The position numbers and the translations under genes were made by a program. DNA of 64,000 bases from Brevibacillus sp. DP1.3A (lineage in GTDB: Bacteria > Bacillota > Bacilli > Brevibacillales > Brevibacillaceae), in the NCBI RefSeq assembly GCF_013284245.2, contig NZ_CP085876.1:3207001-3271000 (forward strand), given 5' to 3'. The notes under the pieces are model-generated. The model had not been told where the DNA came from. It ran no database searches and worked only from the letters and a program-made list of their open reading frames with translations. Below are positions 1 to 64,000 of the stretch, one piece after another (positions within the stretch are counted from its first letter, which is position 1; each line of letters begins with the position of its first letter).

Positions 1-227
1 CCCCACTTACTATATCAGATCACCGAACTGCTCCTGTAAATGCCCTCGGTTATCTACGCGTCATGTTCACCGTTGAAGACATTGACGAAATGGTATCCAG
101 ACTCACTAAGTATGGTGCTCAGCTCGTTGGCGAAGTGGTTCAGTACGAGGACTCGTATCGGCTCTGCTACATTCGTGGAACTGAAGGACTTCTAATCGGT
201 TTGGCGGAACAACTCCGTAATAAATAA
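1..227 (+). CDS. VOC (glyoxalase/bleomycin resistance) family protein, 3' end only
   Basis: An open frame enters from the left edge and stops at TAA 225-227. The visible part is the C-terminal half of a vicinal-oxygen-chelate domain: a beta strand reading YLRVMFTVEDIDEM, a helix with SRLTKYGAQ, a strand VGEVVQYEDSYRLCYI, and the family-typical ending RGTEGLLIGLAEQL. Such proteins are small metal-dependent lyases, dioxygenases or drug-binding proteins; the specific substrate cannot be told from this fragment. The start and the first metal ligands lie outside the window. Confidence 0.8.
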   Translation, partial: PLTISDHRTAPVNALGYLRVMFTVEDIDEMVSRLTKYGAQLVGEVVQYEDSYRLCYIRGTEGLLIGLAEQLRNK

Positions 228-427
228 GTGACGTTTAAAAGAAGACTTAACTGAAATATACATTACAAGAGTAAAATAGAAACATATAAACACCGCATTC
301 ACGCTCCGGGTCTGGGCGACCCTCGGTCCCGGAAACAAGGTGCCGGGACACATCCGCACCGACTAACCGCATCGCGGCCGGCAGCAAGCTGCCTTAACTC
401 GGTGGGACTCAAATTAAAGGGACTCAA

Positions 428-440
428 CTAACGGGTTTCG
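428..440 (+). repeat. CTAACGGGTTTCG dispersed repeat, copy 1
   Basis: The 13-mer CTAACGGGTTTCG occurs here and again at 4159-4171, in both cases within recombinase- or remnant-rich noncoding DNA. A shorter relative, CTAACGGGCAG, occurs at 498-508 and 4355-4365. The copies bracket the decayed tyrosine recombinase at 1398-2004. Confidence 0.5.
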
Positions 441-464
441 ATAGCTTAATAAATAACTAAAACG

Positions 465-510
465 CGGCTGCCGGTATAGATCGGCAGCCGATCTGCGCTA
501 ACGGGCAGAT
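465..510. repeat. Two adjacent hairpins
   Basis: Stem 1 pairs CGGCTGCCG (465-473) with CGGCAGCCG (482-490) over an 8-base loop. Stem 2 pairs ATCTGC (491-496) with GCAGAT (505-510), and its 8-base loop carries CTAACGG, the start of the dispersed repeat. There is no T-run, so this is not an ordinary terminator. Confidence 0.55.
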
Positions 511-691
511 TAGTAGGATGGAAGACGTTAGCGGTATAGATCCAGTTTGTTCATATCTAAAATTATATTTCATTTGATAATCACCTCTTTTTTTAGATTT
601 CAACAACAGATCAAATAGGAGCTGTCAGAAAAAGAGGTTCGCCGAAGTCTATGGTATGAAAACTATTATTTTTAGAAAGAGGGAAAAATAC

Positions 692-828
692 ATGTTATCT
701 TACATCGGAAATGGTGCGTACTGCTACGCAAACTCTCATCCATGCTTTTGGAGACGATTGGAAAATTCGGGCATGTTGCTGTAATGGAAATTCCTCATGG
801 AGATGTTTTCGTATGGATTGGAAAGTAA
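692..828 (+). pseudogene. Remnant of a BtrH N-terminal-domain-type gene
   Basis: An ATG behind AAAGAGG opens a 30-codon frame beginning MLSYIGNGAYCYANS, which matches the characteristic start of proteins with the butirosin-biosynthesis-H-like N-terminal domain (usually over 300 aa, with the conserved YCYANS cysteine). The frame then falls into unrelated sequence and stops at 782-784. A second short open piece in another frame, reading FGHVAVMEIPHGDVFVWIGK and ending at 828, follows at once. I read this as a gene reduced by deletion and frameshift. The family assignment rests on about 15 residues. Confidence 0.45.
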
Positions 829-852
829 GCTGTTCGGGGAAGTGGTTAAAAA

Positions 853-1290
853 TTGAACGTAAGATTTGCCGTGGTTGAGGATATTAAACAACTTGAGTCA
901 TTTTTTTCAAAACATATCACTCGCGAGAATAAGGCAGTGTACAATGAGGAGTTTCTTTGCCCATTAGGACTTCGAGCGGCCGTAAAAAGACGATCTGTTG
1001 TTGTTATGAATATAGAAGACATCATTATCGCAGCAGCAAGAATCTACCTAAAGAAAAACGGCACAATCTCTCTTTATCAGTTTGCTGTAGAGGAACAGTA
1101 TCGTCATAAGAATCTCATGAGATATCTACTATCACAAATTGGCTACCCAATATTCTCCGCATGCCCGTCAAATCTTGAGTTCAATAACTATTATATGGAC
1201 TCGAAATGGTCGTTTGTTGAGACGAAAAAGGGAATGAATATTTGGAAGCTTGAACCAGACTTACTTTCTGAGTCGACCTTTCCAAATTGA
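853..1290 (+). CDS. GNAT-like N-acetyltransferase, small
   Basis: 145 aa from a TTG start, preceded by GGGGAAG. The N-terminus NVRFAVVEDIKQLESFF is the usual first strand and helix of a GNAT fold, and the middle segment YQFAVEEQYRHKNLMRYLL matches the strand-4 and acetyl-CoA-binding-loop region (V-x-x-x-Y/R-x-x-x-L), although the classical Q/RxxGxG/A loop is degenerate (QYRHKN). It would transfer an acetyl group from acetyl-CoA to an unknown amine. The degenerate loop and the decayed neighbourhood leave open that the protein is no longer active. It sits just downstream of the BtrH-like remnant. Confidence 0.55.
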   Translation: MNVRFAVVEDIKQLESFFSKHITRENKAVYNEEFLCPLGLRAAVKRRSVVVMNIEDIIIAAARIYLKKNGTISLYQFAVEEQYRHKNLMRYLLSQIGYPIFSACPSNLEFNNYYMDSKWSFVETKKGMNIWKLEPDLLSESTFPN

Positions 1291-1342
1291 TCGTTGAAGT
1301 AACGGGTATCACTAGTTCAACAAATTCAAAATACGGATTAAT

Positions 1343-1392
1343 CCCTCCCCAACATAGTGAAGCTAAAAGAAATTAGCCTCGGGAGGGGTTTT
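1343..1392 (+). terminator. Long-loop hairpin with T-rich tail
   Basis: CCCTCCCC (1343-1350) pairs with GGGAGGGG (1381-1388) and is followed by TTTTGTTTT. The interior holds a smaller GCTAA/TTAGC stem. It may end transcription of the acetyltransferase gene or act as a leader element before the recombinase remnant. Confidence 0.5.
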
Positions 1393-1397
1393 GTTTT

Positions 1398-2004
1398 ATG
1401 AAAATGACTGATATCTGGACGTTGTATGAGGCCGATAAACGTATTCTGGGTTTTAGTCCGTACACTTTGAAACTCGAAGTTTTTAATTGAAGAAGATGTG
1501 ATTAATCTTAAGATAACCTGTGATGCCCCACGCGAGCGTGCATTCTTGGAGTTTTTTATATTGTACTGGTTGTCGCGTAGGGGAAGTGCACAGGTTAGAT
1601 ATCGAAATATATACTGGGAGAGCTACTCCGCGATTGTGCATGGTAAAGGCTCTAAGCAACGAGAAGTGTATTTTACAACCGAATGTAAGGTCTGGTTAAA
1701 GAGATACCTCGATCGTCGAGAGGATTCTTGCAAAGCCCTTTTTGTGACGGAATCACTTCCTGTGCGGCGAATGGCCATACCTACAATACGTTATGCTGTT
1801 AAGAAGCTTGCAGCCCGTGGAGAGGTTACAGTTAACGTTTATCCTCATCGCTTTCGTCATACGTATGCTTGTCACTTACTTGATAATGGTGCCCCGTTAG
1901 ATTTTATTCAAGGAATGCTGGGTCACGAGAAGGCATCAACAACACAGATCTACTCTCAGTTACGCGGGGAACGTCGACGGGAGTTGTATAGGCGGTACTT
2001 TTAG
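1398..2004 (+). pseudogene. Tyrosine recombinase/integrase, disrupted
   Basis: The frame opening at ATG 1398 encodes about 30 residues of an N-terminal core-binding segment (MKMTDIWTLYEADKRILGFS) and stops at 1488-1490. The catalytic part continues in another frame to 2004. That part includes GKGSKQREVYF (first beta region), HRFRHTYACHLLDNGA (H-x-x-R box), LGHEKASTTQIYSQL (second H/Y box with the nucleophilic Tyr) and a basic C-terminus. Roughly a hundred residues linking the two parts, including the first catalytic Arg region, are missing or scrambled. The DNA-cleaving C-terminal motifs are still readable, so the loss is probably recent. It is flanked by CTAACGGG repeats. Confidence 0.75.
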
Positions 2005-2108
2005 GGTAAAGTCTTCTGCTGAACGAAAGGGCAGGATAGTTCAATAACGACATTTGTTCGACCTTTCCCGATTACTCACACACACTAGTTTGTGAAAAAT
2101 CTCTTTTT

Positions 2109-3059
2109 CTAGGATTCTCCGGTTGCACGTTGATCGGCTGCTTCCGTACGAATCTGTGCGGTGACAGGTATTTTAGTCTCTTTCTGTTTTAAGCCAAACA
2201 TATTCGTCTGACTGTAAACTGTACCAATAATAACAAAGAGTGCGCCGATATAATGAAAGTTGGTTATTGTTTCACCAAGAAAAATGGCAGATAACATATA
2301 TCCGAAAATAGGTGTTAGAAATAAAAAATTATTTGCTCTGACAGGGTCTTCTTTCAATAAGGAGAACCAAAGCAACATCGCAATAATTGAAACAACAATC
2401 ACCTGCCAGAAAAGCCCAAACCCAAAGTAGAAATCGAGATGAAAGTAGTAGTCAGGTTCTAATAAAAACGAAAGCGGCATAGCCATTGCACTACCTAAAA
2501 TAATCTGCCAGGTGTTTACTACAATTCCGGGCAATCTCATTTGTATTTTACTAAAGTAAATGCTTCCGATCCCCATTGAAAAAACACCAATTCCCAATGT
2601 AATGAAACCGAATAACGTTCCATTAATATCGTTTATATAGGGATATAGGGCAATTCCTAGGCCTAACGCAGAGAGACACATTCCCACTAACTCATTTCTT
2701 TTGATGGTTCTGTTTAAAAATATGGAGGAAAGAAAAGCAACAATAAACGGATTGAAAGTGAGTAATAAATTAAAAATGCTTGAATCTACATGGTCAAGGG
2801 ATAAGAAACAGCATCCCACATAAATAGTCGAATTAAGTAGTCCTAGAATAATTAGATTTCCCCATTCTTTCCCTTTTGGAAAAGGATACTTTTTGTTAGC
2901 GATATACACGATAGCAAATAGAATAATCCCTGCGAAAAACAATCTTGTTGAAGCGAAAAGTAGTGGACTTGAAGAGACTAAACCTATTTTTGTAGCAATT
3001 GCCGCAGTAGCCCAAATAAACGCATAAAGGATTCCGGTAGTTGTTCTCAATGTAATCAC
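2109..3059 (-). CDS. EamA/DMT-superfamily transporter
   Basis: 316 aa with about ten hydrophobic helices arranged as two five-helix EamA repeats; the second repeat ends with the characteristic FLTPIFGYMLSAIFLGETI segment, where the Glu/Thr pair is highly conserved. Members export amino acids or metabolites across the cytoplasmic membrane; the substrate is unknown. The start is a GTG at 3057-3059 only a few bases after AAAGG, so an in-frame TTG nine bases downstream is an alternative. The gene diverges from a LysR regulator across a 115-bp gap holding a perfect inverted repeat, the usual arrangement for a regulator and its target exporter. Confidence 0.85.
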   Translation of the reverse strand: MITLRTTTGILYAFIWATAAIATKIGLVSSSPLLFASTRLFFAGIILFAIVYIANKKYPFPKGKEWGNLIILGLLNSTIYVGCCFLSLDHVDSSIFNLLLTFNPFIVAFLSSIFLNRTIKRNELVGMCLSALGLGIALYPYINDINGTLFGFITLGIGVFSMGIGSIYFSKIQMRLPGIVVNTWQIILGSAMAMPLSFLLEPDYYFHLDFYFGFGLFWQVIVVSIIAMLLWFSLLKEDPVRANNFLFLTPIFGYMLSAIFLGETITNFHYIGALFVIIGTVYSQTNMFGLKQKETKIPVTAQIRTEAADQRATGES

Positions 3060-3100
3060 AACCTTTAGAATAAGTCTTACACAGAGTATATGAGCTTGAA

Positions 3101-3119
3101 ATCAATTAATAAAATTGAT
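3101..3119. promoter_or_regulatory. Candidate LysR-type operator
   Basis: ATCAATT-AATAA-AATTGAT is a perfect 7-bp inverted repeat spaced by 5 bp, lying between the divergent transporter and LysR genes. AT-rich palindromes of about this size with a T-N11-A core are the normal binding site of LysR-type regulators. Confidence 0.55.
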
Positions 3120-3174
3120 ATTTTGAATAAAAATCATCATCTTTTTAGATGGATGTGAGGGGGAGCGAATCTTT

Positions 3175-4041
3175 GTGGAAATTCGGCATTTGGTAACCTT
3201 TATTGCGATCGTTGAGTTAGGCGGGTTCACCAAAGCGGCAATTCATCTTGGATATGCTCAATCAACCATTACTTCTCATATAAAGGCTTTGGAAACGGAA
3301 CTAGGCCGCCCTTTATTTGATCGAATAGGAAAACAGGTAATTTTAACGGAAGTTGGAAAAAAACTGATGCCTCATGCCAAAAAGATGTTGGAAATTTATG
3401 ACGGAATTAAAGAGGTAACTTCAATGGAAGGTGAAATTTCAGGTCATATCACCATTACGATTGCAGAATACCTATTACTCTATCGTTTTCCACCAATTTT
3501 TGAAGAATTTAAACGAAAATACCCTCAAGTAAGTATAAAATGGCACCACGTCGATCCTTTAACATTTCGGGAAGAACTTTCAAATGGAAGTACAGATCTT
3601 GTCTTTATGTTAGGTAAACAAGTGAATAATTCGAACATTTATTGTGAAACGATAGTAGAAGAGCAAATGATGTTTTTATATCCCAACGATTTCAATATCA
3701 ACAATCAATTGGATTTGAAAAAGAGCAGTTTGCTTGTTACAAATAAAGGTTGCAGTTATCGTACTCTTCTGGAACAGTTTGTAGAAAAATCCACCATAGG
3801 AATTCAAAGCAGCATTGAGTTCTGGAGTATCGAGTCAGTAAAACAATCAATTATTAGTGGCCTAGGAGTCTCTATATTGCCACGGATAACTGTGGAGAAA
3901 GAGTTACGTGATCATAAGTTAATAGGCGAAACGTATGAAGAAACGCTTTTTACATTTATGTTGTATCCCAAAAACAAGTGGCTATCGCCGGCAGTAACAG
4001 AGTTTATTCATATCGTTAGAAAAAACGCGCAATTTTGGTAA
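3175..4041 (+). CDS. LysR-family transcriptional regulator
   Basis: 288 aa from a GTG start behind GTGAGGGGGA. Residues 1-60 are the winged helix-turn-helix (FTKAAIHLGYAQSTITSHIKALETELG), and residues about 88-285 form the periplasmic-binding-protein-like effector domain. The length is typical of the family. It is transcribed away from the EamA transporter and probably controls it in response to the exported compound. The LysR fragment at 11839 resembles its C-terminal half (for example the GCxYRT and KWLSP segments), suggesting a related subfamily. Confidence 0.88.
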   Translation: MEIRHLVTFIAIVELGGFTKAAIHLGYAQSTITSHIKALETELGRPLFDRIGKQVILTEVGKKLMPHAKKMLEIYDGIKEVTSMEGEISGHITITIAEYLLLYRFPPIFEEFKRKYPQVSIKWHHVDPLTFREELSNGSTDLVFMLGKQVNNSNIYCETIVEEQMMFLYPNDFNINNQLDLKKSSLLVTNKGCSYRTLLEQFVEKSTIGIQSSIEFWSIESVKQSIISGLGVSILPRITVEKELRDHKLIGETYEETLFTFMLYPKNKWLSPAVTEFIHIVRKNAQFW

Positions 4042-4042
4042 T

Positions 4043-4162
4043 ATGGAGTTTGTCAAGAAACGATATAAAAAATGTACATGGGAAAAATCAGAAAAATATA
4101 GGGCACTGCAGGATCGTACAATGTTTGAAAAATACCTAGAAGAGCGAGTGATTGCGACCTAA
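4043..4162 (+). CDS. Short hypothetical ORF, possibly a remnant
   Basis: A 39-codon frame starts one base after the LysR stop codon and is rich in Lys, Glu and Tyr (MEFVKKRYKKCTWEKSEKYR at the start). It has no convincing ribosome site and its TAA stop lies inside the second CTAACGGGTTTCG repeat. I do not recognise it; it may be the 5' remnant of a longer gene cut by whatever left the repeat. Confidence 0.25.
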   Translation: MEFVKKRYKKCTWEKSEKYRALQDRTMFEKYLEERVIAT

Positions 4163-4171
4163 CGGGTTTCG
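4159..4171 (+). repeat. CTAACGGGTTTCG dispersed repeat, copy 2
   Basis: Identical 13-mer to 428-440. It is followed about 180 bases later by CTAACGGGCAG at 4355-4365, mirroring the order and approximate type of motifs at 428 and 498. Confidence 0.5.
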
Positions 4172-4642
4172 TAAGTTCAATTGGGCAGTCTACAACTTTA
4201 TTATTCGAATGTAACTTATGCAACAATACAATACGACATCGAGTCTAAAACTATTTATAAATATATTAGCGATTAAAATGACGGGGATTCCTTGATAGAT
4301 AAGGAGTGCCGGTCTAATACTTTATTATCACTAAAAAACTGGGGCCACGTTAAACTAACGGGCAGTCTTATAGCTAAGTTATACGATCAAATGAAAATAA
4401 GTTGGATGAGATGCGAGAGACCAAGAATCCGCTGCGTGTCTGAACATGAAAAAGATCGCCACACACCTGGCCAGGCTGGCGTAGGTTGTGCGGAGATCTT
4501 TATTTATTCTTCACCAGACTAGTTTTCCATAGATTTATGAAACTTTCTAACTATTTCACAATTACAATCAAACCGTTTACAGCCTCTCTTCGTTTCCTTT
4601 GATAGTACCGTTAAAAAACATGTGTGAAATGGAGGAAGAATC
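4172..4642. other. Intergenic accessory stretch, no confident gene
   Basis: About 470 bases. A 76-codon open frame exists here, but it has neutral composition, no family likeness and a poor ribosome site, so I do not call it. One repeat copy lies at 4355-4365. The short piece MKKIATHLARLA, readable near 4447, resembles C-terminal ends of some DDE transposases, but 12 residues are too few for a call. The 3' end carries the leader of the next gene. Confidence 0.4.
4571..4594 (+). promoter_or_regulatory. Possible ECF-type promoter
   Basis: AACC (4571-4574) is separated by 16 bases from CGTT (4591-4594), close to the AAC(C)-N16-CGT pattern used by many ECF sigma factors. It lies about 50 bases upstream of a gene cluster that itself encodes an ECF sigma factor. 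The motif is short and could be chance. Confidence 0.3.
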
Positions 4643-5446
4643 ATGAAGAAGACCGTGTTCCTAGCAGTTCTACTGCTCTTTGTCTTTACGGCTACCGGAA
4701 TGTCAGCCTATGCACAAATGGACGGTAAGCCTGCGTCCCAGGCGACACCAAATTCCAGCCAAAGTGATCAAGTCATCCGGGTGTACGGACCAGGTGGACC
4801 ACTTGGACCGATCAAGGAAGCTGCTGAACATTTTTCAGCTAAAACGGGAATGAAGGTGGAAGTAACAGCCGGACCAGAGGGCAATTGGATCGGCCAAGCA
4901 AAGCAAGATGCAGATATTATTTTCGGTGGCTCCGAGTATATGCTGCAAGACTTCATCTTTAACCACCCCGAAATGATCGACACTAAATCACGTACGGAGC
5001 TTTACCCGCGTGCTGCAGGAATATTGGTGAGGAAAGGAAATCCTAAGAAGATTGAAAGCCTGGAGGATTTAACGAAAAAGGGAGTAAAAATAATCGATGT
5101 GAATGGGGCTGGCCAGCTTGGCCTGTGGGAAGACTTGGCAGGCAGAAAAGGGCTGATCGAAGGCATTTCTCAAAATAGTAACCTTTCTGTAAAGTCGAGT
5201 GCCGAAGCCATTGAACGTTGGAAATCGAATTCCAGCCTGGACGCCTGGATTACCTATGAATCGTGGCATTATCGGCTCCAGAATGTGACTGACTTGGTCG
5301 AACTGCCCGAAGAAGAAAAGCTCTATCGTGGAACGCCGATCGCCCTGACGAAAATCACTGATCAGAAAAAAGAGGCACAGCAATTTATTGATTATTTAAG
5401 AACGGAAGAATCTCACCAAATCTTTCAAAAATGGGGCTGGAAGTAA
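4643..5446 (+). CDS. AcfC-like extracellular substrate-binding protein
   Basis: 267 aa with a Sec signal peptide (Lys-Lys, then about 17 hydrophobic residues, cut near AYA-Q). The mature part begins with IRVYGPGGPLGPIKEAA, followed by a ModA/PBP-II-like fold with AGPEGNWIGQAKQDADIIFGGSE; this glycine-rich opening is typical of accessory-colonization-factor AcfC proteins. These bind a small anion or organic acid outside the membrane, but their ligand is unproven. No ABC permease is adjacent. It starts an apparent four-gene group with a lipoprotein and an ECF sigma/anti-sigma pair. Start codon ATG is preceded by ATGGAGGAAG. Confidence 0.75.
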   Translation: MKKTVFLAVLLLFVFTATGMSAYAQMDGKPASQATPNSSQSDQVIRVYGPGGPLGPIKEAAEHFSAKTGMKVEVTAGPEGNWIGQAKQDADIIFGGSEYMLQDFIFNHPEMIDTKSRTELYPRAAGILVRKGNPKKIESLEDLTKKGVKIIDVNGAGQLGLWEDLAGRKGLIEGISQNSNLSVKSSAEAIERWKSNSSLDAWITYESWHYRLQNVTDLVELPEEEKLYRGTPIALTKITDQKKEAQQFIDYLRTEESHQIFQKWGWK

Positions 5447-5484
5447 GGACGAGTCTTACATCTAAAAAACTGGGAGGAACATAC

Positions 5485-5973
5485 ATGAAAAAAGCAGTTT
5501 TTACCCTTGCGATACTTTCGATTGTTTTTGTTTTGGCTGCCTGCGGAAAAAGCACGGAGGTAAAAACAGAGACGGTTCAACCCGATCAAGCCCAAACGGA
5601 AGTAACTAAATCGGAACAAGCCCCGGCTGACAGCCTCCAGCTTTTGGAGAATGAGAAAGCTGGAAAGTACTTGGCGGATCCACAGGGAAGGGCCCTGTAC
5701 TACTTTAAAAAGGACGAAGCAGGAAAAAGCAATTGTAGCGGAGATTGCCTGGAGAACTGGCCGGCCTTTACCCAGGAGGATTTCGCTGTCCCGGAAGGTT
5801 TTGACAAAAAGGATTTCGATACGATCACGAGAGAAGACAACGGGAAGAAGCAGGTTACGTACAAAGGCTTTCCTCTCTATTATTTTGCAAAAGACCAACA
5901 AGCAGGGGATGTAAACGGACAAGGAGTAAAAGATGTATGGTTTGTCGTAAACAGCGAAACAGCATTTGAATAA
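5485..5973 (+). CDS. Lipoprotein with secreted COG4315-type repeats
   Basis: 162 aa when started at the ATG behind GGGAGGAAC; a longer upstream reading lacks a ribosome site. The N-terminus has a lipobox (LAAC) after a hydrophobic stretch, so the protein is probably anchored to the outer face of the membrane. After a low-complexity linker come two copies of the secreted lipoprotein repeat: YLADPQGRALYYFKKDE with a nearby CSGDCLENWPAF, then VTYKGFPLYYFAKDQQAGD followed by KDVWFVV. The biochemical role of this repeat family is not established. It lies 38 bases after the AcfC-like gene and is followed by a strong terminator. Confidence 0.75.
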   Translation: MKKAVFTLAILSIVFVLAACGKSTEVKTETVQPDQAQTEVTKSEQAPADSLQLLENEKAGKYLADPQGRALYYFKKDEAGKSNCSGDCLENWPAFTQEDFAVPEGFDKKDFDTITREDNGKKQVTYKGFPLYYFAKDQQAGDVNGQGVKDVWFVVNSETAFE

Positions 5974-5982
5974 GCCTGTCCA

Positions 5983-6020
5983 GGGAACGATCAGTCTCGG
6001 TCGTTCCCATCTTTACTTTT
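5983..6020 (+). terminator. Intrinsic terminator
   Basis: GGGAACGA (5983-5990) pairs with TCGTTCCC (6001-6008), followed by ATCTTTACTTTT. It separates the lipoprotein gene from the ECF sigma gene, so the latter may have its own promoter. Confidence 0.75.
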
Positions 6021-6069
6021 AAAATAGTGTTATGGCAATATATTTTTATCCAAGAGCAGGGAGTGCCAC

Positions 6070-6615
6070 ATGAAAGAAAATTACGATGCGGAATTAATGC
6101 GATTGGTAAACGAAAAAAACGGTCACGCATTAGAGGAACTCTATGATCGATATATAAAGCTTGTTTACGGCTTTGTTATGAAGTTTTGCAATGGGAATGA
6201 GGATAAGACAAAAGAGATTATTCAATTGGTCTTTTTAAGACTATGGACAACAAACAGCTATTACGATCCTGCTCAAGGCAGCTTCGTAAATTGGCTCCTC
6301 ACGATTACCCGCAATATTTGTATTGACTACCTCCGCAAAGAGAAGAGGCATACGCAACACCATCAAGAGGAACTTGAAGAGATCGCCGACCCTGCTAATA
6401 CAGTCGAGCAACGAGTAAATACGAATGATATTGCGATGGCGAAAAACAAATTGCCAACGGCGCAAAGAAAATTAATCGATTTACTTTATTGGAAAGGATA
6501 TTCTCTTTCAGAGATCGCCAAGCTGGAACAAGAGCCGCTCGGCACGATTAAAAGCAGGCTTCACCAGGCTCTTAAAGGATTGAGGAAGCATCTGGAACTG
6601 GAGGATTTAAAATGA
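6070..6615 (+). CDS. ECF-family RNA polymerase sigma factor
   Basis: 181 aa. Region 2 spans about residues 20-90 (LYDRYIKLVYGFVMKFC through FVNWLLTITRNICIDYLRK) and region 4 about residues 125-175 (LPTAQRKLIDLLYWKGYSLSEIAK, then GTIKSRLHQALKGLRKHL, a clear helix-turn-helix). There is no region 3, as expected for ECF factors. The stop codon overlaps the ATG of the zinc-finger anti-sigma gene (ATGA), so the two are translationally coupled. The pairing with an RskA-type partner resembles SigK-like groups. It may control the envelope proteins encoded just upstream. Confidence 0.9.
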   Translation: MKENYDAELMRLVNEKNGHALEELYDRYIKLVYGFVMKFCNGNEDKTKEIIQLVFLRLWTTNSYYDPAQGSFVNWLLTITRNICIDYLRKEKRHTQHHQEELEEIADPANTVEQRVNTNDIAMAKNKLPTAQRKLIDLLYWKGYSLSEIAKLEQEPLGTIKSRLHQALKGLRKHLELEDLK

Positions 6616-7334
6616 GAAGGGTTTGTGATCATTTAATTCCATATATAGCAAATGAGCTCAAGGAGAGCGAACACATGGCCTTTGCTGAACATTTAAAGAA
6701 TTGTACGGAGTGTAAGAAAGAATATCAGGAATTATCCCAGGCCTGGCATGCTTTGCCGTTCGATTATACCGAAATCGAGGTGCCTGAATCGCTAAAAGGC
6801 GAGGTGCTGGGGTTTGTTTTTGAGCACAAAAGGAAAAGCGGTACGGAAACATTCATGACTAAGATGAGCAAGCTCACTATGATGCTCAAAAGCCAGTTCA
6901 CTCCAGTTTCAACCGGTATCGTGTGCGTCTTGTTGCTCGCATTTATTGGTCTTGGAATAGCGAATGTACAGGTGGAAAATCGCCATGCCGAAAATATACC
7001 CATTGAAATTTTAACGGCGATTCCCTTAAAAGCAGCCAATCAAAGCCACCCGGGAACAAACGGCATCGCCTATATTGTCCAGCAGGGATCAAAGAAAAAT
7101 TTGGTGGTTCAGGTTCACGAATTGCCCGGCGTCGAAGGTTCACAGGTTTACCAGGTTTGGCTGCTGAAAAACAGCACGAGAGAAAATGGTGGCATATTCA
7201 AGCCGGACGAAAACGGATCCGGAATACTGACCTACCAGCTTTCCGAAGGGCAGACTTTTGATCAAATCGGCATCACTGTCGAACCAGACGCCAACAGCAG
7301 ACAACCAAGGGGACAAAAAATAGTCGGTTCATAG
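6612..7334 (+). CDS. Membrane anti-sigma factor, zf-HC2 plus RskA C-terminal domain
   Basis: 240 aa. The N-terminal cytoplasmic part has the zinc-binding H-x3-C-x2-C motif (H27, C31, C34) that holds the sigma factor. One membrane helix lies at about residues 101-119 (GIVCVLLLAFIGLGIANV). The outside part, residues about 125-240, matches the anti-sigma-K (RskA) C-terminal domain, with VVQVHELPGVEGSQVYQVWLL and the ending GITVEPDANSRQPRG. It should sequester the preceding sigma factor at the membrane and release it on an envelope signal. The start overlaps the sigma stop by four bases. Confidence 0.88.
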   Translation: MRRVCDHLIPYIANELKESEHMAFAEHLKNCTECKKEYQELSQAWHALPFDYTEIEVPESLKGEVLGFVFEHKRKSGTETFMTKMSKLTMMLKSQFTPVSTGIVCVLLLAFIGLGIANVQVENRHAENIPIEILTAIPLKAANQSHPGTNGIAYIVQQGSKKNLVVQVHELPGVEGSQVYQVWLLKNSTRENGGIFKPDENGSGILTYQLSEGQTFDQIGITVEPDANSRQPRGQKIVGS

Positions 7335-7992
7335 ATGGTAACAGAAAAGGACAGGTACATTTTCGTGAAAATTCCTATCTGTATTCGAAACGGTAGAATC
7401 GATTTTGATCGATCTTTTTTCAAAATGGATTCTTTGAAGTTGCCTCAATGAGAGGGCTTCGGCTGGATTCCGCCATGATTCGTGGTTGATCGAAAAGGAA
7501 ACACCCTTTAAGTACCTCAATATAGAATGAACGGAAGTAGTAGGAACGATGAGGCAGACTCCTCAGAAAAAAATAAGGAGGACATCTTCCTATTCTTTTT
7601 TAAGAGAAAAGGCCTCACCTGAGAGAGAAGAGCTCCCAGGCAAGGCCTTTTCGTCCGTCAAATTAAACGCATAGACATTGGCGTTTAGTGGCGTTCTCGT
7701 TGCGGTTTTGCATGAAAAGGCTGTTTGCACGAGTGAGTCCTGCCCCAACGAGTGAAGAAAGATAATTAAGCGAGCTTGGCGCGATAGTCATCTATGATTC
7801 GATGCTCCATTTTTTCCTGTAGGTGGTCGGTAGTACTGGATTCATTATTAGTGAGACTGAAAACAATGAGTTTTCTCCGTAATGGAAGGCGGGGCCTGTA
7901 GGGTTTGTTATAAAGGAAGTCATAACTATATATCCGCAAAATTTGGCGTGCTACTATAGATAGAAATAGTCAGGATGAGGGGGAAACCAGTA
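7335..7992. other. Long intergenic region with one terminator-like hairpin
   Basis: About 650 bases. A bidirectional hairpin lies at 7607-7651. On the minus strand, 7759-7961 is an uninterrupted frame of about 68 codons ending in HLQEKMEHRIIDDYRAKLA, but it has no ATG or GTG start and I recognise no family; it could be a gene remnant. The last 20 bases are the leader of the next gene. Otherwise nothing is identifiable. Confidence 0.4.
7607..7651. terminator. Bidirectional intrinsic terminator
   Basis: AAAAGGCCT (7607-7615) pairs with AGGCCTTTT (7643-7651), enclosing a smaller CCTG/CAGG stem. A-run and T-run flank the stem, so it can work from either side; it would end the sigma/anti-sigma transcript. 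Confidence 0.65.
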
Positions 7993-9324
7993 ATGACAGA
8001 ATATAATCAGCGTGTTTTCGATGCATTGCCGCCCAAAGGGAGTAGCAGAGAGAAGGCTATCTCGGAGCTCGGAGCTAACGAGTCACTTGAGCTATTGCAT
8101 CTGGCAAGTACAGAGCGCGGGAAGAGTAAGCTTGCTGCCCAGAGGGCACTGGCTAAGATTGATTATGAACCGGCTGCAGCTTATTGGAAAAAGCTATTAA
8201 AGTCGCCTCAAAAATGCGAAAAAATAGTAAACCAAACATTCTCGAATACCGTGTCGGATCAGCTTGCTGATCGATTACTAGCTTTTTTGCAGACGTTTCT
8301 GGAGAAGAAGCCTGGCAGCAAGATCAGCTGGGAAGAGCATGATACACTGCTTGCCTTACTTGGCATGATGCCGGGCAAAGCAAGTGAGAAGATGTGCGAA
8401 GTGTATGAGTTTGCAGCAGAGCATATCCAGAAGATTTCATCATTTAAGCGCGACAGCGAGGTGCTAAAGTTAACCTACAGAGATACTTCTATCTTTCATA
8501 TAAGTGATACCTTGGAAGGGGTGACTTTAGAGCAAGCCTTTCCTATGATTTTGGTTGGCTCTGTTTTAATGGATGGAGATAGTAGGCTGCAAGCGCTGGC
8601 TTGCAAGCTATATGAACAATATGGGGGAGCCTGGCTGTCTCCTGTTTTCGCTTCTGCGCTTCTAACCAAGCCTGCTGGCGATGTTTTCGAGGAGTTTTCA
8701 CCTTATTACAAAGATCCGGTAGCGCAGCGTTTTATTTTGAACGTGCTAGGTACGGTGAAGTTTGATACTAAGCAAAATCGGCATACGTTTATGTTTGGCT
8801 GGGGTCATATGCTTAGGGATGATACATATTTTTCACTTACACCGCTGCTGTTTGAGGATTTGGATGTGCGCTGGATAGAACTTTTGGCAACTGATCCGGA
8901 GGAGAAAAAGCTAAGCGGTCTTATTAAAACGAGCTATTATGTAGGAAAAGTAACTGGAGAATTTGATGACGTGCTGGGTGATCTGCTTCCGCTAAATAAT
9001 GAAATTTGCTGCCAAAAGGTGCAATCGTATTTTCTGAAAAGAGCAATTCTGGATGATGGAATTGGCGCGACATATGTTGGTATTTTGTATCGGATAGGTT
9101 ATGAGGACGTTGAATCGATTCTTATGAAAAAATGGTCCCAAAAGGAAAATGCAACCTCTATTTGGAATGTGTCCAGTGATTTGCAGTCCTTTACCCATTG
9201 GCCAGCCCAGAAGAGAGCAGTTCTTTTTGAACAGGTTGGACAATTGGTTCAGGAGAAGAAATTAAAAATAAGTTATTGGAAGCCGGATACGGCGGAGGAG
9301 CTGAAGAACAAGTTGCTCAAGTAG
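7993..9324 (+). CDS. Hypothetical helical-repeat (HEAT-like) protein
   Basis: 443 aa from the ATG following the GAGGGGGA ribosome site; an in-frame ATG 18 bases upstream lies before that site and is unlikely. I do not recognise a named family. The sequence is soluble, strongly helical, with repeated short helix pairs such as LELLHLASTERGKSKLAAQRALAKI and ESILMKKWSQKENATSIW, suggesting an alpha-solenoid scaffold. There is no signal peptide, membrane helix or catalytic motif. Neighbours are unrelated, so context gives no function. Confidence 0.6.
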   Translation: MTEYNQRVFDALPPKGSSREKAISELGANESLELLHLASTERGKSKLAAQRALAKIDYEPAAAYWKKLLKSPQKCEKIVNQTFSNTVSDQLADRLLAFLQTFLEKKPGSKISWEEHDTLLALLGMMPGKASEKMCEVYEFAAEHIQKISSFKRDSEVLKLTYRDTSIFHISDTLEGVTLEQAFPMILVGSVLMDGDSRLQALACKLYEQYGGAWLSPVFASALLTKPAGDVFEEFSPYYKDPVAQRFILNVLGTVKFDTKQNRHTFMFGWGHMLRDDTYFSLTPLLFEDLDVRWIELLATDPEEKKLSGLIKTSYYVGKVTGEFDDVLGDLLPLNNEICCQKVQSYFLKRAILDDGIGATYVGILYRIGYEDVESILMKKWSQKENATSIWNVSSDLQSFTHWPAQKRAVLFEQVGQLVQEKKLKISYWKPDTAEELKNKLLK

Positions 9325-9459
9325 CAATAGAAGGTGCGGAACGGGGGGCATCAACTACAGATAAATTTGCATACTCATTGAAAATAATGCTATTAAAAAT
9401 GGATTTGGGATATATAATGGTTTCTAACTTTGATGAACCACGGAAAGGAGTAATGTAAA

Positions 9460-10089
9460 TTGGTGAGCTTTGGTACATTTATTGCCTTTGTATTTGTTTC
9501 GCTTGGTATGGTTTGTTCTCCTGGCCCTAACATGATTTACCTTATTTCGCGTACGATTTCGCAAGGCCGCACAGCTGGAGTCATCTCGCTTCTTGGTGTT
9601 ATTCTTGGATTCGTGATTTACATGATCGCAACCATGTTCGGGCTCTCGGCTCTTTTCATAACGGTTCCGTTCGTTTATGAATCAGTCAAGTGGGCCGGGG
9701 CTATCTACCTGCTCTGGCTAGCTTGGAACGCGATCAAACCAGGTGCTGCTTCCATTCTAAAGCCTGATACTCTCTCTATTGAACCGCCGAAAAAGTTATT
9801 TTTGATGGGATTGATAACAAATCTACTGAACCCCAAAATTGCTATTTTGTATGTTTCACTCTTACCTCAATTTGTAGATCCTGCGCGGGGATCGATACTC
9901 CTGCAAGGTGCTATTTTGGGTCTAACACAAATTGCTGTCAGCTTTACCATTAACCTGCTTATTGTTCTTTTAGCGAGCAGAGTTGCTGAGTGGTTTGGTA
10001 CACGCCCAACGTGGCTACGGGTGCAGCGTTGGCTAATGGCAAGTGTCTTGACAGGTCTTGCTGCGAGTCTTGCTTTTGATCGCAGATAG
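9460..10089 (+). CDS. LysE-family amino-acid exporter
   Basis: 209 aa from a TTG nine bases after GGAAAGGAG; the next codon GTG is an alternative. The sequence has six hydrophobic helices and the hallmark N-terminal motif MVCSPGPNMIYLISRTISQG, with the conserved SPGPN. A middle segment reads GLITNLLNPKIAILYVSLLPQFV, also diagnostic. LysE/RhtB proteins export lysine, homoserine lactone or other amino acids; the substrate is not predictable here. It stands alone. Confidence 0.9.
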   Translation: MVSFGTFIAFVFVSLGMVCSPGPNMIYLISRTISQGRTAGVISLLGVILGFVIYMIATMFGLSALFITVPFVYESVKWAGAIYLLWLAWNAIKPGAASILKPDTLSIEPPKKLFLMGLITNLLNPKIAILYVSLLPQFVDPARGSILLQGAILGLTQIAVSFTINLLIVLLASRVAEWFGTRPTWLRVQRWLMASVLTGLAASLAFDRR

Positions 10090-10144
10090 TCATACATGTA
10101 CTTTGTCGGCCGAGAACTAATGTTATCTCAATCCGTGTAAAGAG

Positions 10145-10179
10145 ATATCCCCCTCTAAATGGGCTAATTAGGGGGATAT
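10145..10179. repeat. Perfect 10-bp inverted repeat
   Basis: ATATCCCCCT (10145-10154) pairs with AGGGGGATAT (10170-10179). It follows the LysE gene and has no T-run, so it is either a weak terminator or a protein-binding site ahead of the next gene. Confidence 0.5.
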
Positions 10180-10233
10180 GCCTATTACAGTCATGGGGGA
10201 CTTCCAGGATAGTCAAATTAAAAGGTGGTACCA

Positions 10234-10734
10234 ATGCTGAAATCAAAAAAACTAATCTATGCCATAGCTTTTCTTTCTTCATTTTTTGTGTTTCAGGAAA
10301 TGAATAGTGATCCGGTCAAAGATGACTTAGCAAGATACATAAATAGTGAAATGTCAAAAGTGGCCTTTCTTGAAAATCGAGCAGTTGATGAGTATAACTC
10401 AATATTAGGTGCAAAGATAAAAGATGATGCCGTTATTTTCAAGAAGCTAACGAACAATGTCATTCCTGTCTATGCACAGTTTCTATCAGAGATCAAAAAA
10501 ATAAAACCTGCAACTAAAGAGGTTCAAATCATTCACGAACAGTATATAAAAGCAGCAGAAATACAACGTGATGGTTTATTGTTACTTGCATCATCGATCG
10601 AGAAACAAAATTTATCCGAGCTCGCAAAAGCTAATGAACAAATTTCGACTGGTAAACAGCAAATGGAGGAAATCCTAACCGATTTAAACAATCTTGCTAA
10701 CTCCCATGGGCTTGCAATTAAGATCCCTAAATAA
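10234..10734 (+). CDS. Hypothetical exported helical protein
   Basis: 166 aa starting at the ATG after AAAGGTGG; a GTG at 10225 overlaps that ribosome site. The first 22 residues (LKSKKLIYAIAFLSSFFVF) form an uncleaved anchor or signal peptide. The rest is charged and alpha-helical, with a coiled-coil-like pattern (IHEQYIKAAEIQRDGLLLLA, then LAKANEQISTGKQQMEEI). I do not recognise a family. It is monocistronic, ended by the strong terminator at 10817. Confidence 0.6.
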   Translation: MLKSKKLIYAIAFLSSFFVFQEMNSDPVKDDLARYINSEMSKVAFLENRAVDEYNSILGAKIKDDAVIFKKLTNNVIPVYAQFLSEIKKIKPATKEVQIIHEQYIKAAEIQRDGLLLLASSIEKQNLSELAKANEQISTGKQQMEEILTDLNNLANSHGLAIKIPK

Positions 10735-10816
10735 CTTTTTTTCAAGCTCCATCGTTATTCGTAAGGAAAAGTTTCTTATAACCAATTGATTTGGTTTTCA
10801 AAATATTGACGAGAAG

Positions 10817-10846
10817 GTCCCCTTTTATTAAAAAAGGGGACTTTTA
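10817..10846 (+). terminator. Intrinsic terminator
   Basis: GTCCCCTTTT (10817-10826) pairs with AAAAGGGGAC (10832-10841) over a short AT loop, followed by TTTTA. Confidence 0.85.
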
Positions 10847-10963
10847 CAATAAAAAGGAAATTTTACAAACAAACAAAATATTTACAAACACCGAATTGTC
10901 AAATTTTGTAAATTGTAATAGCATATAGTTGTATGAAACATTAGCTAATAGGAGGGATTTAAA

Positions 10964-11611
10964 ATGAAAGGTGTAGTCAAGTTAATAAGCGCTTTAACAA
11001 CGTTCGTGTTGGCATTCATTGCATTAGGGACAGGTCCAGTATCCGCGAATGGGACAAGCCCAGGTTCACCAGTAGCATATTTGTGCGAAGATGCAGACTA
11101 TCAAGGTTACTGCTTAGGTCTATACGCGGGCAGTAGAATTAATAAACTTGATGATAGATTCTTCAATGACAAAGCTTCCTCGATCAAGATTTTAGATCAT
11201 CGATACAACGTGACTGTTTTCGAACACTTAAATTGGACTGGACGTAGCACTACTTATTTGTTCAGTGATCGTGACATGAGTGACGAAAAGATTGGGAACG
11301 ATGAAGCTTCTTCTCTTTATGTTTCTGAACAGCAAGAAGACCTTAATGGAGTTTACTTGTACGATCACTACGGAATGAGCGGTGATTGGATCAAGGTAAC
11401 ATCAAGCGCGAGCACTATCCCACTTAATGACAAGATTTCATCCATTCGTATCGTCGGACCATATGATATAACGATATTCGAACATGCAAACTTTACTGGA
11501 AGAAGTTTGAGTTTTAGTGGTAATGCTTATCCAGAGGGCACCACGATTCCCGATTTGGTTCCTCACGGATTTAACGACACTACATCAAGCATATTAATCA
11601 CAAGGCGCTAA
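10964..11611 (+). CDS. Secreted beta/gamma-crystallin-domain protein
   Basis: 215 aa with a Sec signal peptide cut near VSA-NG (residue 29). The mature protein holds four Greek-key units, each ending in the calcium-site motif (N/D)(N/D)xx(S/T)S: NDKASS at 68-73, NDEASS at 112-117, NDKISS at 155-160 and NDTTSS at 204-209. Each unit opens with an aromatic/acidic strand such as VTVFEHLNWTGRS or ITIFEHANFTGRS. That makes two crystallin domains, likely binding up to four calcium ions and acting as a stable extracellular protein. Related secreted forms occur as stress, matrix or protease-inhibitor proteins; the role here is unknown. Start has an AGGAGGGA ribosome site. Confidence 0.9.
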   Translation: MKGVVKLISALTTFVLAFIALGTGPVSANGTSPGSPVAYLCEDADYQGYCLGLYAGSRINKLDDRFFNDKASSIKILDHRYNVTVFEHLNWTGRSTTYLFSDRDMSDEKIGNDEASSLYVSEQQEDLNGVYLYDHYGMSGDWIKVTSSASTIPLNDKISSIRIVGPYDITIFEHANFTGRSLSFSGNAYPEGTTIPDLVPHGFNDTTSSILITRR

Positions 11612-11747
11612 TAAATTCAGTTCTTCATGTCTTTGCACTCCATTTTTTTCATTGTCAACTAATAAAACAACAGGTACACCAATAATCAGCTATTGGCTTT
11701 TCATCCATCGTTAGCCTACGAGAAAATAAATAAAACCATTTAATAGA

Positions 11748-11777
11748 AAAAAGTGACCATTCATTTGGTCACTTTTT
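11748..11777. terminator. Bidirectional intrinsic terminator
   Basis: AAAAAGTGACCA pairs with TGGTCACTTTTT around a 6-base loop. It lies between the crystallin gene and the LysR fragment. Confidence 0.85.
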
Positions 11778-11838
11778 ATGTTACAACCTTTAGGTTTTGT
11801 TGTTCGAGTATCCTATCTAGGTTATCTAAAGTTCGCTG

Positions 11839-12258
11839 ATGAATTCGATTTTCGCCGCTCCAGACCATCCACTCACGAAACTAACTGTACTGCAGCTGGA
11901 AGATTTTCACGGACAAGTGTTCCTGACGAATGAAAAGGGTTGTCCCTATCGAACCATGTTTGACCGGCAATTGGAGAAAAAGGGCATTGATAGTATTACG
12001 TATTTAGAATTTCAAAATGCCGAAGCCATTAAACAATGTGCAATTACGGGAATCGGTATTGCCTTTCTTCCTGAAATGACAACGAAAGCGGAAGTTGAAC
12101 GGGGTGAACTTGTTGCTCTTCCATGGCAATTTCCGGACTTGCACGTGTATACACAGATGTTATGGCATAAAGACAAGTGGCTTTCACCAATCATATTATC
12201 TTTCATAGAAGCAGCAAGGGAGGTTATAGCTATAGAGGAGGAGAATATATCTGTTTAG
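11839..12258 (+). pseudogene. LysR-family regulator, C-terminal fragment
   Basis: The 139-codon frame encodes only the second half of a LysR effector domain (GQVFLTNEKGCPYRTMFDRQ, then QCAITGIGIAFLPEMTTKAEV, then WHKDKWLSPIILSFIEAARE). The DNA-binding domain and the first effector lobe are absent, and no helix-turn-helix coding sequence is found in the 60 bases back to the preceding terminator. There is no ribosome site before the first ATG. It is best read as a deletion remnant, related in sequence to the LysR at 3175. Confidence 0.75.
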
Positions 12259-12360
12259 CCTTTGTACGTGAAGCCTTTATCCAATTGAGCCCTATCGTTT
12301 CAATCCGTTTGAAGGCACGCTGTATATGGAGAAAACGCTCATAAAAACATTTGCAAAGGG

Positions 12361-12412
12361 GCCTCCCAACAATACGAACCTAACAACATTAGGTCGAGGG
12401 GGGGCTTTTTTC
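12361..12412 (+). terminator. Intrinsic terminator
   Basis: GCCTCCC (12361-12367) pairs with GGGGGGC ending at 12405, enclosing a CCTAA/TTAGG inner stem, followed by a run of Ts. Confidence 0.7.
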
Positions 12413-12434
12413 TGTTCTTTACACTCACCTTTAT

Positions 12435-12465
12435 GTAAGTAACTGAACAAAATGTGCATACTTAC
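12435..12465. promoter_or_regulatory. Candidate HxlR operator before the oxidoreductase gene
   Basis: GTAAGTA (12435-12441) and TACTTAC (12459-12465) are perfect inverted arms. The right arm includes AATGTGCATACTT (12451-12463), which differs at two positions from AATGCACATACTT at 13554-13566 just upstream of the nearby HxlR gene, so both may bind the same regulator. Confidence 0.45.
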
Positions 12466-12523
12466 AAAATTGTAGCAAGCATTTTATACTCATAAAACAA
12501 CAAACTTCAAGGAGGACCCTACA

Positions 12524-13087
12524 TTGAAAACTCTTGTAATCGTTACACATCCAAGCATCGAAACATCCATCATCAATAAGCGATGGGTAGAAGAACTCAA
12601 AAAATATCCAGAAAAGTATACCGTACACGAATTGCATAAGGTTTATCCAGATGGAAACATTGATGTGGAAAAAGAACAGCAATTGATTGAATCGCATGGG
12701 AATCTTGTTTTACAGTTCCCGGTTTACTGGTTTAATTGTCCACCTCTCCTGAAAAAATGGCTTGACGATGTTTTCGCATATGGGTGGGCGTACGGTTCAA
12801 AAGGAGGCGATAAACTAAAGAATCGAAAAGCTGCATTAGCCGTGTCTGCCGGAATTAGGAAAGAAGATTATCAGGAAGAGGGAAGATATCGGTATACACT
12901 TGAGCAAATATTGACCCCTTTTGAAACAACCTTCCGCTACTGCCACGCGGATTATCGTTCATTCTTTGCGTATTATGGTGCAGAGACTGAGTCAGGGGAA
13001 AATGTACCTGGTCAAGAATTTGAGCCGATTGGTAGCGTGTTGGAAAAGAACGCGCAAGATTATGTGAAATTCGTTGATAGTCTGTAA
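12524..13087 (+). CDS. NAD(P)H-dependent flavodoxin-fold oxidoreductase
   Basis: 187 aa from a TTG behind AAGGAGGACCC. The N-terminus KTLVIVTHPSIETSIINKRW is the FMN-binding first loop of the NQO1/KefF/YwrO family; later motifs LVLQFPVYWFNCPPLLKKWLDDVFAYGWAYG are nearly diagnostic. Such enzymes reduce quinones or related electrophiles with NAD(P)H and FMN in the cytoplasm, protecting against quinone and thiol stress. The convergent HxlR-type regulator downstream and the shared candidate operators suggest electrophile-responsive control, as in YodB- or CatR-like systems. Confidence 0.9.
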   Translation: MKTLVIVTHPSIETSIINKRWVEELKKYPEKYTVHELHKVYPDGNIDVEKEQQLIESHGNLVLQFPVYWFNCPPLLKKWLDDVFAYGWAYGSKGGDKLKNRKAALAVSAGIRKEDYQEEGRYRYTLEQILTPFETTFRYCHADYRSFFAYYGAETESGENVPGQEFEPIGSVLEKNAQDYVKFVDSL

Positions 13088-13100
13088 GAAGCCCCATGAA

Positions 13101-13139
13101 AAAAGAAGTATTTCCTCGTTTAGGAGATACTTCTTTTCC
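13101..13139. terminator. Bidirectional intrinsic terminator
   Basis: AAAAGAAGTAT (13101-13111) pairs with ATACTTCTTTT (13128-13138). It serves the two convergent genes on either side. Confidence 0.85.
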
Positions 13140-13154
13140 TGTTAGTAACAATCA

Positions 13155-13520
13155 TTATGCCTGCTGCTTTACAGCCTTCTGAGGGGGTAAGCTGTTTGTC
13201 TCTCCCCAGTCGCACATCATATTTAACAACGGTATGAGAGATAGACCACGCTCTGAAAGGGAATATTCCACTTTGGGAGGGACTTGGGGGAATTCCTTGC
13301 GGATGATCAAGTCATCTGCCTCCAGCTCCTTTAACATCAAGCTCAGTGTTTTAAAGGAAATGGTACCGATACTTCGCTTCAGCTCATTATGCCGCATCAC
13401 CTTTTTTTCAGCTAGCCAATACAAAATGATCATTTTATATTTCCCGCCTATTAAAGACAACGTATAACCAAAGCCAGTATCTTTCAGCTCCACGCCAGTC
13501 GGAACACAGGTTTCACGCAC
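13155..13520 (-). CDS. HxlR-family transcriptional regulator
   Basis: 121 aa if started at the GTG nine bases after the AAAGGAG site; a longer reading to 13562 has no ribosome site and exceeds the family length. The winged helix is clear: LSLIGGKYKMIILYWLAEKKV, RHNELKRSIGTISFKTLSLMLKELEADDLIIR and KVEYSLSERGLSLIPLLNMMCDW. There is one early Cys (VRETCVPTG, residue 5), in the place where YodB/CatR-type thiol sensors carry theirs. It is convergent with the flavodoxin-like oxidoreductase and likely represses it. Confidence 0.87.
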   Translation of the reverse strand: MRETCVPTGVELKDTGFGYTLSLIGGKYKMIILYWLAEKKVMRHNELKRSIGTISFKTLSLMLKELEADDLIIRKEFPQVPPKVEYSLSERGLSLIPLLNMMCDWGETNSLPPQKAVKQQA

Positions 13521-13553
13521 AAGTACACTCTCCTTTGGGAAGTATAGGGAATG

Positions 13554-13566
13554 AATGCACATACTT
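13554..13566. promoter_or_regulatory. Candidate HxlR autoregulatory site
   Basis: AATGCACATACTT lies just upstream of the HxlR start and matches 11 of 13 bases with AATGTGCATACTT at 12451-12463 in front of the oxidoreductase gene. Confidence 0.4.
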
Positions 13567-13760
13567 CACCATACAACATTATGCAACTTTTTTGAATGTG
13601 ATGTAAAGGAAGAAAACAGTGAGCCTTTCTGAGTTGACACCTATGAACGCGTAACGTGTGCTGCTTCCCTTAATTTGAAACGTAAAAAACGAAAAGGCAG
13701 GAAAACGATGCGCACGATGTATATGCTTTGGTACTTCTTTATTAGCTTTTATACTTGCAG

Positions 13761-13791
13761 TTGACTTTGCCCTTAGGGGAAGGGGTATAAG
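13761..13791 (+). promoter_or_regulatory. MerR-type promoter with 19-bp spacer and operator
   Basis: TTGACT (13761-13766) and TATAAG (13786-13791) are separated by exactly 19 bp, the lengthened spacer recognised by MerR-family activators. The spacer holds a G/C-rich dyad (CCCTTAGGGG) like the operators of BmrR-type drug regulators. It lies 34 bases before the MerR gene it would autoregulate. The remaining part of the 13521-13825 gap shows no gene. Confidence 0.8.
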
Positions 13792-13825
13792 TAGAATATC
13801 GATACGGAATAGTGGAGGTGAGCCT

Positions 13826-14650
13826 ATGTTATCAATCGGAGAATTCTCAAAGATATGCGGAGTGTCTACCAAAACGCTTCGTTATTATGCCGAAATAGGA
13901 CTGATGAACCCAGACGAGATTAATCCTGAAAATGGCTATCGGTATTATTCTATCAAGCAACTGAAAAAGATGCTCTTCATCAACCGTTTGAAATCGTATC
14001 ATTTTTCGCTGGACGAAATAAAAGCCATTTTGGAATGGGAAGAAGATCAGGCGGAGGAGAAGCTTGTTTCTGCGCTTCTTCGCAAGCAAAGGGAGATGTA
14101 TGAAAAACGAAACGCTTTGGACTATACCATAAAACAACTGAACGATGATCTATCCAGAATGGAGCAGGGTATCCCCATGATGTCATACCTTGACAACATA
14201 GAAGTACAGCTTGTGGAGACACAGCCAATCCATATTCTTTCTTTACGCCAGATGATGACGAGTGATGATTATGCAACCGGATATGGAAAGTATTTTAGTA
14301 TGCTGTATGAAAGGATTGCGACTGAAAAGCTCACCTTGCTCGGTACGCCGATGACGATTTATCATAGCCCTGAATTCAATCCTGCCGGAAACGATACCGA
14401 GTTTGCCCTCCCCATCGCAGAGGCTGTACAGGGAACAAGAGATCTACCTGGGGGACTTTGTGCAAAGTCTGTATGTAAGGGTCCTTACTCGGAATTGACA
14501 GCGGTATATGCCAGGCAGAGGGAGTGGGTAGAAAATGAAAGCTATGAATTGGTGAGATCACCTTACGAAGTCTATGTAACTGCACCCAATCATGCCAGCG
14601 TTCCTGAGGAGCTTGTTACAGAGGTGTACTTTCCAGTCAGAAAAAAATGA
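13826..14650 (+). CDS. MerR-family activator with GyrI-like effector domain
   Basis: 274 aa. Residues 1-70 are a MerR helix-turn-helix (LSIGEFSKICGVSTKTLRYYAEIGLMNPDEI, then NGYRYYSIKQLKKM), residues about 75-115 a dimerising coiled coil, and residues about 125-270 a GyrI-like/AraC-effector-binding domain that binds hydrophobic drugs in BmrR relatives. It should activate from the 19-bp-spacer promoter just upstream on ligand binding. The serine hydrolase gene follows 27 bases later and is probably its target in the same operon. Confidence 0.9.
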   Translation: MLSIGEFSKICGVSTKTLRYYAEIGLMNPDEINPENGYRYYSIKQLKKMLFINRLKSYHFSLDEIKAILEWEEDQAEEKLVSALLRKQREMYEKRNALDYTIKQLNDDLSRMEQGIPMMSYLDNIEVQLVETQPIHILSLRQMMTSDDYATGYGKYFSMLYERIATEKLTLLGTPMTIYHSPEFNPAGNDTEFALPIAEAVQGTRDLPGGLCAKSVCKGPYSELTAVYARQREWVENESYELVRSPYEVYVTAPNHASVPEELVTEVYFPVRKK

Positions 14651-14677
14651 CATTCTCGTGTAGAGGGGGGAATTATC

Positions 14678-15697
14678 ATGCAAAGAAGCGATTGGCCCAC
14701 GACGGAATGGCAAGCAGTAGACCCGGCACTCTTGAACATAGACGCTGAAAAACTAGCAGAGCTAGACCCTATCATAAAATCCGCGTACAGCAACATAAAC
14801 GGGATCATTATTGTGAGAAATGGTTATATCGCCCATGAAAGCTACTATCATGGCTATGGACTGAATGATAGGCACCATGTAGCGTCTGTAACGAAAAGTA
14901 TTTTATCCGCTCTCATTGGTATTGCCATAGAGGAACGGTTTATCAAAAATGTCGACCAAAAGGTGCTGGAATTTTTCCCAGACTATGCACCCGACCATAC
15001 TGATACACAAAAACAAGAAATCACCATACGCCATCTCCTCACGATGACAGCACCCTATCCTTTTGAGGACTGGCACGAACCACTGGACCAAATGTGTAAG
15101 CAGTCCGATTGGGTAACATATACCCTTGATATGCTTGGTCAAAAGGGAGAGATTGGAGCGTTTAAGTATTCAACCGCTGGGGCGCATCTGCTTTCATCCA
15201 TCCTCACACGCAGCACAGGCAAAAGTGCCCGAGAATTCGCCAACGAACGCTTGTTTACACCCATCGGCATGGAAGAAATCCCTGATTATGAAATGAAGGC
15301 GTTTGCGTTTGAAGATTTATTCGGGAAAGAGGTGAGAGGATGGGTGAAGGATCCAAACAATAACTCCACAGGAGGGTGGGGTCTCACGTTAACTCCCCGT
15401 GACATGGCACGAATTGGTTTGCTCTATCTGAATCGTGGCTGTTGGGACAATCATCAGATCATTCCAGAGGTTTGGATAGATGAATCAACCGCGATGAATC
15501 CCAATCAATACGGGTACCTATGGTGGTTGCGTGAAGAGGACGGTGTTTTTACATACGCTGCTCTGGGCGATGGCGGTCATGTTATCTGTTGCATCCCAGA
15601 AAAAAACCTCATCGTAGCCATTGCATCGGAATTCATGCCGAATCCTCGTGATCGATGGACGCTAATCAAGGAGTATATAATCGGGGCGGTAATCTAA
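14678..15697 (+). CDS. Class C beta-lactamase-fold serine hydrolase
   Basis: 339 aa, without a signal peptide. The nucleophile motif SxxK is SVTK (S70, K73), the tyrosine motif is YST at 164-166 and the third motif is represented by DGGHVI near residue 300. The framework segments IRHLLTMTAPYPF and GGWGLTLTPRDMARIGLLYL are typical of the Beta-lactamase (PF00144) family. These are esterases, DD-peptidases or amidases; the absent signal peptide argues for a cytoplasmic esterase-type role. It lies downstream of a drug-sensing MerR gene, so it could detoxify the inducing compound. The start has a GAGGGGGGA ribosome site. Confidence 0.88.
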   Translation: MQRSDWPTTEWQAVDPALLNIDAEKLAELDPIIKSAYSNINGIIIVRNGYIAHESYYHGYGLNDRHHVASVTKSILSALIGIAIEERFIKNVDQKVLEFFPDYAPDHTDTQKQEITIRHLLTMTAPYPFEDWHEPLDQMCKQSDWVTYTLDMLGQKGEIGAFKYSTAGAHLLSSILTRSTGKSAREFANERLFTPIGMEEIPDYEMKAFAFEDLFGKEVRGWVKDPNNNSTGGWGLTLTPRDMARIGLLYLNRGCWDNHQIIPEVWIDESTAMNPNQYGYLWWLREEDGVFTYAALGDGGHVICCIPEKNLIVAIASEFMPNPRDRWTLIKEYIIGAVI

Positions 15698-15779
15698 GGT
15701 ATCGAGCACGAATGGAAACAAGGAACCGGGGAGTTGCGGCTCACCCGGTTTAACTGTTAAACGCTCGTTTAACTACACT

Positions 15780-16517
15780 TTACTTGGAAGCGTAATTTTC
15801 GGCAGCAATGCAAATGTAGTAGCTTAATCCCGTTTGCTGTTCTTCCAACATAGCGCGGTGAAACTCATCTGATAGAAAAAACCTTGACTGCTCGGCAAAA
15901 GCTCTCGCATCAATCGGATGGTCTTTTTGTAAAAAAGCAAGGTGGTTTTTGATCGCAGAAACAACTGTCTCATCGTCGATACTTTTGTTGTTTTTCAACG
16001 CCTCTGCCATTGTTGTCATGAAAGCAGACGCTTCGGCAGCTTTTTCATTCATGGAAGCCACGTCCAGATTCTCTGTATCCAATTGAAAATCGTACGCTTC
16101 CTGCAAATGCTCATTTTGTTGAGTGAATGCCTGCTTCCATTCTTCTTCGTTTAATCCATCAAACATTTTCTCCGTGGACATATTTCCTCTCTTCCTTTCG
16201 TGTCGAATCGTTTCTTCCAAAGTAAGTAAGATGCGCTCCAATCGAAGCTGGCGTGTCTTTAACATTGCTTGCTGCTCACTTAAACAACGAAGTCTGTCTG
16301 GTTCGTGATCAAGGGCAGCTTTAATGCTGTCCAACGAAAAATCAAGCTCACGATAAAACAAGATTTGTTGTAACCGCTTGAGTTCATTCTCACCATAATA
16401 TCTGTATCCATTTTCTGTAACGATTTCGGGCATCAGCAAACCAATCTTTTGATAATGGTACAGTGTCTTGATTGTGGTACCAGACAGTTTGGCTACCTCG
16501 TTAACGGTGTACAACAT
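15780..16517 (-). CDS. MerR-family regulator with TipAS antibiotic-recognition domain
   Basis: 245 aa. The N-terminal MerR domain reads TVNEVAKLSGTTIKTLYHYQKIGLLMPEI with NGYRYYGENELKRLQ; a coiled coil spans about residues 75-110. Residues about 125-245 match the TipAS domain (EEWKQAFTQQNEHLQEAYDF, FFLSDEFHRAMLEEQQTGLSYYI), which in Streptomyces TipAL binds thiopeptides and in Bacillus Mta-like proteins senses drugs. It should activate its own promoter at 16540-16570 and perhaps an unlinked efflux gene. The start has AGGAGGTG at good spacing. Confidence 0.9.
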   Translation of the reverse strand: MLYTVNEVAKLSGTTIKTLYHYQKIGLLMPEIVTENGYRYYGENELKRLQQILFYRELDFSLDSIKAALDHEPDRLRCLSEQQAMLKTRQLRLERILLTLEETIRHERKRGNMSTEKMFDGLNEEEWKQAFTQQNEHLQEAYDFQLDTENLDVASMNEKAAEASAFMTTMAEALKNNKSIDDETVVSAIKNHLAFLQKDHPIDARAFAEQSRFFLSDEFHRAMLEEQQTGLSYYICIAAENYASK

Positions 16518-16539
16518 GGCGATTCACCTCCTGAAATTG

Positions 16540-16570
16540 AGTGTGCAGTCTGACCTTGGGTTGGAGTCAA
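16540..16570 (-). promoter_or_regulatory. Possible MerR-type promoter of the TipAS regulator
   Basis: Read on the minus strand, TTGACT is followed after 19 bp by CACACT, the spacing expected of a MerR-activated promoter. The -10 is weak, so recognition is tentative. Confidence 0.4.
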
Positions 16571-16650
16571 GCGAAAAAAAAGAAAAGAGGAGTAAGGCGG
16601 AAATCAAACGAATGTAAGCATATGAACCATATATTGGATGGGGGATTCGC

Positions 16651-17655
16651 ATGACGAAGTTATTTCAGTTGGATTCTGAAGATGACATCGATAAGGTAGT
16701 GGACCAGTTGCAGCAAATCGCACGAAAGGCGATGCACGAATACGACTTGGATGGCGAGCAGATTCGTTTCAACCAACTGTCCGACACTGGCACGTTTGTG
16801 ATTGAAACAGAGAAGGATGGTACCTATTTACTCCGCATTCACGGAAACAAGAACAGAAACGAAATTGATTCCGAGCTTGCTTGGCTCAGCTCTTTGCATG
16901 AAAAAATAGAGGTAGCGATTCCAACGGGAATAGAGTGCCGCAATGGTTCCAAGACAGTGAGCATCGATCTTGCGAATGGTGACTGTGTCTTCGTATCCGT
17001 CATGCGTTGGGTCGAAGGGGAGCATGCAGATGAAGAACTTACGGAAGACCAAGTTTACAAAGAGGGCGTCTTGTTAGCAAAGCTTCATACAGTATCGCAG
17101 GATTTCCAATTGACCCCTGAATTTGTGCGTCCGATCTGGGGAGAGGATAGCTTCAAGGAGTCCATGGCTCGTTTGACGGAGCATTACCAACGGTTTCTGA
17201 CAGACGAAGAGTTCGGGCTATATGAATTGGCGGCGGATAAAATACTCACCTGTCTTGCCAAATTGGACAAGAATAGCAGCAAATATGGAATCATTCACGG
17301 CGATCTGCACCAAGGAAACATCGTTTTTCATAACGGAGATCCTCGTCCGATTGATTTTGGAAGATGTGGGTTTGGTTACTATCTTTATGATATCGCCCAT
17401 ACCATTTTGGGTTTATATCCTGCACAAAGAGAGCTAGTTTTAAAAGGCTACGAGAGTTTGCGGAAACTAGAAGGGGATTGGCTCCCCACACTAGAGAGCT
17501 TCGCAGTCATGGTCATGATTGAAAATTATAGTCATCATGCTCCTGACCCCAGGGAAACCGAGGGGCTAAAAGAAGAACAGCCCTATGCAATACCTATGAT
17601 CAAAAACTACTTGAACGGCAAGCCATTTCTTTTTCATTCAAAGGCAGAGAAGTAG
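16651..17655 (+). CDS. Aminoglycoside phosphotransferase/protein-kinase-like (APH) enzyme
   Basis: 334 aa. The kinase catalytic loop is HGDLHQGN (H216, D218, N223) and the metal-binding DFG is at D235 (RPIDFGRCGFGYYLYDIA). The N-lobe reads GTFVIETEKDGTYLLRIHG. APH-fold enzymes phosphorylate aminoglycosides, homoserine, choline or protein Ser/Thr; this one is closer in layout to SrkA/HomK-type housekeeping kinases than to a known resistance enzyme, so no antibiotic role should be assumed. It ends at a perfect terminator. Confidence 0.83.
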   Translation: MTKLFQLDSEDDIDKVVDQLQQIARKAMHEYDLDGEQIRFNQLSDTGTFVIETEKDGTYLLRIHGNKNRNEIDSELAWLSSLHEKIEVAIPTGIECRNGSKTVSIDLANGDCVFVSVMRWVEGEHADEELTEDQVYKEGVLLAKLHTVSQDFQLTPEFVRPIWGEDSFKESMARLTEHYQRFLTDEEFGLYELAADKILTCLAKLDKNSSKYGIIHGDLHQGNIVFHNGDPRPIDFGRCGFGYYLYDIAHTILGLYPAQRELVLKGYESLRKLEGDWLPTLESFAVMVMIENYSHHAPDPRETEGLKEEQPYAIPMIKNYLNGKPFLFHSKAEK

Positions 17656-17682
17656 AGGAAAAATGGTTGAGCTCAGCAAAAA

Positions 17683-17707
17683 GCCGCCGATAAAACGGCG
17701 GCCGTTT
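17683..17707. terminator. Terminator between convergent genes
   Basis: GCCGCCG (17683-17689) pairs with CGGCGGC (17696-17702) around ATAAAA, with A-rich and T-rich flanks. Confidence 0.7.
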
Positions 17708-17710
17708 CCA

Positions 17711-18868
17711 TTATCGTACTGATTCAGCAAGAATACGAGCGATCTGCTCGCTGTCCTGTTCTCTGTACACATAATCATGATAATGCGGGTGGTGAATGCT
17801 TACCCAGCCATGTTCGATAGCCTTTTTGTAGTAATGCTTTGCACGGTCCTCTTCACCACTCAGATAGAACAAGCAAGCAGCATTCCAATACAAGGCCGGA
17901 TCGCCATTCCAATCCCAGCCTTTATCAAGTGCTTGGGCATAACTCCATGCTGCGCGGGCGTAGTCTTTTTCCACGCCATATTCCAGATCGCCACGCATAT
18001 AGTGGTTGCCGTTGACAAGGAAATTGTTTAAAGGAAGGTTCCATCCGAACAGAACCGGGAAATCCGCGAGCAGCTCGAAACCGACAGATAAGGCTGTTCG
18101 CTGCGAACCTATATTATTTGACCAGCACTGCCATCCCACTCTTTTGATTCCGCGCTGCTTGGCGAGTGAGAGAGTACCCAATGCTGTCTTCTGAGCCCAT
18201 CCGTTACCCCGATAGTCTTCATCGGTTTCTATTCCCAATTCACATTCGTCCTCTACTACCCAATCCGTCATGCACCAACTAATAATGGTAGGCCCCTTAT
18301 CGGTATCTTGAATCGCCGCACAACCGAAGCCTTTGTTTTCATAGGCTTCAAAGGATGGCCAGTTCTCTGCTATTTCATCGATAACATCCTCAAGACCTAC
18401 TAATTCTTTACGCTTCAAAAAGGTGCTGTCTATCGGGACAATATGATCGTCAGCAGGAGGGGACAGATCTTGTAAATGGTGAGTAAAGATCATTCGCCCG
18501 CTTCTCATAGGTAATATATCTTTCATCACGATATCGAGAATGTCATTCCACTTCTCATTCGTAGGATAAAACAGGACGTAGTCAAGCTGTTCATCAGCAG
18601 CAAGCTGCGGTAATAGCTCCTCTTTGATCAATGCGTTCACTTCTTCAAAGAAGAGGGGATTATCAACACTGCCACCTAGAAAAAAACCTTGGGGGCCTGT
18701 CAATAAGACTGATCTTGCATCATTTGACAGGAATACTCTACCAGGAATAACACCTGCAATGACCCCTTTGATGGATACATGATGTTTCAACGCTTCGAAC
18801 AGATTGGTCGCGTTATGGAAGCAATCGGTTGTGAGTTCCGTACCTTGAACCATCTTTTGAGCAAACAT
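17711..18868 (-). CDS. GNAT acetyltransferase with C-terminal tetratricopeptide-like tail
   Basis: 385 aa if begun at the ATG about ten bases after GGGAGG; in-frame ATGs at 18877 and 18892 lie on or before that site. The middle domain (about residues 140-265) is a GNAT fold with CELGIETDEDYRGNGWAQKTAL, where RGNGWA is the acetyl-CoA loop. The last 100 residues read DYARAAWSYAQALDKGWDW and EEDRAKHYYKKAIEHGW, a TPR/Sel1-like helical tail that could hold a protein partner. Substrate unknown. A short leader ORF and a perfect 12-bp inverted repeat precede it. Confidence 0.82.
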   Translation of the reverse strand: MFAQKMVQGTELTTDCFHNATNLFEALKHHVSIKGVIAGVIPGRVFLSNDARSVLLTGPQGFFLGGSVDNPLFFEEVNALIKEELLPQLAADEQLDYVLFYPTNEKWNDILDIVMKDILPMRSGRMIFTHHLQDLSPPADDHIVPIDSTFLKRKELVGLEDVIDEIAENWPSFEAYENKGFGCAAIQDTDKGPTIISWCMTDWVVEDECELGIETDEDYRGNGWAQKTALGTLSLAKQRGIKRVGWQCWSNNIGSQRTALSVGFELLADFPVLFGWNLPLNNFLVNGNHYMRGDLEYGVEKDYARAAWSYAQALDKGWDWNGDPALYWNAACLFYLSGEEDRAKHYYKKAIEHGWVSIHHPHYHDYVYREQDSEQIARILAESVR

Positions 18869-18887
18869 TTCGTTCATTTCCTCCCAT

Positions 18888-18936
18888 AGCATATGAGAGA
18901 AGGGATGAAATTATTGTTTGGAACCTCTCATATGCT
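18888..18936 (-). repeat. Perfect 12-bp inverted repeat in the GNAT leader
   Basis: AGCATATGAGAG (18888-18899) is the exact reverse complement of CTCTCATATGCT (18925-18936), with a 25-base loop. On the mRNA it would form a stem just in front of the GNAT ribosome site and overlapping the end of the leader ORF. Confidence 0.6.
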
Positions 18937-18961
18937 TTTCGATTTGTTTTTGCGAATCCAA
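18911..18961 (-). CDS. Possible 16-residue leader peptide
   Basis: A TTG ten bases after AAAGGAG starts MDSQKQIEKHMRGSKQ and stop. Its stop falls within the loop of the 12-bp inverted repeat and it precedes the GNAT gene by about 43 bases, an arrangement that would suit translation-coupled attenuation. It is short, so chance is possible. Confidence 0.35.
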   Translation of the reverse strand: MDSQKQIEKHMRGSKQ

Positions 18962-19168
18962 AACATCATCACTCCTTTACCTGTAGTAGGGCGCGAATCT
19001 CTCGGGTGTTTGGTGCCTGATGCCCCCATGTTCATTATGGATGTTTATCCAAATATTACAAGTTGAAAATACACATCTGTTTTTTTCATGATTTACATGA
19101 AGAAGTGATTTACATAACTTAATTATGGTAAACAAAATATCAAACACTCGTACAAAGACTTTGCATAC

Positions 19169-19225
19169 AAAAAAGGCAGCAGTAGTCTAGGACTTTTTCA
19201 CGTCCAAAGCTACTCCTGCCTTTTT
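19169..19225. terminator. Intrinsic terminator
   Basis: AAAAAGGCAG (to 19179) pairs with CTGCCTTTTT (19216-19225), with a second AGTAG/CTACT pairing inside. On the minus strand it directly follows the GAF-PucR regulator. Confidence 0.8.
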
Positions 19226-19229
19226 CGAA

Positions 19230-21353
19230 TTATCCTTCCTGGCGCAAATGACAAGCCAGCTGTAATTTCAACAAGTCTTCCGGATTTCGCAAATCGATAT
19301 GAAGAAGCTCCTCGACTTTGCGCAATCGCTGATACAACGTATTGACGTGAATGTGCAGCTCTTTGGCCGTGAGTTGAGGGGATTGACTGCATTTCATATA
19401 GGTCATGATCGTCTGTTCCCATTCTTGATATTTTTCCGGGTCTTGCCAGAAAGGGGCAAAGACATCTTGAATGAATGCATCAATATCGGCCTGACTCTGG
19501 TTCAGCATGAGGCGATTGACACCCAGGTCTTTATAGTGCACCACACCATAACGGTTGCGGTTGGTCAAATAGTGTGCGGCCTTCTTAGCTTCTTCATAGC
19601 TTTTGCTGATTTGCTCAATCCCGCTTGCCATACTTCCCACGCCAATGGATAAAGATGCTTCCTTGCCAAGTTCCCACTCATAAGACGCTTGTTGCAGCCT
19701 CTCCCGGATGTCCTTGCCATCTCGGGAGCCGAGAGACCGGATGAGAAGCGTGACATGGTTATGGAATCCGTAGACAAACATCTGTGTTTTACTGAACTCC
19801 CATTTCCAACGGGTAATGAGCCGGTGAATGTTTGCTTCTAGCAAAGCCAGATCGTGGCATTGCGTTAGATGGGCATATACTACGTAGTATTTTGCTTGCG
19901 GCTGTAACCCCATCGAACGGGCGCGGTCAAACAATTCATTGCCTTTGCTTGCGATTAGCTCTTGAAAAAGATCGTGTGCTCGCTTGTACAGCACGGAGCT
20001 GATCGATTGTTTTTTCACCAAATCGAGTATGAGCACAGCACTCCCTTGCTCGACCGTCATACGTGCGAGATCAGATAGCCCGCGTTCGTCTAAGGGAAGC
20101 ATGAGACATCCGAGAAAGATGCTTCCATTGATTAGTGGATACAAACAGAACAATTGATCGTCATCAGCAGCGGGAGAGAACAGGTTAACGGAAACAGGCT
20201 GTCTTCTTTTGTTCAGCAATGTATACAGTTCATCCCAGCTAAAAAATAAAACACTCTTTTCAGGATACATTTTCTGCTCAAGCCAATCGGCAAAAAAGAT
20301 GGAATGACCTGTCATTTTGCTGAGGGTTTTTACGATAGTTTCCGCCCCTTTATTTTGCAGGGACAACTGCTTGATGGATTCATGGAGATGGTTGCGTTGT
20401 ATCAAATCATCGTGCTTGGCTTGCAGTTGGGCGCTAATGGCAGCCATATGTTCATATGCTTGTTTGACTTCAGCATAAAGCTCGGCATTTTGCAGGGCGA
20501 TAGAAGTTTGGTCTGCGAAGCCTTGGAGGAGGTCGAGGTCATACTCGGTAAACACATTTTCTTGATGAAACTGATGCAGGATTAGCACGCCGATACGCTT
20601 TTCTTCACGTGATATTGGTACGCACAGCAACCCATTCAAGTCTCGCAATGTTTTTGCGTGGTTCAGGGAATGAAAGTTGTCAGCGGAGATGTCCTTCATC
20701 GCGTGGGAAGTTTCTTGGGTGGTTTTGTACATGCGTGGGATTCCGTCTTCAAACACTTTGCCCGCGATGGATTCGCCAATTCGCATTTTGAGATCCTTGA
20801 ACACCGTATCATGAAAACCGACGGTCGCTTTCGGAATCAATCGGTCGATAGTGGGATCATACAAGTGCAAGAGACCTGCGTCTGCAGCCGGGATAACAGC
20901 CAGAGCGTTACCAATGATGCCACGGATGATTTGGTGAACGTCGAGGGTAGCAGATATCGAGCGAATCCCTTCAAAGAGCTTCTTGCTTTCCTCCGCTTTG
21001 GCAGTCATTTTTTCTTCAGCCAACAACAGGCGAATCCCGAACCACAGTAGTTCCCATTGGTCAGTGGTAAGGATGATCGGTTGGTTTGCTTTATGTGCAA
21101 GGCAAATAACAGCTTGTCCTTCCTTTTCGTAGAAAAAACGGTACATCTGTTGGGCATATGTATAGCGCATGTGGCTAGCATCGTTGTCACAGCGAGGTAC
21201 TGTCATAGGGGGAATATCCGTGGTAGCGTTTTCATGAAAAGAAGAGAAAATAAGCCGAAAATGTCGATCTCGCGAAAATTGGTACCAGATCGAAAAAGGC
21301 TGTTCGCCAAACCATTCGTGCAGCTTTTCAAGCAGGAGCGAAAATGAATTCAT
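19230..21353 (-). CDS. GAF-domain PucR/CdaR-type transcriptional regulator
   Basis: 707 aa when started at the ATG eight bases after GGAGG; an ATG 15 bases upstream overlaps that site. A GAF domain spans about residues 125-290 (VIPAADAGLLHLYDP through LLQGFADQTSIALQNAELYAEV), a coiled-coil linker follows, then a GGDEF-like CdaR middle domain (LIRSLGSRDGKDIRERLQ, SIGVGSMASGIEQISKSYEEA) and a C-terminal PucR helix-turn-helix (LTAKELHIHVNTLYQRLRKVEELL). Family members activate catabolic operons for sugar diacids, purines or amino acids. It diverges from a dehydrogenase pair, its likely target. Confidence 0.9.
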   Translation of the reverse strand: MNSFSLLLEKLHEWFGEQPFSIWYQFSRDRHFRLIFSSFHENATTDIPPMTVPRCDNDASHMRYTYAQQMYRFFYEKEGQAVICLAHKANQPIILTTDQWELLWFGIRLLLAEEKMTAKAEESKKLFEGIRSISATLDVHQIIRGIIGNALAVIPAADAGLLHLYDPTIDRLIPKATVGFHDTVFKDLKMRIGESIAGKVFEDGIPRMYKTTQETSHAMKDISADNFHSLNHAKTLRDLNGLLCVPISREEKRIGVLILHQFHQENVFTEYDLDLLQGFADQTSIALQNAELYAEVKQAYEHMAAISAQLQAKHDDLIQRNHLHESIKQLSLQNKGAETIVKTLSKMTGHSIFFADWLEQKMYPEKSVLFFSWDELYTLLNKRRQPVSVNLFSPAADDDQLFCLYPLINGSIFLGCLMLPLDERGLSDLARMTVEQGSAVLILDLVKKQSISSVLYKRAHDLFQELIASKGNELFDRARSMGLQPQAKYYVVYAHLTQCHDLALLEANIHRLITRWKWEFSKTQMFVYGFHNHVTLLIRSLGSRDGKDIRERLQQASYEWELGKEASLSIGVGSMASGIEQISKSYEEAKKAAHYLTNRNRYGVVHYKDLGVNRLMLNQSQADIDAFIQDVFAPFWQDPEKYQEWEQTIMTYMKCSQSPQLTAKELHIHVNTLYQRLRKVEELLHIDLRNPEDLLKLQLACHLRQEG

Positions 21354-21414
21354 CCACGTGTCCTCCATGTAGAGAAATACACATTACTAGTTGGAAATAA
21401 GTGTCTGTATATAC

Positions 21415-21444
21415 ATTGTATTCATAATTTTTACTATATACAAT
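21415..21444. promoter_or_regulatory. Inverted repeat in the regulator/dehydrogenase divergent promoter
   Basis: ATTGTAT (21415-21421) and ATACAAT (21438-21444) flank an AT-rich 16-bp core. It is a candidate binding site for the PucR-type regulator. Confidence 0.4.
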
Positions 21445-21476
21445 ACTCCTATAAGATGCGGAAGGTGGGAGACGAT

Positions 21477-22928
21477 TTGACAGCAACCTACAATAACTAC
21501 ATCGCTGGAGCTTGGGTGACGAGCCATACTGGACAGGTTTTCCCAAGTACGAACCCTGCCAATACGAATGAGGTTCTCGGTTATTTTCAAAAATCGGACG
21601 GGCTGGATGCGCGTTCTGCCATTGAAGCTGCTGCCAATGCTTTTGGTGCATGGTCGCAAAAATCGGCTCCCACACGTGGAGAATTCTTGTTCTCCCTCAT
21701 TCACTTATTGGAAAAAAACAAAGAAGACCTCGCAGAAACGATCACCCGTGAAGTCGGAAAAACATTGCGGGAAGCGAGAGGCGAGGTTGCCAAGACAATC
21801 ACCTCGATGAAGCAGTTGACTGGGGAAGCCACTCGCTTGACAGGTCAAACGGTGCCTTCCTTTGATGAACGGGTAATTGGTTACACGGTGCGAGAGCCAA
21901 TCGGGGTTTTCGCGATTATTGCGCCATGGAATTTCCCGCTGGGGATTGGCTTGTGGAAGATCGTTCCGGCTATCCTCGCAGGCAATACGGTTGTGTTCAA
22001 GCCAGCGAGCAACACCTCCTTGATTAGCGTAAAGCTGGTAGAGCTCTTGATTGAGAGCGGCGTTCCGAGTGGCGTAGTGAACTTGGTAACAGGACCAGGT
22101 GCGGTAATCGGTGACGAATTGGCGAATCATCCACTGGTCAAGGGCATTTCATTTACAGGTTCTTCTGAAGTGGGACTCGCCTTGGGGAGAGCAGTTGGAG
22201 CCAGAGGAGGCAAGATTCAGGCGGAGATGGGCGGGAAAAATCCAGCGATCATTCTCGCGGATACCGATATTGACCTCGCTATCGATTCCATCGTACTGAG
22301 TGGATTCTTCGATAATGGCCAACGTTGTACGGGGACCAGTCGCGTATTGGTTGTTCCCGAAGTAGCCGAACAAGTAAAAGCAAAACTGATCGAGCGAGCG
22401 AAGAGCTTGAAAATTGGGAATGGATTCGATCCAGACAATCATAACGGTCCGGTAGTGGACGAGCATCAGCTCAATTTGTATCTTCACTATGTACAAAAGG
22501 GGATCGAAGAAGGTGGCGTATTGGAATGCGGGGGTAAGCGCCTGGTAGAAGGTGATCTCGCCCAGGGCTACTTCGTCGCACCGACGGTGTTTACCGGGAT
22601 TACGCAGGAGATGACGATTGCCAACGAAGAAATTTTTGGCCCTGTGATCGCCGTGGTCGATGTGGATTCTTTCGAACATGCTATGCAAGTGGCTAACCAG
22701 GTGGAATTCGGCTTGTCCTCCACGATTTTTACAAACGATTTGCAAAAAGCCTTCCAATTTGTCAAAGGTATTCAGTCTGGCGTCACACATGTCAATATGC
22801 CGTCGACTCATTTTGAATCACAGTTTCCGTTTGGTGGCAAAAAGATATCTGGATTGGGTCCGAGAGAGCAAGGGGAGTCAGCGCTCGATTTCTACGTGGA
22901 GACAAAAACGGTTTATATTCGGCCATAA
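21477..22928 (+). CDS. NAD(P)-dependent aldehyde dehydrogenase
   Basis: 483 aa from a TTG start behind GGTGGGAG; an ATG 21 bases upstream sits before the ribosome site. Catalytic Cys is C284 in GQRCTGTSR and the general base is E250 in EMGGKNPA; the coenzyme loop is FTGSSEVG. The length and the early segment FPSTNPANTNEVLGYF fit the alpha-ketoglutarate-semialdehyde/succinate-semialdehyde dehydrogenase branch. Paired with a beta-hydroxyacid dehydrogenase and a CdaR-type regulator, it may belong to sugar-diacid or related acid breakdown; that is inference. Confidence 0.92.
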   Translation: MTATYNNYIAGAWVTSHTGQVFPSTNPANTNEVLGYFQKSDGLDARSAIEAAANAFGAWSQKSAPTRGEFLFSLIHLLEKNKEDLAETITREVGKTLREARGEVAKTITSMKQLTGEATRLTGQTVPSFDERVIGYTVREPIGVFAIIAPWNFPLGIGLWKIVPAILAGNTVVFKPASNTSLISVKLVELLIESGVPSGVVNLVTGPGAVIGDELANHPLVKGISFTGSSEVGLALGRAVGARGGKIQAEMGGKNPAIILADTDIDLAIDSIVLSGFFDNGQRCTGTSRVLVVPEVAEQVKAKLIERAKSLKIGNGFDPDNHNGPVVDEHQLNLYLHYVQKGIEEGGVLECGGKRLVEGDLAQGYFVAPTVFTGITQEMTIANEEIFGPVIAVVDVDSFEHAMQVANQVEFGLSSTIFTNDLQKAFQFVKGIQSGVTHVNMPSTHFESQFPFGGKKISGLGPREQGESALDFYVETKTVYIRP

Positions 22929-22954
22929 GTATAGGGAAAGCAGGAGGAGCGAAG

Positions 22955-23845
22955 ATGGAAGCGATTGGTGTTATCGGCATTGGTGCAATGGGTAAAGGGA
23001 TGGTCTGCAATCTATTGCAAAAAGGCTACCATGTGTATGCCTATGATCCAAGTCCGGCAGCAAAAGCCTGGGCGAAGGAAAAAGGAGCGATAGTCGTCGA
23101 GTCTCCACAGGCAGTGGGTAGCGTAGCACGTGTCGTTTTCACTTCGCTTCCAGGTCCTGCGATTGTTGAGGAAGTCATGCTGGGTGCGGACGGACTTTTC
23201 TTATCATTAGGGGCGGGCAGTTTCGTATTTGATACAAGTACGATCGATCCTGCTACAGCAAAACGTCTGAATCAGCACGGCGTAGAAAAAGGGATCTACT
23301 ACTACGATTGTCCAGTGAGTGGAGGACCTGCGGGTTCTGCGGCAGGAACGTTGACCATTATGGTCGGCGGTGATGAGGCCAAGCTTCCAGATATCATGGA
23401 CTATCTAAGGGCAATTGGAAAGGAAATTTTCTATCTGGGGGAATCCGGCTCCGCACAGGTGGCGAAGCTTTGTCACAACTCTGTCGTTGCAGTCATCACA
23501 GCAGCGTTGGGCGAGGCATTCAGTGTCGGGGCAAAAGCAGGTGTCGATCCACACAAGCTGGCAGCCGTCATGGACAAAGGCTCGGCCCACAATCGTGTTC
23601 TCTCCGTTTTTGGACCTAACATCTTATACGGTACGTATGAAAATACGGTCTTTTCTTTGGATCATATGCACAAAGATTTGCAGCTCTATGCGCAAACCGC
23701 ACGTGAACAGCAAGTGCCTGTTCTCGTTGGAGGAACGGTTGCACAAATGTATGAGGCAGCGAAAGCACAAGGCAAGGGTAGCTGGGATTCGAGTGCGGTC
23801 TGTACCGTGACGGAGGAGCTAGCTCATACAACGATTGCGCGATAA
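22955..23845 (+). CDS. Beta-hydroxyacid dehydrogenase (3-hydroxyisobutyrate/tartronate-semialdehyde reductase family)
   Basis: 296 aa. The Rossmann start is IGVIGIGAMGKGMVCNLL, the substrate loop is DCPVSGGPAGSAAGTLTIM, and the catalytic Lys is K171 in AQVAKLCHN with N175. It reduces or oxidises a short beta-hydroxyacid using NAD(P). It follows the aldehyde dehydrogenase by 26 bases with an AGGAGG site, so the two form an operon. The pair would suit tartronate-semialdehyde reduction in glucarate or glycerate metabolism, or 3-hydroxyisobutyrate in valine breakdown; the sequence alone does not decide. Confidence 0.92.
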   Translation: MEAIGVIGIGAMGKGMVCNLLQKGYHVYAYDPSPAAKAWAKEKGAIVVESPQAVGSVARVVFTSLPGPAIVEEVMLGADGLFLSLGAGSFVFDTSTIDPATAKRLNQHGVEKGIYYYDCPVSGGPAGSAAGTLTIMVGGDEAKLPDIMDYLRAIGKEIFYLGESGSAQVAKLCHNSVVAVITAALGEAFSVGAKAGVDPHKLAAVMDKGSAHNRVLSVFGPNILYGTYENTVFSLDHMHKDLQLYAQTAREQQVPVLVGGTVAQMYEAAKAQGKGSWDSSAVCTVTEELAHTTIAR

Positions 23846-23855
23846 AGGTTTGATG

Positions 23856-23903
23856 AAAAAGTCGACAGTTCCTTTTCATAAAGGAATTCTGTCGACTTTT
23901 TTC
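23856..23903. terminator. Strong intrinsic terminator
   Basis: AAAAAGTCGACAG (23856-23868) pairs with CTGTCGACTTTTTT (from 23889), with a further TTCCTTT/AAGGAA stem above it. Confidence 0.9.
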
Positions 23904-23919
23904 TGTGGAAAAGGGGTAC

Positions 23920-23934
23920 TGATTATCATTATCA
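23920..23934. promoter_or_regulatory. Fur-type box over a candidate promoter
   Basis: TGATTATCATTATCA matches 14 of 15 bases of the Bacillus 7-1-7 Fur box (TGATAATNATTATCA, read in the reverse sense). Its right half also serves as a possible -35 (TTATCA 23929-23934) with TATAAG at 23951-23956 after 16 bp. The next gene downstream encodes a thioredoxin-like protein. Confidence 0.6.
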
Positions 23935-24007
23935 ATTAGCTCGAGCTTATTATAAGGTTCCTTTTTCGAGAGTCAACTCTAATTGTTCTTGGCATACAGT
24001 AGTGCTG

Positions 24008-24036
24008 TTGACAGCCTCAGACAGGGAGTCTAGCAT
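24008..24036 (+). promoter_or_regulatory. Sigma-A-type promoter of the thioredoxin-like gene
   Basis: TTGACA (24008-24013), 17-bp spacer, TAGCAT (24031-24036), about 40 bases before the start codon. Confidence 0.6.
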
Positions 24037-24075
24037 TAATCATCATATCCGATGTGAGAGAAAGGAGTGAACGAC

Positions 24076-24384
24076 GTGCAAGAACTATCCGCAACACAAT
24101 TGAACCAATACCTACACGAAAAAGAGTCGGTCGCTCTTTTTGTCTATACACCGATGTGTGGGACCTGCAAGCTCGCTGCACGTATGCTCGGCGTCATGCA
24201 AGAAACATTGCCAACCGTTCCTCTGTATCAGATCAACATTAATACGGCGCCTGCATTGGCAGAACAGTGGCAAGTGACCAGCGTACCCGCCCTGCTCATT
24301 TTTCACAGAAATGAATTGTTAGAACGCCATTATGCGATCCAGTCCGTTGGATTTTTATACGATGTACTGAAACCTCTTGCCTAG
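24076..24384 (+). CDS. Thioredoxin-like protein
   Basis: 102 aa from a GTG eight bases after AAAGGAG; an in-frame GTG nine bases earlier overlaps the site. The redox motif is CGTC (C28, C31 by this numbering) within FVYTPMCGTCKLAARML, and the cis-Pro region reads WQVTSVPALLIFH. It lacks a signal peptide, so it should act in the cytoplasm. The active-site dipeptide Gly-Thr differs from the Gly-Pro of general thioredoxins, as in YtpP-like small thioredoxins. It has its own promoter and a Fur-type box further upstream. Confidence 0.87.
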   Translation: MQELSATQLNQYLHEKESVALFVYTPMCGTCKLAARMLGVMQETLPTVPLYQININTAPALAEQWQVTSVPALLIFHRNELLERHYAIQSVGFLYDVLKPLA

Positions 24385-24448
24385 ACATACACCTATTTCC
24401 TTCGCCATGAATATGACAAAGAGAGATGAAATGCGAAGGAGGAGGCGT

Positions 24449-25732
24449 ATGCAAATCCACGTGGTGGAAGAAGGACAAACCTTAGCAAGCATCGCCGAGA
24501 CGTACGGTACGACGCCGGAAGCGATCAACAAGGCGAACGAATTGCCAGATCCCAATAAGCTGGCAACTGGTCAGGCGATGGTGATCCCGATTGTAGGAAG
24601 CTACTATTGGGTCAAACAAGGGGATACGTTGTATACCATCGGTCAACGAAATCAGATCAGCGCAGCAGAGCTTGCTCGCGTCAATGGGATTTCTCCCTAT
24701 AAACCGCTACAAGTCGGGCAAAAGCTATATATCCCGCCTCGCCCTAGACGAGCGGCTGATTTCAATGCGTATGTGGAACCGCGCCGCACTGTCCCGCCAG
24801 CGATGGAAGCGGATGTTCGAACGGCTGCCCCTCATCTTACGTATTTGGCACCGTTCAGCTTTCGCATCAAACGGGATGGAACCCTCGAACCACCAACCCT
24901 GAACCATTTTCCGGCGATCGCAAAAGAAAACCAAGTCCTACTTTTGATGGTCGTGACGAATTTGGAAAAAGGTCAGTTCAGTACGGAATTGGGCGCACTC
25001 ATCCTGAATGACCAAGAGTTCCAGAACAAGTTGTTGGATAATATTCTCGCGACCGCCCGTGAGCTGGGTATGGGGGATATCCATTTTGATCTGGAAGCAT
25101 TGCCCACAACAGGGGCAGAAGCGTATGCGAACTTTTTGCGAAAAGCAAGGGACCGTATACATGCAGCAGGGTTGATGATGTCTGTTGCGCTCGCACCGAA
25201 GACGAGTGCCGAGCAAGCAGGCAAATGGTATTCCGCCCATGATTACAAGGCGATAGGAGCCCTTGCCGATTTTGTCGTGATCATGACGTATGAATGGGGC
25301 TATAGTGGTGGACCTCCCATGGCGGTTTCTCCGATCGGACCGGTGCGGCGTGTCTTGCAGTACGCCATTACCGAAATACCAGCCGAGAAAATTTTGATGG
25401 GCCAAAATCTGTACGGATACGACTGGACCTTACCGTACGAGCGAGGAACGACAGCGAAAGCTCTGAGTCCACAAGCGGCAATTGCTTTGGCTGCACAGCA
25501 TAATGCAGTGATCCGGTATGACTATCGCGCGCAGGCTCCGTTTTTTACGTACACCGATGATCAAGGCAAGCAACATCAGGTGTGGTTTGAGGATGCGCGG
25601 TCTATCCAAGCCAAGTTCAATCTGGTTAAACAGCTTGGTTTGAGAGGCGTCAGCTACTGGAAACTCGGTTTGCCATTTCCGCAAAATTGGCTGTTGATCG
25701 AGGAGAACTTTCGTGTCCGTAAGCGTGCATAG
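24449..25732 (+). CDS. LysM-GH18 protein, spore-cortex N-acetylglucosaminidase type
   Basis: 427 aa from the ATG behind GGAGGAGG. Two LysM domains (about residues 1-45, HVVEEGQTLASIAETYGTT; and 50-97, YWVKQGDTLYTIGQRNQ) bind glycan, followed by a GH18 domain in which DIHFDLEAL carries the catalytic Asp/Glu strand and IMTYEWGYSGGPPMAVSPI a substrate loop. There is no signal peptide, as in YaaH/SleL/YdhD proteins that are placed on the spore from the mother cell. It likely acts on cortex peptidoglycan during germination. The upstream end overlaps nothing but the thioredoxin stop region. Confidence 0.9.
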   Translation: MQIHVVEEGQTLASIAETYGTTPEAINKANELPDPNKLATGQAMVIPIVGSYYWVKQGDTLYTIGQRNQISAAELARVNGISPYKPLQVGQKLYIPPRPRRAADFNAYVEPRRTVPPAMEADVRTAAPHLTYLAPFSFRIKRDGTLEPPTLNHFPAIAKENQVLLLMVVTNLEKGQFSTELGALILNDQEFQNKLLDNILATARELGMGDIHFDLEALPTTGAEAYANFLRKARDRIHAAGLMMSVALAPKTSAEQAGKWYSAHDYKAIGALADFVVIMTYEWGYSGGPPMAVSPIGPVRRVLQYAITEIPAEKILMGQNLYGYDWTLPYERGTTAKALSPQAAIALAAQHNAVIRYDYRAQAPFFTYTDDQGKQHQVWFEDARSIQAKFNLVKQLGLRGVSYWKLGLPFPQNWLLIEENFRVRKRA

Positions 25733-25738
25733 TCATCT

Positions 25739-25774
25739 GGCGTACACTCCATCGCGGGTTGTACGCCTTTTTTT
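25739..25774 (+). terminator. Intrinsic terminator
   Basis: GGCGTACA (25739-25746) pairs with TGTACGCC (25760-25767), followed by seven Ts. Confidence 0.9.
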
Positions 25775-25828
25775 CGAATGAAAAATCATGGTATGATGAA
25801 GAAGACAGTAAGGAAAAGGGGAGAAATC

Positions 25829-26056
25829 ATGGGAGAATGCAAATTGGATCACAGCCATGAGGATGTACTCAAAAAACTGGCAGAACAAGCTCCACATCTG
25901 TCGGAGTTGCGTGTGAGTCAATTCAAAAATCAATTGAATGGCGAACTCAGCCAAGAGCGTCTAAACGAGCTGTTTCACTTATTGAAAAAGTATGACCTGG
26001 CAAGCCCTGAGGAGCGCCAAGAGCGCGAAAAACAAATGGATCACTTGTTTGGCTAA
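25829..26056 (+). CDS. Small hypothetical protein
   Basis: 75 aa from the ATG after AAGGGGAG; upstream in-frame ATGs lack a ribosome site. The sequence is charged and helical (HEDVLKKLAEQAPHLSELRV, NELFHLLKKYDLASPEERQE) with a His-rich N-terminus (CKLDHSHED) that could bind a metal. I do not recognise a family. It is monocistronic, with TATGAT near 25790 as a possible -10. Confidence 0.6.
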   Translation: MGECKLDHSHEDVLKKLAEQAPHLSELRVSQFKNQLNGELSQERLNELFHLLKKYDLASPEERQEREKQMDHLFG

Positions 26057-26137
26057 GCTTTATACATACATTTTTCGTGTTGCCCCCAAGTGGGAGAATC
26101 AGGCTGGAACCATGGTTCCATGCAGCGAGGAGTAACG

Positions 26138-27349
26138 ATGGAAGACAGACTCTATTATCAGGATGCTTATACGAGAACGTTTTCGGCCCAGGTGACGAGG
26201 ACTGGTGCCGAGCAAGATGGAACACCTTACGTGGTACTGAACCATACGGCCTTTTACCCGACTGGAGGCGGACAGCCTTCCGATCTGGGCGTATTGGAAG
26301 AAATTCGTGTGGTAGATGTGGAAGAGGTAGATGGCGAAATTCGTCACCGACTGGAAGCTCCCTTGTCCGAAAGCATAGCGGAAGTAACGGGTCACATCGA
26401 TTGGGACCGCCGCTTCGATCACATGCAGCAGCATGCTGGCCAACACATTTTATCTGCGTCCTTCCTGGAAGTCGTGCAGGCGGAGACCGTTGCCTTTCAC
26501 TTGGGCAAAGAGCGTGTCACCATTGATGTACGACTGGATGAGTTGACAGCAGATGTATGGGAGAAGGTAGAAAAGCGAGCGAATCAGATTGTTCTGGAAA
26601 ACCATCCCATCATTGCGCGGTTCGTTGATGACGAGGAGTTGGCAACGCTGCCCTTGAAAAAACAACCGACCGTTACTGAAAATATTCGCGTCGTGATGAT
26701 ACCTGATTTTGATTACAACCCATGCGGAGGAACTCATCCAGCGCGTACGGGCGAAGTCGGGATGATCAAGATCTTGGGCTGGGAGCGACATCGCGGAAAC
26801 ATTCGTCTGGAATTCATCTGTGGCTGGCGAGCTTTGCGGGACTACAACCAAAAGCAAGCTGTCGTTCGGGATACGGCGAAACTGCTCGCTACCAATGAAG
26901 GGGAACTGATCGCACAGACGGAACGCCTCCTTGCAGAACGCGACGCCTTGAAGGCAAAATTGGCAGAAGTGGATAAGCAGCTCGTAGAAGTGGAAGTCAA
27001 TCAACAACTATCTGCTGCTAGCCAACTCGGTCATTCTCGCCTCATTATGCGTACCTTCACAGACAAAACCATTCAACAGCTTCAACAGTTCGCACAGCTG
27101 GCTACTGCTCTGGCGCCAGATGCGATTTGCCTATTGGCTGCTACTACCGAGGACAAAATGCAAGTCGTGTTTGCTCGTGGGCAAGAAGTCAACGTAGCCA
27201 TCAATCAAGTGTTGAAAGAAACTTTGCCGGTCATAAACGGAAAAGGTGGGGGAAATCCTGCCATGGCACAGGGTGGCGGTCAGTCAGTAGTGGATGCGGA
27301 AGAAGTATTGCTGCATGCTCGCAAACTGCTGGAAGCCTTACTAATGTAG
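26138..27349 (+). CDS. Alanyl-tRNA editing protein, AlaX type with DHHA1 domain
   Basis: 403 aa, starting at the ATG after GAGGAG; a longer reading from 26090 lacks a site. The N-terminal half is an AlaRS-like second additional domain with zinc ligands HMQQH in DHMQQHAGQHILS and CGGTH in NPCGGTHPARTGEV. A coiled coil follows (about residues 245-290), then a DHHA1 C-terminal domain ending with GGGNPAMAQGGG. The protein removes Ser or Gly from mischarged tRNA-Ala in trans. A perfect palindrome lies 18 bases before the start. Confidence 0.92.
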   Translation: MEDRLYYQDAYTRTFSAQVTRTGAEQDGTPYVVLNHTAFYPTGGGQPSDLGVLEEIRVVDVEEVDGEIRHRLEAPLSESIAEVTGHIDWDRRFDHMQQHAGQHILSASFLEVVQAETVAFHLGKERVTIDVRLDELTADVWEKVEKRANQIVLENHPIIARFVDDEELATLPLKKQPTVTENIRVVMIPDFDYNPCGGTHPARTGEVGMIKILGWERHRGNIRLEFICGWRALRDYNQKQAVVRDTAKLLATNEGELIAQTERLLAERDALKAKLAEVDKQLVEVEVNQQLSAASQLGHSRLIMRTFTDKTIQQLQQFAQLATALAPDAICLLAATTEDKMQVVFARGQEVNVAINQVLKETLPVINGKGGGNPAMAQGGGQSVVDAEEVLLHARKLLEALLM

Positions 27350-27382
27350 ATGAACTCGATTTAATAAAAGGAGGAATCCGCG

Positions 27383-27766
27383 ATGAACTGGAATCCGGGA
27401 GATATCGTTCGCGTTACGCAGCGAACGGGTGAATATATTACAGAAGTATTGGAAATCCACGATTCGAAGCTGCTGGTAAAAGTGTTGGCAGTTACCAAAT
27501 ACCCGACCCAAGGCGATTTGCATTCTTCCTACGAAGTAGAGGTGCCGCTGTTTCACCAGCGTCCAGCACTCTCTTACATGGAAAAATTCATGACGCCTGT
27601 CCAAGGTGTCATTCGCTATAATGGCGCGATTCCAGACTACAAGGAATCTGTGCGCCAGGCGATGGAGAGAGAAATGGAAAAGCTTGCGAAAATGGCAGCT
27701 TGGGCAGAGCGTTGTCTCGTTGAGCTGGAAAAGATGCACAAGGAAGCCTTTACAAACACGAAATAG
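27383..27766 (+). CDS. kapB: Kinase-associated protein B
   Basis: 127 aa behind AAAGGAGG. The N-terminal SH3-like barrel reads WNPGDIVRVTQRTGEYITEVLEI, with LLVKVLAVTKYPTQGDLHSS, then VPLFHQRPALSYMEKFMTP and a helical C-terminus. Length and these segments agree with Bacillus KapB (about 128 aa), the lipoprotein-associated factor needed for KinB to feed the sporulation phosphorelay. No kinB is next to it, as is usual. It ends about 50 bases before the TPP riboswitch. Confidence 0.85.
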   Translation: MNWNPGDIVRVTQRTGEYITEVLEIHDSKLLVKVLAVTKYPTQGDLHSSYEVEVPLFHQRPALSYMEKFMTPVQGVIRYNGAIPDYKESVRQAMEREMEKLAKMAAWAERCLVELEKMHKEAFTNTK

Positions 27767-27815
27767 AGTGGTACTGTAGTACTCGAATGTACGACAATTG
27801 CATAGCTTTACTACC

Positions 27816-27906
27816 AAACGGGAGCCAAGCAACGTTGGCTGAGATTGTAACGAGTGTGTTACTGACCGTTGAACCTGACCTGGGTCATGCCAGCGGAGGA
27901 AGAGGT
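27816..27906 (+). promoter_or_regulatory. TPP (THI-box) riboswitch
   Basis: The aptamer shows the conserved elements in order: GGGAGCC, GGCTGAGA, a variable P3 arm (TGTAACGAGTGTGTTAC), TGAACCTGACCTGGGT, and ATGCCAGCGGAGGAAG. It binds thiamin pyrophosphate and lowers expression of the downstream thiamin genes. Two intrinsic terminators follow it before thiS. Confidence 0.97.
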
Positions 27907-27984
27907 ATTTGGAATCAGTATCACGTGTCGCATCCGAGCGGAACTATGCTTGTTCGCGTGCATGCATGATAAGACCACACTCAA

Positions 27985-28008
27985 CCATCCGAGGCGGATG
28001 GTTTTTTT
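27985..28008 (+). terminator. First terminator of the TPP riboswitch
   Basis: CCATCCG (27985-27991) pairs with CGGATGG (27995-28001), followed by seven Ts. Part of it (CATCCGAG) is repeated upstream near 27929, which could take part in the alternative fold. Confidence 0.9.
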
Positions 28009-28040
28009 ATGCCATTCGTCCCGTGAGATGGGATGGGTAT

Positions 28041-28097
28041 ACGGCTTCTTCTGTTTGTCTGAATCGACTCAGGCAGGCGGGAGAAGCCGTTTTTTTT
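28041..28097 (+). terminator. Second terminator in the thiamin leader
   Basis: ACGGCTTCTTC (28041-28051) pairs with GAGAAGCCGT (28081-28090), followed by eight Ts. It ends about 20 bases before thiS, whose AAGAAGGAGG site follows. Confidence 0.85.
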
Positions 28098-28117
28098 CCA
28101 GAAGAAGGAGGTAATCA

Positions 28118-28321
28118 ATGATTGTTCAGCTGAATGGGAAAAAAGTAGAGTTGGCGGAAGAGATCACGACAGTGCGGGCCTTGCTCGCTTCTTATTCCCT
28201 GCAAGAGAAGATTGTCGTCGTAGAGCGAAATGGTGAAATTATTGACCGCTCAGCGTACGAACAAACACCGATTGCAGACGGAGATCGCATAGAAATCGTT
28301 CATTTTGTCGGAGGAGGATGA
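28118..28321 (+). CDS. thiS: Sulfur carrier protein ThiS
   Basis: 67 aa ubiquitin-like protein ([22 protein letters not shown]) ending in the essential di-glycine (VHFVGGG; one extra Gly gives a triplet). The C-terminus is adenylated and charged with sulfur for thiazole synthesis by ThiG. First gene of the riboswitch-controlled operon; its TGA overlaps the next frame. The adenylating enzyme thiF is not in the operon. Confidence 0.93.
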
Positions 28322-28323
28322 TC

Positions 28324-29100
28324 ATGATGATGGATACATTAAAAATTGGACCTTACGAGTTTCGCTCCCGTTTGCTTCTCGGGACAGGTAAATTCGCTGA
28401 CTTGGATACACAAGGGAAAGCAGTAGAGGTGTCGGAAGCAGAAATTTTGACATTTGCGATTCGTCGCTTGAATTTGGAAAATCCGCAAGAACCGAACTTT
28501 TTGGAAAAACTCGATTTGAAAAAATTCACCCTGTTACCAAATACAGCAGGTGCCTATACAGCAGAAGAAGCAGTGCGCATTGCCCGTTTGGCTAAAGCAT
28601 CCGGCCTGTGTGACATGATCAAGGTCGAAGTCATTGGAGACCCGAAAACACTTCTCCCTGACCCGATTGGCACGCTCGAGGCTTCGAAAATCTTGGTAGA
28701 AGAAGGCTTTATCGTACTGACCTACACCAATGACGACCCGATCCTTGCTCGACGTCTGCAAGAAGTTGGCGTACATGCGGTTATGCCAGGGGCGTCACCA
28801 ATTGGTTCCGGACAAGGGATTGTCAACGAAAACAACCTCCGCTTTATTATCGAGGATGCCAAAGTACCGATAATCGTGGATGCAGGAATTGGCTCGCCAG
28901 CGGACTGCGCGAAAGCGATGGAGCTGGGTGCTGACGGTGTCTTGTTGAATACAGCAGTCGCACTCGCTGACAATCCTGTCCTGATGGCAGAAGCGATGAA
29001 GCTCGGGGTAGAAGCAGGTCGCAAAGGCTTCCTGGCAGGCCGTATCGCGAAAAAACGTTACGCGTCTGCAAGCAGCCCGACTGAAGGGATGATTGAGTAG
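28324..29100 (+). CDS. thiG: Thiazole synthase ThiG
   Basis: About 258 aa. The ATG at 28324 is well placed after GGAGGAGG; other in-frame ATGs lie at 28318, 28327 and 28330. The TIM-barrel start is [16 protein letters not shown], the Schiff-base Lys region is MIKVEVIGD, and the phosphate-binding end is [29 protein letters not shown]. It condenses dehydroglycine, deoxyxylulose phosphate and ThiS thiocarboxylate into the thiazole phosphate. No glycine oxidase (thiO) or thiH lies alongside, so dehydroglycine must come from an unlinked gene. Confidence 0.95.
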
Positions 29101-30388
29101 CGTGGATCGACTGACAGAAGCGGTAGAATCGATTGCCAGCCGCAAAGAAGAGCTATTCACTTTATTGGCAGAGCTCGTTTCTCATCCGACTGTGAGTCCT
29201 CCCGCGCGAAACAGCGATGCCGCACAAGGAGTAATTACCAACAGACTGCAAGCGATGGGATTCGAGGTCGATCGCTGGACGGTATATCCAGGAGACGACA
29301 ATATCGTCGGTCGGTTATCAGGGAGTGCCTCTTCACAGGCAAACAGCTTGATTGTCAACGGGCATATCGATGTGGCTGAAGTCGGAGATGACACGGGGTG
29401 GATCTATCCACCTTTTGCTCTGACACATGGCAAGGATGGGCGCCTGTACGGCCGTGGTGTTGCTGATATGAAAGGTGGACTCGCAGCGAGCTTGTTTGCG
29501 ATTCAAATACTGCGCGAACACGGAATCGAGCTCCAAGGTGATCTGCTCTTTCAATCCGTCATCGGAGAAGAAGCAGGTGAAGCGGGTACATTGGTAGCTA
29601 TTGAGCGTGGCTATCAGGCTGACTACGCCGTTGTAGTGGATACGAGCAATCTCCAAATGCAAGGGCAGGGCGGGGTCATTACAGGCTGGATCACGATTGA
29701 GAGTCCGACGACGCTGCATGACGGAATGCGCGCACAGACGATTCATGCAGGCGGACGCGTTCGGGGAGCTTCTGCCATTGAAAAAATGACGAAGGTCATC
29801 ACCGCTCTACAGGAGCTGGAGCGGGACTGGGCTGTCATGAAGTCCTACCCCGGCTTCCCGGCAGGAAGTAATACGATCAATCCCGCAGTCATCGAGGGAG
29901 GTCGTCACGCTGCGTTCATCGCAGACCGTTGCGCTCTATGGATTACCGTTCATTTTTATCCGAACGAATCCCACGAAGAGATTATTCGAGAAATCGAGGA
30001 TCACGTCGGGCGTGCAGCTGCAGCTGATCTTTGGCTGAGAGACAATCCTCCAACATTCCGGTGGGGTGGACGTTCGATGATTGAGGAGCGCGGTGAAATC
30101 TTCCCTTCACTGGAGTTGGATACGAAACATCCGGGGTTAGCAACGCTGCAAACCGCATATGAAAGTCACATGCATCAAGCGCCTATCGTTAATATGTCGC
30201 CTACGGTGACCGATGCAGGCTGGTTTGCGCATGGAGGCATTCCGGCTGTACTATTCGGACCTGGTGAGTTAACGCATGCACATGCCGTTGATGAATCGAT
30301 TGATCCTGACCAGCTCGTTCATTTTGCCCAGATCATGGCCCGATTTATTGCCACCTGGTGCAATACCCCAAAGGAAGCGAAGGAGTGA
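29093..30388 (+). CDS. ylmB: M20-family amidohydrolase, YlmB-type formylaminopyrimidine deformylase
   Basis: 431 aa from a TTG that overlaps the end of thiG; a GTG at 29102 is the alternative. Metal-binding motifs of the M20/ArgE family are present: [30 protein letters not shown] and GEEAGEAGT (catalytic Glu pair). In bacilli YlmB removes the formyl group from N-formyl-aminopyrimidine, a thiamin breakdown product, and the location between thiG and tenA and with a ThiXYZ-like importer supports that role here. Zn-dependent and cytoplasmic. Confidence 0.85.
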
Positions 30389-30395
30389 GTATCGC

Positions 30396-31076
30396 ATGAC
30401 AACCTTTACAGAGCGTTTGAGAAAAAGTGTAGCCCCAATCTGGGAGCGTGTTCATCAACATCCTTTCGTCACCGGACTCGGCGATGGCAGCCTGCCCGTT
30501 GGTGCATTCAAATATTACATGAAACAAGACTACATCTATCTGATTGATTACGCGAAAATGTTCGCGATTGCGAGCGTGAAGGCGTACGATCTGGAAACAA
30601 GCTCTCGCTTCGCTGCTTTGCAAGAATCGACGCTGAACACCGAGATGGAGCTGCATCGTCAGTATGCCGAGCGCTTTGGTATCTCTCGCGCGGAGCTGGA
30701 AGCGACAGAGCCTTCGTTTGTGATGCTCGGGTACACCAGCTACATGCTGCGTGTCGCTCATCAAGGGTCGTTGGCAGAATTGGTGAGTGCCCTGCTCCCA
30801 TGCACGTGGAGCTATTGGGAGATCGGCAAGCGTTTGGCTCAAGTAGAAGGGGCGCTGGATCACGAACTGTACGGTGAATGGGTACGCATGTACAGCTCCG
30901 ATGAGTTTGGGCAGCTGGCGATCTGGCTGATTGATATCATGAACCAATTGTCGGAAGGAAAGAGCGAGCAAGAGCTGGCCAAACTGGAAGAGTATTTTGT
31001 CAATACCTCCAAAATGGAGTACATGTTCTGGGACATGTCCTACAGAGAGGAAATGTGGCCGTGGGAGAACAACTAG
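30396..31076 (+). CDS. tenA: Aminopyrimidine aminohydrolase / thiaminase II TenA
   Basis: 226 aa from the ATG after GAAGGAG. The catalytic Cys is C136 in LLPCTWSYWEIG, and the C-terminal Glu-containing segment is MEYMFWDMSYREEMW. The all-helical fold is indicated by FKYYMKQDYIYLIDYAKMFAIAS. TenA hydrolyses aminopyrimidine to HMP (or splits thiamin), giving the pyrimidine used for thiamin assembly. It follows the YlmB-type gene by seven bases and its 3' end overlaps the ATPase gene. Confidence 0.95.
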   Translation: MTTFTERLRKSVAPIWERVHQHPFVTGLGDGSLPVGAFKYYMKQDYIYLIDYAKMFAIASVKAYDLETSSRFAALQESTLNTEMELHRQYAERFGISRAELEATEPSFVMLGYTSYMLRVAHQGSLAELVSALLPCTWSYWEIGKRLAQVEGALDHELYGEWVRMYSSDEFGQLAIWLIDIMNQLSEGKSEQELAKLEEYFVNTSKMEYMFWDMSYREEMWPWENN

Positions 31077-31843
31077 CTTTCGCCGACGTCAGCTTTTCGT
31101 ATGGCGACAAGCAGATTCTAGATCATTTTGATCTGCGTGTGGAAAAAGGGGAGTTCGTTAGCTTGATCGGTCCGAGCGGGATTGGGAAAAGCACCTTGTT
31201 TCAACTCATCGCAGGTCTTCTTGAGCCGGGACAAGGCGAAATCAGGCTCGGAAGTGTACCAGTAGCAAATCGTTTGGGGCAGGTCGGCTATATGCCCCAA
31301 CGCGATCTGCTCATGCCATGGCGTACGATTGTCGAAAATGCAGCTTTGCCGCTAGAAATCAAAGGTATGACGAAAAAAGAAGCGCATGAGCGTGTCAGAC
31401 AGCAATTGCCTAGGTACGGGCTTCAGGATTGGGCTGACAGCTATCCAGCCCAGCTTTCTGGTGGAATGCGTCAGCGAGTTTCCTTTTTGCGCGCGTTGTT
31501 TTCTGGTGCAGAGATGATGCTATTGGATGAGCCGTTTAGTGCATTGGATGGAATTACGAGAATGGACATGCAAGAGTGGCTGATGGAAAAGTGGCAGGAA
31601 ACAGGCAGTACGATGCTGATGATTACACATGACATCGACGAAGCCATTTTACTTGCAGATCGTATTATCGTGCTTTCAGGTAGTCCGATCACCAAGCCGA
31701 TCGAATTAACCGTTCCGGTGAGCAGACCGCGAACGGCGAGCAGCCGCAACCAAGCTGGATTTTTGGCATTGCGTGAACAAATTTGGGAACTGCTTCGACA
31801 GGAGCGCCAAGCAGCAATGAAGCCGTTGAGGAGAGAAGCATGA
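31061..31843 (+). CDS. ABC transporter ATP-binding protein for thiamin precursor (ThiZ-type)
   Basis: About 260 aa; GTG 31061 is at the right distance from AGAGAGG, and GTG 31055 is possible. Walker A is GPSGIGKST, the signature is LSGGMRQR and Walker B is MMLLDEPFSALD, with switch His in TMLMITHDIDEA. It resembles the nitrate/taurine/NMT importer ATPases. It overlaps tenA by 16 bases and the permease by four, so it is part of the same translation-coupled set. Confidence 0.9.
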   Translation: MGEQLAFADVSFSYGDKQILDHFDLRVEKGEFVSLIGPSGIGKSTLFQLIAGLLEPGQGEIRLGSVPVANRLGQVGYMPQRDLLMPWRTIVENAALPLEIKGMTKKEAHERVRQQLPRYGLQDWADSYPAQLSGGMRQRVSFLRALFSGAEMMLLDEPFSALDGITRMDMQEWLMEKWQETGSTMLMITHDIDEAILLADRIIVLSGSPITKPIELTVPVSRPRTASSRNQAGFLALREQIWELLRQERQAAMKPLRREA

Positions 31844-32601
31844 TGGGGAGAGGCATTTGGTTTGGCATCTCCATCGCCATTTTTCTCCTGGCATGGGAAG
31901 CTGGTTGTCGCTTCCTCGGAGTGCCGCCATTCATTTTACCGCCGCCTAGCGCTGTGGTCGTATCGTTGTGGGATTTACGCACCTCTTTAGTAGGCATACA
32001 TCTTTGGGCGACGTTAAAGGAAGTGTTACTGGGGCTATCGATCTCGATTGTGTTTGGAATCTCCCTTGCATTTGCGATGATTCGCAGTCGGATTGTGGAG
32101 CGCTTGGTCTATCCGTATATCGTCATCTCCCAAACGATCCCCCTTATAGCATTATCACCCGTATTTATTTTGTGGTTCGGGTATGATTTATCTGGAAAAA
32201 TTGCTGTAACGATTCTGTTTACTTTCTTTCCGATCGTCGTCAACACGTATGATGGACTTCGCTCAACGGACAAGGAAATGCTCCAGCTGTTAAAAACAAT
32301 GGGGGCAACGAACGGACAAATTTTCACCAAGCTGCAACTCCCGTCGAGCTTACCCCATTTCTTCAGTGGTCTCAAAGTGGCAGCTACTTACAGCGTGGCT
32401 GGGGCGACGATTGGGGAATGGTTGGGAGCGAGCGAGGGTCTCGGGTACTTTGGCAGACGGGCATCTGGCAATTTTCAGGCTCCTGCGTTGTTTGCCTCGG
32501 TCCTGTTGCTCTCGATTCTCGGCATGCTGCTGTTTTGGCTGGTTGGACGAGTCGAACGTCATTTTTCCCCGCATATGAAAACTAAAGGAGAACAACAATG
32601 A
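31840..32601 (+). CDS. ABC transporter permease for thiamin precursor (ThiX-type)
   Basis: 253 aa from the ATG overlapping the ATPase stop, behind GAGGAGAG. Six hydrophobic helices (LLAWEAGCRFLGVPPF, FGISLAFAMIRS, ISQTIPLIALSPVFILWFGY) and the coupling EAA-like loop KTMGATNGQIFTKLQLPSSLPHF identify a binding-protein-dependent permease of the SsuC/TauC type. Forms the membrane channel with the ATPase and the binding lipoprotein. Confidence 0.9.
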   Translation: MMGRGIWFGISIAIFLLAWEAGCRFLGVPPFILPPPSAVVVSLWDLRTSLVGIHLWATLKEVLLGLSISIVFGISLAFAMIRSRIVERLVYPYIVISQTIPLIALSPVFILWFGYDLSGKIAVTILFTFFPIVVNTYDGLRSTDKEMLQLLKTMGATNGQIFTKLQLPSSLPHFFSGLKVAATYSVAGATIGEWLGASEGLGYFGRRASGNFQAPALFASVLLLSILGMLLFWLVGRVERHFSPHMKTKGEQQ

Positions 32602-33629
32602 AACCTTTCAACAAATGGACGAAAACATTCATGGCACTTACATTGGCAACAGGTCTTGCTGCTTGCGGCAATCAGGCGAGCACCGATACTGGTCAGACGC
32701 AAGCCCCTGCTGATAAAGGAGCGGAGCCGACAGAGCTTACGATTGCGCTCGATTGGTATCCGAATGCTGTACATTCCTTCTTGTATGTCGCAGAGGAGCA
32801 GGGCTATTTCAAAGACGAGAACCTCAAGGTGACCATGCAAATGCCTTCAGACAGCAATGATCCGTTGAAGATGGCGGCTGCGGGTAAAGTAGATTTGGCA
32901 ATCAGCTATCAACCACAGCTCATCCAAGCTCGTGCAGAAGGAGTTCCTGTCGTATCCGTAGGTGCACTTGTTCGTCATCCGTTAAACGTGATCATGACGC
33001 GCCAAGACAGTGGAATCGATACTCCGCAAAAGTTGGCTGGAAAAAATATCGGTTATCCATCACTTCCACTTGATGAATCTATCGTACGTCAAGTTGTGAA
33101 GCATGGTGGTGGCGATGATTCCGGACTGACCTTCACGGATATCGGCTTTGACATCGTCCCAGCGTTGACAGCCAAAAAAGTCGATGCAGTAGTAGGTGGC
33201 TATATCAACCATGAGCAACCAATATTGGAGAAGCACGGCGTTCCAGTCAATGTGTTCAAGCCTTTTGAGTTTGGTGTTCCAGACTACTATGAGCTCGTAT
33301 TGGCGACAAGTGACGAGACTTTGGGTAAAAAGCAGAAAGCTGTGGAAGGTTTCCTGCGTGCGATTGGCAAAGGACAGGACTATGTGAAAAATAATAAGGA
33401 AAAGGCACTCGATTTGTTGTTTACCAAACAGGCTACGGATTTCCCGCTGGAAAAAGACATTGAGACCAAGAGCTTGGATATCCTCATTCCGTTGATGGAT
33501 GCGGGAGAAAAGCCTTTTGGATACCAGACGGCCGAATCTTGGCAAACACTGATTGATTGGATGAAAAAAGAGAAGCTGATAACAACTGACGTCAAAGCAG
33601 AAGAGATTATGCGCGATCTCGTGAAGTAA
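32598..33629 (+). CDS. Pyrimidine-precursor binding lipoprotein (ThiY-type, NMT1/THI5 family)
   Basis: 343 aa with a signal peptide and lipobox LAAC followed by a Gln/Thr-rich linker. The mature domain begins LTIALDWYPNAVHSFLYVAEEQGYF, the signature of the NMT1/THI5-like group, and continues SYQPQLIQARAEGVPVVSVGALVRHPLNVIM. In Bacillus halodurans ThiY binds formyl-aminopyrimidine; operon position supports the same ligand. Overlaps the permease by four bases; last gene of the operon. Confidence 0.9.
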   Translation: MKPFNKWTKTFMALTLATGLAACGNQASTDTGQTQAPADKGAEPTELTIALDWYPNAVHSFLYVAEEQGYFKDENLKVTMQMPSDSNDPLKMAAAGKVDLAISYQPQLIQARAEGVPVVSVGALVRHPLNVIMTRQDSGIDTPQKLAGKNIGYPSLPLDESIVRQVVKHGGGDDSGLTFTDIGFDIVPALTAKKVDAVVGGYINHEQPILEKHGVPVNVFKPFEFGVPDYYELVLATSDETLGKKQKAVEGFLRAIGKGQDYVKNNKEKALDLLFTKQATDFPLEKDIETKSLDILIPLMDAGEKPFGYQTAESWQTLIDWMKKEKLITTDVKAEEIMRDLVK

Positions 33630-33636
33630 TCAGTAA

Positions 33637-33702
33637 AAAGCACCCCCTTTGCACGCTCTTGAGAGTTTACTCTCCATTGGCGAGACAGAGGAGGTGCTTT
33701 CT
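33637..33702 (+). terminator. Terminator of the thiamin operon
   Basis: AAAGCACC pairs with GGTGCTTT ending near 33700, with an inner GAGAGTTTACTCTC hairpin, followed by CTCT. Confidence 0.65.
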
Positions 33703-33718
33703 CTATGATGTCTTCCTT

Positions 33719-35101
33719 TTAGGAGGAGAGGGGAAAACAAAGTTCTGCTGTCATCCCTTTTCCTGAATCGCTTGTTAACAGCAGGTGTCCATGATGAGCG
33801 GAAGCAATCCGTGCAACCATGGGCAACCCGAGACCATGACCATTGTGTAAAGGAGATTTTCTTTTTGACGAATAAGGCAATTCCATCAAGTCAGGCAGCA
33901 TGCTTTGCTCAATGCCTTTTCCGTTGTCAGTGATAATCAAGAGGGCATTGCGCTGGTTGGGTGACACGGTCGTTTGCACGTGGATGTGACAGCCTAATGG
34001 GTTATGCGCGATGCTGTTTTGGACTAGATTCGTGATGGCGCGGACAAGAAGTTTTTCATCGCCCATCACGAGGCACTGCTCAGTCGTGACATCCAGCTCG
34101 ATGGTAAACGTCTCTGCCAAATCATTGTTCAAAAAGTCAGTGACAATTTGCCGCGCAAGTGTCGATAGCCGAAGCGGTTTGGTATGAATGGGCTGCATTT
34201 CGTATTCCAGCATGGAAACGAGATTCAAGTCGCTGACCAGAGACCGGAGCTTTTCTCCTTGCTTTCGAATAATGCTTGCTTTTTGCTGCTGTTCAAAAGG
34301 CACCGCGTCGCTCTCTTCTAATTCACTGGCATACCCGAGCACCATCGATAATGGCGTGCGTATATCGTGGGAGATTCCCGCGATCCAGTTCGAGCGTGCT
34401 TCGTCTCTGGCTTTTAGTAAAGCGTTCTTCTCTTGCAGAAGCGACGATGCATGATTAATGCTTCTAGCAATCCCGCTGAACATTCCCTTTGCCTCGAGAT
34501 GTGTATGCTGATCTTCTGACAGGGCGTGAATCCCGCTAATCAGTGGGCGGATTGCCCGAATGAGTCGAGAGCCGATGAATAGCGAGAGAAGAGCGGCGAG
34601 TAGGATATTTCCGAAAAGCAAAGCCAGTAATCGATACGGCAAATCGCTTATCCAACTGATCGGGAAATGAAACTGGTACTTGGCGAGACTGTCCTTCGGG
34701 TAGCCCACGACGACTAGCCCCAACTCATGCTCCCAAACAAAAACAGGATAGTCCTGTAAGTAATTTCGCGAGAACTGCGCGACTTCTGCCAGAGAATAGG
34801 TGCGGGGCAATTGGTCCGGTATGGCGTAGTCCCAGATCACCTTCCCATCGTTCGCAATCAGCATGGCCCAAGCCTGGCTTTTTTGCAACCATTCTTGTGC
34901 ATTTGGTTCCAACGTATAGTGGGAACTGTTCTTGTGGAGACCTTCTGCCACAGCTTGTGTGACGTGAATGGGAGGAGATCCTTCGTTCATGCCTTTGAAA
35001 ACAAATGTGCCGAGAATGATGTAATTGACGATGAGCAAAAAGACGGCGATCAGGATAGAAGCACCTGTATAACGACGTAAAATTCGTGCGGCTCCATCCA
35101 T
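33719..35101 (-). CDS. Sensor histidine kinase
   Basis: 460 aa. Two membrane helices, at about 14-36 and 155-178, bracket an outside sensor loop of about 115 residues. The phospho-acceptor is H245 in GISHDIRTPLSMVLGYASEL; the N box is NLVQNSIAHNPLG, G1 is DNGKGIE and G2 is GHGLGLPMV. It pairs with the OmpR-type regulator encoded directly upstream and is divergent from an ABC exporter, suggesting it senses an envelope-active compound or peptide. Confidence 0.92.
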   Translation of the reverse strand: MDGAARILRRYTGASILIAVFLLIVNYIILGTFVFKGMNEGSPPIHVTQAVAEGLHKNSSHYTLEPNAQEWLQKSQAWAMLIANDGKVIWDYAIPDQLPRTYSLAEVAQFSRNYLQDYPVFVWEHELGLVVVGYPKDSLAKYQFHFPISWISDLPYRLLALLFGNILLAALLSLFIGSRLIRAIRPLISGIHALSEDQHTHLEAKGMFSGIARSINHASSLLQEKNALLKARDEARSNWIAGISHDIRTPLSMVLGYASELEESDAVPFEQQQKASIIRKQGEKLRSLVSDLNLVSMLEYEMQPIHTKPLRLSTLARQIVTDFLNNDLAETFTIELDVTTEQCLVMGDEKLLVRAITNLVQNSIAHNPLGCHIHVQTTVSPNQRNALLIITDNGKGIEQSMLPDLMELPYSSKRKSPLHNGHGLGLPMVARIASAHHGHLLLTSDSGKGMTAELCFPLSS

Positions 35102-35815
35102 CTACAGCTCTTCCTTTACAAGTAATTTGTATCCGAGTCCTCTTACCGTCAGCAAATATTCAGGAGCGGACGGACATGGCTCGATCTTTTCGCGAATGCG
35201 ACGCATATGAACCATCAGCGTGTTTTCATACCCGTAGTAATCGTCACCCCATACAGATTGGCACAGGGCATCACTCGTGACGATTCGTCCCCGATTTTCA
35301 TAGAGTTTTCGCAAGAGCGCGTGTTCCTTGGCGGTCAAAGCGTATTCGTAGTGATCTCTCGTCACGATTGCCGCCTCCAAATCGATCGTACTGTCACCAA
35401 GCTGGAAAACCGGCAGACGATCAATTTGGGGAGGAGCGTAAACGCGTCGTAAAATGACCAGGAGACGAAGAACGAGTTCGCGCGGCAAAAATGGCTTCAC
35501 GATATAGTCGTCAGCGCCTAGGCCAAGTCCGAGCAATCGATCCTCATCTTCGCCTCTCGCTGACAGAAAAATGACAGGGATTTGCGAGAAACGACGGATC
35601 GAAGTCAAAAGTCCAAATCCATCTCCATCAGGCAGCATGACATCCAGAATCGCCACATCTGGCTTGTCCGAAGTGCATATCACTAACGCCTCTTTACAAC
35701 TACCCGCATGAAAAATACGAGAGAATCCTTCCTTACGCAAAAATCCATCGATCATATTTCTGATTTCAAGCTCATCTTCCACGAGGAGCACTTTTTTCTG
35801 TTTCCACTCTTCCAT
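35102..35815 (-). CDS. OmpR/PhoB-family response regulator
   Basis: 237 aa. The receiver domain has acidic pocket LLVEDELEI and phospho-acceptor D58 in ILDVMLPDGDGFG, with conserved Lys in DDYIVKPFLPRELV. The winged helix C-terminus reads LTAKEHALLRKLYENRGRIVTSDALCQSVWG and TLMVHMRRIREKIEP. The stop codon abuts the kinase start. It probably controls the divergent ABC exporter through the heptamer repeats in the shared promoter region. Confidence 0.93.
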   Translation of the reverse strand: MEEWKQKKVLLVEDELEIRNMIDGFLRKEGFSRIFHAGSCKEALVICTSDKPDVAILDVMLPDGDGFGLLTSIRRFSQIPVIFLSARGEDEDRLLGLGLGADDYIVKPFLPRELVLRLLVILRRVYAPPQIDRLPVFQLGDSTIDLEAAIVTRDHYEYALTAKEHALLRKLYENRGRIVTSDALCQSVWGDDYYGYENTLMVHMRRIREKIEPCPSAPEYLLTVRGLGYKLLVKEEL

Positions 35816-35886
35816 ATTGAATCACCTGTATTTATTATACTCGCTCGATTTGTGTGTTCTACCCACTCGGAGTCGATTTAAGGTTG

Positions 35887-35904
35887 TTGTAAGATTCTTG
35901 TCAG
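35887..35904 (+). promoter_or_regulatory. Candidate response-regulator direct repeat
   Basis: TTGTAAG (35887-35893) and TTGTCAG (35898-35904) are heptamers spaced 11 bp start to start, on the same DNA face, between the divergent regulator and exporter genes. This is the typical geometry of OmpR-family sites. Confidence 0.4.
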
Positions 35905-35967
35905 CTTATCGACGGGTTGGAACTCTATGATTTCGTAGGAGAGACCAACAGATAGGAGCGAGAAAAG

Positions 35968-36879
35968 ATGAATACGGTGATTCGAACGGAAAACCTTTCA
36001 AAACGCTATGGAGGAGCCTATTCCGTCCAGCGGGTGAATCTTGCGGTAGGAGAAGGCGAGGTTTATGGCTTCCTCGGTCCAAATGGTGCAGGAAAATCGA
36101 CGACTCTTAAAATGCTGCTAGGATTAGTCAAGCCGACTGAAGGGAGTGTGTCCGTATTCGGGAAGGATTTTAGTAGGAACCGACTTGAGATTTTGAGTCA
36201 GACGGGTTCCTTGATCGAGGCTCCTTCCTATTACGGTCATCTTACCGGCCTGGAAAATATGCGTGTCATGCAGTGGCTGCGAGATGTCCCGGACAAACAT
36301 GTAGAGAAGGCCTTGCAAATCGTCCGTTTGGAAAAGCAACAGAACAAAAAGGTAGATCAGTATTCTCTCGGGATGAAGCAGCGACTGGGAATTGCTATGG
36401 CTTTGCTGCATTTTCCAAAGCTCGTCATCCTCGATGAACCGACAAACGGTCTGGACCCAGCGGGAATCGGTGAGATTCGGGAATTGATTCAATCGTTGCC
36501 ACATCAGTATGGAATGACCGTTTTGCTCTCCAGTCATCTACTCTCGGAAATCGAGCAAGTGGCTACGTCTATCGGTATTATTCACGGGGGGAAACTGCTG
36601 TTCCAAGGGAGTATGGAGCAACTGCAACGGAATAGTCAGCCTCATGTTTGGATGAAAACGCAGGACAATGAAAAAGCGAGAAGAGTTCTTCAAGAGATGG
36701 AACTTTCTACCAGTCTCCAAGATGGCTACCTGGTCATGGAAGGCATGGGGGATAGAGAGGTAGCGCAGACAAACCGGGCGCTGATTATGGCGGGCCTTGA
36801 TGTTTATCGCATTGAAGAGCACAAAAAAAGCTTGGAGAGTATTTTCCTCTCCCTAACAGGAAAGGAGGGGAGCTTGTAA
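35968..36879 (+). CDS. ABC transporter ATP-binding protein, BcrA/LanF type
   Basis: 303 aa. Walker A is GPNGAGKST, signature YSLGMKQR, Walker B LVILDEPTNGLDP, switch LLSSHLLSEIEQ. The C-terminal extension after residue 220 and the length match bacitracin and lantibiotic self-protection ATPases. It energises export or membrane extraction of a peptide antibiotic with the two permeases encoded next. Its stop codon TAA abuts the permease start. Confidence 0.9.
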   Translation: MNTVIRTENLSKRYGGAYSVQRVNLAVGEGEVYGFLGPNGAGKSTTLKMLLGLVKPTEGSVSVFGKDFSRNRLEILSQTGSLIEAPSYYGHLTGLENMRVMQWLRDVPDKHVEKALQIVRLEKQQNKKVDQYSLGMKQRLGIAMALLHFPKLVILDEPTNGLDPAGIGEIRELIQSLPHQYGMTVLLSSHLLSEIEQVATSIGIIHGGKLLFQGSMEQLQRNSQPHVWMKTQDNEKARRVLQEMELSTSLQDGYLVMEGMGDREVAQTNRALIMAGLDVYRIEEHKKSLESIFLSLTGKEGSL

Positions 36880-37628
36880 TGAGGACACTCTGGCTAGAGT
36901 TTTATAAAATTCGACATAAGCGTTTGTTTCTCATGCTTGTCATTCTTTTGAGCATCGAACTAGCATGGGGGTTTATGGCTGTCAGCATCTCCATGACAAA
37001 AAATCCGGATGCCGCAAAGTGGAGCGCTATTCTGGTCACGATTACAGCCATGAACGGATTGTTTTTGCCGATCGGTTCGGCTGTCATTGTTTCACGGATT
37101 TGTGATATGGAACACAAAGGGCGTACATGGAAGCTTCTGATAGCTGCTTCTGTCAGCCGAAAAGCGGTGTATGCGGCAAAATTCGTTTCTGCTGCTGTTT
37201 TGATGGGGGGGGCCGTCATTCTACAGGCTTTGGCGATCGTTGCATTTGGCATTGGTTATGGTTTAGCGGAGCCAGTCCCGATTGGCATATTACTACGCTT
37301 TGTAGCAGGGACTACGCTGACGAATCTCGTGGTGATTGCTCTGCAACAATGGCTCTCTCTCGCTATCAAAAATCAGGCATTTAGCCTATGCCTCGGGATG
37401 ATCGGGGGATTCATTGGCATGACAGCGGCCTTGTTTCCGCCACAAGTCGGACGCCTTTTCATCTGGTCATACTATGTAGACTTTTCTCCCGTTACGTATC
37501 AGTACGTGAACGAAACCATGCTGTTTACTACACGCGAAGTCGGCGTTCATTTGCCGATCATCGTCGTACTCATGGGCATCGCATTCTACCTTGCTGGGAG
37601 CATTCACGTATCCCGGCAAGACCTATAG
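36879..37628 (+). CDS. ABC permease subunit, LanE/MutE-like
   Basis: 249 aa with six hydrophobic helices and the opening LWLEFYKIRHKRLFLMLVIL, the E/K-rich amphipathic start typical of lantibiotic-immunity and BcrB-type permeases (ABC2-membrane fold). It begins at the last base of the ATPase stop codon. Paired with another permease of the same size directly downstream, as in LanFEG systems. Confidence 0.82.
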   Translation: MRTLWLEFYKIRHKRLFLMLVILLSIELAWGFMAVSISMTKNPDAAKWSAILVTITAMNGLFLPIGSAVIVSRICDMEHKGRTWKLLIAASVSRKAVYAAKFVSAAVLMGGAVILQALAIVAFGIGYGLAEPVPIGILLRFVAGTTLTNLVVIALQQWLSLAIKNQAFSLCLGMIGGFIGMTAALFPPQVGRLFIWSYYVDFSPVTYQYVNETMLFTTREVGVHLPIIVVLMGIAFYLAGSIHVSRQDL

Positions 37629-37640
37629 GGAGGACCTTGT

Positions 37641-38372
37641 ATGCTAATCAAATGTTTGGGAGCAGAATGGGTAAAACTGCGTCGTTCTCGTATTTGGCTC
37701 GTTTTGCTAATCCTTCCTGTTTTCAGTACGCTGATCGGTTTCGCCAACTACTGGATGAACCAAGCGATCCTGCAAAATGGCTGGTACAGCCTGTGGACGC
37801 AGGTGAGCTTGTTCTACGGAGAATTTTTCTTACCCATTCTCATCGCGATCTGCTGTTCGTTCGTGTGCAGACTGGAGCATGCAAATCGTAGCTGGAACGT
37901 GATACTGACAGCGCCTGTATCGACTCCAACGATTTTTATCGCGAAGCTGGTGGTGGTTGGCGTTCTCCTTTTTGTTGTGCAGCTTTTCTTCTTCGTGCTG
38001 TATATTTGCGCGGGCTTCATCGCTGGACTGCACGCACAGTTTTCGTTTCCTCCTGAAGTGTTCGGATGGATCATGCGAGGCTGGCTGGCTTCGCACACCA
38101 TCATCGCCTTCCAACTGTGGCTTTCCACGCGGATACAGAGCTTTGCTGTACCAGTCGGCATTAGTATTTGCACTGTTTTTGTAGGGTTGGGCTTGTATGT
38201 GTCTGGGCTGGGGATGTTTTTTCCTCTGTCGCTTTTAACGATTGGCATGGGCGTGCTCAGTCAAGAGAGTTTGTCGCTAGGAGAGTCGGGGACGTTTGTG
38301 GTCATGTGTGTATTGTTCGTGACGAGTGGCTGTGTACTTGGGATTCGCCGTCTTACGAGAGCGGGCATTTAA
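37641..38372 (+). CDS. ABC permease subunit, LanG/MutG-like
   Basis: 243 aa, six hydrophobic helices, with start ECLGAEWVKLRRSRIW-like amphipathic segment (actual KCLGAEWVKLRRSRIWLVLL). It is a divergent paralogue of the preceding permease and completes a one-ATPase, two-permease exporter. Begins 13 bases after the previous stop, with AGGGAGGA. Confidence 0.82.
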   Translation: MLIKCLGAEWVKLRRSRIWLVLLILPVFSTLIGFANYWMNQAILQNGWYSLWTQVSLFYGEFFLPILIAICCSFVCRLEHANRSWNVILTAPVSTPTIFIAKLVVVGVLLFVVQLFFFVLYICAGFIAGLHAQFSFPPEVFGWIMRGWLASHTIIAFQLWLSTRIQSFAVPVGISICTVFVGLGLYVSGLGMFFPLSLLTIGMGVLSQESLSLGESGTFVVMCVLFVTSGCVLGIRRLTRAGI

Positions 38373-38456
38373 CAGTTTTCGCCACATAAACGGTTTCCCT
38401 TTCTTGTCAAACAACCTTATAATAGAAGGTGAATGCTTGAATGAGGAGAAGTTTCC

Positions 38457-38573
38457 ATGAGCGACAAACACATAAACAAGACGAATAGCAAATGGGTGAT
38501 CTGGGGGTTTATTCTCAGCGTACTCGCTTGTGCTGTGTCTATGGTGATTTTCATCTACGTGATGCGCAACTGA
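38457..38573 (+). CDS. Small single-helix membrane protein
   Basis: 38 aa behind TGAGGAGAAG: a charged, Asn/Lys-rich start (MSDKHINKTNSK) followed by one membrane helix (WVIWGFILSVLACAVSMVIFIYVM) and a short basic end. A TATAAT at 38418-38423 may be its -10. It lies between the ABC exporter and a strong terminator; it could be an accessory subunit or unrelated. Function unknown. Confidence 0.6.
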   Translation: MSDKHINKTNSKWVIWGFILSVLACAVSMVIFIYVMRN

Positions 38574-38593
38574 CAGCACATGATGGCAATGTC

Positions 38594-38626
38594 AAAAAAC
38601 CGCTCGTTTATGAGAGCGGTTTTTTG
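38594..38626. terminator. Bidirectional intrinsic terminator
   Basis: AAAAAACCGCTC (38594-38605) pairs with GAGCGGTTTTTT (38614-38625). Confidence 0.9.
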
Positions 38627-38634
38627 CTGTGGCG

Positions 38635-39177
38635 TTAGCGGGATATCACTGTTATTTTTCGGATGGCTTCTTCTTGGGACAGCTGGTTCAGTTCGGTAAA
38701 GCCAAGGTTGGAAAGCGCAATCGTTTTTCCTTGATAGATGGGATAAACGCCTTGCCAGAGGCCTGCTGTACTGTATAGCTGTGATCCGCTGACTTTACGT
38801 AAAAACAACAAATAATTCCCTTCCGCCAGCGGCCCAGGATATTGTAGGTTGAGCGGACTGGAGGCGTCGGGAAGCGGTTCTACGCCAGTGCTAATCACTG
38901 TTAATAGTCTGGATGCTGTGCCTTTTATGGTCTTTTTTACCTGTAGTCTTTGTGTATAGTTCACGATCTTGCCTTGGGGAATGGTGCGTCCCGTTGGATA
39001 CGCCCGATGGGCACTGTCAACCCACGCGATGACGATCAAGTCACACTTTTTGACGAGCTCCGCAAGGGAAGAATAGGGGGAGGGATCTACTTGTACACGC
39101 CCGATGTCGGTTTGGGCATGGACGGGGAATGAAAAGGCGCAGAGAAGTGACAAACTGAGCAGCAATCGATAGAACAT
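38635..39177 (-). CDS. Hypothetical secreted protein
   Basis: 180 aa from the ATG following GGAGGAAATG; the longer reading to 39198 lacks a site. A signal peptide (FYRLLLSLSLLCAFSFPVHA-Q) precedes a compact mature domain: SLAELVKKCDLIVIAWVDSAH, YTQRLQVKKTIKGTASRLLTV and EGNYLLFLRKVSG. This looks like a small beta-barrel of the type found in secreted proteins that also carry YTF-RV-VLKG strands. No named family recognised. Confidence 0.65.
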   Translation of the reverse strand: MFYRLLLSLSLLCAFSFPVHAQTDIGRVQVDPSPYSSLAELVKKCDLIVIAWVDSAHRAYPTGRTIPQGKIVNYTQRLQVKKTIKGTASRLLTVISTGVEPLPDASSPLNLQYPGPLAEGNYLLFLRKVSGSQLYSTAGLWQGVYPIYQGKTIALSNLGFTELNQLSQEEAIRKITVISR

Positions 39178-39356
39178 GAAACCATTTCCTCCAAACAAAA
39201 GAAGTCTTGAAGGTAGTATGAACGGAATGGGGATCGTTCATGCCTGTAGGGTTTTAGTATAATGGTAATATTCAGAATAAATAGAATACGCGCTATCATG
39301 ATGGCGTACTGTGATTTGTTGGTTGAAATCGCCCAGACTATGACAAGGAGGTTATC

Positions 39357-42251
39357 ATGAATCATTTGTTTGCTTTTCGACGTGTCGGTACGTGGTTTTT
39401 TGTGTTGGCTCTCTTGTTGCAGGTAGCAGCTTCGCCTGCGCTAGCCAAGGAAGAGGTCACTTCTTCTAGTCCTCTTTCACTCAGCATAGAAAAATTCCTC
39501 GCCGATTTGAAAAACGATGAGAATAGCAAGGGGATGTACGCTGGAATCGCGGTCTACGATCTAACCGACAAAAAGTACGTATATAAGCATAATGCCGAAC
39601 GTAATTTTATCCCGGCTTCCAACATGAAGCTGTTCACGACAATTGCGGGTCTGGATAAGCTGGGGCCGGATTATCAGTGGAAGACCGAGGTGTTTGTTTC
39701 AGGAAAGGTAAATAACGGTGGCATTTTGCAAGGAGATTTGATTTTAAAAGGCTATGGGGACCCTAGCCTGAAGCCAGAGGATTTGCAGCAAATGGCAAAA
39801 GCCATCAAAGATTTGGGGATCCAACGAATCAATGGAAACCTGCTTCTCGATGACAGCTATTTCGATGAGACCAGATTGGGCATGAGCTGGATGTGGGATG
39901 ACGAACCGTATGGGTACAGCGCTCAGGTCAGTGGATTAGCCGTAAATAAAAACTTTACGACGCTAACCGCAACCCCTGGAAAAACGGTGAACGATGCCCC
40001 CGTCCTGACCATGAATCCGGCTACCACATACATAACAGTCACAAATCAGTTGAAAACGACAGCGGGCAAGGAGAGCAACGTGCTCGTCGAGCGCCTGCGC
40101 GGAAAAAATGAAATCATCGTATCCGGTACGATCGGGATGCAAGCAGCTCCTTATGATGAAGATGTCACGATGGAAGAGCCAGCTTTTTATGTGGGCGATC
40201 TATGGAAGGATCAGTTGGTGAAACAAGGGATTGCCTTACATCCAAAGACAGACGTGAAAAAAACAGTGCTGCAAAGCGGAGTACCGCTCTATACCCACTT
40301 GTCCAAACCGTTGGCTGAGATCACGATGGAGCTCAATAAGGATAGTGACAACTTCTATGCCGAGATGCTTGTAAAGACGCTTGGCATTACCGAGAAAAGC
40401 GAGGGCAGCTTTGAGGCAGGCAGTGAGGCTGTAGCTGACGTGATGAAGCGCGCTGGCATTGCGTCAGGTTTTCGCCAGGTAGATGGCTCGGGGTTATCGA
40501 GATTTAATATGATCACGCCAGAACAGATGATTGAAACCCTCATCTTTTTGCAGGAGCAAGAATATCGAACAGAACTGGAAAAATCACTCCCAATCGCAGG
40601 AGTGGACGGCACCTTGAAAAACCGCATGAAAGGAACAAGTGCGGAAAAGAATTTGTTTGCGAAGACAGGTTCGTTAAGCGGTGTCAATACCATGTCGGGT
40701 TATGTAACGGCAAAAAATGGTCATAAGCTGGCCTTTTCGATTTTGATCAACGGCATCTATAAATCGAAGTATGCGAGGGAGCTACAGGATCGAATCGGAA
40801 TTTTGTTAACAACTTATCCGGATATCGCAGCTCCGGAAGGTTTCAGCCCTCCAGAGAAAAAGACGTACCCACTCTCTGCTTTGATCGATCCCATCCTCGA
40901 TACGCCAGAAGCAGCAGGTGTAACGGCTGGAATCATGGTCAAATCGTTGGATTCATCAGGTGACCCTGTTTTATACGAACGGGATGCGGACACACTGCTT
41001 ACCCCAGCCTCGAATCTGAAGCTGCTGACGACTGCCACAGCATTGAACCAGCTTGGTTCAGATTACGTATTCAAAACGGAAGTGTATGGAGACTCATCGA
41101 TCACCTCTACGGGCGTACAACAAGGCAATCTGTATGTGAAAGGATACGGTGACCCTACTTTGCACACAGAGAATGCGCTACAAGTGCAGGAAGGTGTGTC
41201 GATTGAAAAAATAGCAGGGTGGCTCAAGCAACAAGGAATCACGCGTATCAACGGGAATCTCGTGATGGATGACAGCTACTTTGACCAACAACGGCTTGGC
41301 CTCGGCTGGGCATGGGATGACGAGAGCTACTATTACAACCCGACCATAGGGGCCCTAGCATTAAATCGTGGAACGGTCATGATCGAATTCAAGCCCGCTA
41401 ACGACGCTGGCGAACCAGTGGAAATCAACGTGCTTCCCAAAACAGCTTATGTGCAAGTGATCAATGAAGCGAAGACCGTACAAAAAGGGGAAGAAAATAC
41501 GTTTGCTATCCTGCGTGACCGTGGCACAAATACAATCAGACTGTCAGGAAACCTCCCTCTTGATCACGAAGGGGATTACGAGCGCGTACCCGTGGAAGAG
41601 CCAGCCAAGTACGTGGGGACCGTGCTGAAGGAAACGTTGGAGCAAGAAGGAATTGCGTTTGCTCCGAAAAGCGAAGTGTTGATCCAGCCAGTTCCTTCAA
41701 CAGCAGTGAAATGGACACAATTTGAGTCACTGCCGCTCAAGGAAATCGTTCAGTACCTCAACAAGCGCAGTGACAATTACTACGCCGAAATGCTTCTCAA
41801 GACACTCGGAGCCGCAAAGAAAGGGAAAGGAAGCGCAGCCGCTGGGGCAGAGGTGGTCACGGAAACTGTATCTTCGCTCGGCGGGAATACCACCTTCGAC
41901 ATGATCGATGGATCAGGATTGACGCGCTACAATCTTATTTCTGCTCGGCAGATCGCATCCGTACTGGAGGGAATGACCAAGGAATCGACATTTGCCACTT
42001 ATGATGAATCTTTACCCATAGCGGGAATCGATGGCACACTGAAAAACCGCTTGAAGGAAACGCCTGCCGCTAATAATCTTCATGCGAAAACAGGTTCGAT
42101 GACGGGTGTGAACACACTGTCGGGCTATCTCACGACCAAAGGCGGGGAGAAGCTCATCGTTTCGATTATGTTTAATGGTTATGTCGAGGATGAAGAGCTG
42201 TTTACCAAGATGCAGGACCAGATCATCACGATACTGGCCAGTTATGAATAG
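39357..42251 (+). CDS. Tandem two-domain S13 D-Ala-D-Ala carboxypeptidase/endopeptidase (PBP4/DacC type)
   Basis: 964 aa, twice the usual 450-500 for the family. A signal peptide ends near residue 30 (PALA-K). Domain 1, about residues 40-480, has SxxK at S88-K91 (PASNMK), SDN in KDSDNFYAEML and KTG at K436 (AKTGSLSGVN). Domain 2, about 505-964, repeats the plan: S552-K555 (PASNLK), SDN in KRSDNYYAEML and KTG at K911 (AKTGSMTGVN). Long matched segments (RINGNL, DDSYFD, GYGDP, IDGTLKNR) show an internal duplication, with both active sites intact. It should trim peptidoglycan cross-bridges and stem peptides outside the cell. Confidence 0.93.
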   Translation: MNHLFAFRRVGTWFFVLALLLQVAASPALAKEEVTSSSPLSLSIEKFLADLKNDENSKGMYAGIAVYDLTDKKYVYKHNAERNFIPASNMKLFTTIAGLDKLGPDYQWKTEVFVSGKVNNGGILQGDLILKGYGDPSLKPEDLQQMAKAIKDLGIQRINGNLLLDDSYFDETRLGMSWMWDDEPYGYSAQVSGLAVNKNFTTLTATPGKTVNDAPVLTMNPATTYITVTNQLKTTAGKESNVLVERLRGKNEIIVSGTIGMQAAPYDEDVTMEEPAFYVGDLWKDQLVKQGIALHPKTDVKKTVLQSGVPLYTHLSKPLAEITMELNKDSDNFYAEMLVKTLGITEKSEGSFEAGSEAVADVMKRAGIASGFRQVDGSGLSRFNMITPEQMIETLIFLQEQEYRTELEKSLPIAGVDGTLKNRMKGTSAEKNLFAKTGSLSGVNTMSGYVTAKNGHKLAFSILINGIYKSKYARELQDRIGILLTTYPDIAAPEGFSPPEKKTYPLSALIDPILDTPEAAGVTAGIMVKSLDSSGDPVLYERDADTLLTPASNLKLLTTATALNQLGSDYVFKTEVYGDSSITSTGVQQGNLYVKGYGDPTLHTENALQVQEGVSIEKIAGWLKQQGITRINGNLVMDDSYFDQQRLGLGWAWDDESYYYNPTIGALALNRGTVMIEFKPANDAGEPVEINVLPKTAYVQVINEAKTVQKGEENTFAILRDRGTNTIRLSGNLPLDHEGDYERVPVEEPAKYVGTVLKETLEQEGIAFAPKSEVLIQPVPSTAVKWTQFESLPLKEIVQYLNKRSDNYYAEMLLKTLGAAKKGKGSAAAGAEVVTETVSSLGGNTTFDMIDGSGLTRYNLISARQIASVLEGMTKESTFATYDESLPIAGIDGTLKNRLKETPAANNLHAKTGSMTGVNTLSGYLTTKGGEKLIVSIMFNGYVEDEELFTKMQDQIITILASYE

Positions 42252-42261
42252 GAATCACGCA

Positions 42262-42295
42262 AAAAAGGAGCCCCAATGTCGGGAGCTCCTTTTTC
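42262..42295. terminator. Intrinsic terminator
   Basis: AAAAAGGAGC pairs with GCTCCTTTTT (to 42294), with a CCC/GGG continuation; bidirectional in form. Confidence 0.88.
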
Positions 42296-42419
42296 TGTTG
42301 GTATCGTCGACTGAACTGGGTCAATGCCTGTAGCGGTCAATCAGCGCGTGACATATCTATATTCAGATTAGGAAGCAGGCGAAGTACAGAACAGCGATGA
42401 AGGAGGGGAAAAACAGAAG

Positions 42420-43484
42420 ATGCACCCTGCACTCTTTCATTGGAAGCGTTTGGAGCAAGTCGTAACAGAAGTGTTTGTACAGGCAGGTGCAAGACGCGAG
42501 CATGCAAGGCTAGTTGCAGAATCTCTCGTCCATGCTGATTTGCGCGGCATAGAGTCCCATGGGTTGGCGAGGCTGCCGATTTATATCCAACGAATCGAAG
42601 CAGGCTTGATCGAATTGAACGATGAGCCAGTGGTATGGAAACAGGAGGGAGCAACAGCACTGGTAGACGGCAAAAACCAGCTGGGTGCGGTAGTCGGGGT
42701 TGCGGCACTGGAGGAAGCGATCAAGTTGTCACAGCAGATGGGAATCGGGGTAGTTGGTGTTCGTCATTCCAACCACTTTGGCTCTTGTTCGTACTATGCA
42801 GAACGAGCGATCGCAGAAGGAAGGATTCTTCTTGTCCTATCCAATGCTCCCGAAGCAATAGCACCTACAGGAGGGATTCGCCCTTTTTTCGGAACGAATC
42901 CAATTGCGGTGGGAATACCAGCAGGGGAAGAACCATCCTTTTTGTTAGATATGGCGACGAGTGTCGCTGCCAGAGGAAAAATCGCCTTAGCCGTTAAAAA
43001 AGGGGAAACGATTCCTTCCGATTGGGCCATCGATCCCAATGGGAAGGAAACGACTGATCCCACACAAGCCTTGCTAGGCTCACTTTTGCCGATCGGGGGA
43101 GCAAAGGGTTATGGATTGGCGATGTTCATCGATATCTTGTGTGGGCTGCTAACGGGTGCAGCAACGGGACCACATGTAAAAAGCTTGTATGACAATTGGA
43201 ACGATCCACAAAACGTTGGACATCTATTCTTGACGGTGGATATTGAACGATTTATGCCACTGCGGGATTTTTGCACCAATATGGATGCATACATTCGTGA
43301 GGTGAAAAGTGTACCTACGAAAGAAGGAGTATCCGAAATTTTCATACCTGGCGAGATCGAGGGCCGAAAAAAGCGAGAACACATGGAAAACGGTATTCCA
43401 TTCGATCCGAATCTGACGAAAGAACTGAGCCAATTATGCCGCACCTATGGAGTCGATTTGCAGGCTGCGTATTATACCCCCTAA
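42420..43484 (+). CDS. Malate/L-lactate/ureidoglycolate dehydrogenase family (Ldh2/MDH2)
   Basis: 354 aa behind AAGGAGGGG. The family signatures are HADLRGIESHGLARLPIY, VRHSNHFGSCSYYAERA, FFGTNPIAVGIPA and GGAKGYGLAMFIDILCGLLTGA. These NAD(P)-dependent enzymes reduce or oxidise 2-hydroxy acids with an active-site His (in VGVRHSNHFG) rather than a Rossmann fold. The substrate is not fixed by sequence. PanD follows 84 bases later. Confidence 0.9.
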   Translation: MHPALFHWKRLEQVVTEVFVQAGARREHARLVAESLVHADLRGIESHGLARLPIYIQRIEAGLIELNDEPVVWKQEGATALVDGKNQLGAVVGVAALEEAIKLSQQMGIGVVGVRHSNHFGSCSYYAERAIAEGRILLVLSNAPEAIAPTGGIRPFFGTNPIAVGIPAGEEPSFLLDMATSVAARGKIALAVKKGETIPSDWAIDPNGKETTDPTQALLGSLLPIGGAKGYGLAMFIDILCGLLTGAATGPHVKSLYDNWNDPQNVGHLFLTVDIERFMPLRDFCTNMDAYIREVKSVPTKEGVSEIFIPGEIEGRKKREHMENGIPFDPNLTKELSQLCRTYGVDLQAAYYTP

Positions 43485-43567
43485 TCAGATTTCCTATCGC
43501 AGGAGGTTTCATGGACAATACATCGCACATAGACTAATGTCATCGGTTTGGAAAGGAGTGAACCGCT

Positions 43568-43960
43568 TTGCAACGACACATGTGCAAAGGCAAAATTCAC
43601 AGGGCGACAGTTACGCAGGCCGAACTGGATTACGTGGGGAGTATCACAATTGACGTTGCTCTCATGGATGCGGCAGATATCAAGCCATATGAAATCGTGC
43701 AAATAACCAGTTTGCGTAATGCCACGCGCTGGAAAACATACGCGTTACCCGGAGCAACGGGTAGCGGAGTCATCTGTCTGAATGGTCCACCTGCCCACCT
43801 ATTTTCGCCAGGAGATCTAGTCATCATTTTGAGTATGGGCATGTACGATGAATCCGAGATCGAACAGCTCGTTCCCAAGGTCGTGTTTGTGGACGAACAG
43901 AATCGTATCACGAAAGTAGAGGAGCATCATCTGATAAAGAATGGAGAGACACTGCCATAA
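43568..43960 (+). CDS. panD: Aspartate 1-decarboxylase
   Basis: 130 aa from a TTG after AAAGGAGTG. The self-processing site is Gly24-Ser25 in LDYVGSITID, where cleavage generates the pyruvoyl group; the substrate pocket lies in NGPPAHLFSPGDLVIIL. It makes beta-alanine from aspartate for pantothenate and coenzyme A. The usual panB and panC partners are not in the window. Start and length agree with the family. Confidence 0.95.
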   Translation: MQRHMCKGKIHRATVTQAELDYVGSITIDVALMDAADIKPYEIVQITSLRNATRWKTYALPGATGSGVICLNGPPAHLFSPGDLVIILSMGMYDESEIEQLVPKVVFVDEQNRITKVEEHHLIKNGETLP

Positions 43961-43998
43961 AACCGCCAAACGTAGGAAAATGGGGCAAGCATAAGCAC

Positions 43999-44691
43999 AT
44001 GGTCAAAGACGAACTCTTGCTGGAGTATTTGCCCAAAACCCGCGTGTACTCTCCTGAAGAGCTATGGGAGTATGCAGAAGCGTTTACACACGTGATGCTG
44101 AAGCCTTCGGGAGGCGGCGGTGGGGTAGGAATTATTCAAGTAACGAAGCGAGGAGAAGAGCAGTATTTGGTTCATAGTGGGAGTCGCCGGCGTCTCGTGG
44201 ATGGGAAAGAGGCCACGATCCGATACGTGGAATCGTTGTTTCGCCCAAAAACATACCTGCTCCAGCCACGTATCCCACTCGGTAGAATCAACGGCAAGCC
44301 TTTTGATGTACGTGTCATGATCCAGCGAAGGAGCAACAAGGAGCCTTGGGTCATAACGGGTTGGTGTGCAAAGCTTGCAGGACCGGGCTATGTCGTGACA
44401 AATGTGGCTCGAAGTCGTGGAAAAGTTTTGCCCGTCCAGACGGCAATCAAGCTGTCGAATATAGAAGCAGGCCCGCATCTCTTGAGTGATATCCGCATGG
44501 TAGCTGCGGCGGTAGCTAATCGATTGGGAAGAGCCTATCCGACACTCCGGGAGATCGGTTTGGACTTAGGGATTGATGTGGATGGCAAACCGTGGATTAT
44601 TGAAGCCAACTTCCGACCTGCTCTTTCTCTCTTTCAAAAGCTGGAGGATCAGTCCTTTTACAAACGAATTGTCTCCATGCGAAAACGATAA
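43999..44691 (+). CDS. YheC/YheD-family ATP-grasp protein (spore-coat associated)
   Basis: 230 aa, shorter than Bacillus YheC (about 360). Conserved ATP-grasp-like segments are present: VMLKPSGGGGGVGI, YLLQPRIPLGRINGKPFDVRVMIQ, GWCAKLAGPGYVVTN and GLDLGIDVDGKPWIIEANFRPA. In this short version the N-terminal domain is missing and codons upstream of the ATG run into TAG at 43972. The ribosome site is weak, so a GTG or TTG elsewhere is not excluded. The protein is likely a spore-coat or cell-wall amide-bond-forming enzyme; substrate unknown. Confidence 0.82.
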   Translation: MVKDELLLEYLPKTRVYSPEELWEYAEAFTHVMLKPSGGGGGVGIIQVTKRGEEQYLVHSGSRRRLVDGKEATIRYVESLFRPKTYLLQPRIPLGRINGKPFDVRVMIQRRSNKEPWVITGWCAKLAGPGYVVTNVARSRGKVLPVQTAIKLSNIEAGPHLLSDIRMVAAAVANRLGRAYPTLREIGLDLGIDVDGKPWIIEANFRPALSLFQKLEDQSFYKRIVSMRKR

Positions 44692-44752
44692 GAGGAAAAC
44701 CACTTGTCGATGTGCAAACGGTAAGATATGGCAGGTGGTTTCCTCCGTTTTT
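44692..44752 (+). terminator. Intrinsic terminator
   Basis: GAGGAAAACCACTTG pairs with CAGGTGGTTTCCTC, followed by GTTTTTCT; it ends the YheC/D transcript. Confidence 0.75.
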
Positions 44753-44879
44753 CTACTTCTAAGTAAAGTGGGAAAAATGATAATGATCTTGCAATTACAA
44801 CTATGGCGTTGCTACTAGCTAATGGACGCAAAAGTTGATAGAATGCCTCTCAATAAGGTGGGAGGTAATATATACGTCG

Positions 44880-46217
44880 ATGATAACCTTGTCTAAGAAA
44901 GAAATGTTACTGGTCAGTTTTATGCTGTTTTCGATGTTTTTTGGTGCAGGGAACCTTATTTTTCCACCCTATCTGGGTCAAGAGGCTGGTTCCTATGTTT
45001 GGCTGTCGATTGCAGGCTTTGTCTTATCGGCTGTCGGTCTTCCCATCCTTGGGGTGATTGCCATCGCAAAAGCAGGGAGCTTTTACCAATTGGCGAGTCG
45101 TGTTCATCCAAGCTTTGCTCTTATTTTTCCTATTTTGATTTATGTGTCGATTGGACCCGCACTTGCTATCCCTCGTGCAGGCAGTCTCGCGTACGAGATG
45201 GGAATGGCGCCGTTTTTGCCGGCACAAGCCGCTGATTCCACCTGGAGTCTGTTCCTCTATACGATCGTATTTTTTGGCATTGTCTTTTGGTTTAGTCTGA
45301 GTCCTTCCAAATTGATTGATCGCTTTGGGAAAATACTGACTCCTGCACTGCTGACCATGATTGCATTAATCTACATCAAGAGCTTATTTACACCACTGGG
45401 TCCAACAGGGGTACCAGCAGGAAAATATGCCGCCAATCCAGTTGTGCAAGGATTTCTGGACGGGTATTTAACCATGGATGCTTTGGCTGCACTCGTATTT
45501 GGTATCGTGATCGCCAATACGCTGCGGAGCAAGGGAATCGAGGACAAAAAGCAACTGTCTGCGAATATGATCAAAGCAGGTCTCGGAGCAGGTATGTTGC
45601 TGACATTCATCTATGTCATTTTGGGATTGCTCGGTTCATCCGGTGCCTCTTTAGGAAGACCGGAGAATGGCGGGCTGCTCCTGACAGCTATCATGAGGCA
45701 GCTATTTGGGACAAGCGGTACGCTGATTCTTGGTGTCATCTTTACCGTCGCTTGCCTCTGTGTATCGATTGGACTCGTAACTTCTTGCAGCCAATACTTT
45801 CATGGACGATTCAAAGGTTTGTCCTATAGAGGATGGGCAGTGATTCTCTGTGTCCTGAGCATGGGAGTCGCAAACTTGGGACTATCGGAGATTTTGAGTG
45901 TATCAGTCCCGATCCTGGGCGCTATTTACCCAATTGCTATCGTGCTCATTTTGTTGGCGTTGCTAGAGCGCTGGATACCTGCGCATTCCGCTGTGTATAT
46001 GACGACTGTTGCAGTTGTGACGGTTTTTGGTGTCGTGGATTTGATGAATCTTACATTTTTTAATCAGAGCTGGAACGACATCTTGGGTGTTCTTCCTTTT
46101 TATAAGGAAGGGGCGGGTTGGATCATGCCAGCGTTATTTGCTGGTTTTGTCGGTGTTCTGCTCGATTTTCGGAAAAGGACAAACCGCACAGGAACAACGA
46201 CTTCCCCATCAAAATAA
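44880..46217 (+). CDS. brnQ: Branched-chain amino-acid/cation symporter BrnQ
   Basis: 445 aa from an ATG 13 bases after GGGAGGT; an upstream reading from 44835 has no ribosome site. Eleven to twelve hydrophobic helices with the LIV-II signature FSMFFGAGNLIFPPYLGQEAG near the N-terminus, then GPALAIPRAGSLAYEMG and SLSPSKLIDRFGKILTPALL. It imports Leu, Ile and Val with sodium or protons. It is monocistronic. Confidence 0.92.
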   Translation: MITLSKKEMLLVSFMLFSMFFGAGNLIFPPYLGQEAGSYVWLSIAGFVLSAVGLPILGVIAIAKAGSFYQLASRVHPSFALIFPILIYVSIGPALAIPRAGSLAYEMGMAPFLPAQAADSTWSLFLYTIVFFGIVFWFSLSPSKLIDRFGKILTPALLTMIALIYIKSLFTPLGPTGVPAGKYAANPVVQGFLDGYLTMDALAALVFGIVIANTLRSKGIEDKKQLSANMIKAGLGAGMLLTFIYVILGLLGSSGASLGRPENGGLLLTAIMRQLFGTSGTLILGVIFTVACLCVSIGLVTSCSQYFHGRFKGLSYRGWAVILCVLSMGVANLGLSEILSVSVPILGAIYPIAIVLILLALLERWIPAHSAVYMTTVAVVTVFGVVDLMNLTFFNQSWNDILGVLPFYKEGAGWIMPALFAGFVGVLLDFRKRTNRTGTTTSPSK

Positions 46218-46228
46218 GGCAGCACATA

Positions 46229-46262
46229 AGAGAGGGCTTCGTTTTTGCGAAGCTCTCTTGTT
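46229..46262 (+). terminator. Terminator-like hairpin
   Basis: GAGGGCTTCG pairs with CGAAGCTCTC around TTTTTG, with T-rich sequence downstream. Confidence 0.6.
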
Positions 46263-46348
46263 GTGGAAGAAGCATTTTGTTACTTTATTCGGGGTTCATT
46301 CGTATTAAAAGTGTTAATGCCTAAAGCGTAGTTGAGGAGGTTCATTAC

Positions 46349-47554
46349 GTGAAAGTAGCACCTGTTGCGGAAGGTGAGCGAATTCGGCAGCTAGATGGGA
46401 TTAGAGGCTTTGCTCTCTTGGGGATCGTGCTAGTGAATATGCCATCATTTTTGTATCCCATCATGTTCTTACCAGATGCAGGGATGGTCAATACCCATAC
46501 GGAAATCGATGGTTGGATACGGCTTTTGTTTAACATGTTTGTACAGACGAAGTTTTACACCATCTTCTCGTTTTTGTTTGGGGTAGGCTTTTTTCTGTTT
46601 ATGCATCGCGCCGAGAGCAAACAATTGCCTTATCAGAGCCTGTTTACTCGCAGATTGTTAGTGCTGCTGATGGTGGGGATGGCACATTTTGTTTTCCTCT
46701 GGTATGGAGACATTCTTCATACGTACGCCCTAGCTGGTTTTCTTCTGTTGCTGTTTTACCACAGGCAAGAAAAGACGATCAAAAGATGGGCGTGGACGCT
46801 CTTGATTGGTATGCAGGCCTTGTCTGCTCTGATGCTGACCGTTCCTGAGGACCTCGTTCCTATTCCAGATCAATCACCGCTCATACAAAAAGCTATCGAT
46901 ACTTATACCAATGGGTCGATTATCGAGTGGTTGCAATTCCGCGTTGCTTACGAAATTCCAGTCGTTTTCTCCCTTGAGTTCATCGTTATCCTATCTGTTC
47001 TGCCGCTCTTTTTATTCGGATTTCTGGCAGCCAAGCGGGGAGTATTTGAGAGGACGGAAGAATTTATTCCGGCCATTCGCCGTGTATGGTGGATTGCGCT
47101 GGGCTTAAGTGCTGTGCTTGTACCGATGATTCCGCTTGTTCAATTTGGCATCGTAAAATTTCCAGCCTCGACCTCGATCGCCGTTCAGACATTTGTTACC
47201 TGGAGCGGTCTTAGCCTGTGCGCTTTTTATATCACGTCACTGCTACTTCTTTATCGGACAGAGAGCGGCAAGCGCATGCTGAAGCATTTGGAACCGGTCG
47301 GCAGAATGGCGTTGAGCAACTACTTGAGCCAAACCATCATCGCTGTATTGGTCGTGCGTGTTGGACATTTGTACGGAACGCCTGGGCTGGCTCTCGGATT
47401 GGTGTTCAGCTTGGTGATTTTCACTGCGCAAATCTTCGTTAGTCGCTGGTGGCTCGCCAACTATCAGTTTGGTCCTGCAGAATGGCTTTGGCGCTGTTTG
47501 ACATACGGCAAATTTGTACCAATGAAACGAAAAGGAGGATCTCATGCGATTTGA
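46349..47554 (+). CDS. DUF418 membrane protein (YeiB-like)
   Basis: 401 aa from a GTG after TTGAGGAGG. The start RIRQLDGIRGFALLGIVLVNM and the C-terminal segment NYLSQTIIAVLVVR, together with GPAEWLWRCLTYGK, are diagnostic of DUF418, with about nine helices. The C-terminal PAEWLWR box is the most conserved part. Biochemical function is not known; the family is related in layout to membrane acyltransferases. A 32-aa membrane peptide overlaps its stop codon. Confidence 0.9.
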   Translation: MKVAPVAEGERIRQLDGIRGFALLGIVLVNMPSFLYPIMFLPDAGMVNTHTEIDGWIRLLFNMFVQTKFYTIFSFLFGVGFFLFMHRAESKQLPYQSLFTRRLLVLLMVGMAHFVFLWYGDILHTYALAGFLLLLFYHRQEKTIKRWAWTLLIGMQALSALMLTVPEDLVPIPDQSPLIQKAIDTYTNGSIIEWLQFRVAYEIPVVFSLEFIVILSVLPLFLFGFLAAKRGVFERTEEFIPAIRRVWWIALGLSAVLVPMIPLVQFGIVKFPASTSIAVQTFVTWSGLSLCAFYITSLLLLYRTESGKRMLKHLEPVGRMALSNYLSQTIIAVLVVRVGHLYGTPGLALGLVFSLVIFTAQIFVSRWWLANYQFGPAEWLWRCLTYGKFVPMKRKGGSHAI

Positions 47555-47642
47555 CACTACCATGACAATTGCTGTCGTGCTTGTGCTGACATCCTGTTAT
47601 TTTTATTTGTGGAAAAGGCTTCGCTCGAAAACGTCCAGTTAA
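47544..47642 (+). CDS. Small membrane peptide, overlapping the DUF418 end
   Basis: 32 aa, ATG preceded by AAAAGGAGG and overlapping the DUF418 stop by 11 bases. It consists of one hydrophobic helix (TMTIAVVLVLTSCYFYLW) and a basic C-terminal tail. Its own stop codon sits inside the terminator hairpin. Strong ribosome site and coupling support that it is translated; function unknown. Confidence 0.55.
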   Translation: MRFDTTMTIAVVLVLTSCYFYLWKRLRSKTSS

Positions 47643-47660
47643 TCTGGGCGTTTTTTCTGT
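47629..47660 (+). terminator. Intrinsic terminator
   Basis: AAAACGTCCAG pairs with CTGGGCGTTTTTT, loop TTAAT; it spans the stop codon of the small peptide. Confidence 0.88.
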
Positions 47661-47781
47661 CTTTAAAGGCCAAGGGAAGGAGTAGGCGTAGGATAAAAGT
47701 GGCATGATTGGGGCAAAATTTTCCTATCTCACATACCTAGTAACAAGCAGCAGCGCTCTGACAGTAGGAAGGAGAAAGAGG

Positions 47782-49194
47782 ATGGCTGGCAACTGGATTT
47801 CGTTTTTGATCGGCTCCTTTGTAGGATCGATAGCTGCACTCATCGTGGTGGGACTGCTTTTGATCTGTCTTTTTCGACCTCTTACCCAGTGGCTGCTCGC
47901 CAAGTTCATGAAGCGCCTCATGTCAGACCGCTATCCGGAAAATATTTTTGAGATGGTCTCCGCAATGACCAAAGTCAGTCCGCGCTACGTCCTGGAGAAC
48001 AGCTTGCGAGCAGCTACTGGACAAGCCATCGAGCGTCCTTTCGGAAGTCCGCGCAAGTTCTTGAACTTTGATAGCTTGATATTTTCTCCTGCACAGCTGG
48101 CCAAGATGCCTTCCAGTGAGGATACCGAAGTGGATATGCAAATCACGATTGGACCCATGGCAAAAAAGCCGTTAACCTTGGACATTCCGCTCATGGTAGG
48201 GGCAATGGGATACGGTATCGGTGTAAGTGCCGATGTGAAAATCGCGATTGCAAAGGGAACGGCCGCAGTGGGGACTTTGACGAATACGGGTGAAGGTCCG
48301 TTACTGCCGGAAGAAAGGAAATTCGCCAAACATCTTATTCTCCAATACAACTCGGGAAAGTGGGCAAAGGAGCCGGAAATTTTGCGACAGGCGGACGCCA
48401 TCGAAATCCATTTTGGGCAGGGGGCGACTGCAGCTGCCGCGAGCTTTATCCCCGCTGAATACATCCAGGGAAGAGCTGCTGAAATCATGGGGGTCCAGGA
48501 TGAAGAGATGATTATCATTCCTTCGCGGCATCCGGAAGTATCGAAGCCGGAAGATCTTAAGAAGCTCGTAGACAAGTTGCGCACAATAACAGAAGGCGTT
48601 CCGATTGGCGTCAAAATCTGCGCCAGTGCCATTCTTGAAAAAGACCTAGAGATTGTAATCCAAGCCGGTGTAGATTTTATCAGTATCGATGGCGGACAAG
48701 CGGGGACAAAAGGTGGACCTCCAATCCTGGAGGATGATTTCGGTTTGCCGACGATTTATGCGCTGACCCGGGCGGTGCGCTATTTGAAGAAAAAAGGTGT
48801 AAAAGAACGAATTACCTTACTGTCAGGGGGCGGATATAATACTCCGGGTGAGTGCTTGAAAGCTATTGCTTTGGGAGCAGATGGCATATTTATGGGGACG
48901 GCTGTTTTGTGGGCGATGACTCATGATCAGGTGACAAAAGCAATACCGTGGGAACCACCGACAGAGCTGACCACCTATCCAGGGAGCTTGAAAAACAAAT
49001 TTGACCCCGATTCAGCCACGAAATACTTGGCTAATTTTTTTCTTTCGTTTGTGGATGAGATGGAAATTGCCATCCTCGCTCTGGGGAAAACGTCTCTTCA
49101 TGAAGTTACCGCTGCGGATCTCGTCTCTCTCGATGAGATGACGAGTAAAGTGACGAAAGTACCCCTTGCCTATCATTCATCCTCTTCCAGTTAA
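47782..49194 (+). CDS. FMN-binding glutamate-synthase-family protein
   Basis: 470 aa starting at the ATG after GGAAGGAGAAAGAGG. One N-terminal membrane helix (WISFLIGSFVGSIAALIVVGLL) precedes a glutamate-synthase central/FMN barrel: GAMGYGIGVSADVKIAIAKG, EIHFGQGATAAAA, VGVKICASAI-like segment (actual IGVKICASAILEKDL) and DGGQAGTKGGPP. Unlike true glutamate synthase it has no amidotransferase or iron-sulfur cluster region. Likely a membrane-attached FMN oxidoreductase, reaction unknown. Confidence 0.88.
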   Translation: MAGNWISFLIGSFVGSIAALIVVGLLLICLFRPLTQWLLAKFMKRLMSDRYPENIFEMVSAMTKVSPRYVLENSLRAATGQAIERPFGSPRKFLNFDSLIFSPAQLAKMPSSEDTEVDMQITIGPMAKKPLTLDIPLMVGAMGYGIGVSADVKIAIAKGTAAVGTLTNTGEGPLLPEERKFAKHLILQYNSGKWAKEPEILRQADAIEIHFGQGATAAAASFIPAEYIQGRAAEIMGVQDEEMIIIPSRHPEVSKPEDLKKLVDKLRTITEGVPIGVKICASAILEKDLEIVIQAGVDFISIDGGQAGTKGGPPILEDDFGLPTIYALTRAVRYLKKKGVKERITLLSGGGYNTPGECLKAIALGADGIFMGTAVLWAMTHDQVTKAIPWEPPTELTTYPGSLKNKFDPDSATKYLANFFLSFVDEMEIAILALGKTSLHEVTAADLVSLDEMTSKVTKVPLAYHSSSSS

Positions 49195-49199
49195 ATTGC

Positions 49200-49994
49200 T
49201 TGATCGACGTACGAATGGGAGGGATTCGTATCGAACAGAGGATTATCCAAATTAAGTCAGCCGCACAGTATCACGGATGGACCATGACGCAGACGTGGGA
49301 GCATCTTCTTTTTTTACATTGGGCGATTTCCCCAGCGTCTATCAAAGCGCTCATTCCAGCAGGACTTGAGCTCGATACTTACGATGGCAAGGCATGGATC
49401 AGTATTATCCCGTTTTTGCTGAGTGGCGTGCGTTTGCATCGGATGCCATCCGTACCATTCACGACGACTTTCCCTGAAATCAATGTCCGAACGTATGTGA
49501 AGGCGAAAGGGAAGACGGGCGTGTATTTTCTTTCGCTGGATACGTCGAATCCGCTAGTGATCAAGATTGCGAAATTTTGGTACCGACTGCCTTATTATCG
49601 GGCCCAAATGGCTTTTCATCACCAAGGGGATCGGATCGATTTTACCTCTCGACGTCTATCTGATCTACCTCAGTCTCCCTCGTTCGAAGGCAGCTACCAG
49701 CCTCTCGCTGACAGATTTTTCGCCAAAGAGGGAACGCTGATGCATTGGCTGACGGAGCGATACACACTCTTTTGCAGGTGTAACAGAACGAAGCAAATGA
49801 TGTATGCGGATGTGGTGCACGAGCCGTGGCAGCTACAGGAGGCAGCCTTTCATATTCGTGAAAACGCGATGACCGAAAACCTGTCAATCCCACTCACGGA
49901 TTCTCCGCATCTAGCACTGTATTCACGTGGGGTACAAAGTCTTGTTTGGCCGATTCGAAGTCTAGCGGATCTATCTTCGAATCAAGGTGGATAG
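49200..49994 (+). CDS. DUF2071 (YqjF-like) protein
   Basis: 264 aa from a TTG, though the start is uncertain; the conserved part begins near residue 29 (MTQTWEHLLFLHWAISPASI), so a start at ATG 49284 is possible. Other family segments are LELDTYDGKAWISIIPFLL, VRTYVKAKGKTGVYFLSLD and LPYYRAQMAF. DUF2071 proteins are acetoacetate-decarboxylase-fold proteins of unknown role. It lies five bases after the glutamate-synthase-like gene and probably shares its transcript. Confidence 0.85.
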   Translation: MIDVRMGGIRIEQRIIQIKSAAQYHGWTMTQTWEHLLFLHWAISPASIKALIPAGLELDTYDGKAWISIIPFLLSGVRLHRMPSVPFTTTFPEINVRTYVKAKGKTGVYFLSLDTSNPLVIKIAKFWYRLPYYRAQMAFHHQGDRIDFTSRRLSDLPQSPSFEGSYQPLADRFFAKEGTLMHWLTERYTLFCRCNRTKQMMYADVVHEPWQLQEAAFHIRENAMTENLSIPLTDSPHLALYSRGVQSLVWPIRSLADLSSNQGG

Positions 49995-49998
49995 TAGT

Positions 49999-50033
49999 GA
50001 CTGATACCAGTACAAAAGGGTATCAGTCTTTTT
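49999..50033 (+). terminator. Intrinsic terminator
   Basis: GACTGATACC (49999-50008) pairs with GGTATCAGTC (50019-50028), followed by five Ts. Confidence 0.88.
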
Positions 50034-50116
50034 GATTTGAGGCTTGCCAGACTGACTTTTGGTCGGTAAGATGGGAGGTAGCACTTTTTTTCGTAAAAAC
50101 AGGAAGGATCTGGTAT

Positions 50117-51298
50117 TTGGTAATGGCTCGAAAAGAACGAATTGGTGAGTTGGAACTGATCCGGGCCTTTGCATTTTTGGCTGTGGTTTATCAGCATGTC
50201 ATTGGTGTGTATATCCGTGAGCCGGGACTGACAGAGCACGTGTTGATCGTCTACGGAATGTTGTTTCATTTGCTAAAATTCGCTGTACCAGCATTCATTT
50301 TCATCACGGGTCTTGTTTTGTTTTACAACTACTCCGAAAAAGTGAACTATATTTCCTTCACGCGTAAACGGATAACGGAGATTTTGGTTCCGTATGGAAT
50401 ATGGTCGGTGGTCTATCTTTACTTGATGGAGAAGCCTTTGGGTGAGGGAGCTGCGTTCGCCTGGAATGTAAGCAAAAATTTCCTGACAGGGACGTCCTCG
50501 TATCATCTGTGGTTCGTCGTGATGATTTTTCAGTTCTATCTTTTGTATCCGTTTTGGCAAAGAGTATTTGAACTTTTCCGCAGATTCGTGACCAGCCGCT
50601 TACGTCTCGTTGTCGCTCTTGGTGTCTCCGGATTGGTTTATGGGGGCCTCATGTGGTTCTCGGCGAGGTACATCCCGGCGCACGGTTTCCGCTTCGATCT
50701 GAATTGGCTTGATACGTATTTCATCAAATACCGCGATCGAAATGCGTTCTATTATTTCTATTACTTTTTGTTCGGTGGCTTGGTCGCTTTCACGCTGCCT
50801 GCATTTCGTGCAATTCTGAAAAAACACTGGCAATGGATCATTGTTTCGGTCGGTGTCCTGTACGCAGTCATTGGCTATGAACTTTTGCGTAATTCAGGGC
50901 AAGGCCAGATCAATTTAAACGTAGCGACATCCTTGAAACCGTCCATGTTCCTCTATACGATGGCTTGCTTACTGGCTGTGTACGCTCTCTGCCTATGGAT
51001 GAGCAAAAAGCAGTCCAAATGGACACATTGGCTAGGACTCCTTGGAAAATATTCGTACGGAGCTTATTTGATTCATGCGCTGATCTTGACGTACTTGATG
51101 AAGCTTTTGCGCGAGCTTCAACTTTTTCACACGGGCGTGTGGGGAAGTTTGGTAACATTCGTCTTGTGCTCCATTCTTTCTTTTGCCATATCATATGGGC
51201 TGGGAAGACTACCGTTTGGTTCCTGGCTGGTGGGCGCAGCAGAGAAAAAGACAAAGAAAATCCCGTCATCTCAAAAAAAATGGCAAAACGCAGGTTAA
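50117..51298 (+). CDS. Acyltransferase family 3 membrane protein
   Basis: 393 aa, ten predicted helices. The TTG start is nine bases from AGGAAGG; the ATG two codons later is 15 bases away. Opening RIGELELIRAFAFLAVVYQHVI carries the catalytic-type His of the family (R-x10-H layout), followed by FITGLVLFYNY, RKRITEILVPYGIWSVVYLY and YHLWFVVMIFQFYLLYPFW. These enzymes O-acylate cell-surface polymers or other glycans. Substrate unknown. Confidence 0.88.
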   Translation: MVMARKERIGELELIRAFAFLAVVYQHVIGVYIREPGLTEHVLIVYGMLFHLLKFAVPAFIFITGLVLFYNYSEKVNYISFTRKRITEILVPYGIWSVVYLYLMEKPLGEGAAFAWNVSKNFLTGTSSYHLWFVVMIFQFYLLYPFWQRVFELFRRFVTSRLRLVVALGVSGLVYGGLMWFSARYIPAHGFRFDLNWLDTYFIKYRDRNAFYYFYYFLFGGLVAFTLPAFRAILKKHWQWIIVSVGVLYAVIGYELLRNSGQGQINLNVATSLKPSMFLYTMACLLAVYALCLWMSKKQSKWTHWLGLLGKYSYGAYLIHALILTYLMKLLRELQLFHTGVWGSLVTFVLCSILSFAISYGLGRLPFGSWLVGAAEKKTKKIPSSQKKWQNAG

Positions 51299-51359
51299 TC
51301 GCAAGCAGTTTGGCCAGATGTAGAGAATTGTAGGAGGTTGAAGGGAGAAGCGAGTCGTC

Positions 51360-52259
51360 ATGCTGTTAGCTTACATTCAGTTAGCCTTGGCTATGGCCTT
51401 GGTCGGAAGCAACATCTCCATCGGTAAAGAAATTGTTTCCCATGTTCCAGTGTTTTTGTTTTCGGAGCTGCGCTTTTTGCTCGCGATCGTCATCCTATTG
51501 CCGCTGCTGGCTATGCGTGGGGAATGGAAAGCTTCTTGGAGCCGTGAGGAAGGCAAGGTGTTATTCTGGCAGTCGTTTTTCGGCGTGTTTCTGTTTAGTA
51601 TTTGCATGCTGTACGGTGTTCAGTGGACGACTGCTACTGCAGCCGGTATCATTACGAGTACGGTGCCTGCTTGCATCGCTTTGTTTTCGTTCTGGATTCT
51701 CAAGGAAAAATTACACGCCAACAGCTTAGTGGCGATCGGTCTTTCAGTGGGCGGCATCGGCTTCATTACGTTCACTGGAGGCGGCGTGGAACAAAACTGG
51801 ATAAGCATGCTGGGCAATCTGCTCGTATTTTTTGCGGTCGTCAGCGAAGCGCTCTTCACGATTTTCGCCAAAAGACTTTCTGGGAAAATTACGCCTTTCC
51901 AAATGACGGCCGCGATAAATGTCATCAGCTTTGTCTTGTTTCTCCCGTTTGAGATTTGGGAAAGCTTGCGGTTTGATTGGAGCGCCGTACCTGCAAATGT
52001 ATGGTGGCTTCTTGTGTACTATGCGTTTACGGCAAGCATCTTATCCTTCTTTCTCTGGTACAAAGGAGTGGAGAAGGTGGAGGCTTCGAAAGCTGGCTTG
52101 TTCACCGGAATGATGCCGATAAGTGCTGCTCTCGTGGCTGTCTTTTTCTTGAACGAAGCATTTACTTGGATGCATGGAGCGGGAATGATTCTTGTGCTCG
52201 CCTCCATTTTTATCGGTACACAGCAGCCGCGGCGTATGCGTTCGTCAATGGAAAGCTAA
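51360..52259 (+). CDS. EamA/DMT-superfamily transporter
   Basis: 299 aa, ten helices in two EamA repeats; second repeat ends GMMPISAALVAVFFLNEAFTWMHGAGMILVLASIFIG. The first repeat carries VPVFLFSELRFLLAIVILLPLL. Metabolite exporter or importer of unknown substrate. It stands 61 bases after the acyltransferase and is followed by a terminator. Confidence 0.88.
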   Translation: MLLAYIQLALAMALVGSNISIGKEIVSHVPVFLFSELRFLLAIVILLPLLAMRGEWKASWSREEGKVLFWQSFFGVFLFSICMLYGVQWTTATAAGIITSTVPACIALFSFWILKEKLHANSLVAIGLSVGGIGFITFTGGGVEQNWISMLGNLLVFFAVVSEALFTIFAKRLSGKITPFQMTAAINVISFVLFLPFEIWESLRFDWSAVPANVWWLLVYYAFTASILSFFLWYKGVEKVEASKAGLFTGMMPISAALVAVFFLNEAFTWMHGAGMILVLASIFIGTQQPRRMRSSMES

Positions 52260-52340
52260 TAGAAATAGCATGATAGAAAGGTCTCGGAAACCCTCGCATT
52301 TACACTTTGTGAGTATCCGGGGCTTTTTTTGAAAGAAAAC

Positions 52341-52374
52341 GAAAAGCGCCCTGACACGAGGCCAAGACGCTTTT
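52341..52374 (-). terminator. Terminator of the aminotransferase gene
   Basis: On the minus strand AAAAGCGTCTTG pairs with CAGGGCGCTTTT (GU pairs allowed), followed by a T-rich run, 20 bases after the aminotransferase stop. Confidence 0.7.
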
Positions 52375-52393
52375 GCAATAGTGGTAGTTACAT

Positions 52394-53701
52394 TTATTTG
52401 GTTAATGCATTTTCCAAATCTTTTACACCGCTGTAGACCAATTCGAACAAGTCAGCAATGTTTTCTTCTTCAATGCAAGAGAAGGCAATGCGCAGATCGG
52501 TTTGACCGAGAGCGATCGTACCGACGCCATACTGTTCCAGCAAGTGCTGGCGCAATGTTTCCGCTTCGACAGTCTTTAGCTTGAGGCACATGAAGTAGCC
52601 GGAGTTGAATGGATAGTAAGTCCACACGTCATTGTATTTTCCGGTGTCGAGCACTTCCTTGACACGGTTGGCACGGCCTTTCATGATATCGAATTTCTCC
52701 TGCTTCTGTGCTTTGTACTCCGGAGCAGTGATTGCGTGCAGTACGAACGTTTGGGAAGGATGCGATCCGCTGGAAAGAGTCGCGCGGATGATTCCCATTG
52801 TCTTTTGCTCCAAAGCGCTGAGCAAGTCGCTGGATGGAGATGCATACGTAATGAAGCCAACACGGAAGCCCCATACGTAATCTTCTTTGGTAGCGCCATC
52901 TACTTTTACAGGCAGAATGCGCGGGTGAACGTCGCACAGGCTAGCGAAGAGAGATTCGTGCATTGAGTCCTCGAAGAACAAGCCGAAGTACGCGTCATCC
53001 GTCACCGCGACAATATTGATTCCAGCTTCAGCGCCTTCTTTGAGTGCAGCGACGATTTGTTTTCCTTCCTCTGGACCAGGTGTATAGCCAGTTGGGTTAT
53101 TCGGGAAGTTGAGTACGACGATGGCTTTGCCTTTGTCTTTTTGTGCGAGAATGGCATCACGCAAAGCAGAAGCATTAAATTTCATCTCGTCGTTATACAA
53201 TGGGTAGTAGACCATTTCTGCACCACGGCGGATCGAAAAGGTAAGCTCGTAGTTTTCCCAGTTTTTGTCCGGGATGATGACACTGTCGCCGCTGTCAGCG
53301 AACAAGTCAGATACGATGCTCAGGCCATGCGTCAATGCGTTTGTAACGATTGGGTTACTAAAGGTATGGTTAGCCAATGAAGGCTGTTCCTCGATCATTT
53401 TTTTACGCCATGCTGCACGCAGCTCAGGCTTTCCTGCTGGGGGAGCATATTCGTAAATATCTTTTGGCTGGTAAGCAGACAGATTATCCTGGATGACCTT
53501 AAGATGCATCGGTTGACCGTTTTCCAGTGCAATCCCGATGGTTGCGTTGTACTTTTTCGCTTTTGCTTTCGCTTCTGCCGACTGGCTGAGAATCCCCTCT
53601 TTTGGGAAATAAATCAGCTTGGCGATATTGGACAGCATTTCATATACGTGTGGGTTTTCGCGTTGGATAGTTTCGTTCAGCGTTGATGCTAATGAATGCA
53701 T
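52394..53701 (-). CDS. PLP-dependent class I/II aminotransferase
   Basis: 435 aa from the ATG behind AAAAGGGAGG; a reading to 53950 overlaps the deformylase gene and has no site. The PLP segment is LNFPNNPTGYTPG (Asn) and TDDAYFGLFFE (Asp/Tyr); the Schiff-base Lys is in GATKEDYVWGFRVGF, with the substrate-binding Arg in TDLRIAFSC. The N-terminus is about 40 residues longer than aspartate aminotransferase. Substrate not assignable. Divergent from peptide deformylase, 178 bases apart. Confidence 0.9.
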   Translation of the reverse strand: MHSLASTLNETIQRENPHVYEMLSNIAKLIYFPKEGILSQSAEAKAKAKKYNATIGIALENGQPMHLKVIQDNLSAYQPKDIYEYAPPAGKPELRAAWRKKMIEEQPSLANHTFSNPIVTNALTHGLSIVSDLFADSGDSVIIPDKNWENYELTFSIRRGAEMVYYPLYNDEMKFNASALRDAILAQKDKGKAIVVLNFPNNPTGYTPGPEEGKQIVAALKEGAEAGINIVAVTDDAYFGLFFEDSMHESLFASLCDVHPRILPVKVDGATKEDYVWGFRVGFITYASPSSDLLSALEQKTMGIIRATLSSGSHPSQTFVLHAITAPEYKAQKQEKFDIMKGRANRVKEVLDTGKYNDVWTYYPFNSGYFMCLKLKTVEAETLRQHLLEQYGVGTIALGQTDLRIAFSCIEEENIADLFELVYSGVKDLENALTK

Positions 53702-53879
53702 GGTAGCCTCCCTTTTCATATACAAACATCTATCTTTACCAATAAAGATAGCGTATCTACATGCATTTGTCACCCTTGCCCAGTGGGATATTTCAGATTT
53801 TGCAAGGTTCCTTTTGACAGCGGCGACCTGATTTGCTACTTTGAAATCGAAAACTGAGTAATGCGGGAGGGAGAAGGAA

Positions 53880-54407
53880 ATGGCTGAACGCATGATCGTT
53901 CGCCTGGGAGACCCTATCTTGCGTGAAACTTCAAAAAGAGTACCATCCATTACTCCACAGGTTGAAAAGATTTTGGATGATATGGCCCAAACGATTTACG
54001 CTGCGAAAGGTCGAGCAGGCTTGTCTGCGATCCAGATTGGCATCCCGAAGCGTTTAGTTGTGATGGATTGCGGCAGCGGCTTGATTGAACTGATCAATCC
54101 GGTGTTGATGGAAAAATCAGGTGAGCAGGTAGGGCAAGAAGCTTGTCTTTCGATACCGGGTGTATTTGGAATCGTTCGTCGGGCGAATTATGTCAAAGTT
54201 CAGACGTTGAACCGCCAAGGAGAAACAAAGACAATCGAAGCCGAAGATTTCCTCGCTCGGTGTATTCAGCACGAGATGGACCATTTGGAAGGAATTTTGT
54301 TTATTGATCATACGGAAGAGATTTATTCGGCAAAAACGGGAAAGAAATTGAATTACGAGGATTTACACCGGATACATGCTAAACGTAGAAAAAAGCGTGG
54401 GAAATAA
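53880..54407 (+). CDS. def: Peptide deformylase
   Basis: 175 aa behind GGGAGGGAGAAGG. Motif 1 is GRAGLSAIQIG (usual GxGLAAxQ, with Ser for Ala), motif 2 EACLSIPG (usual EGCLS, here Ala for Gly; C89 is the metal ligand), and motif 3 HEMDH (H131, E132, H135). All metal ligands are kept. Removes the formyl group from nascent proteins. The substitutions in motifs 1 and 2 suggest a paralogue rather than the only deformylase of the cell. Confidence 0.9.
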   Translation: MAERMIVRLGDPILRETSKRVPSITPQVEKILDDMAQTIYAAKGRAGLSAIQIGIPKRLVVMDCGSGLIELINPVLMEKSGEQVGQEACLSIPGVFGIVRRANYVKVQTLNRQGETKTIEAEDFLARCIQHEMDHLEGILFIDHTEEIYSAKTGKKLNYEDLHRIHAKRRKKRGK

Positions 54408-54437
54408 ACAGAGCATAAACAGCAAGGAGATTAACTC

Positions 54438-55448
54438 ATGAAGCGTTGGAATATTATGTTGACAGGCTTTGGAACAGTAGGACAGCACGTAGCCAGACTG
54501 CTGGAGCAGCGACGGGACCGATACCGCGAGCTTTATCAAGCGGATGTCAGACTCGTGGGAGTCGTTCGTTCGGCTTCCGGTCTCTACGATGAGAACGGAA
54601 TCGATTCAGGAAAATTGGAAGACTATGCTCATACAAAACAAGCAAGGCACCCATCATGGAACGCGCTGGCATTTATCAAATCGGTTCAAGCGGATGTGCT
54701 CATCGAGGCTGGTCCATCTGAAAAAGAGGGAGGGCCAGGACTTACTTTTATTCGATATGCATTGGAAAATGCTATCCATGCAATCGCGATTTCAAAAGGC
54801 GCGCTTGTTGTCGATTATGCTGGCTTAGCCGCTCTAGCCAAAAAACATGGCGTCGCGTTGAAAGTCAGTGGGGCAACAGCAGCTGCTCTACCGACGATCG
54901 ATCTATTGCAATATAACTTGGCAGGCTGTGAAGTGAAGCGAGTCGAAGGCATTTTTACGGGAACGACTAACTTCGTGCTCACAAAAATGATGGAAGAGGG
55001 GCTCACCTGTGCGGAAGCAGTCGAGCTCGCGCAGAAAATGGGGATTGCCGAACCGGACCCTTCTTACGATATCGATGGTTGGGATACAGCTTCGAAGCTC
55101 ACGATCTTGGCAAACGCCGCTTTTGGCGCGCAAGTAAATCTGACCGATGTCACACGCGCAAGTATTCGCGAAATAACCTCGTTACAAATCGAGACGTGGA
55201 AAAAGCATACGAAGATCCCCAAGCTGATCGGAAGTATCCAAAAGGAAGCAAATGGTACACTTTCGGTAGCAGTGGAGCTTTGTGCAGTGGATCATACTCA
55301 TCCATTTGCATCTGTATCAGGTACGACAAAAGCCATACGGGTTGAAACAGATGTCATGGGGGATTTATTCGTCGTTGGAGGAAAATCAGATCCTGTTGCG
55401 GCAGCAGCGGCTGCCTTAAAAGACCTTGAACATATCATTAGCAGATAG
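54438..55448 (+). CDS. Homoserine dehydrogenase
   Basis: 336 aa. Coenzyme loop is LTGFGTVGQHVARLL, the substrate domain includes SGATAAALPTIDLLQYN and IFTGTTNFVLTKMMEEG, and the catalytic loop has AEPDPSYDIDGWDTASKL. The usual C-terminal ACT domain is absent, so it should not be feedback-inhibited by threonine, like short archaeal forms. Converts aspartate semialdehyde to homoserine. 30 bases after the deformylase stop with AAGGAG; cotranscription likely. Confidence 0.92.
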   Translation: MKRWNIMLTGFGTVGQHVARLLEQRRDRYRELYQADVRLVGVVRSASGLYDENGIDSGKLEDYAHTKQARHPSWNALAFIKSVQADVLIEAGPSEKEGGPGLTFIRYALENAIHAIAISKGALVVDYAGLAALAKKHGVALKVSGATAAALPTIDLLQYNLAGCEVKRVEGIFTGTTNFVLTKMMEEGLTCAEAVELAQKMGIAEPDPSYDIDGWDTASKLTILANAAFGAQVNLTDVTRASIREITSLQIETWKKHTKIPKLIGSIQKEANGTLSVAVELCAVDHTHPFASVSGTTKAIRVETDVMGDLFVVGGKSDPVAAAAAALKDLEHIISR

Positions 55449-55549
55449 GCTCATTTGCATGTGCTTCCAGTGTTCCTTAGGAATGAGTCGTTTACAACCG
55501 CGAGCATACTAGGGGTGCACCACAAAAAAACGGCAAGGGGGCCATACGG

Positions 55550-55705
55550 ATGAACCAATCGTCTGATGTCAATGCCGAGCTGCAGCAAGTATCTGCTTAC
55601 CCAACCAAGCAAAAAATGAATCAAAAGAATGTCGCTTTGGTAAATGAGCAGGATAGCTGCTGTTGCACCCCCAAAAAGCAGGCATCCGAAGCACAACAGG
55701 AATAA
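55550..55705 (+). CDS. Small Cys-triplet peptide
   Basis: 51 aa: Gln/Asn-rich, with a Cys-Cys-Cys cluster near the C-terminus (DSCCCTPKKQASE). ATG is eight bases after AAGGGGG and the frame ends just before a strong terminator, so a separate transcript is likely. A longer frame exists on the other strand but its start is poor. It could be a metal- or thiol-binding peptide or a modified peptide precursor; nothing nearby supports a maturation enzyme. Confidence 0.45.
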   Translation: MNQSSDVNAELQQVSAYPTKQKMNQKNVALVNEQDSCCCTPKKQASEAQQE

Positions 55706-55715
55706 TGCCTACACG

Positions 55716-55755
55716 AAAAAGCCGGGTCTCGATTAAGAGACACCGGCTTTTCGTT
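55716..55755. terminator. Bidirectional intrinsic terminator
   Basis: GAAAAAGCCGGGTCTC pairs with GAGACACCGGCTTTTCG; serves the small peptide gene and the convergent CAP-domain gene. Confidence 0.85.
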
Positions 55756-55769
55756 TCGTGCAATGCTTT

Positions 55770-56486
55770 TTATCCGATAAATTCTTGTACCCAGTAGCCA
55801 TTTGTGAAGCCTACACCAATTTTTGTGAACGCAGGGTTCATAATGTTTTGGCGGTGGCCTTCACTGTTCATCCATTGTTGCATAACTTCTTGTGGACTCT
55901 GTTGACCCATGGCGATATTCTCACCTGCAGTCGAGTACTGAATGCCATACTGCTTCATCATTTCAAATGGGGAACCGTACGTTGGGCTGTTGTGGTCAAA
56001 ATAGTTGTTAGAAGACATATCTTGTGCTTTTGCCAACGCTACTTTGGACAGTGCTGCATCCATTTGAACAGGCTTGAGACCTGCTTTTGCACGTTCTTGG
56101 TTCACCAAATCCGCGACTTGTTTCGCAAAATCACCCGTTTTTCCTTGTTCCACTTGAGTTGCTGGAGCGGCAGGCTGAGCGACGTTTTTGCTAGGCTGCG
56201 CTGGGGCAGCTTGAACTGGTGTTTGTTGCACCGGCTTTGCAGGTTGCATCGGTGTCATTGGCTGTTGTACTGGCATTTGTTGTCCAGGGGCAAAGCCTTG
56301 TTTTTGTTGAAAGAAGTTCCAAAATTGCTGGGAATTTGGAGCTTTTTGGAATTGTGGCATATAATATTGGAATTGTCCGCCAGGAACAGGGCAATTAGAA
56401 GCAGCCGAAGCAGAAGTAGCAAACCCTGTCAAAGCCAAGCCCAGACCAAGAGTCATCGCGATTGTAACAGAACCAAAACGTTTCAT
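55770..56486 (-). CDS. Secreted CAP-domain protein (YkwD-like)
   Basis: 238 aa. Signal peptide (ALTGFATSASA-A), then a Pro/Gln/Met-rich spacer (residues about 40-110, with QPMTPMQPAKPVQQTPVQ) and a C-terminal CAP/SCP domain: VADLVNQERAKAGLKPVQMD, AQDMSSNNYFDHNSPTYG, GENIAMGQQSPQEVMQQWMNSEGHRQNIM and FTKIGVGFTNGYWVQEFIG. Conserved His and Glu of the cavity are present. These are abundant secreted proteins of spore formers, possibly binding wall or lipid; no enzymatic role is settled. Confidence 0.92.
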   Translation of the reverse strand: MKRFGSVTIAMTLGLGLALTGFATSASAASNCPVPGGQFQYYMPQFQKAPNSQQFWNFFQQKQGFAPGQQMPVQQPMTPMQPAKPVQQTPVQAAPAQPSKNVAQPAAPATQVEQGKTGDFAKQVADLVNQERAKAGLKPVQMDAALSKVALAKAQDMSSNNYFDHNSPTYGSPFEMMKQYGIQYSTAGENIAMGQQSPQEVMQQWMNSEGHRQNIMNPAFTKIGVGFTNGYWVQEFIG

Positions 56487-56600
56487 TAAACAAATCTCTC
56501 CTTTTTTTTGCCTACGAGGTTAGTTGTCGGATTCGGATTGAGGAAACAACCCTACGCCAGTTCGGCGATTCACCCCAATGTGGCATATCTCATCCACAAA

Positions 56601-56640
56601 AAAGTCCCCCGCACTTCCTTTTCAAGAGGAAGTCTCGGCT
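56601..56640 (-). terminator. Terminator after the rhodanese gene
   Basis: On the minus strand CCGAGACTTCCT pairs with AGGAAGTGCGGG (CCG/CGG and ACTTCCT/AGGAAGT arms), followed by CTTTTTTG. Confidence 0.65.
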
Positions 56641-56734
56641 TATTTCGTTTGGCATGAACAACGATATCAGACAATCCCAATCGAAATAAAGGAGTAATAT
56701 ATGGCAAATAGCTAGAAGCGTTGTTAAATAAGGC

Positions 56735-57079
56735 TCATTTCGATTCGTTTGATTGTTCCTTCCATGCGGTTAAACCGCCTTCCAATGCATTTGCTTGAAA
56801 ACCATGCTCACGAAGAAGAGCGGCAGCTTTTTGCGCTTTGTTACCTGTTGTACATACAGTAACAATTTGCATATTTTGCGCAAGTTTCTCGGTTTCTTCA
56901 TCGAATGGCTTGTCCTGTTCCTTCATTAGAAGATAGGGGGCGTTACGTGTCGATGCGTTTTCATGAACGAGGCTGCCAGAAATAAATTTTTCGGCGTCGC
57001 GTACGTCCAATAAAAGTACGGGCACTTTCTTTTGAAGCAATTCGGATAATTGAATGGTTGTCAAAGTATGATTTTGCAA
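56735..57079 (-). CDS. Rhodanese-like domain protein
   Basis: 114 aa from a TTG six bases after GGGAGGG; the longer frame lacks a site. Rhodanese features are VLLLDVRDAEKFISGSLVHENAS and the active loop VTVCTTGNKAQKAAALL, where Cys would carry the persulfide, and the ending ALEGGLTAWKEQ. A single-domain sulfur transferase or thiol protein of the cytoplasm. Monocistronic. Confidence 0.88.
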   Translation of the reverse strand: MQNHTLTTIQLSELLQKKVPVLLLDVRDAEKFISGSLVHENASTRNAPYLLMKEQDKPFDEETEKLAQNMQIVTVCTTGNKAQKAAALLREHGFQANALEGGLTAWKEQSNESK

Positions 57080-57220
57080 TGAAATCCCTCCCAATGCTAT
57101 TGTAACAGAGTACCGCCATCTCCAGTATAAGGGTGAACGGTTGCTTTTATTGGACAACCATGGTAGAATGAGGTTGCTACTTGAAAAATTGATACCTAAA
57201 ATTCATCGAGGTGTATGCTG

Positions 57221-57376
57221 ATGGATAACATTTTTGAATCCCCGATTCACACTGGCGCGGTCATCGGAGCCGCAAGGATGGAAGAGAGGAAGGGCTTTCA
57301 TTGTTTTAGGTTTTCAAAAGGTTTTGTTTTTTATTTTGCAGTTCCGTCCTATGACATTCGCATATTTGCTGAGTAG
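57221..57376 (+). CDS. Small hypothetical protein
   Basis: 51 aa starting ATG after GAGGTG: DNIFESPIHTGAVIGAARME, then an aromatic, basic stretch CFRFSKGFVFYFAVPSYDIRI. No family recognised. It lies between the rhodanese gene and a long inverted repeat. Composition is plausible but the call rests only on an open frame and a fair ribosome site. Confidence 0.35.
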   Translation: MDNIFESPIHTGAVIGAARMEERKGFHCFRFSKGFVFYFAVPSYDIRIFAE

Positions 57377-57383
57377 GTAAAAT

Positions 57384-57441
57384 TCACATATCATGAAGGC
57401 GTATCATTGCACATGATTTGGTATTTCTTCATGATATGTGA
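57384..57441. repeat. Perfect 15-bp inverted repeat upstream of the cold-shock gene
   Basis: TCACATATCATGAAG (57384-57398) is the exact reverse complement of CTTCATGATATGTGA (57427-57441). The 28-base loop contains a smaller ATCAT/ATGAT stem. It may be a terminator for the small gene before it or a structured leader of the cold-shock mRNA. Confidence 0.65.
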
Positions 57442-57504
57442 GCTTTATTTGCTTCGGTAAATATGACTAGCATATTCAAATTGAATTTTTGGAGGTTTTT
57501 TTAA

Positions 57505-57708
57505 ATGCAAACGAACGGAACAGTAAAATGGTTTAACGCAGAAAAAGGTTTCGGTTTCATTCAAGTAGAAGGCGGAGACGATGTATTCGTACACTTCAGC
57601 GCAATCCAAGGTGACGGTTTCAAAACTTTGGACGAAGGTCAAAAAGTTCAATTCAACATCGTTCAAGGCAACCGTGGCCCACAAGCTGAGAACGTAGTAA
57701 AACTGTAA
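57505..57708 (+). CDS. Cold-shock protein (CspA/CspB family)
   Basis: 67 aa. RNP1 is KGFGFIQV and RNP2 is VFVHFSAI; the opening [16 protein letters not shown] and the ending [10 protein letters not shown] are characteristic. Small single-strand nucleic-acid-binding chaperone. Ribosome site GGAGG is 11 bases from the ATG. A terminator follows at 57724. Confidence 0.96.
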
Positions 57709-57723
57709 GTCTCCTTTTAAAAG

Positions 57724-57752
57724 AAACTGTCCTTTCGAGGGCAGTTTTTTTG
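57724..57752 (+). terminator. Terminator of the cold-shock gene
   Basis: AAACTGTCC pairs with GGGCAGTTTTTTT around TTTCGA. Confidence 0.88.
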
Positions 57753-57768
57753 TCGTGGTCATAAAAGT

Positions 57769-57802
57769 AAAAAGGCGTTGGGATAGTCCCCAGCGCCTTT
57801 TC
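57769..57802 (-). terminator. Terminator of the minus-strand hypothetical gene
   Basis: AAAAGGCGTTGGG pairs with CCCCAGCGCCTTTT around GATAGT; lies 70 bases after the stop codon of the gene on the minus strand. Confidence 0.75.
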
Positions 57803-57874
57803 CTGCATGCGAATGGTTTAAAAAAGGAACTATGGCGTCCCACCATAATTCCTCATTTTCTTCCTACAAAATAG

Positions 57875-58321
57875 TTAAATACAAGTTTCGATTTCGACAG
57901 TTTGGAATTGACTGTCAAGAACTGAAAGACCGACCACTTGACCGCCGCCGATGGAAGTACGGCCATAAGTGGTGAGAAGGACATTTCTGTTGTTTTCTGC
58001 TACGGTAAGGCGAACTTCATAGTGGAAAGAAGCGGGGACCAGCGCATTGAAAGCAGTGCGAGTATTCGCAGGGATAAATTGCGTGATGTCAAGCAAGGTG
58101 CTAACTGGATTCGTTTGCGTAACTGCGTTACCCCAGTTCAATACTTGCACACGTACTTCAACTTCTTCTGTGTTCAGATTTACCAGGTCGAGGTGAGCAG
58201 TGAGAGCAACAGCGAGGTTGTTTTGCAAAATACCAGTCGTTCTCACAGTATTTCTTTTTGGGCGTCTGTGACTTCTTTTTTCCGTAACACCTTGATCGTC
58301 GTCGTATTCGATTTCAGACAT
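57875..58321 (-). CDS. Hypothetical beta-rich protein
   Basis: 148 aa. A charged start (SEIEYDDDQGVTEKRSHRRPKR) precedes a beta-sandwich-like domain: LAVALTAHLDLVNLNTEEVEVRVQVLNW, TQFIPANTRTAFNALVP and NNRNVLLTTYGRTSIGGGQVVGLS. No signal peptide, no named family recognised. Regular hydrophobic strands of about equal length hint at a coat or surface assembly protein, which is speculation. Monocistronic. Confidence 0.6.
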   Translation of the reverse strand: MSEIEYDDDQGVTEKRSHRRPKRNTVRTTGILQNNLAVALTAHLDLVNLNTEEVEVRVQVLNWGNAVTQTNPVSTLLDITQFIPANTRTAFNALVPASFHYEVRLTVAENNRNVLLTTYGRTSIGGGQVVGLSVLDSQFQTVEIETCI

Positions 58322-58432
58322 CCATGTTCACTCCATTCTTGTGTAAACTAGTGGGACAATAATACGATATTGTTTCTTGCCTTGATTTGTAACGGCGAAC
58401 GTAAGGGGACGAGTAACTATTTTTGATAGAGG

Positions 58433-59176
58433 ATGGTGGAGGTTTTGGGAGAAACGCCTGTATGCAAACAACTAGACTATACGGCACGATTTGATTGGGG
58501 ATACGAAGGAGTGGAACAGGTCGGTGCAGCATCGGATACAATCGTCATTATCGATGTGCTCTCCTTCAGCACGTGTGTCGATATCGTAACGGGACGTGGA
58601 GGCATCGTCTATCCTTATCAGGTAAAGGATGAGTCAGCCGTAGCATTCGCTAAACAAAAAACAGCGCTGCTCGCTGGAAAACGCGGAGAACCAATCTCAC
58701 TTTCACCCGTCTGTCTGAAAACGGTTCCGATGGGAAGTAGAATGGTGTTACCCTCGCCAAACGGATCGACCTGTACCGTGTTGGCAAAGAAAACTGATGC
58801 GAAGGTAATCGCTGCGTGCTTGCGAAATGCACCATCCGTCGCCAGATACATACAGCAGCAGAAAGGAACCGTAACGGTCATCGCTTGCGGCGAACGGTGG
58901 GGAAATGGAGCATTGCGGCCGGCTATTGAGGATATGATTGCGGCAGGTGCGCTGCTTTACGGATTGGAGGGATATCGATTGTCACCAGAGGCCGAAATGG
59001 CGGTGGCAGCCTTCCGATCGGCCAAAGATCATCTTCCCGCTTACTTGCAGAAATGTGCTTCCGGCCAAGAACTGATCAACATGGGGTACCCGGAAGATGT
59101 CGCACTTGCAGCGGAATGGAATCAGAGTTACACGGTTCCCGTGCTTAACGATGATTTTGCTTACGAAGCTATTTAG
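58433..59176 (+). CDS. 2-phosphosulfolactate phosphatase (ComB family)
   Basis: 247 aa. Family motifs: IVIIDVLSFSTCVDIVTGRGG, PSPNGSTCTVLA and VIACGERWGNGALRPAIEDMIAAGALL, the last carrying the acidic metal-binding residues. ComB hydrolyses phosphosulfolactate to sulfolactate, a compound stored in Bacillus spores and a precursor of coenzyme M in archaea. The upstream enzyme ComA and the other steps are not in the window. The ATG at 58433 has only a modest site (GATAGAGG). Confidence 0.87.
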   Translation: MVEVLGETPVCKQLDYTARFDWGYEGVEQVGAASDTIVIIDVLSFSTCVDIVTGRGGIVYPYQVKDESAVAFAKQKTALLAGKRGEPISLSPVCLKTVPMGSRMVLPSPNGSTCTVLAKKTDAKVIAACLRNAPSVARYIQQQKGTVTVIACGERWGNGALRPAIEDMIAAGALLYGLEGYRLSPEAEMAVAAFRSAKDHLPAYLQKCASGQELINMGYPEDVALAAEWNQSYTVPVLNDDFAYEAI

Positions 59177-59205
59177 TCTTTTCGCATAAAGAATCCCTCA
59201 TTCGG

Positions 59206-59217
59206 TAACCATGGTTA
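59206..59217. promoter_or_regulatory. Palindrome upstream of catalase
   Basis: TAACCATGGTTA is a perfect 12-bp palindrome 40 bases before the catalase start. No PerR-like TTATAAT box is visible here. Confidence 0.3.
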
Positions 59218-59256
59218 TGAACCACACATGAGAAAAACTGGACAGGGAGGATTCAT

Positions 59257-60846
59257 ATGGATGACAACAGCAAGTCCATTTACCAGTCAGAAGAAAATAT
59301 CCTGACGAATCGCCAAGGCCATCCGATTACAGACAACCAGAACCTGCGGACCGTTGGAAATCGCGGGCCAACCGTCCTGGAGAATTACGACTTTCTGGAA
59401 AAAATCACACATTTTGATCGGGAGAAAACACCTGAGCGTGTCGTGCATAGCCGAGGTGCAGGAGCACATGGCTATTTTGAAGCGTATGGAACCGTAGGAG
59501 ATGAGCCGATTTCTACGTATACGAGGGCGAAGCTGTTTTCGGAGCGGGGGCAAAAAACGCCTGTGTTTGTACGGTTTTCTACGGTTATTCATGGCACACA
59601 TTCACCCGAGACATTGCGCGATCCCCGTGGGTTTGCGGTGAAGTTTTATACAGAGGACGGGAACTGGGATCTGGTTGGCAATAACCTCAAAGTTTTTTTC
59701 ATTCGGGATGCCATGAAGTTTCCTGATCTTGTACATGCGTTCAAGCCTGATCCTGTCACAAACATTCAAGACGTGGAACGGATCTTTGACTTTATCTCGA
59801 ACACGCCTGAGGCCATGCATATGATCACGTTTTTGTTCTCCCCGTGGGGAATACCAGCGAACTATCGGCAAATGCAAGGCTCTGGCGTAAACACGTACAA
59901 GTGGGTAAACCACGAAGGAAAAGCGGTCCTGGTCAAATACCATTGGCAGCCATTAACGCAAGGGATTAAAAATTTGACACAAAAACAGGCGGAAGAGATC
60001 CAAGGGAAAAACTTTAATCATGCCACACAAGACTTGTATGGAGCGATTGAGCGAGGAGAATATCCGGAGTGGGAAATGTGCGTCCAGATTATGAGTGATG
60101 ACGATCACCCAGAGCTCGATTTTGATCCGCTTGATCCAACGAAAATATGGCCCGAAGATCAATTCCCGTTTCTTCCTGTAGGTAAAATGGTATTGAATAA
60201 AAACCCGGATAACTATTTTGCAGAGGTCGAGCAAGCAGCTTTTGGGACAGGTGTTTTAGTGGATGGACTTGATTTTTCTGATGACAAGCTACTGCAAGGA
60301 AGGACCTTCTCCTACTCTGACACGCAACGTTATCGGGTTGGCTCCAACTATTTGCAGCTTCCGGTCAACGCTCCCAAAAACCATGTCGCTACCAACCAGG
60401 AAGGCGGTCAAATGCTGTACCGTGTAGATCGGACGCAGAGGCATATTAACTATGAGCCATCGACGATTGGCGGATTGCAGGAAGCCAAGCAAGCAGCTCC
60501 TGATCATCAGCCAGAAGTGGTAGGGAAGGTCGTACGTCAAAAGATTGATCGCACCAACGATTTCAAACAGGCGGGAGAACGTTATCGCCTCTTGGAAGAC
60601 TGGGAAAGAGAAGACCTCATAGTCAATCTGACGGATGCACTCCTCTCCTGTGATCGTCGCATTCAAGAGAAAATGCTTGGCTACTTCTCGCAATGTGACG
60701 AAGAGTACGGCCAGCGTTTGAAAGCTGGAATCGCTCAAGGCAATGGCGGAAACAGCAAAGAGATGGGCGGGCCGATGGGCGCAACGAATCCCGGAGCGGC
60801 AGTCAAGGAAGCCGAACAGAAGTCCCGTCCGTCTAAGCCTTACTGA
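59257..60846 (+). CDS. Heme catalase
   Basis: 529 aa. Catalytic His is H64 in [15 protein letters not shown]; the heme-ligating Tyr lies in [20 protein letters not shown]. Further family signature segments are [37 protein letters not shown] and [19 protein letters not shown]. Length and C-terminus fit the small-subunit clade of Bacillus KatA type. It disproportionates hydrogen peroxide in the cytoplasm. Ribosome site GGGAGGATT. Confidence 0.95.
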
Positions 60847-60879
60847 TGACCCGAGTCAACAACAAGACAGAAAGAACAG

Positions 60880-60915
60880 ACGAGCTTTGCCGAATTCATG
60901 GTAAAGCTCTTTTTT
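60880..60915 (+). terminator. Terminator of the catalase gene
   Basis: GAGCTTTGCC pairs with GGTAAAGCTC around GAATTCAT, followed by six Ts. Confidence 0.85.
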
Positions 60916-60929
60916 GTATCCGGGTGCCA

Positions 60930-61229
60930 TTTGACTTAACAATCACATTCTCCCATTTTTTCACCGTTACGGATTTTACAGCTGACAATTTCGCGGAACT
61001 CCTTATCGAAACTGGGTTGAAGCTATTGCCGAGCGAGGAAGAGGATTATACCTTTTTACGTGTCTTCAATCAATTTCTGCTATCTGTCAGTCAAAAAGAG
61101 AAGTACCGTGACAAGCTGCGGCTGATGCAAGAAGATTTTTTGCAGGGCTTTACCTCCTTATTGGAGCGAGGGAATGAGCTAGACCAGAGGGATATCTGGA
61201 CTGAAACAGTGAGAAGCGTACTAAAGTAA
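60930..61229 (+). pseudogene. TetR/AcrR-family regulator, C-terminal fragment
   Basis: A frame running through the catalase terminator encodes, in its last 85 codons, a C-terminal TetR effector domain (ELLIETGLKLLPSEEEDYTF, RVFNQFLLSVSQKEKYRDKLRLMQEDFL). The helix-turn-helix is missing and no start with a ribosome site precedes it. Best read as a deletion remnant left next to the catalase gene. Confidence 0.6.
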
Positions 61230-61303
61230 TCGAAAAAACAGTGACGCAATTCGATTTTCCAGCGTCTTACAATTGGTTACATTAGACGATGGCGAGGAGA
61301 TTC

Positions 61304-63421
61304 ATGATGGTACGAAGAGAGAAATGGGTAGCATTATTGAGCTATACCGCGGTACTCTCCCTATTGACGACAAGTGGGATCGTTGCTGCATCCCCCGCGA
61401 AGGCAGTTTCCCAAAAAGTAGAAGTATCGACTGGTAAGACGGGCAATACCGAGGTGAAGCTACAGGCTTGCAGTCAAGATGATGCGATAGCGGATGTTTC
61501 GGACACGACGATGAAGTCCTGGAAACCATTGGAGAATAGGCCGGTACTGGAAGGGATTACTGCCATTGCAACAGGCGTAATTTTTGATGAAGCAGGCTAT
61601 GGGTGGAGGCCAGGCATTTCGTATGCCTTTACAGGGGATGGGCAAGTGTGGAAATGGGGCTATCAATCAGACAAAAAGTATGATCCGCACAAGCTAGCAG
61701 GGATCAAAGATGCCAAACAAGTCATGACGGATTATGTCCTCACGGGCACCGGTGAAGTCTGGCAGATCGATGAGAAGAAAGCACCAGAAAAACTGGCCGG
61801 TCTGGATAAAATCAAGAACATTCAGCAGCTCGACCTTCATGAAGGCGTACTCTTTTTACTAAAAGAAGATGGTACGGTACTGAAATGGGAAGAAGGAGCG
61901 AAAGCAGCAGAGAAGGTGACGAAGCTATCGAAAATCCGTGACATGTATAGCTCAGCCTTTTCCTTATTTCTAGTAGATGACCAAGGGAAGCTTCTTTATC
62001 TCGATGGCAAAACCGGAGAGCTGAACACAGAAAATCTGCAGGTAATGGATATCCCAGGGAAAGTAAAACAGGTAGCCGTCGATTACACGGATCGCGCCTT
62101 GATCCAAACAGAAAAGGGCGAAGTGTATAGCTACAATACAAAAGAAAACGAAAAAGTAGTACGTGCCGCTCATGCAGATGGTGCCACGCGGATGGCAGTT
62201 GGCGGAGAAGGATTGTACTTGGTCGTAAAAGCGGACGGAACTGTTTGGGGCTGGGGACATAATACACATGGAATGCTCGGAGTGAATCTGGAAAATGAGC
62301 TAGAGGAGCCTGTCAAAATAGCAGGTCTTGCCGATATTACAGACGTACAAGCGGGCACCGACCATGTGATTGCTCTCGATAAAAAAGGAAACGTCTATTC
62401 ATTTGGCAGCAATATGACAGGACAGCTGGGACGAATCCCTGTTGCCTTTGACAAATGGACAGAATTGGGCGAATTACGTGATGTAAAACAGGTAGTAACT
62501 GAGCTGGATCGACCGTACTTCGTTCGTAAGGATGGTTCTGTCTGGAGTTTTGGCGCGGATCGAATGCCATATGAAGTGAAAGGACCTACGAAAGTAAACA
62601 CATTGGATAGCATCCTGGATTCTCCGGTTACCTTGAATGAGAACGGACAAATCCAGTTGTGGAGCAGTGGATTTAGCAGCTGCGAAACATTGGCGTTGCC
62701 TTCTCGGATCAAGGATTTCGTTGGTGGGGAGGAGCATCTCTTGTTGCGTACGGAAGATGACAAATTCCTGACTGTAGAATTCAGCCATGATTCCGCCGAA
62801 CGCGGAGGGGTCTATGTCATCACGAACTTGCGCCCAAAAAAAGTGGAAACTCTTAAGATAGATTCAAAATTGGCAGCGGATGTGACCAAGCTTTATGCCA
62901 ATCTTTATACGTTTTTTGCTGTGACGAAAAATGGTCATGTATTGTACGCAGAACGGAAGAATGATGAGCCGTTCACTTCATTTGCACCAATAGCTGGTTT
63001 GGAAGGAATTCGGGAGCTTGCACCTGAGTATTTTGTCCGTTATACAAAGGATATCGCACCAGTTTGGGCGATCAACGGAGCAGGCAAGGTTCAGGAAATT
63101 CAGGCTTACCCTGAGAGCGAAGGAAATGACGCAGGAGCTATCAAAGTGAAGCTGGAATCCAAAACGGAAGAAGGCATTGCCATGATGAGCGGACGTTTGC
63201 GGATTACCAAGGATGGGCAAATCTTCGAACATGAATGGGAACCGCTTAAAAAGCAAAAAGTGGCTGCACCTGTTAAACTAATTTCTTCTTCGTACGACTA
63301 TGCGATCGAAGGACCAGGCTCGCACTACCATGTGCTGGTCACCGAAAATGATAAGATCGTATTGATTGGGGATAATCCATACGGAAAAGGTGAGCGACAA
63401 CCAGATATGGTGAGACAATAA
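61304..63421 (+). CDS. Secreted RCC1-repeat protein
   Basis: 705 aa from the ATG after GCGAGGAG. A signal peptide ends near AASPAKA. The rest is a series of about 50-residue beta-propeller units of the RCC1 type; the clearest are ADGTVWGWGHNTHGMLGVNL followed by VQAGTDHVIALDKKGNVYSF and GSNMTGQLGR. Other blades carry DGQVWKWG, DGTVLKWE, DGSVWSFG. RCC1 propellers bind proteins or ligands; secreted bacterial forms have no settled role. Gene ends at a strong terminator. Confidence 0.88.
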   Translation: MMVRREKWVALLSYTAVLSLLTTSGIVAASPAKAVSQKVEVSTGKTGNTEVKLQACSQDDAIADVSDTTMKSWKPLENRPVLEGITAIATGVIFDEAGYGWRPGISYAFTGDGQVWKWGYQSDKKYDPHKLAGIKDAKQVMTDYVLTGTGEVWQIDEKKAPEKLAGLDKIKNIQQLDLHEGVLFLLKEDGTVLKWEEGAKAAEKVTKLSKIRDMYSSAFSLFLVDDQGKLLYLDGKTGELNTENLQVMDIPGKVKQVAVDYTDRALIQTEKGEVYSYNTKENEKVVRAAHADGATRMAVGGEGLYLVVKADGTVWGWGHNTHGMLGVNLENELEEPVKIAGLADITDVQAGTDHVIALDKKGNVYSFGSNMTGQLGRIPVAFDKWTELGELRDVKQVVTELDRPYFVRKDGSVWSFGADRMPYEVKGPTKVNTLDSILDSPVTLNENGQIQLWSSGFSSCETLALPSRIKDFVGGEEHLLLRTEDDKFLTVEFSHDSAERGGVYVITNLRPKKVETLKIDSKLAADVTKLYANLYTFFAVTKNGHVLYAERKNDEPFTSFAPIAGLEGIRELAPEYFVRYTKDIAPVWAINGAGKVQEIQAYPESEGNDAGAIKVKLESKTEEGIAMMSGRLRITKDGQIFEHEWEPLKKQKVAAPVKLISSSYDYAIEGPGSHYHVLVTENDKIVLIGDNPYGKGERQPDMVRQ

Positions 63422-63438
63422 AAGACTGGAAGAAACGG

Positions 63439-63477
63439 CACAGTGGGAGCATTCATTTCCACTGTGCGTCTTTTTTG
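63439..63477 (+). terminator. Terminator of the RCC1 gene
   Basis: GCACAGTGG (63439-63447) pairs with CCACTGTGC (63460-63468), followed by a run of six Ts. Confidence 0.88.
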
Positions 63478-63495
63478 CCGTTTTTTGCGCATGCA

Positions 63496-63606
63496 TCATT
63501 TGTTATCGTTCATCGTTTTAGCACGTCTCATGATTCCCGTGCTACCGGAGAGTTCATTTAGCCTCTTTACCTGGATTTCCTTGGCAAGTAACGGGATATC
63601 GGTCAC
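63496..63606 (-). CDS. Possible small hypothetical ORF
   Basis: 36 codons from a GTG after GAGGAAGAGAG: TDIPLLAKEIQVKRLNELSG, then STGIMRRAKTMNDNK. The composition is protein-like and basic, but there is no family likeness; low confidence. Confidence 0.25.
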   Translation of the reverse strand: MTDIPLLAKEIQVKRLNELSGSTGIMRRAKTMNDNK

Positions 63607-63914
63607 CCCGCAGCTCTCTTCCTCTATCGAGCCAGAAGTGACATAAAGTGACGTTTAAAGAATGAAAAGCGGAGGTGCAACAGCAATTGGTAGCTGCTCT
63701 GGTAAAGGAAAAGGCGATTGATCTGAAAAAATAGCGGGAACATTTAGAGTCTGCACATAAATCGTGCAGACTCTTTCCTTTTACCTGAGGGGCAGTATTC
63801 ATCATTGTCATGGATAAACATGGAGGACAATGTAGAATTATGTCGAATGAATATTTATGAATAAGCTTGAGCCTATACGTACGTTGGTTCTATGGAAAGG
63901 GAGAATCTATGTAA
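63607..63914. other. Intergenic region with one terminator
   Basis: About 300 bases, including a terminator (AGAGTCTGCAC 63746-63756 with GTGCAGACTCT 63764-63774, then T-rich). A short frame ending at 63732 (QQLVAALVKEKAIDLKK) is readable on the plus strand just before that terminator and may be the tail of a small gene. Confidence 0.4.
63746..63779. terminator. Intrinsic terminator
   Basis: AGAGTCTGCAC pairs with GTGCAGACTCT around ATAAATC, followed by TTCCTTTT. Confidence 0.85.
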
Positions 63915-64000
63915 ATGCAGAAGTCATCAAATCCGTCCAAGGAAAACAGCGTTACATGCCGCCAACCGTCGATTTCGCCGGCAGACGATTCTGCACGGAT
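63915..64000 (+). CDS. Start of an unidentified gene, cut by the window end
   Basis: ATG about 11 bases after AAAGGGAG opens a frame of 28 codons to the window edge (MQKSSNPSKENSVTCRQPSI, then SPADDSAR). Polar Ser/Pro-rich start with no recognisable domain. Confidence 0.4.
   Translation, partial: MQKSSNPSKENSVTCRQPSISPADDSAR

Follow-up and report, generated by a model that had tools for sequence, protein, structure and literature searches.

A DD-peptidase of family S13 typically comprises a single catalytic domain of approximately 450–500 residues, whereas a gene of Brevibacillus sp. DP1.3A, located in the 64,000-nucleotide stretch of DNA analysed here (the window), encodes two such domains in 964 residues. 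The locus raises the question of how the two domains came to share one chain and of which property is being maintained, two active sites or the pairing itself.

Architecture of the two-domain gene

The complete protein matches the Pfam profile PF02113 (Peptidase_S13) twice, with 778.8 bits against a cut-off of 22.8, and the NCBIfam profile TIGR00666 (PBP4) with 679.8 bits against a cut-off of 107.8. A profile search of the whole genome resolved two separate full-length S13 copies, covering profile positions 5–440 and 3–442 of 444, and detected no S13 match at E <= 0.001 outside the gene at 39357–42251 in the 6.66 Mb searched. The claim of a preliminary description of this DNA, that 964 residues hold two complete S13 domains with all motifs in place, is thus borne out. 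The half-against-half alignment that it proposed was run with BLASTP and gave long matching halves, identical at 190 of 463 columns (41%, E 6e-114), and local alignment revealed strong divergence of the halves at the DNA level as well. Judged by sequence, each half is an ordinary S13 domain (class C1 penicillin-binding protein, PBP) that passes the profile and motif tests on its own, and the two-domain build is taken as a variant layout of a known kind. The features of the gene are as follows.

39357..42251, + strand: two-domain S13 DD-peptidase gene, 964 aa, ATG start (PF02113 twice; TIGR00666 PBP4)
39345..39351, + strand: Shine-Dalgarno sequence AAGGAGG at a spacing of 5 bases from the ATG (identified by eye)
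39357..39446, + strand: putative Sec-type signal peptide spanning approximately the first 30 residues, ...ASPALA-K (by eye)
39471..40817, + strand: N-terminal S13 domain (N half), residues 39–487 (sequence and structural match to 1w5d)
40818..40871, + strand: linker, approximately residues 488–505, boundaries approximate (sequence alignment)
40872..42242, + strand: C-terminal S13 domain (C half), residues 506–962 (sequence)
42271..42284, no strand assigned: possible terminator hairpin downstream of the stop codon (the scan flagged it on the - strand only)

The start of the chain, inspected by eye, looks like that of a secreted or extracytoplasmic protein, and in the AlphaFold2 model the signal region forms a helix at residues 3–25 followed by a low-confidence segment at 24–36. 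The linker is shorter than 20 residues in the window protein and is also short in the relatives whose sequences were compared.

Active sites and substrate pockets

The catalytic motifs SxxK, SDN and KTG of both halves occupy the same alignment columns and follow the order of class C1 PBPs. The positions of the motifs and of the pocket residues are listed below.

39618..39629, + strand: N half SxxK, S88–K91 (alignment)
40344..40352, + strand: N half SDN, 330–332 (alignment)
40662..40670, + strand: N half KTG, 436–438 (alignment)
41010..41021, + strand: C half SxxK, S552–K555 (alignment)
41769..41777, + strand: C half SDN, 805–807 (alignment)
42087..42095, + strand: C half KTG, 911–913 (alignment)
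39900..39917, + strand: N half pocket D182 and Y187, in the columns of Escherichia coli PBP4 D155 and F160 (alignment with E. coli DacB)
40500..40502, + strand: N half pocket R382, in the column of E. coli R361 (alignment with E. coli DacB)
41319..41336, + strand: C half pocket D655 and Y660 (alignment; loop 652–658 has pLDDT <50 in the model)
41925..41927, + strand: C half pocket R857 (alignment with E. coli DacB)

The stretch that follows the lysine of SxxK and runs to the serine of SxN measures 239 residues in the N half and 250 in the C half, corresponding to the large insert (domains II and III), which in Bacillus subtilis PBP4a measures 217 residues (PMC4604126). In E. coli PBP4 the residues D155, F160 and R361 form the pocket for the meso-Dap side chain (PMC3276566), and D155 and R361 are reported to be important for endopeptidase activity (PMC9166362). 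Both halves of the window protein carry this set (D, F/Y, R) as DYR and thus both seem equipped for the same kind of peptide. The pocket arginine is not universal, being replaced by histidine or methionine in some single-domain members, and the stretches around the first pocket residues differ between the halves (N half: WMWDDEPYGYS; C half: WAWDDESYYYN). As neither module lacks any of the catalytic motifs or meso-Dap pocket residues, both would be expected to be acylated by penicillin and to cut D-Ala-D-Ala ends or D-Ala-mDap cross-links. The acyl-serine route is established for the S13 family, and by analogy each half would react by this route with D-Ala-D-Ala or D-Ala-mDap peptides. Membrane binding through a lysine patch, as described for PBP4a (PMC4604126), was also considered for the window protein and set aside; both halves carry a net negative charge by residue count.

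Predicted fold and comparison with solved relatives

The AlphaFold2 model of the window protein has a pLDDT of 91.3 and a pTM of 0.86, with high confidence in both halves; the weak parts are residues 24–36 and the C half loop 652–658, which holds D655 and has a pLDDT <50. The pTM value suggests a defined arrangement of the two halves. The solved relatives of both halves by sequence are B. subtilis PBP4a, the Actinomadura R39 DD-peptidase and the PBP4 proteins of E. coli and H. influenzae. PBP4a (DacC, 1w5d) is the best solved match, for both halves by sequence and for the N half by structure; Foldseek ranked it first for the window model, and a structural alignment restricted to model residues 36–491 superimposed 444 residues with a Z of 49.0 and an rmsd of 1.5. 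PBP4a belongs to the same family and fold and has SxxK, SxN and KTG with an insert between SxxK and SxN, but it is a 462-residue chain with one catalytic domain where the window protein has two; its SxN motif is SNN rather than SDN, and it has a histidine at the R382/R857 columns. The R39 DD-peptidase (1w79) displays the same fold (Z 46.3 with the N half), the same motif set and an arginine at the pocket column, and unlike the window protein has one domain. E. coli PBP4 (DacB, 2ex2), a member of the same family with 26% identity in the structural alignment, has its D155, F160 and R361 columns matched in both window halves; it comprises two chains of one domain each, in contrast to the single chain encoded in the window. 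Bdellovibrio Bd3459 and Bd0816 are distant relatives by fold, have one catalytic domain and are described as lacking counterparts of the meso-Dap pocket residues (PMC3276566).

Distribution of the two-domain layout

The closest named relatives are from Brevibacillus fortis, B. porteri and B. formosus (94% identity in the best segment). The 16 named two-domain relatives (L032–L047) share the layout of the window protein with best-segment identities of 51–94% and derive from Brevibacillus species, one Aneurinibacillus and one record titled Anoxybacillus sediminis. Both sites are complete in all 16 in the domain alignment, where identical domains are listed once; some other members of the window's family, unlike these, carry a dead C half, that is, one whose catalytic site is lost. 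Two adjacent S13 domains are present in 37 of the 39 genomes of the family, and in the remaining two (G033 and G037) no S13 match was found. One of the 37, G003 (the genome of L045), has its halves in two different frames, whose overlap falls on a C-rich stretch of the linker; no signal peptide was seen by eye in the second frame, so this case is read as a break of the frame, either genuine or introduced by sequencing.

In a sample of the class, 41 of 299 genomes have the layout, 25 of them from the window's family and 16 from six other families (f12, which includes Aneurinibacillus aneurinilyticus, f18, f27, f30, f31 and f39). Among the matches listed for a phylum sample of 348 genomes, two full matches in one frame occur in the window genome only, and among those listed for 149 and 118 genomes of two other phyla, those of a Streptomyces and an Ignavibacteriales record, two full copies in one frame were not found; the lists of all three samples end at weak matches. 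Within the sampled genomes, then, the layout is common in one corner of the Bacilli and was not encountered outside it. The preliminary description had allowed that the architecture might prove common and already described; the former holds within one lineage, while no description of a two-domain S13 form or of alternating site loss was found among the open-licence papers searched. Two-domain architectures are, we would guess, likely to be listed in domain databases.

It had also been considered that the gene might be a product of assembly. A duplication made by assembly is excluded because the halves are only 41% identical, with diverged DNA, and because the two-domain gene is found in independently sequenced relatives. 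Given that 37 of 39 family genomes share the layout, an assembly artefact or a chance fusion has a negligible probability.

Age and origin of the pairing

The domains were compared in a quick tree of 106 rows and a careful tree of 79, drawn from 148 distinct domains with near-copies left out; for the careful tree, rows that were long or fast (among them L082, L105, L106 and L030) were omitted too. The domain alignment and trees exclude two views of the window gene (L001 and L002), a second entry of the L045 gene (L021), two repeat views (L112, later used for G018, and L113) and the truncated L055. In the careful tree the N halves all fall in one group (support 94/84); a second group (100/99) holds all C halves plus four single-domain paralogues from the window's family. 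The corresponding supports in the quick tree are 76 and 99. Each half thus forms its own line through all seven families, which places the pairing before these families. Owing to their position inside the C group, the four single-domain paralogues look like freed C halves.

The free tree places the C halves nearer ordinary DacC-type proteins than the N halves (97/84), which would mean a fusion of two already diverged genes. However, the penalty for constraining the N and C halves into one clade is just 2.7 log units (AU p 0.41). An internal duplication and a fusion of two diverged S13 genes therefore explain the sequences equally well. Internal duplication was accordingly rejected as a proven origin. 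Where the preliminary description spoke of an internal duplication preserved under selection, the preservation stands, with two intact domains and dN/dS of 0.078–0.152 (detailed below), and the duplication becomes one of two equally good possibilities.

Both halves have SDN, whereas most single-domain sequences have SNN or SQN; several distant single-domain S13 proteins also have SDN, and the shared motif is a weak hint of a common origin for the halves.

Loss of active sites across the lineage

The catalytic residues were read by alignment in all 53 two-domain proteins of the 39-genome family set and the 299-genome class sample. Both sites are complete in 33, including the window protein. The C half is dead and the N half complete in 11 (G015–G017, G026, G028–G030, G035, G038, G167 and G197), the N half is dead and the C half complete in seven (G075, G105, G151, G191, G220, G260 and G307), and in two (G244 and G252) the N half has GDN in place of SDN; in none are both halves dead. 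In a quick tree built from the full-length proteins, in which several dead rows are long and less surely placed, the state of the C site changes at least six times, four of these changes being forced by starred branches, and that of the N site at least twice, one of them forced. Losses of the C site and of the N site fall in different major clades, and in the clade formed by the window's genus and G032 both sites are live in 24 of 27 proteins.

These counts bear on the earlier suggestion that two active sites on one chain could act processively on cross-links. The two live Brevibacillus sites might work on the same peptidoglycan network, through avidity or through processive cutting of neighbouring cross-links, and this would agree with the intact sites and pocket sets of the window protein, with the prevalence of two live sites in its clade and with the constraint on both window halves. 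But in 18 of the 53 proteins one half is dead and the pair is nonetheless kept, so processive action is not the general reason for the layout. For Brevibacillus itself, cooperation of this kind is held to be unlikely.

A division of labour, with one half mainly a DD-carboxypeptidase and the other mainly a DD-endopeptidase, or with halves that bind penicillin with different affinity or matter at different stages, fares somewhat better but is still unlikely. The halves diverged earlier than the families did, their identity is only 41%, and the stretches around their first pocket residue differ. Five genomes of the window's family have single-domain paralogues, which the trees place within the C group, and the C half of the fused protein is dead in four of these five against five of the 32 without one (Fisher p 0.008), as if the free copy could take over; the association points to an exchange of duties, although from only about two independent cases. 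Against a division of labour, the window halves have the same catalytic and pocket residues, and losses strike either half in different clades, so that neither role is needed everywhere.

The pocket columns behave differently from one another in the dead halves, the arginine being kept in 17 of 18 and the aspartate in six of 18. Asparagine occupies the aspartate column in the live C half of five genomes; thus the aspartate is not strictly kept in live sites either. The arginine in dead halves may be structural, and these columns hint only weakly that dead halves retain peptide binding.

Selection on live and dead halves

Nei-Gojobori dN/dS of either window half against eight near relatives ranges from 0.078 to 0.152. 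For dead C halves, three pairs among three near species gave 0.087, 0.097 and 0.104, with 0.129, 0.121 and 0.087 for the corresponding live N halves. Two pairs with dead N halves gave 0.146 and 0.099, with 0.129 and 0.090 for the live C halves, the second pair having a high dS of 1.6–2.1. The pair G016/G017 behaves in the opposite manner, its dead C half being looser (0.171) than its live N half (0.074). In the mixed pair L006/L014, which compares a live with a dead C half, dN/dS is 0.150 for the C half and 0.130 for the N half. A dead half is thus approximately as constrained as the live one in five of the six measurable pairs that share the same dead half; several wider pairs have saturated dS and give no dN/dS value. 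At the level of single columns, the dead C halves keep 72–91 of 97 non-catalytic columns (74–94%) that are invariant in 31 live C halves, and 1–5 of seven catalytic columns. This count covers 10 of the 11 dead C halves, that of G167 being set aside as its KTG region does not align, and the 31 reference halves exclude G167 and the far clade f18, f30, f31 and f39.

The second domain could also be tolerated baggage, with dead halves in decay. The repeated loss of one site, the absence of an S13 match in G033 and G037 and the looser dead half of G016/G017 are what such a relic would produce. However, the dead halves of the other five measurable pairs remain constrained (0.087–0.146), most non-catalytic invariant columns are retained and the layout persists in seven families. 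The fold also appears to be kept, as the model of the N-dead relative G105 has a pLDDT of 90.6 and a pTM of 0.87 with both halves confidently folded, from an alignment that includes live relatives. A neutral relic is accordingly very unlikely.

A putative covalently fixed pair

Either half can lose its site while both modules stay, and the conserved property is thus the pairing together with one live site or more, rather than the presence of two sites. The reading that we hold to be somewhat probable is that the gene encodes a secreted class C1 PBP in which two S13 modules are fused into a covalently fixed PBP4-type pair, the unit that is kept being the pair with at least one live site. The protein would be a DD-carboxypeptidase/endopeptidase of the PBP4/DacC/R39 type with its two S13 modules arranged head to tail through a short linker.

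Pairing and non-catalytic roles have precedent in E. coli PBP4, which is mainly a dimer of identical chains in solution and whose catalytically dead S62G variant still reaches midcell, although more diffusely (PMC9166362). By analogy, we infer a dimer-like packing in which the fused pair would be a permanent version of such a dimer. Where one module is dead it would, as the models predict, stay folded and under selection and serve as a partner, which might fix the geometry, hold a neighbouring peptide stem or glycan, or bind another protein. For this lineage of Bacilli we tentatively propose, as a reading that falls a little short of probable, a one-chain PBP4 heterodimer with at least one live site, in which the C half lost catalysis several times and the N half did so in a separate clade, the dead half being a selected pseudo-PBP module whose service to the live half would be positioning, regulation or the holding of substrate. 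Since both sites of the window protein are intact, an assignment of one live half and one partner half does not apply to it directly.

The contribution of a second subunit is hard to test in a homodimer such as E. coli PBP4. Here the paired subunits lie on one gene and can be mutated separately, and natural versions with either site removed make a partner role directly testable; such a role would give the penicillin-binding proteins an example of a pseudoenzyme.

Gene surroundings

The neighbours of the gene are a secreted unknown, Ldh_2, panD, an ATP-grasp-like ORF (our own label) and BrnQ. In 14 of the 16 named two-domain loci that were compared, these neighbours adjoin the gene in seven and are mostly gone in the other seven, so the context says little on function. 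The scan that flagged the hairpin downstream of the stop codon found eight hairpins in the region against 4.1 expected, and a possible terminator role for 42271..42284 on the + strand was read by eye.

Single-domain S13 genes in the family

Five genomes of the family carry single-domain S13 genes (L094, L095, L096, L097 and L098). In the trees, from which L096 was omitted as a near-copy, the other four fall within the group formed by the C halves of the fused, two-domain proteins, and because of this placement they look like C halves turned into free genes. The C half of the fused protein has lost catalytic motif residues in four of the five genomes possessing such a gene.

Separate and adjacent S13 frames

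At L045 (7440-7720; genome G003) the two S13 halves lie in separate reading frames, the sole such case among 37 family proteins. The overlap of both frames falls in the C-rich part of the linker, and a signal peptide, looked for in the second frame, was not seen. The two-frame state of this locus is read as a frame break, real or sequencing-derived. Among the matches listed for another phylum, single-domain S13 frames stand side by side on the same strand in genomes G685, G723 and G767; they may represent an unfused equivalent of the two-domain arrangement.

Other genes of the window

7975-9324: 449-aa ORF
24377-25732: LysM and glycoside hydrolase family 18 protein
33719-38372: two-component system, divergent ABC transporter and two ORFs
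38635-39198, minus strand: 187-aa secreted-looking protein, divergent from the S13 gene
61289-63421: RCC1-repeat protein, 710 aa

The gene for the 187-aa protein, for which Pfam and NCBIfam searches found no family, adjoins the S13 gene in 8 of the 14 named loci tested. A Pfam search of the 449-aa ORF gave no family above the cut-off. The nearest NCBIfam matches of the two-component system are VanR-like and PhoR-like, all below the cut-off, and the ABC transporter ATPase is nearest to the lantibiotic-protection subfamily, also with a score below the cut-off. Two more ORFs in this region, of 249 aa and 243 aa, run in the same direction.
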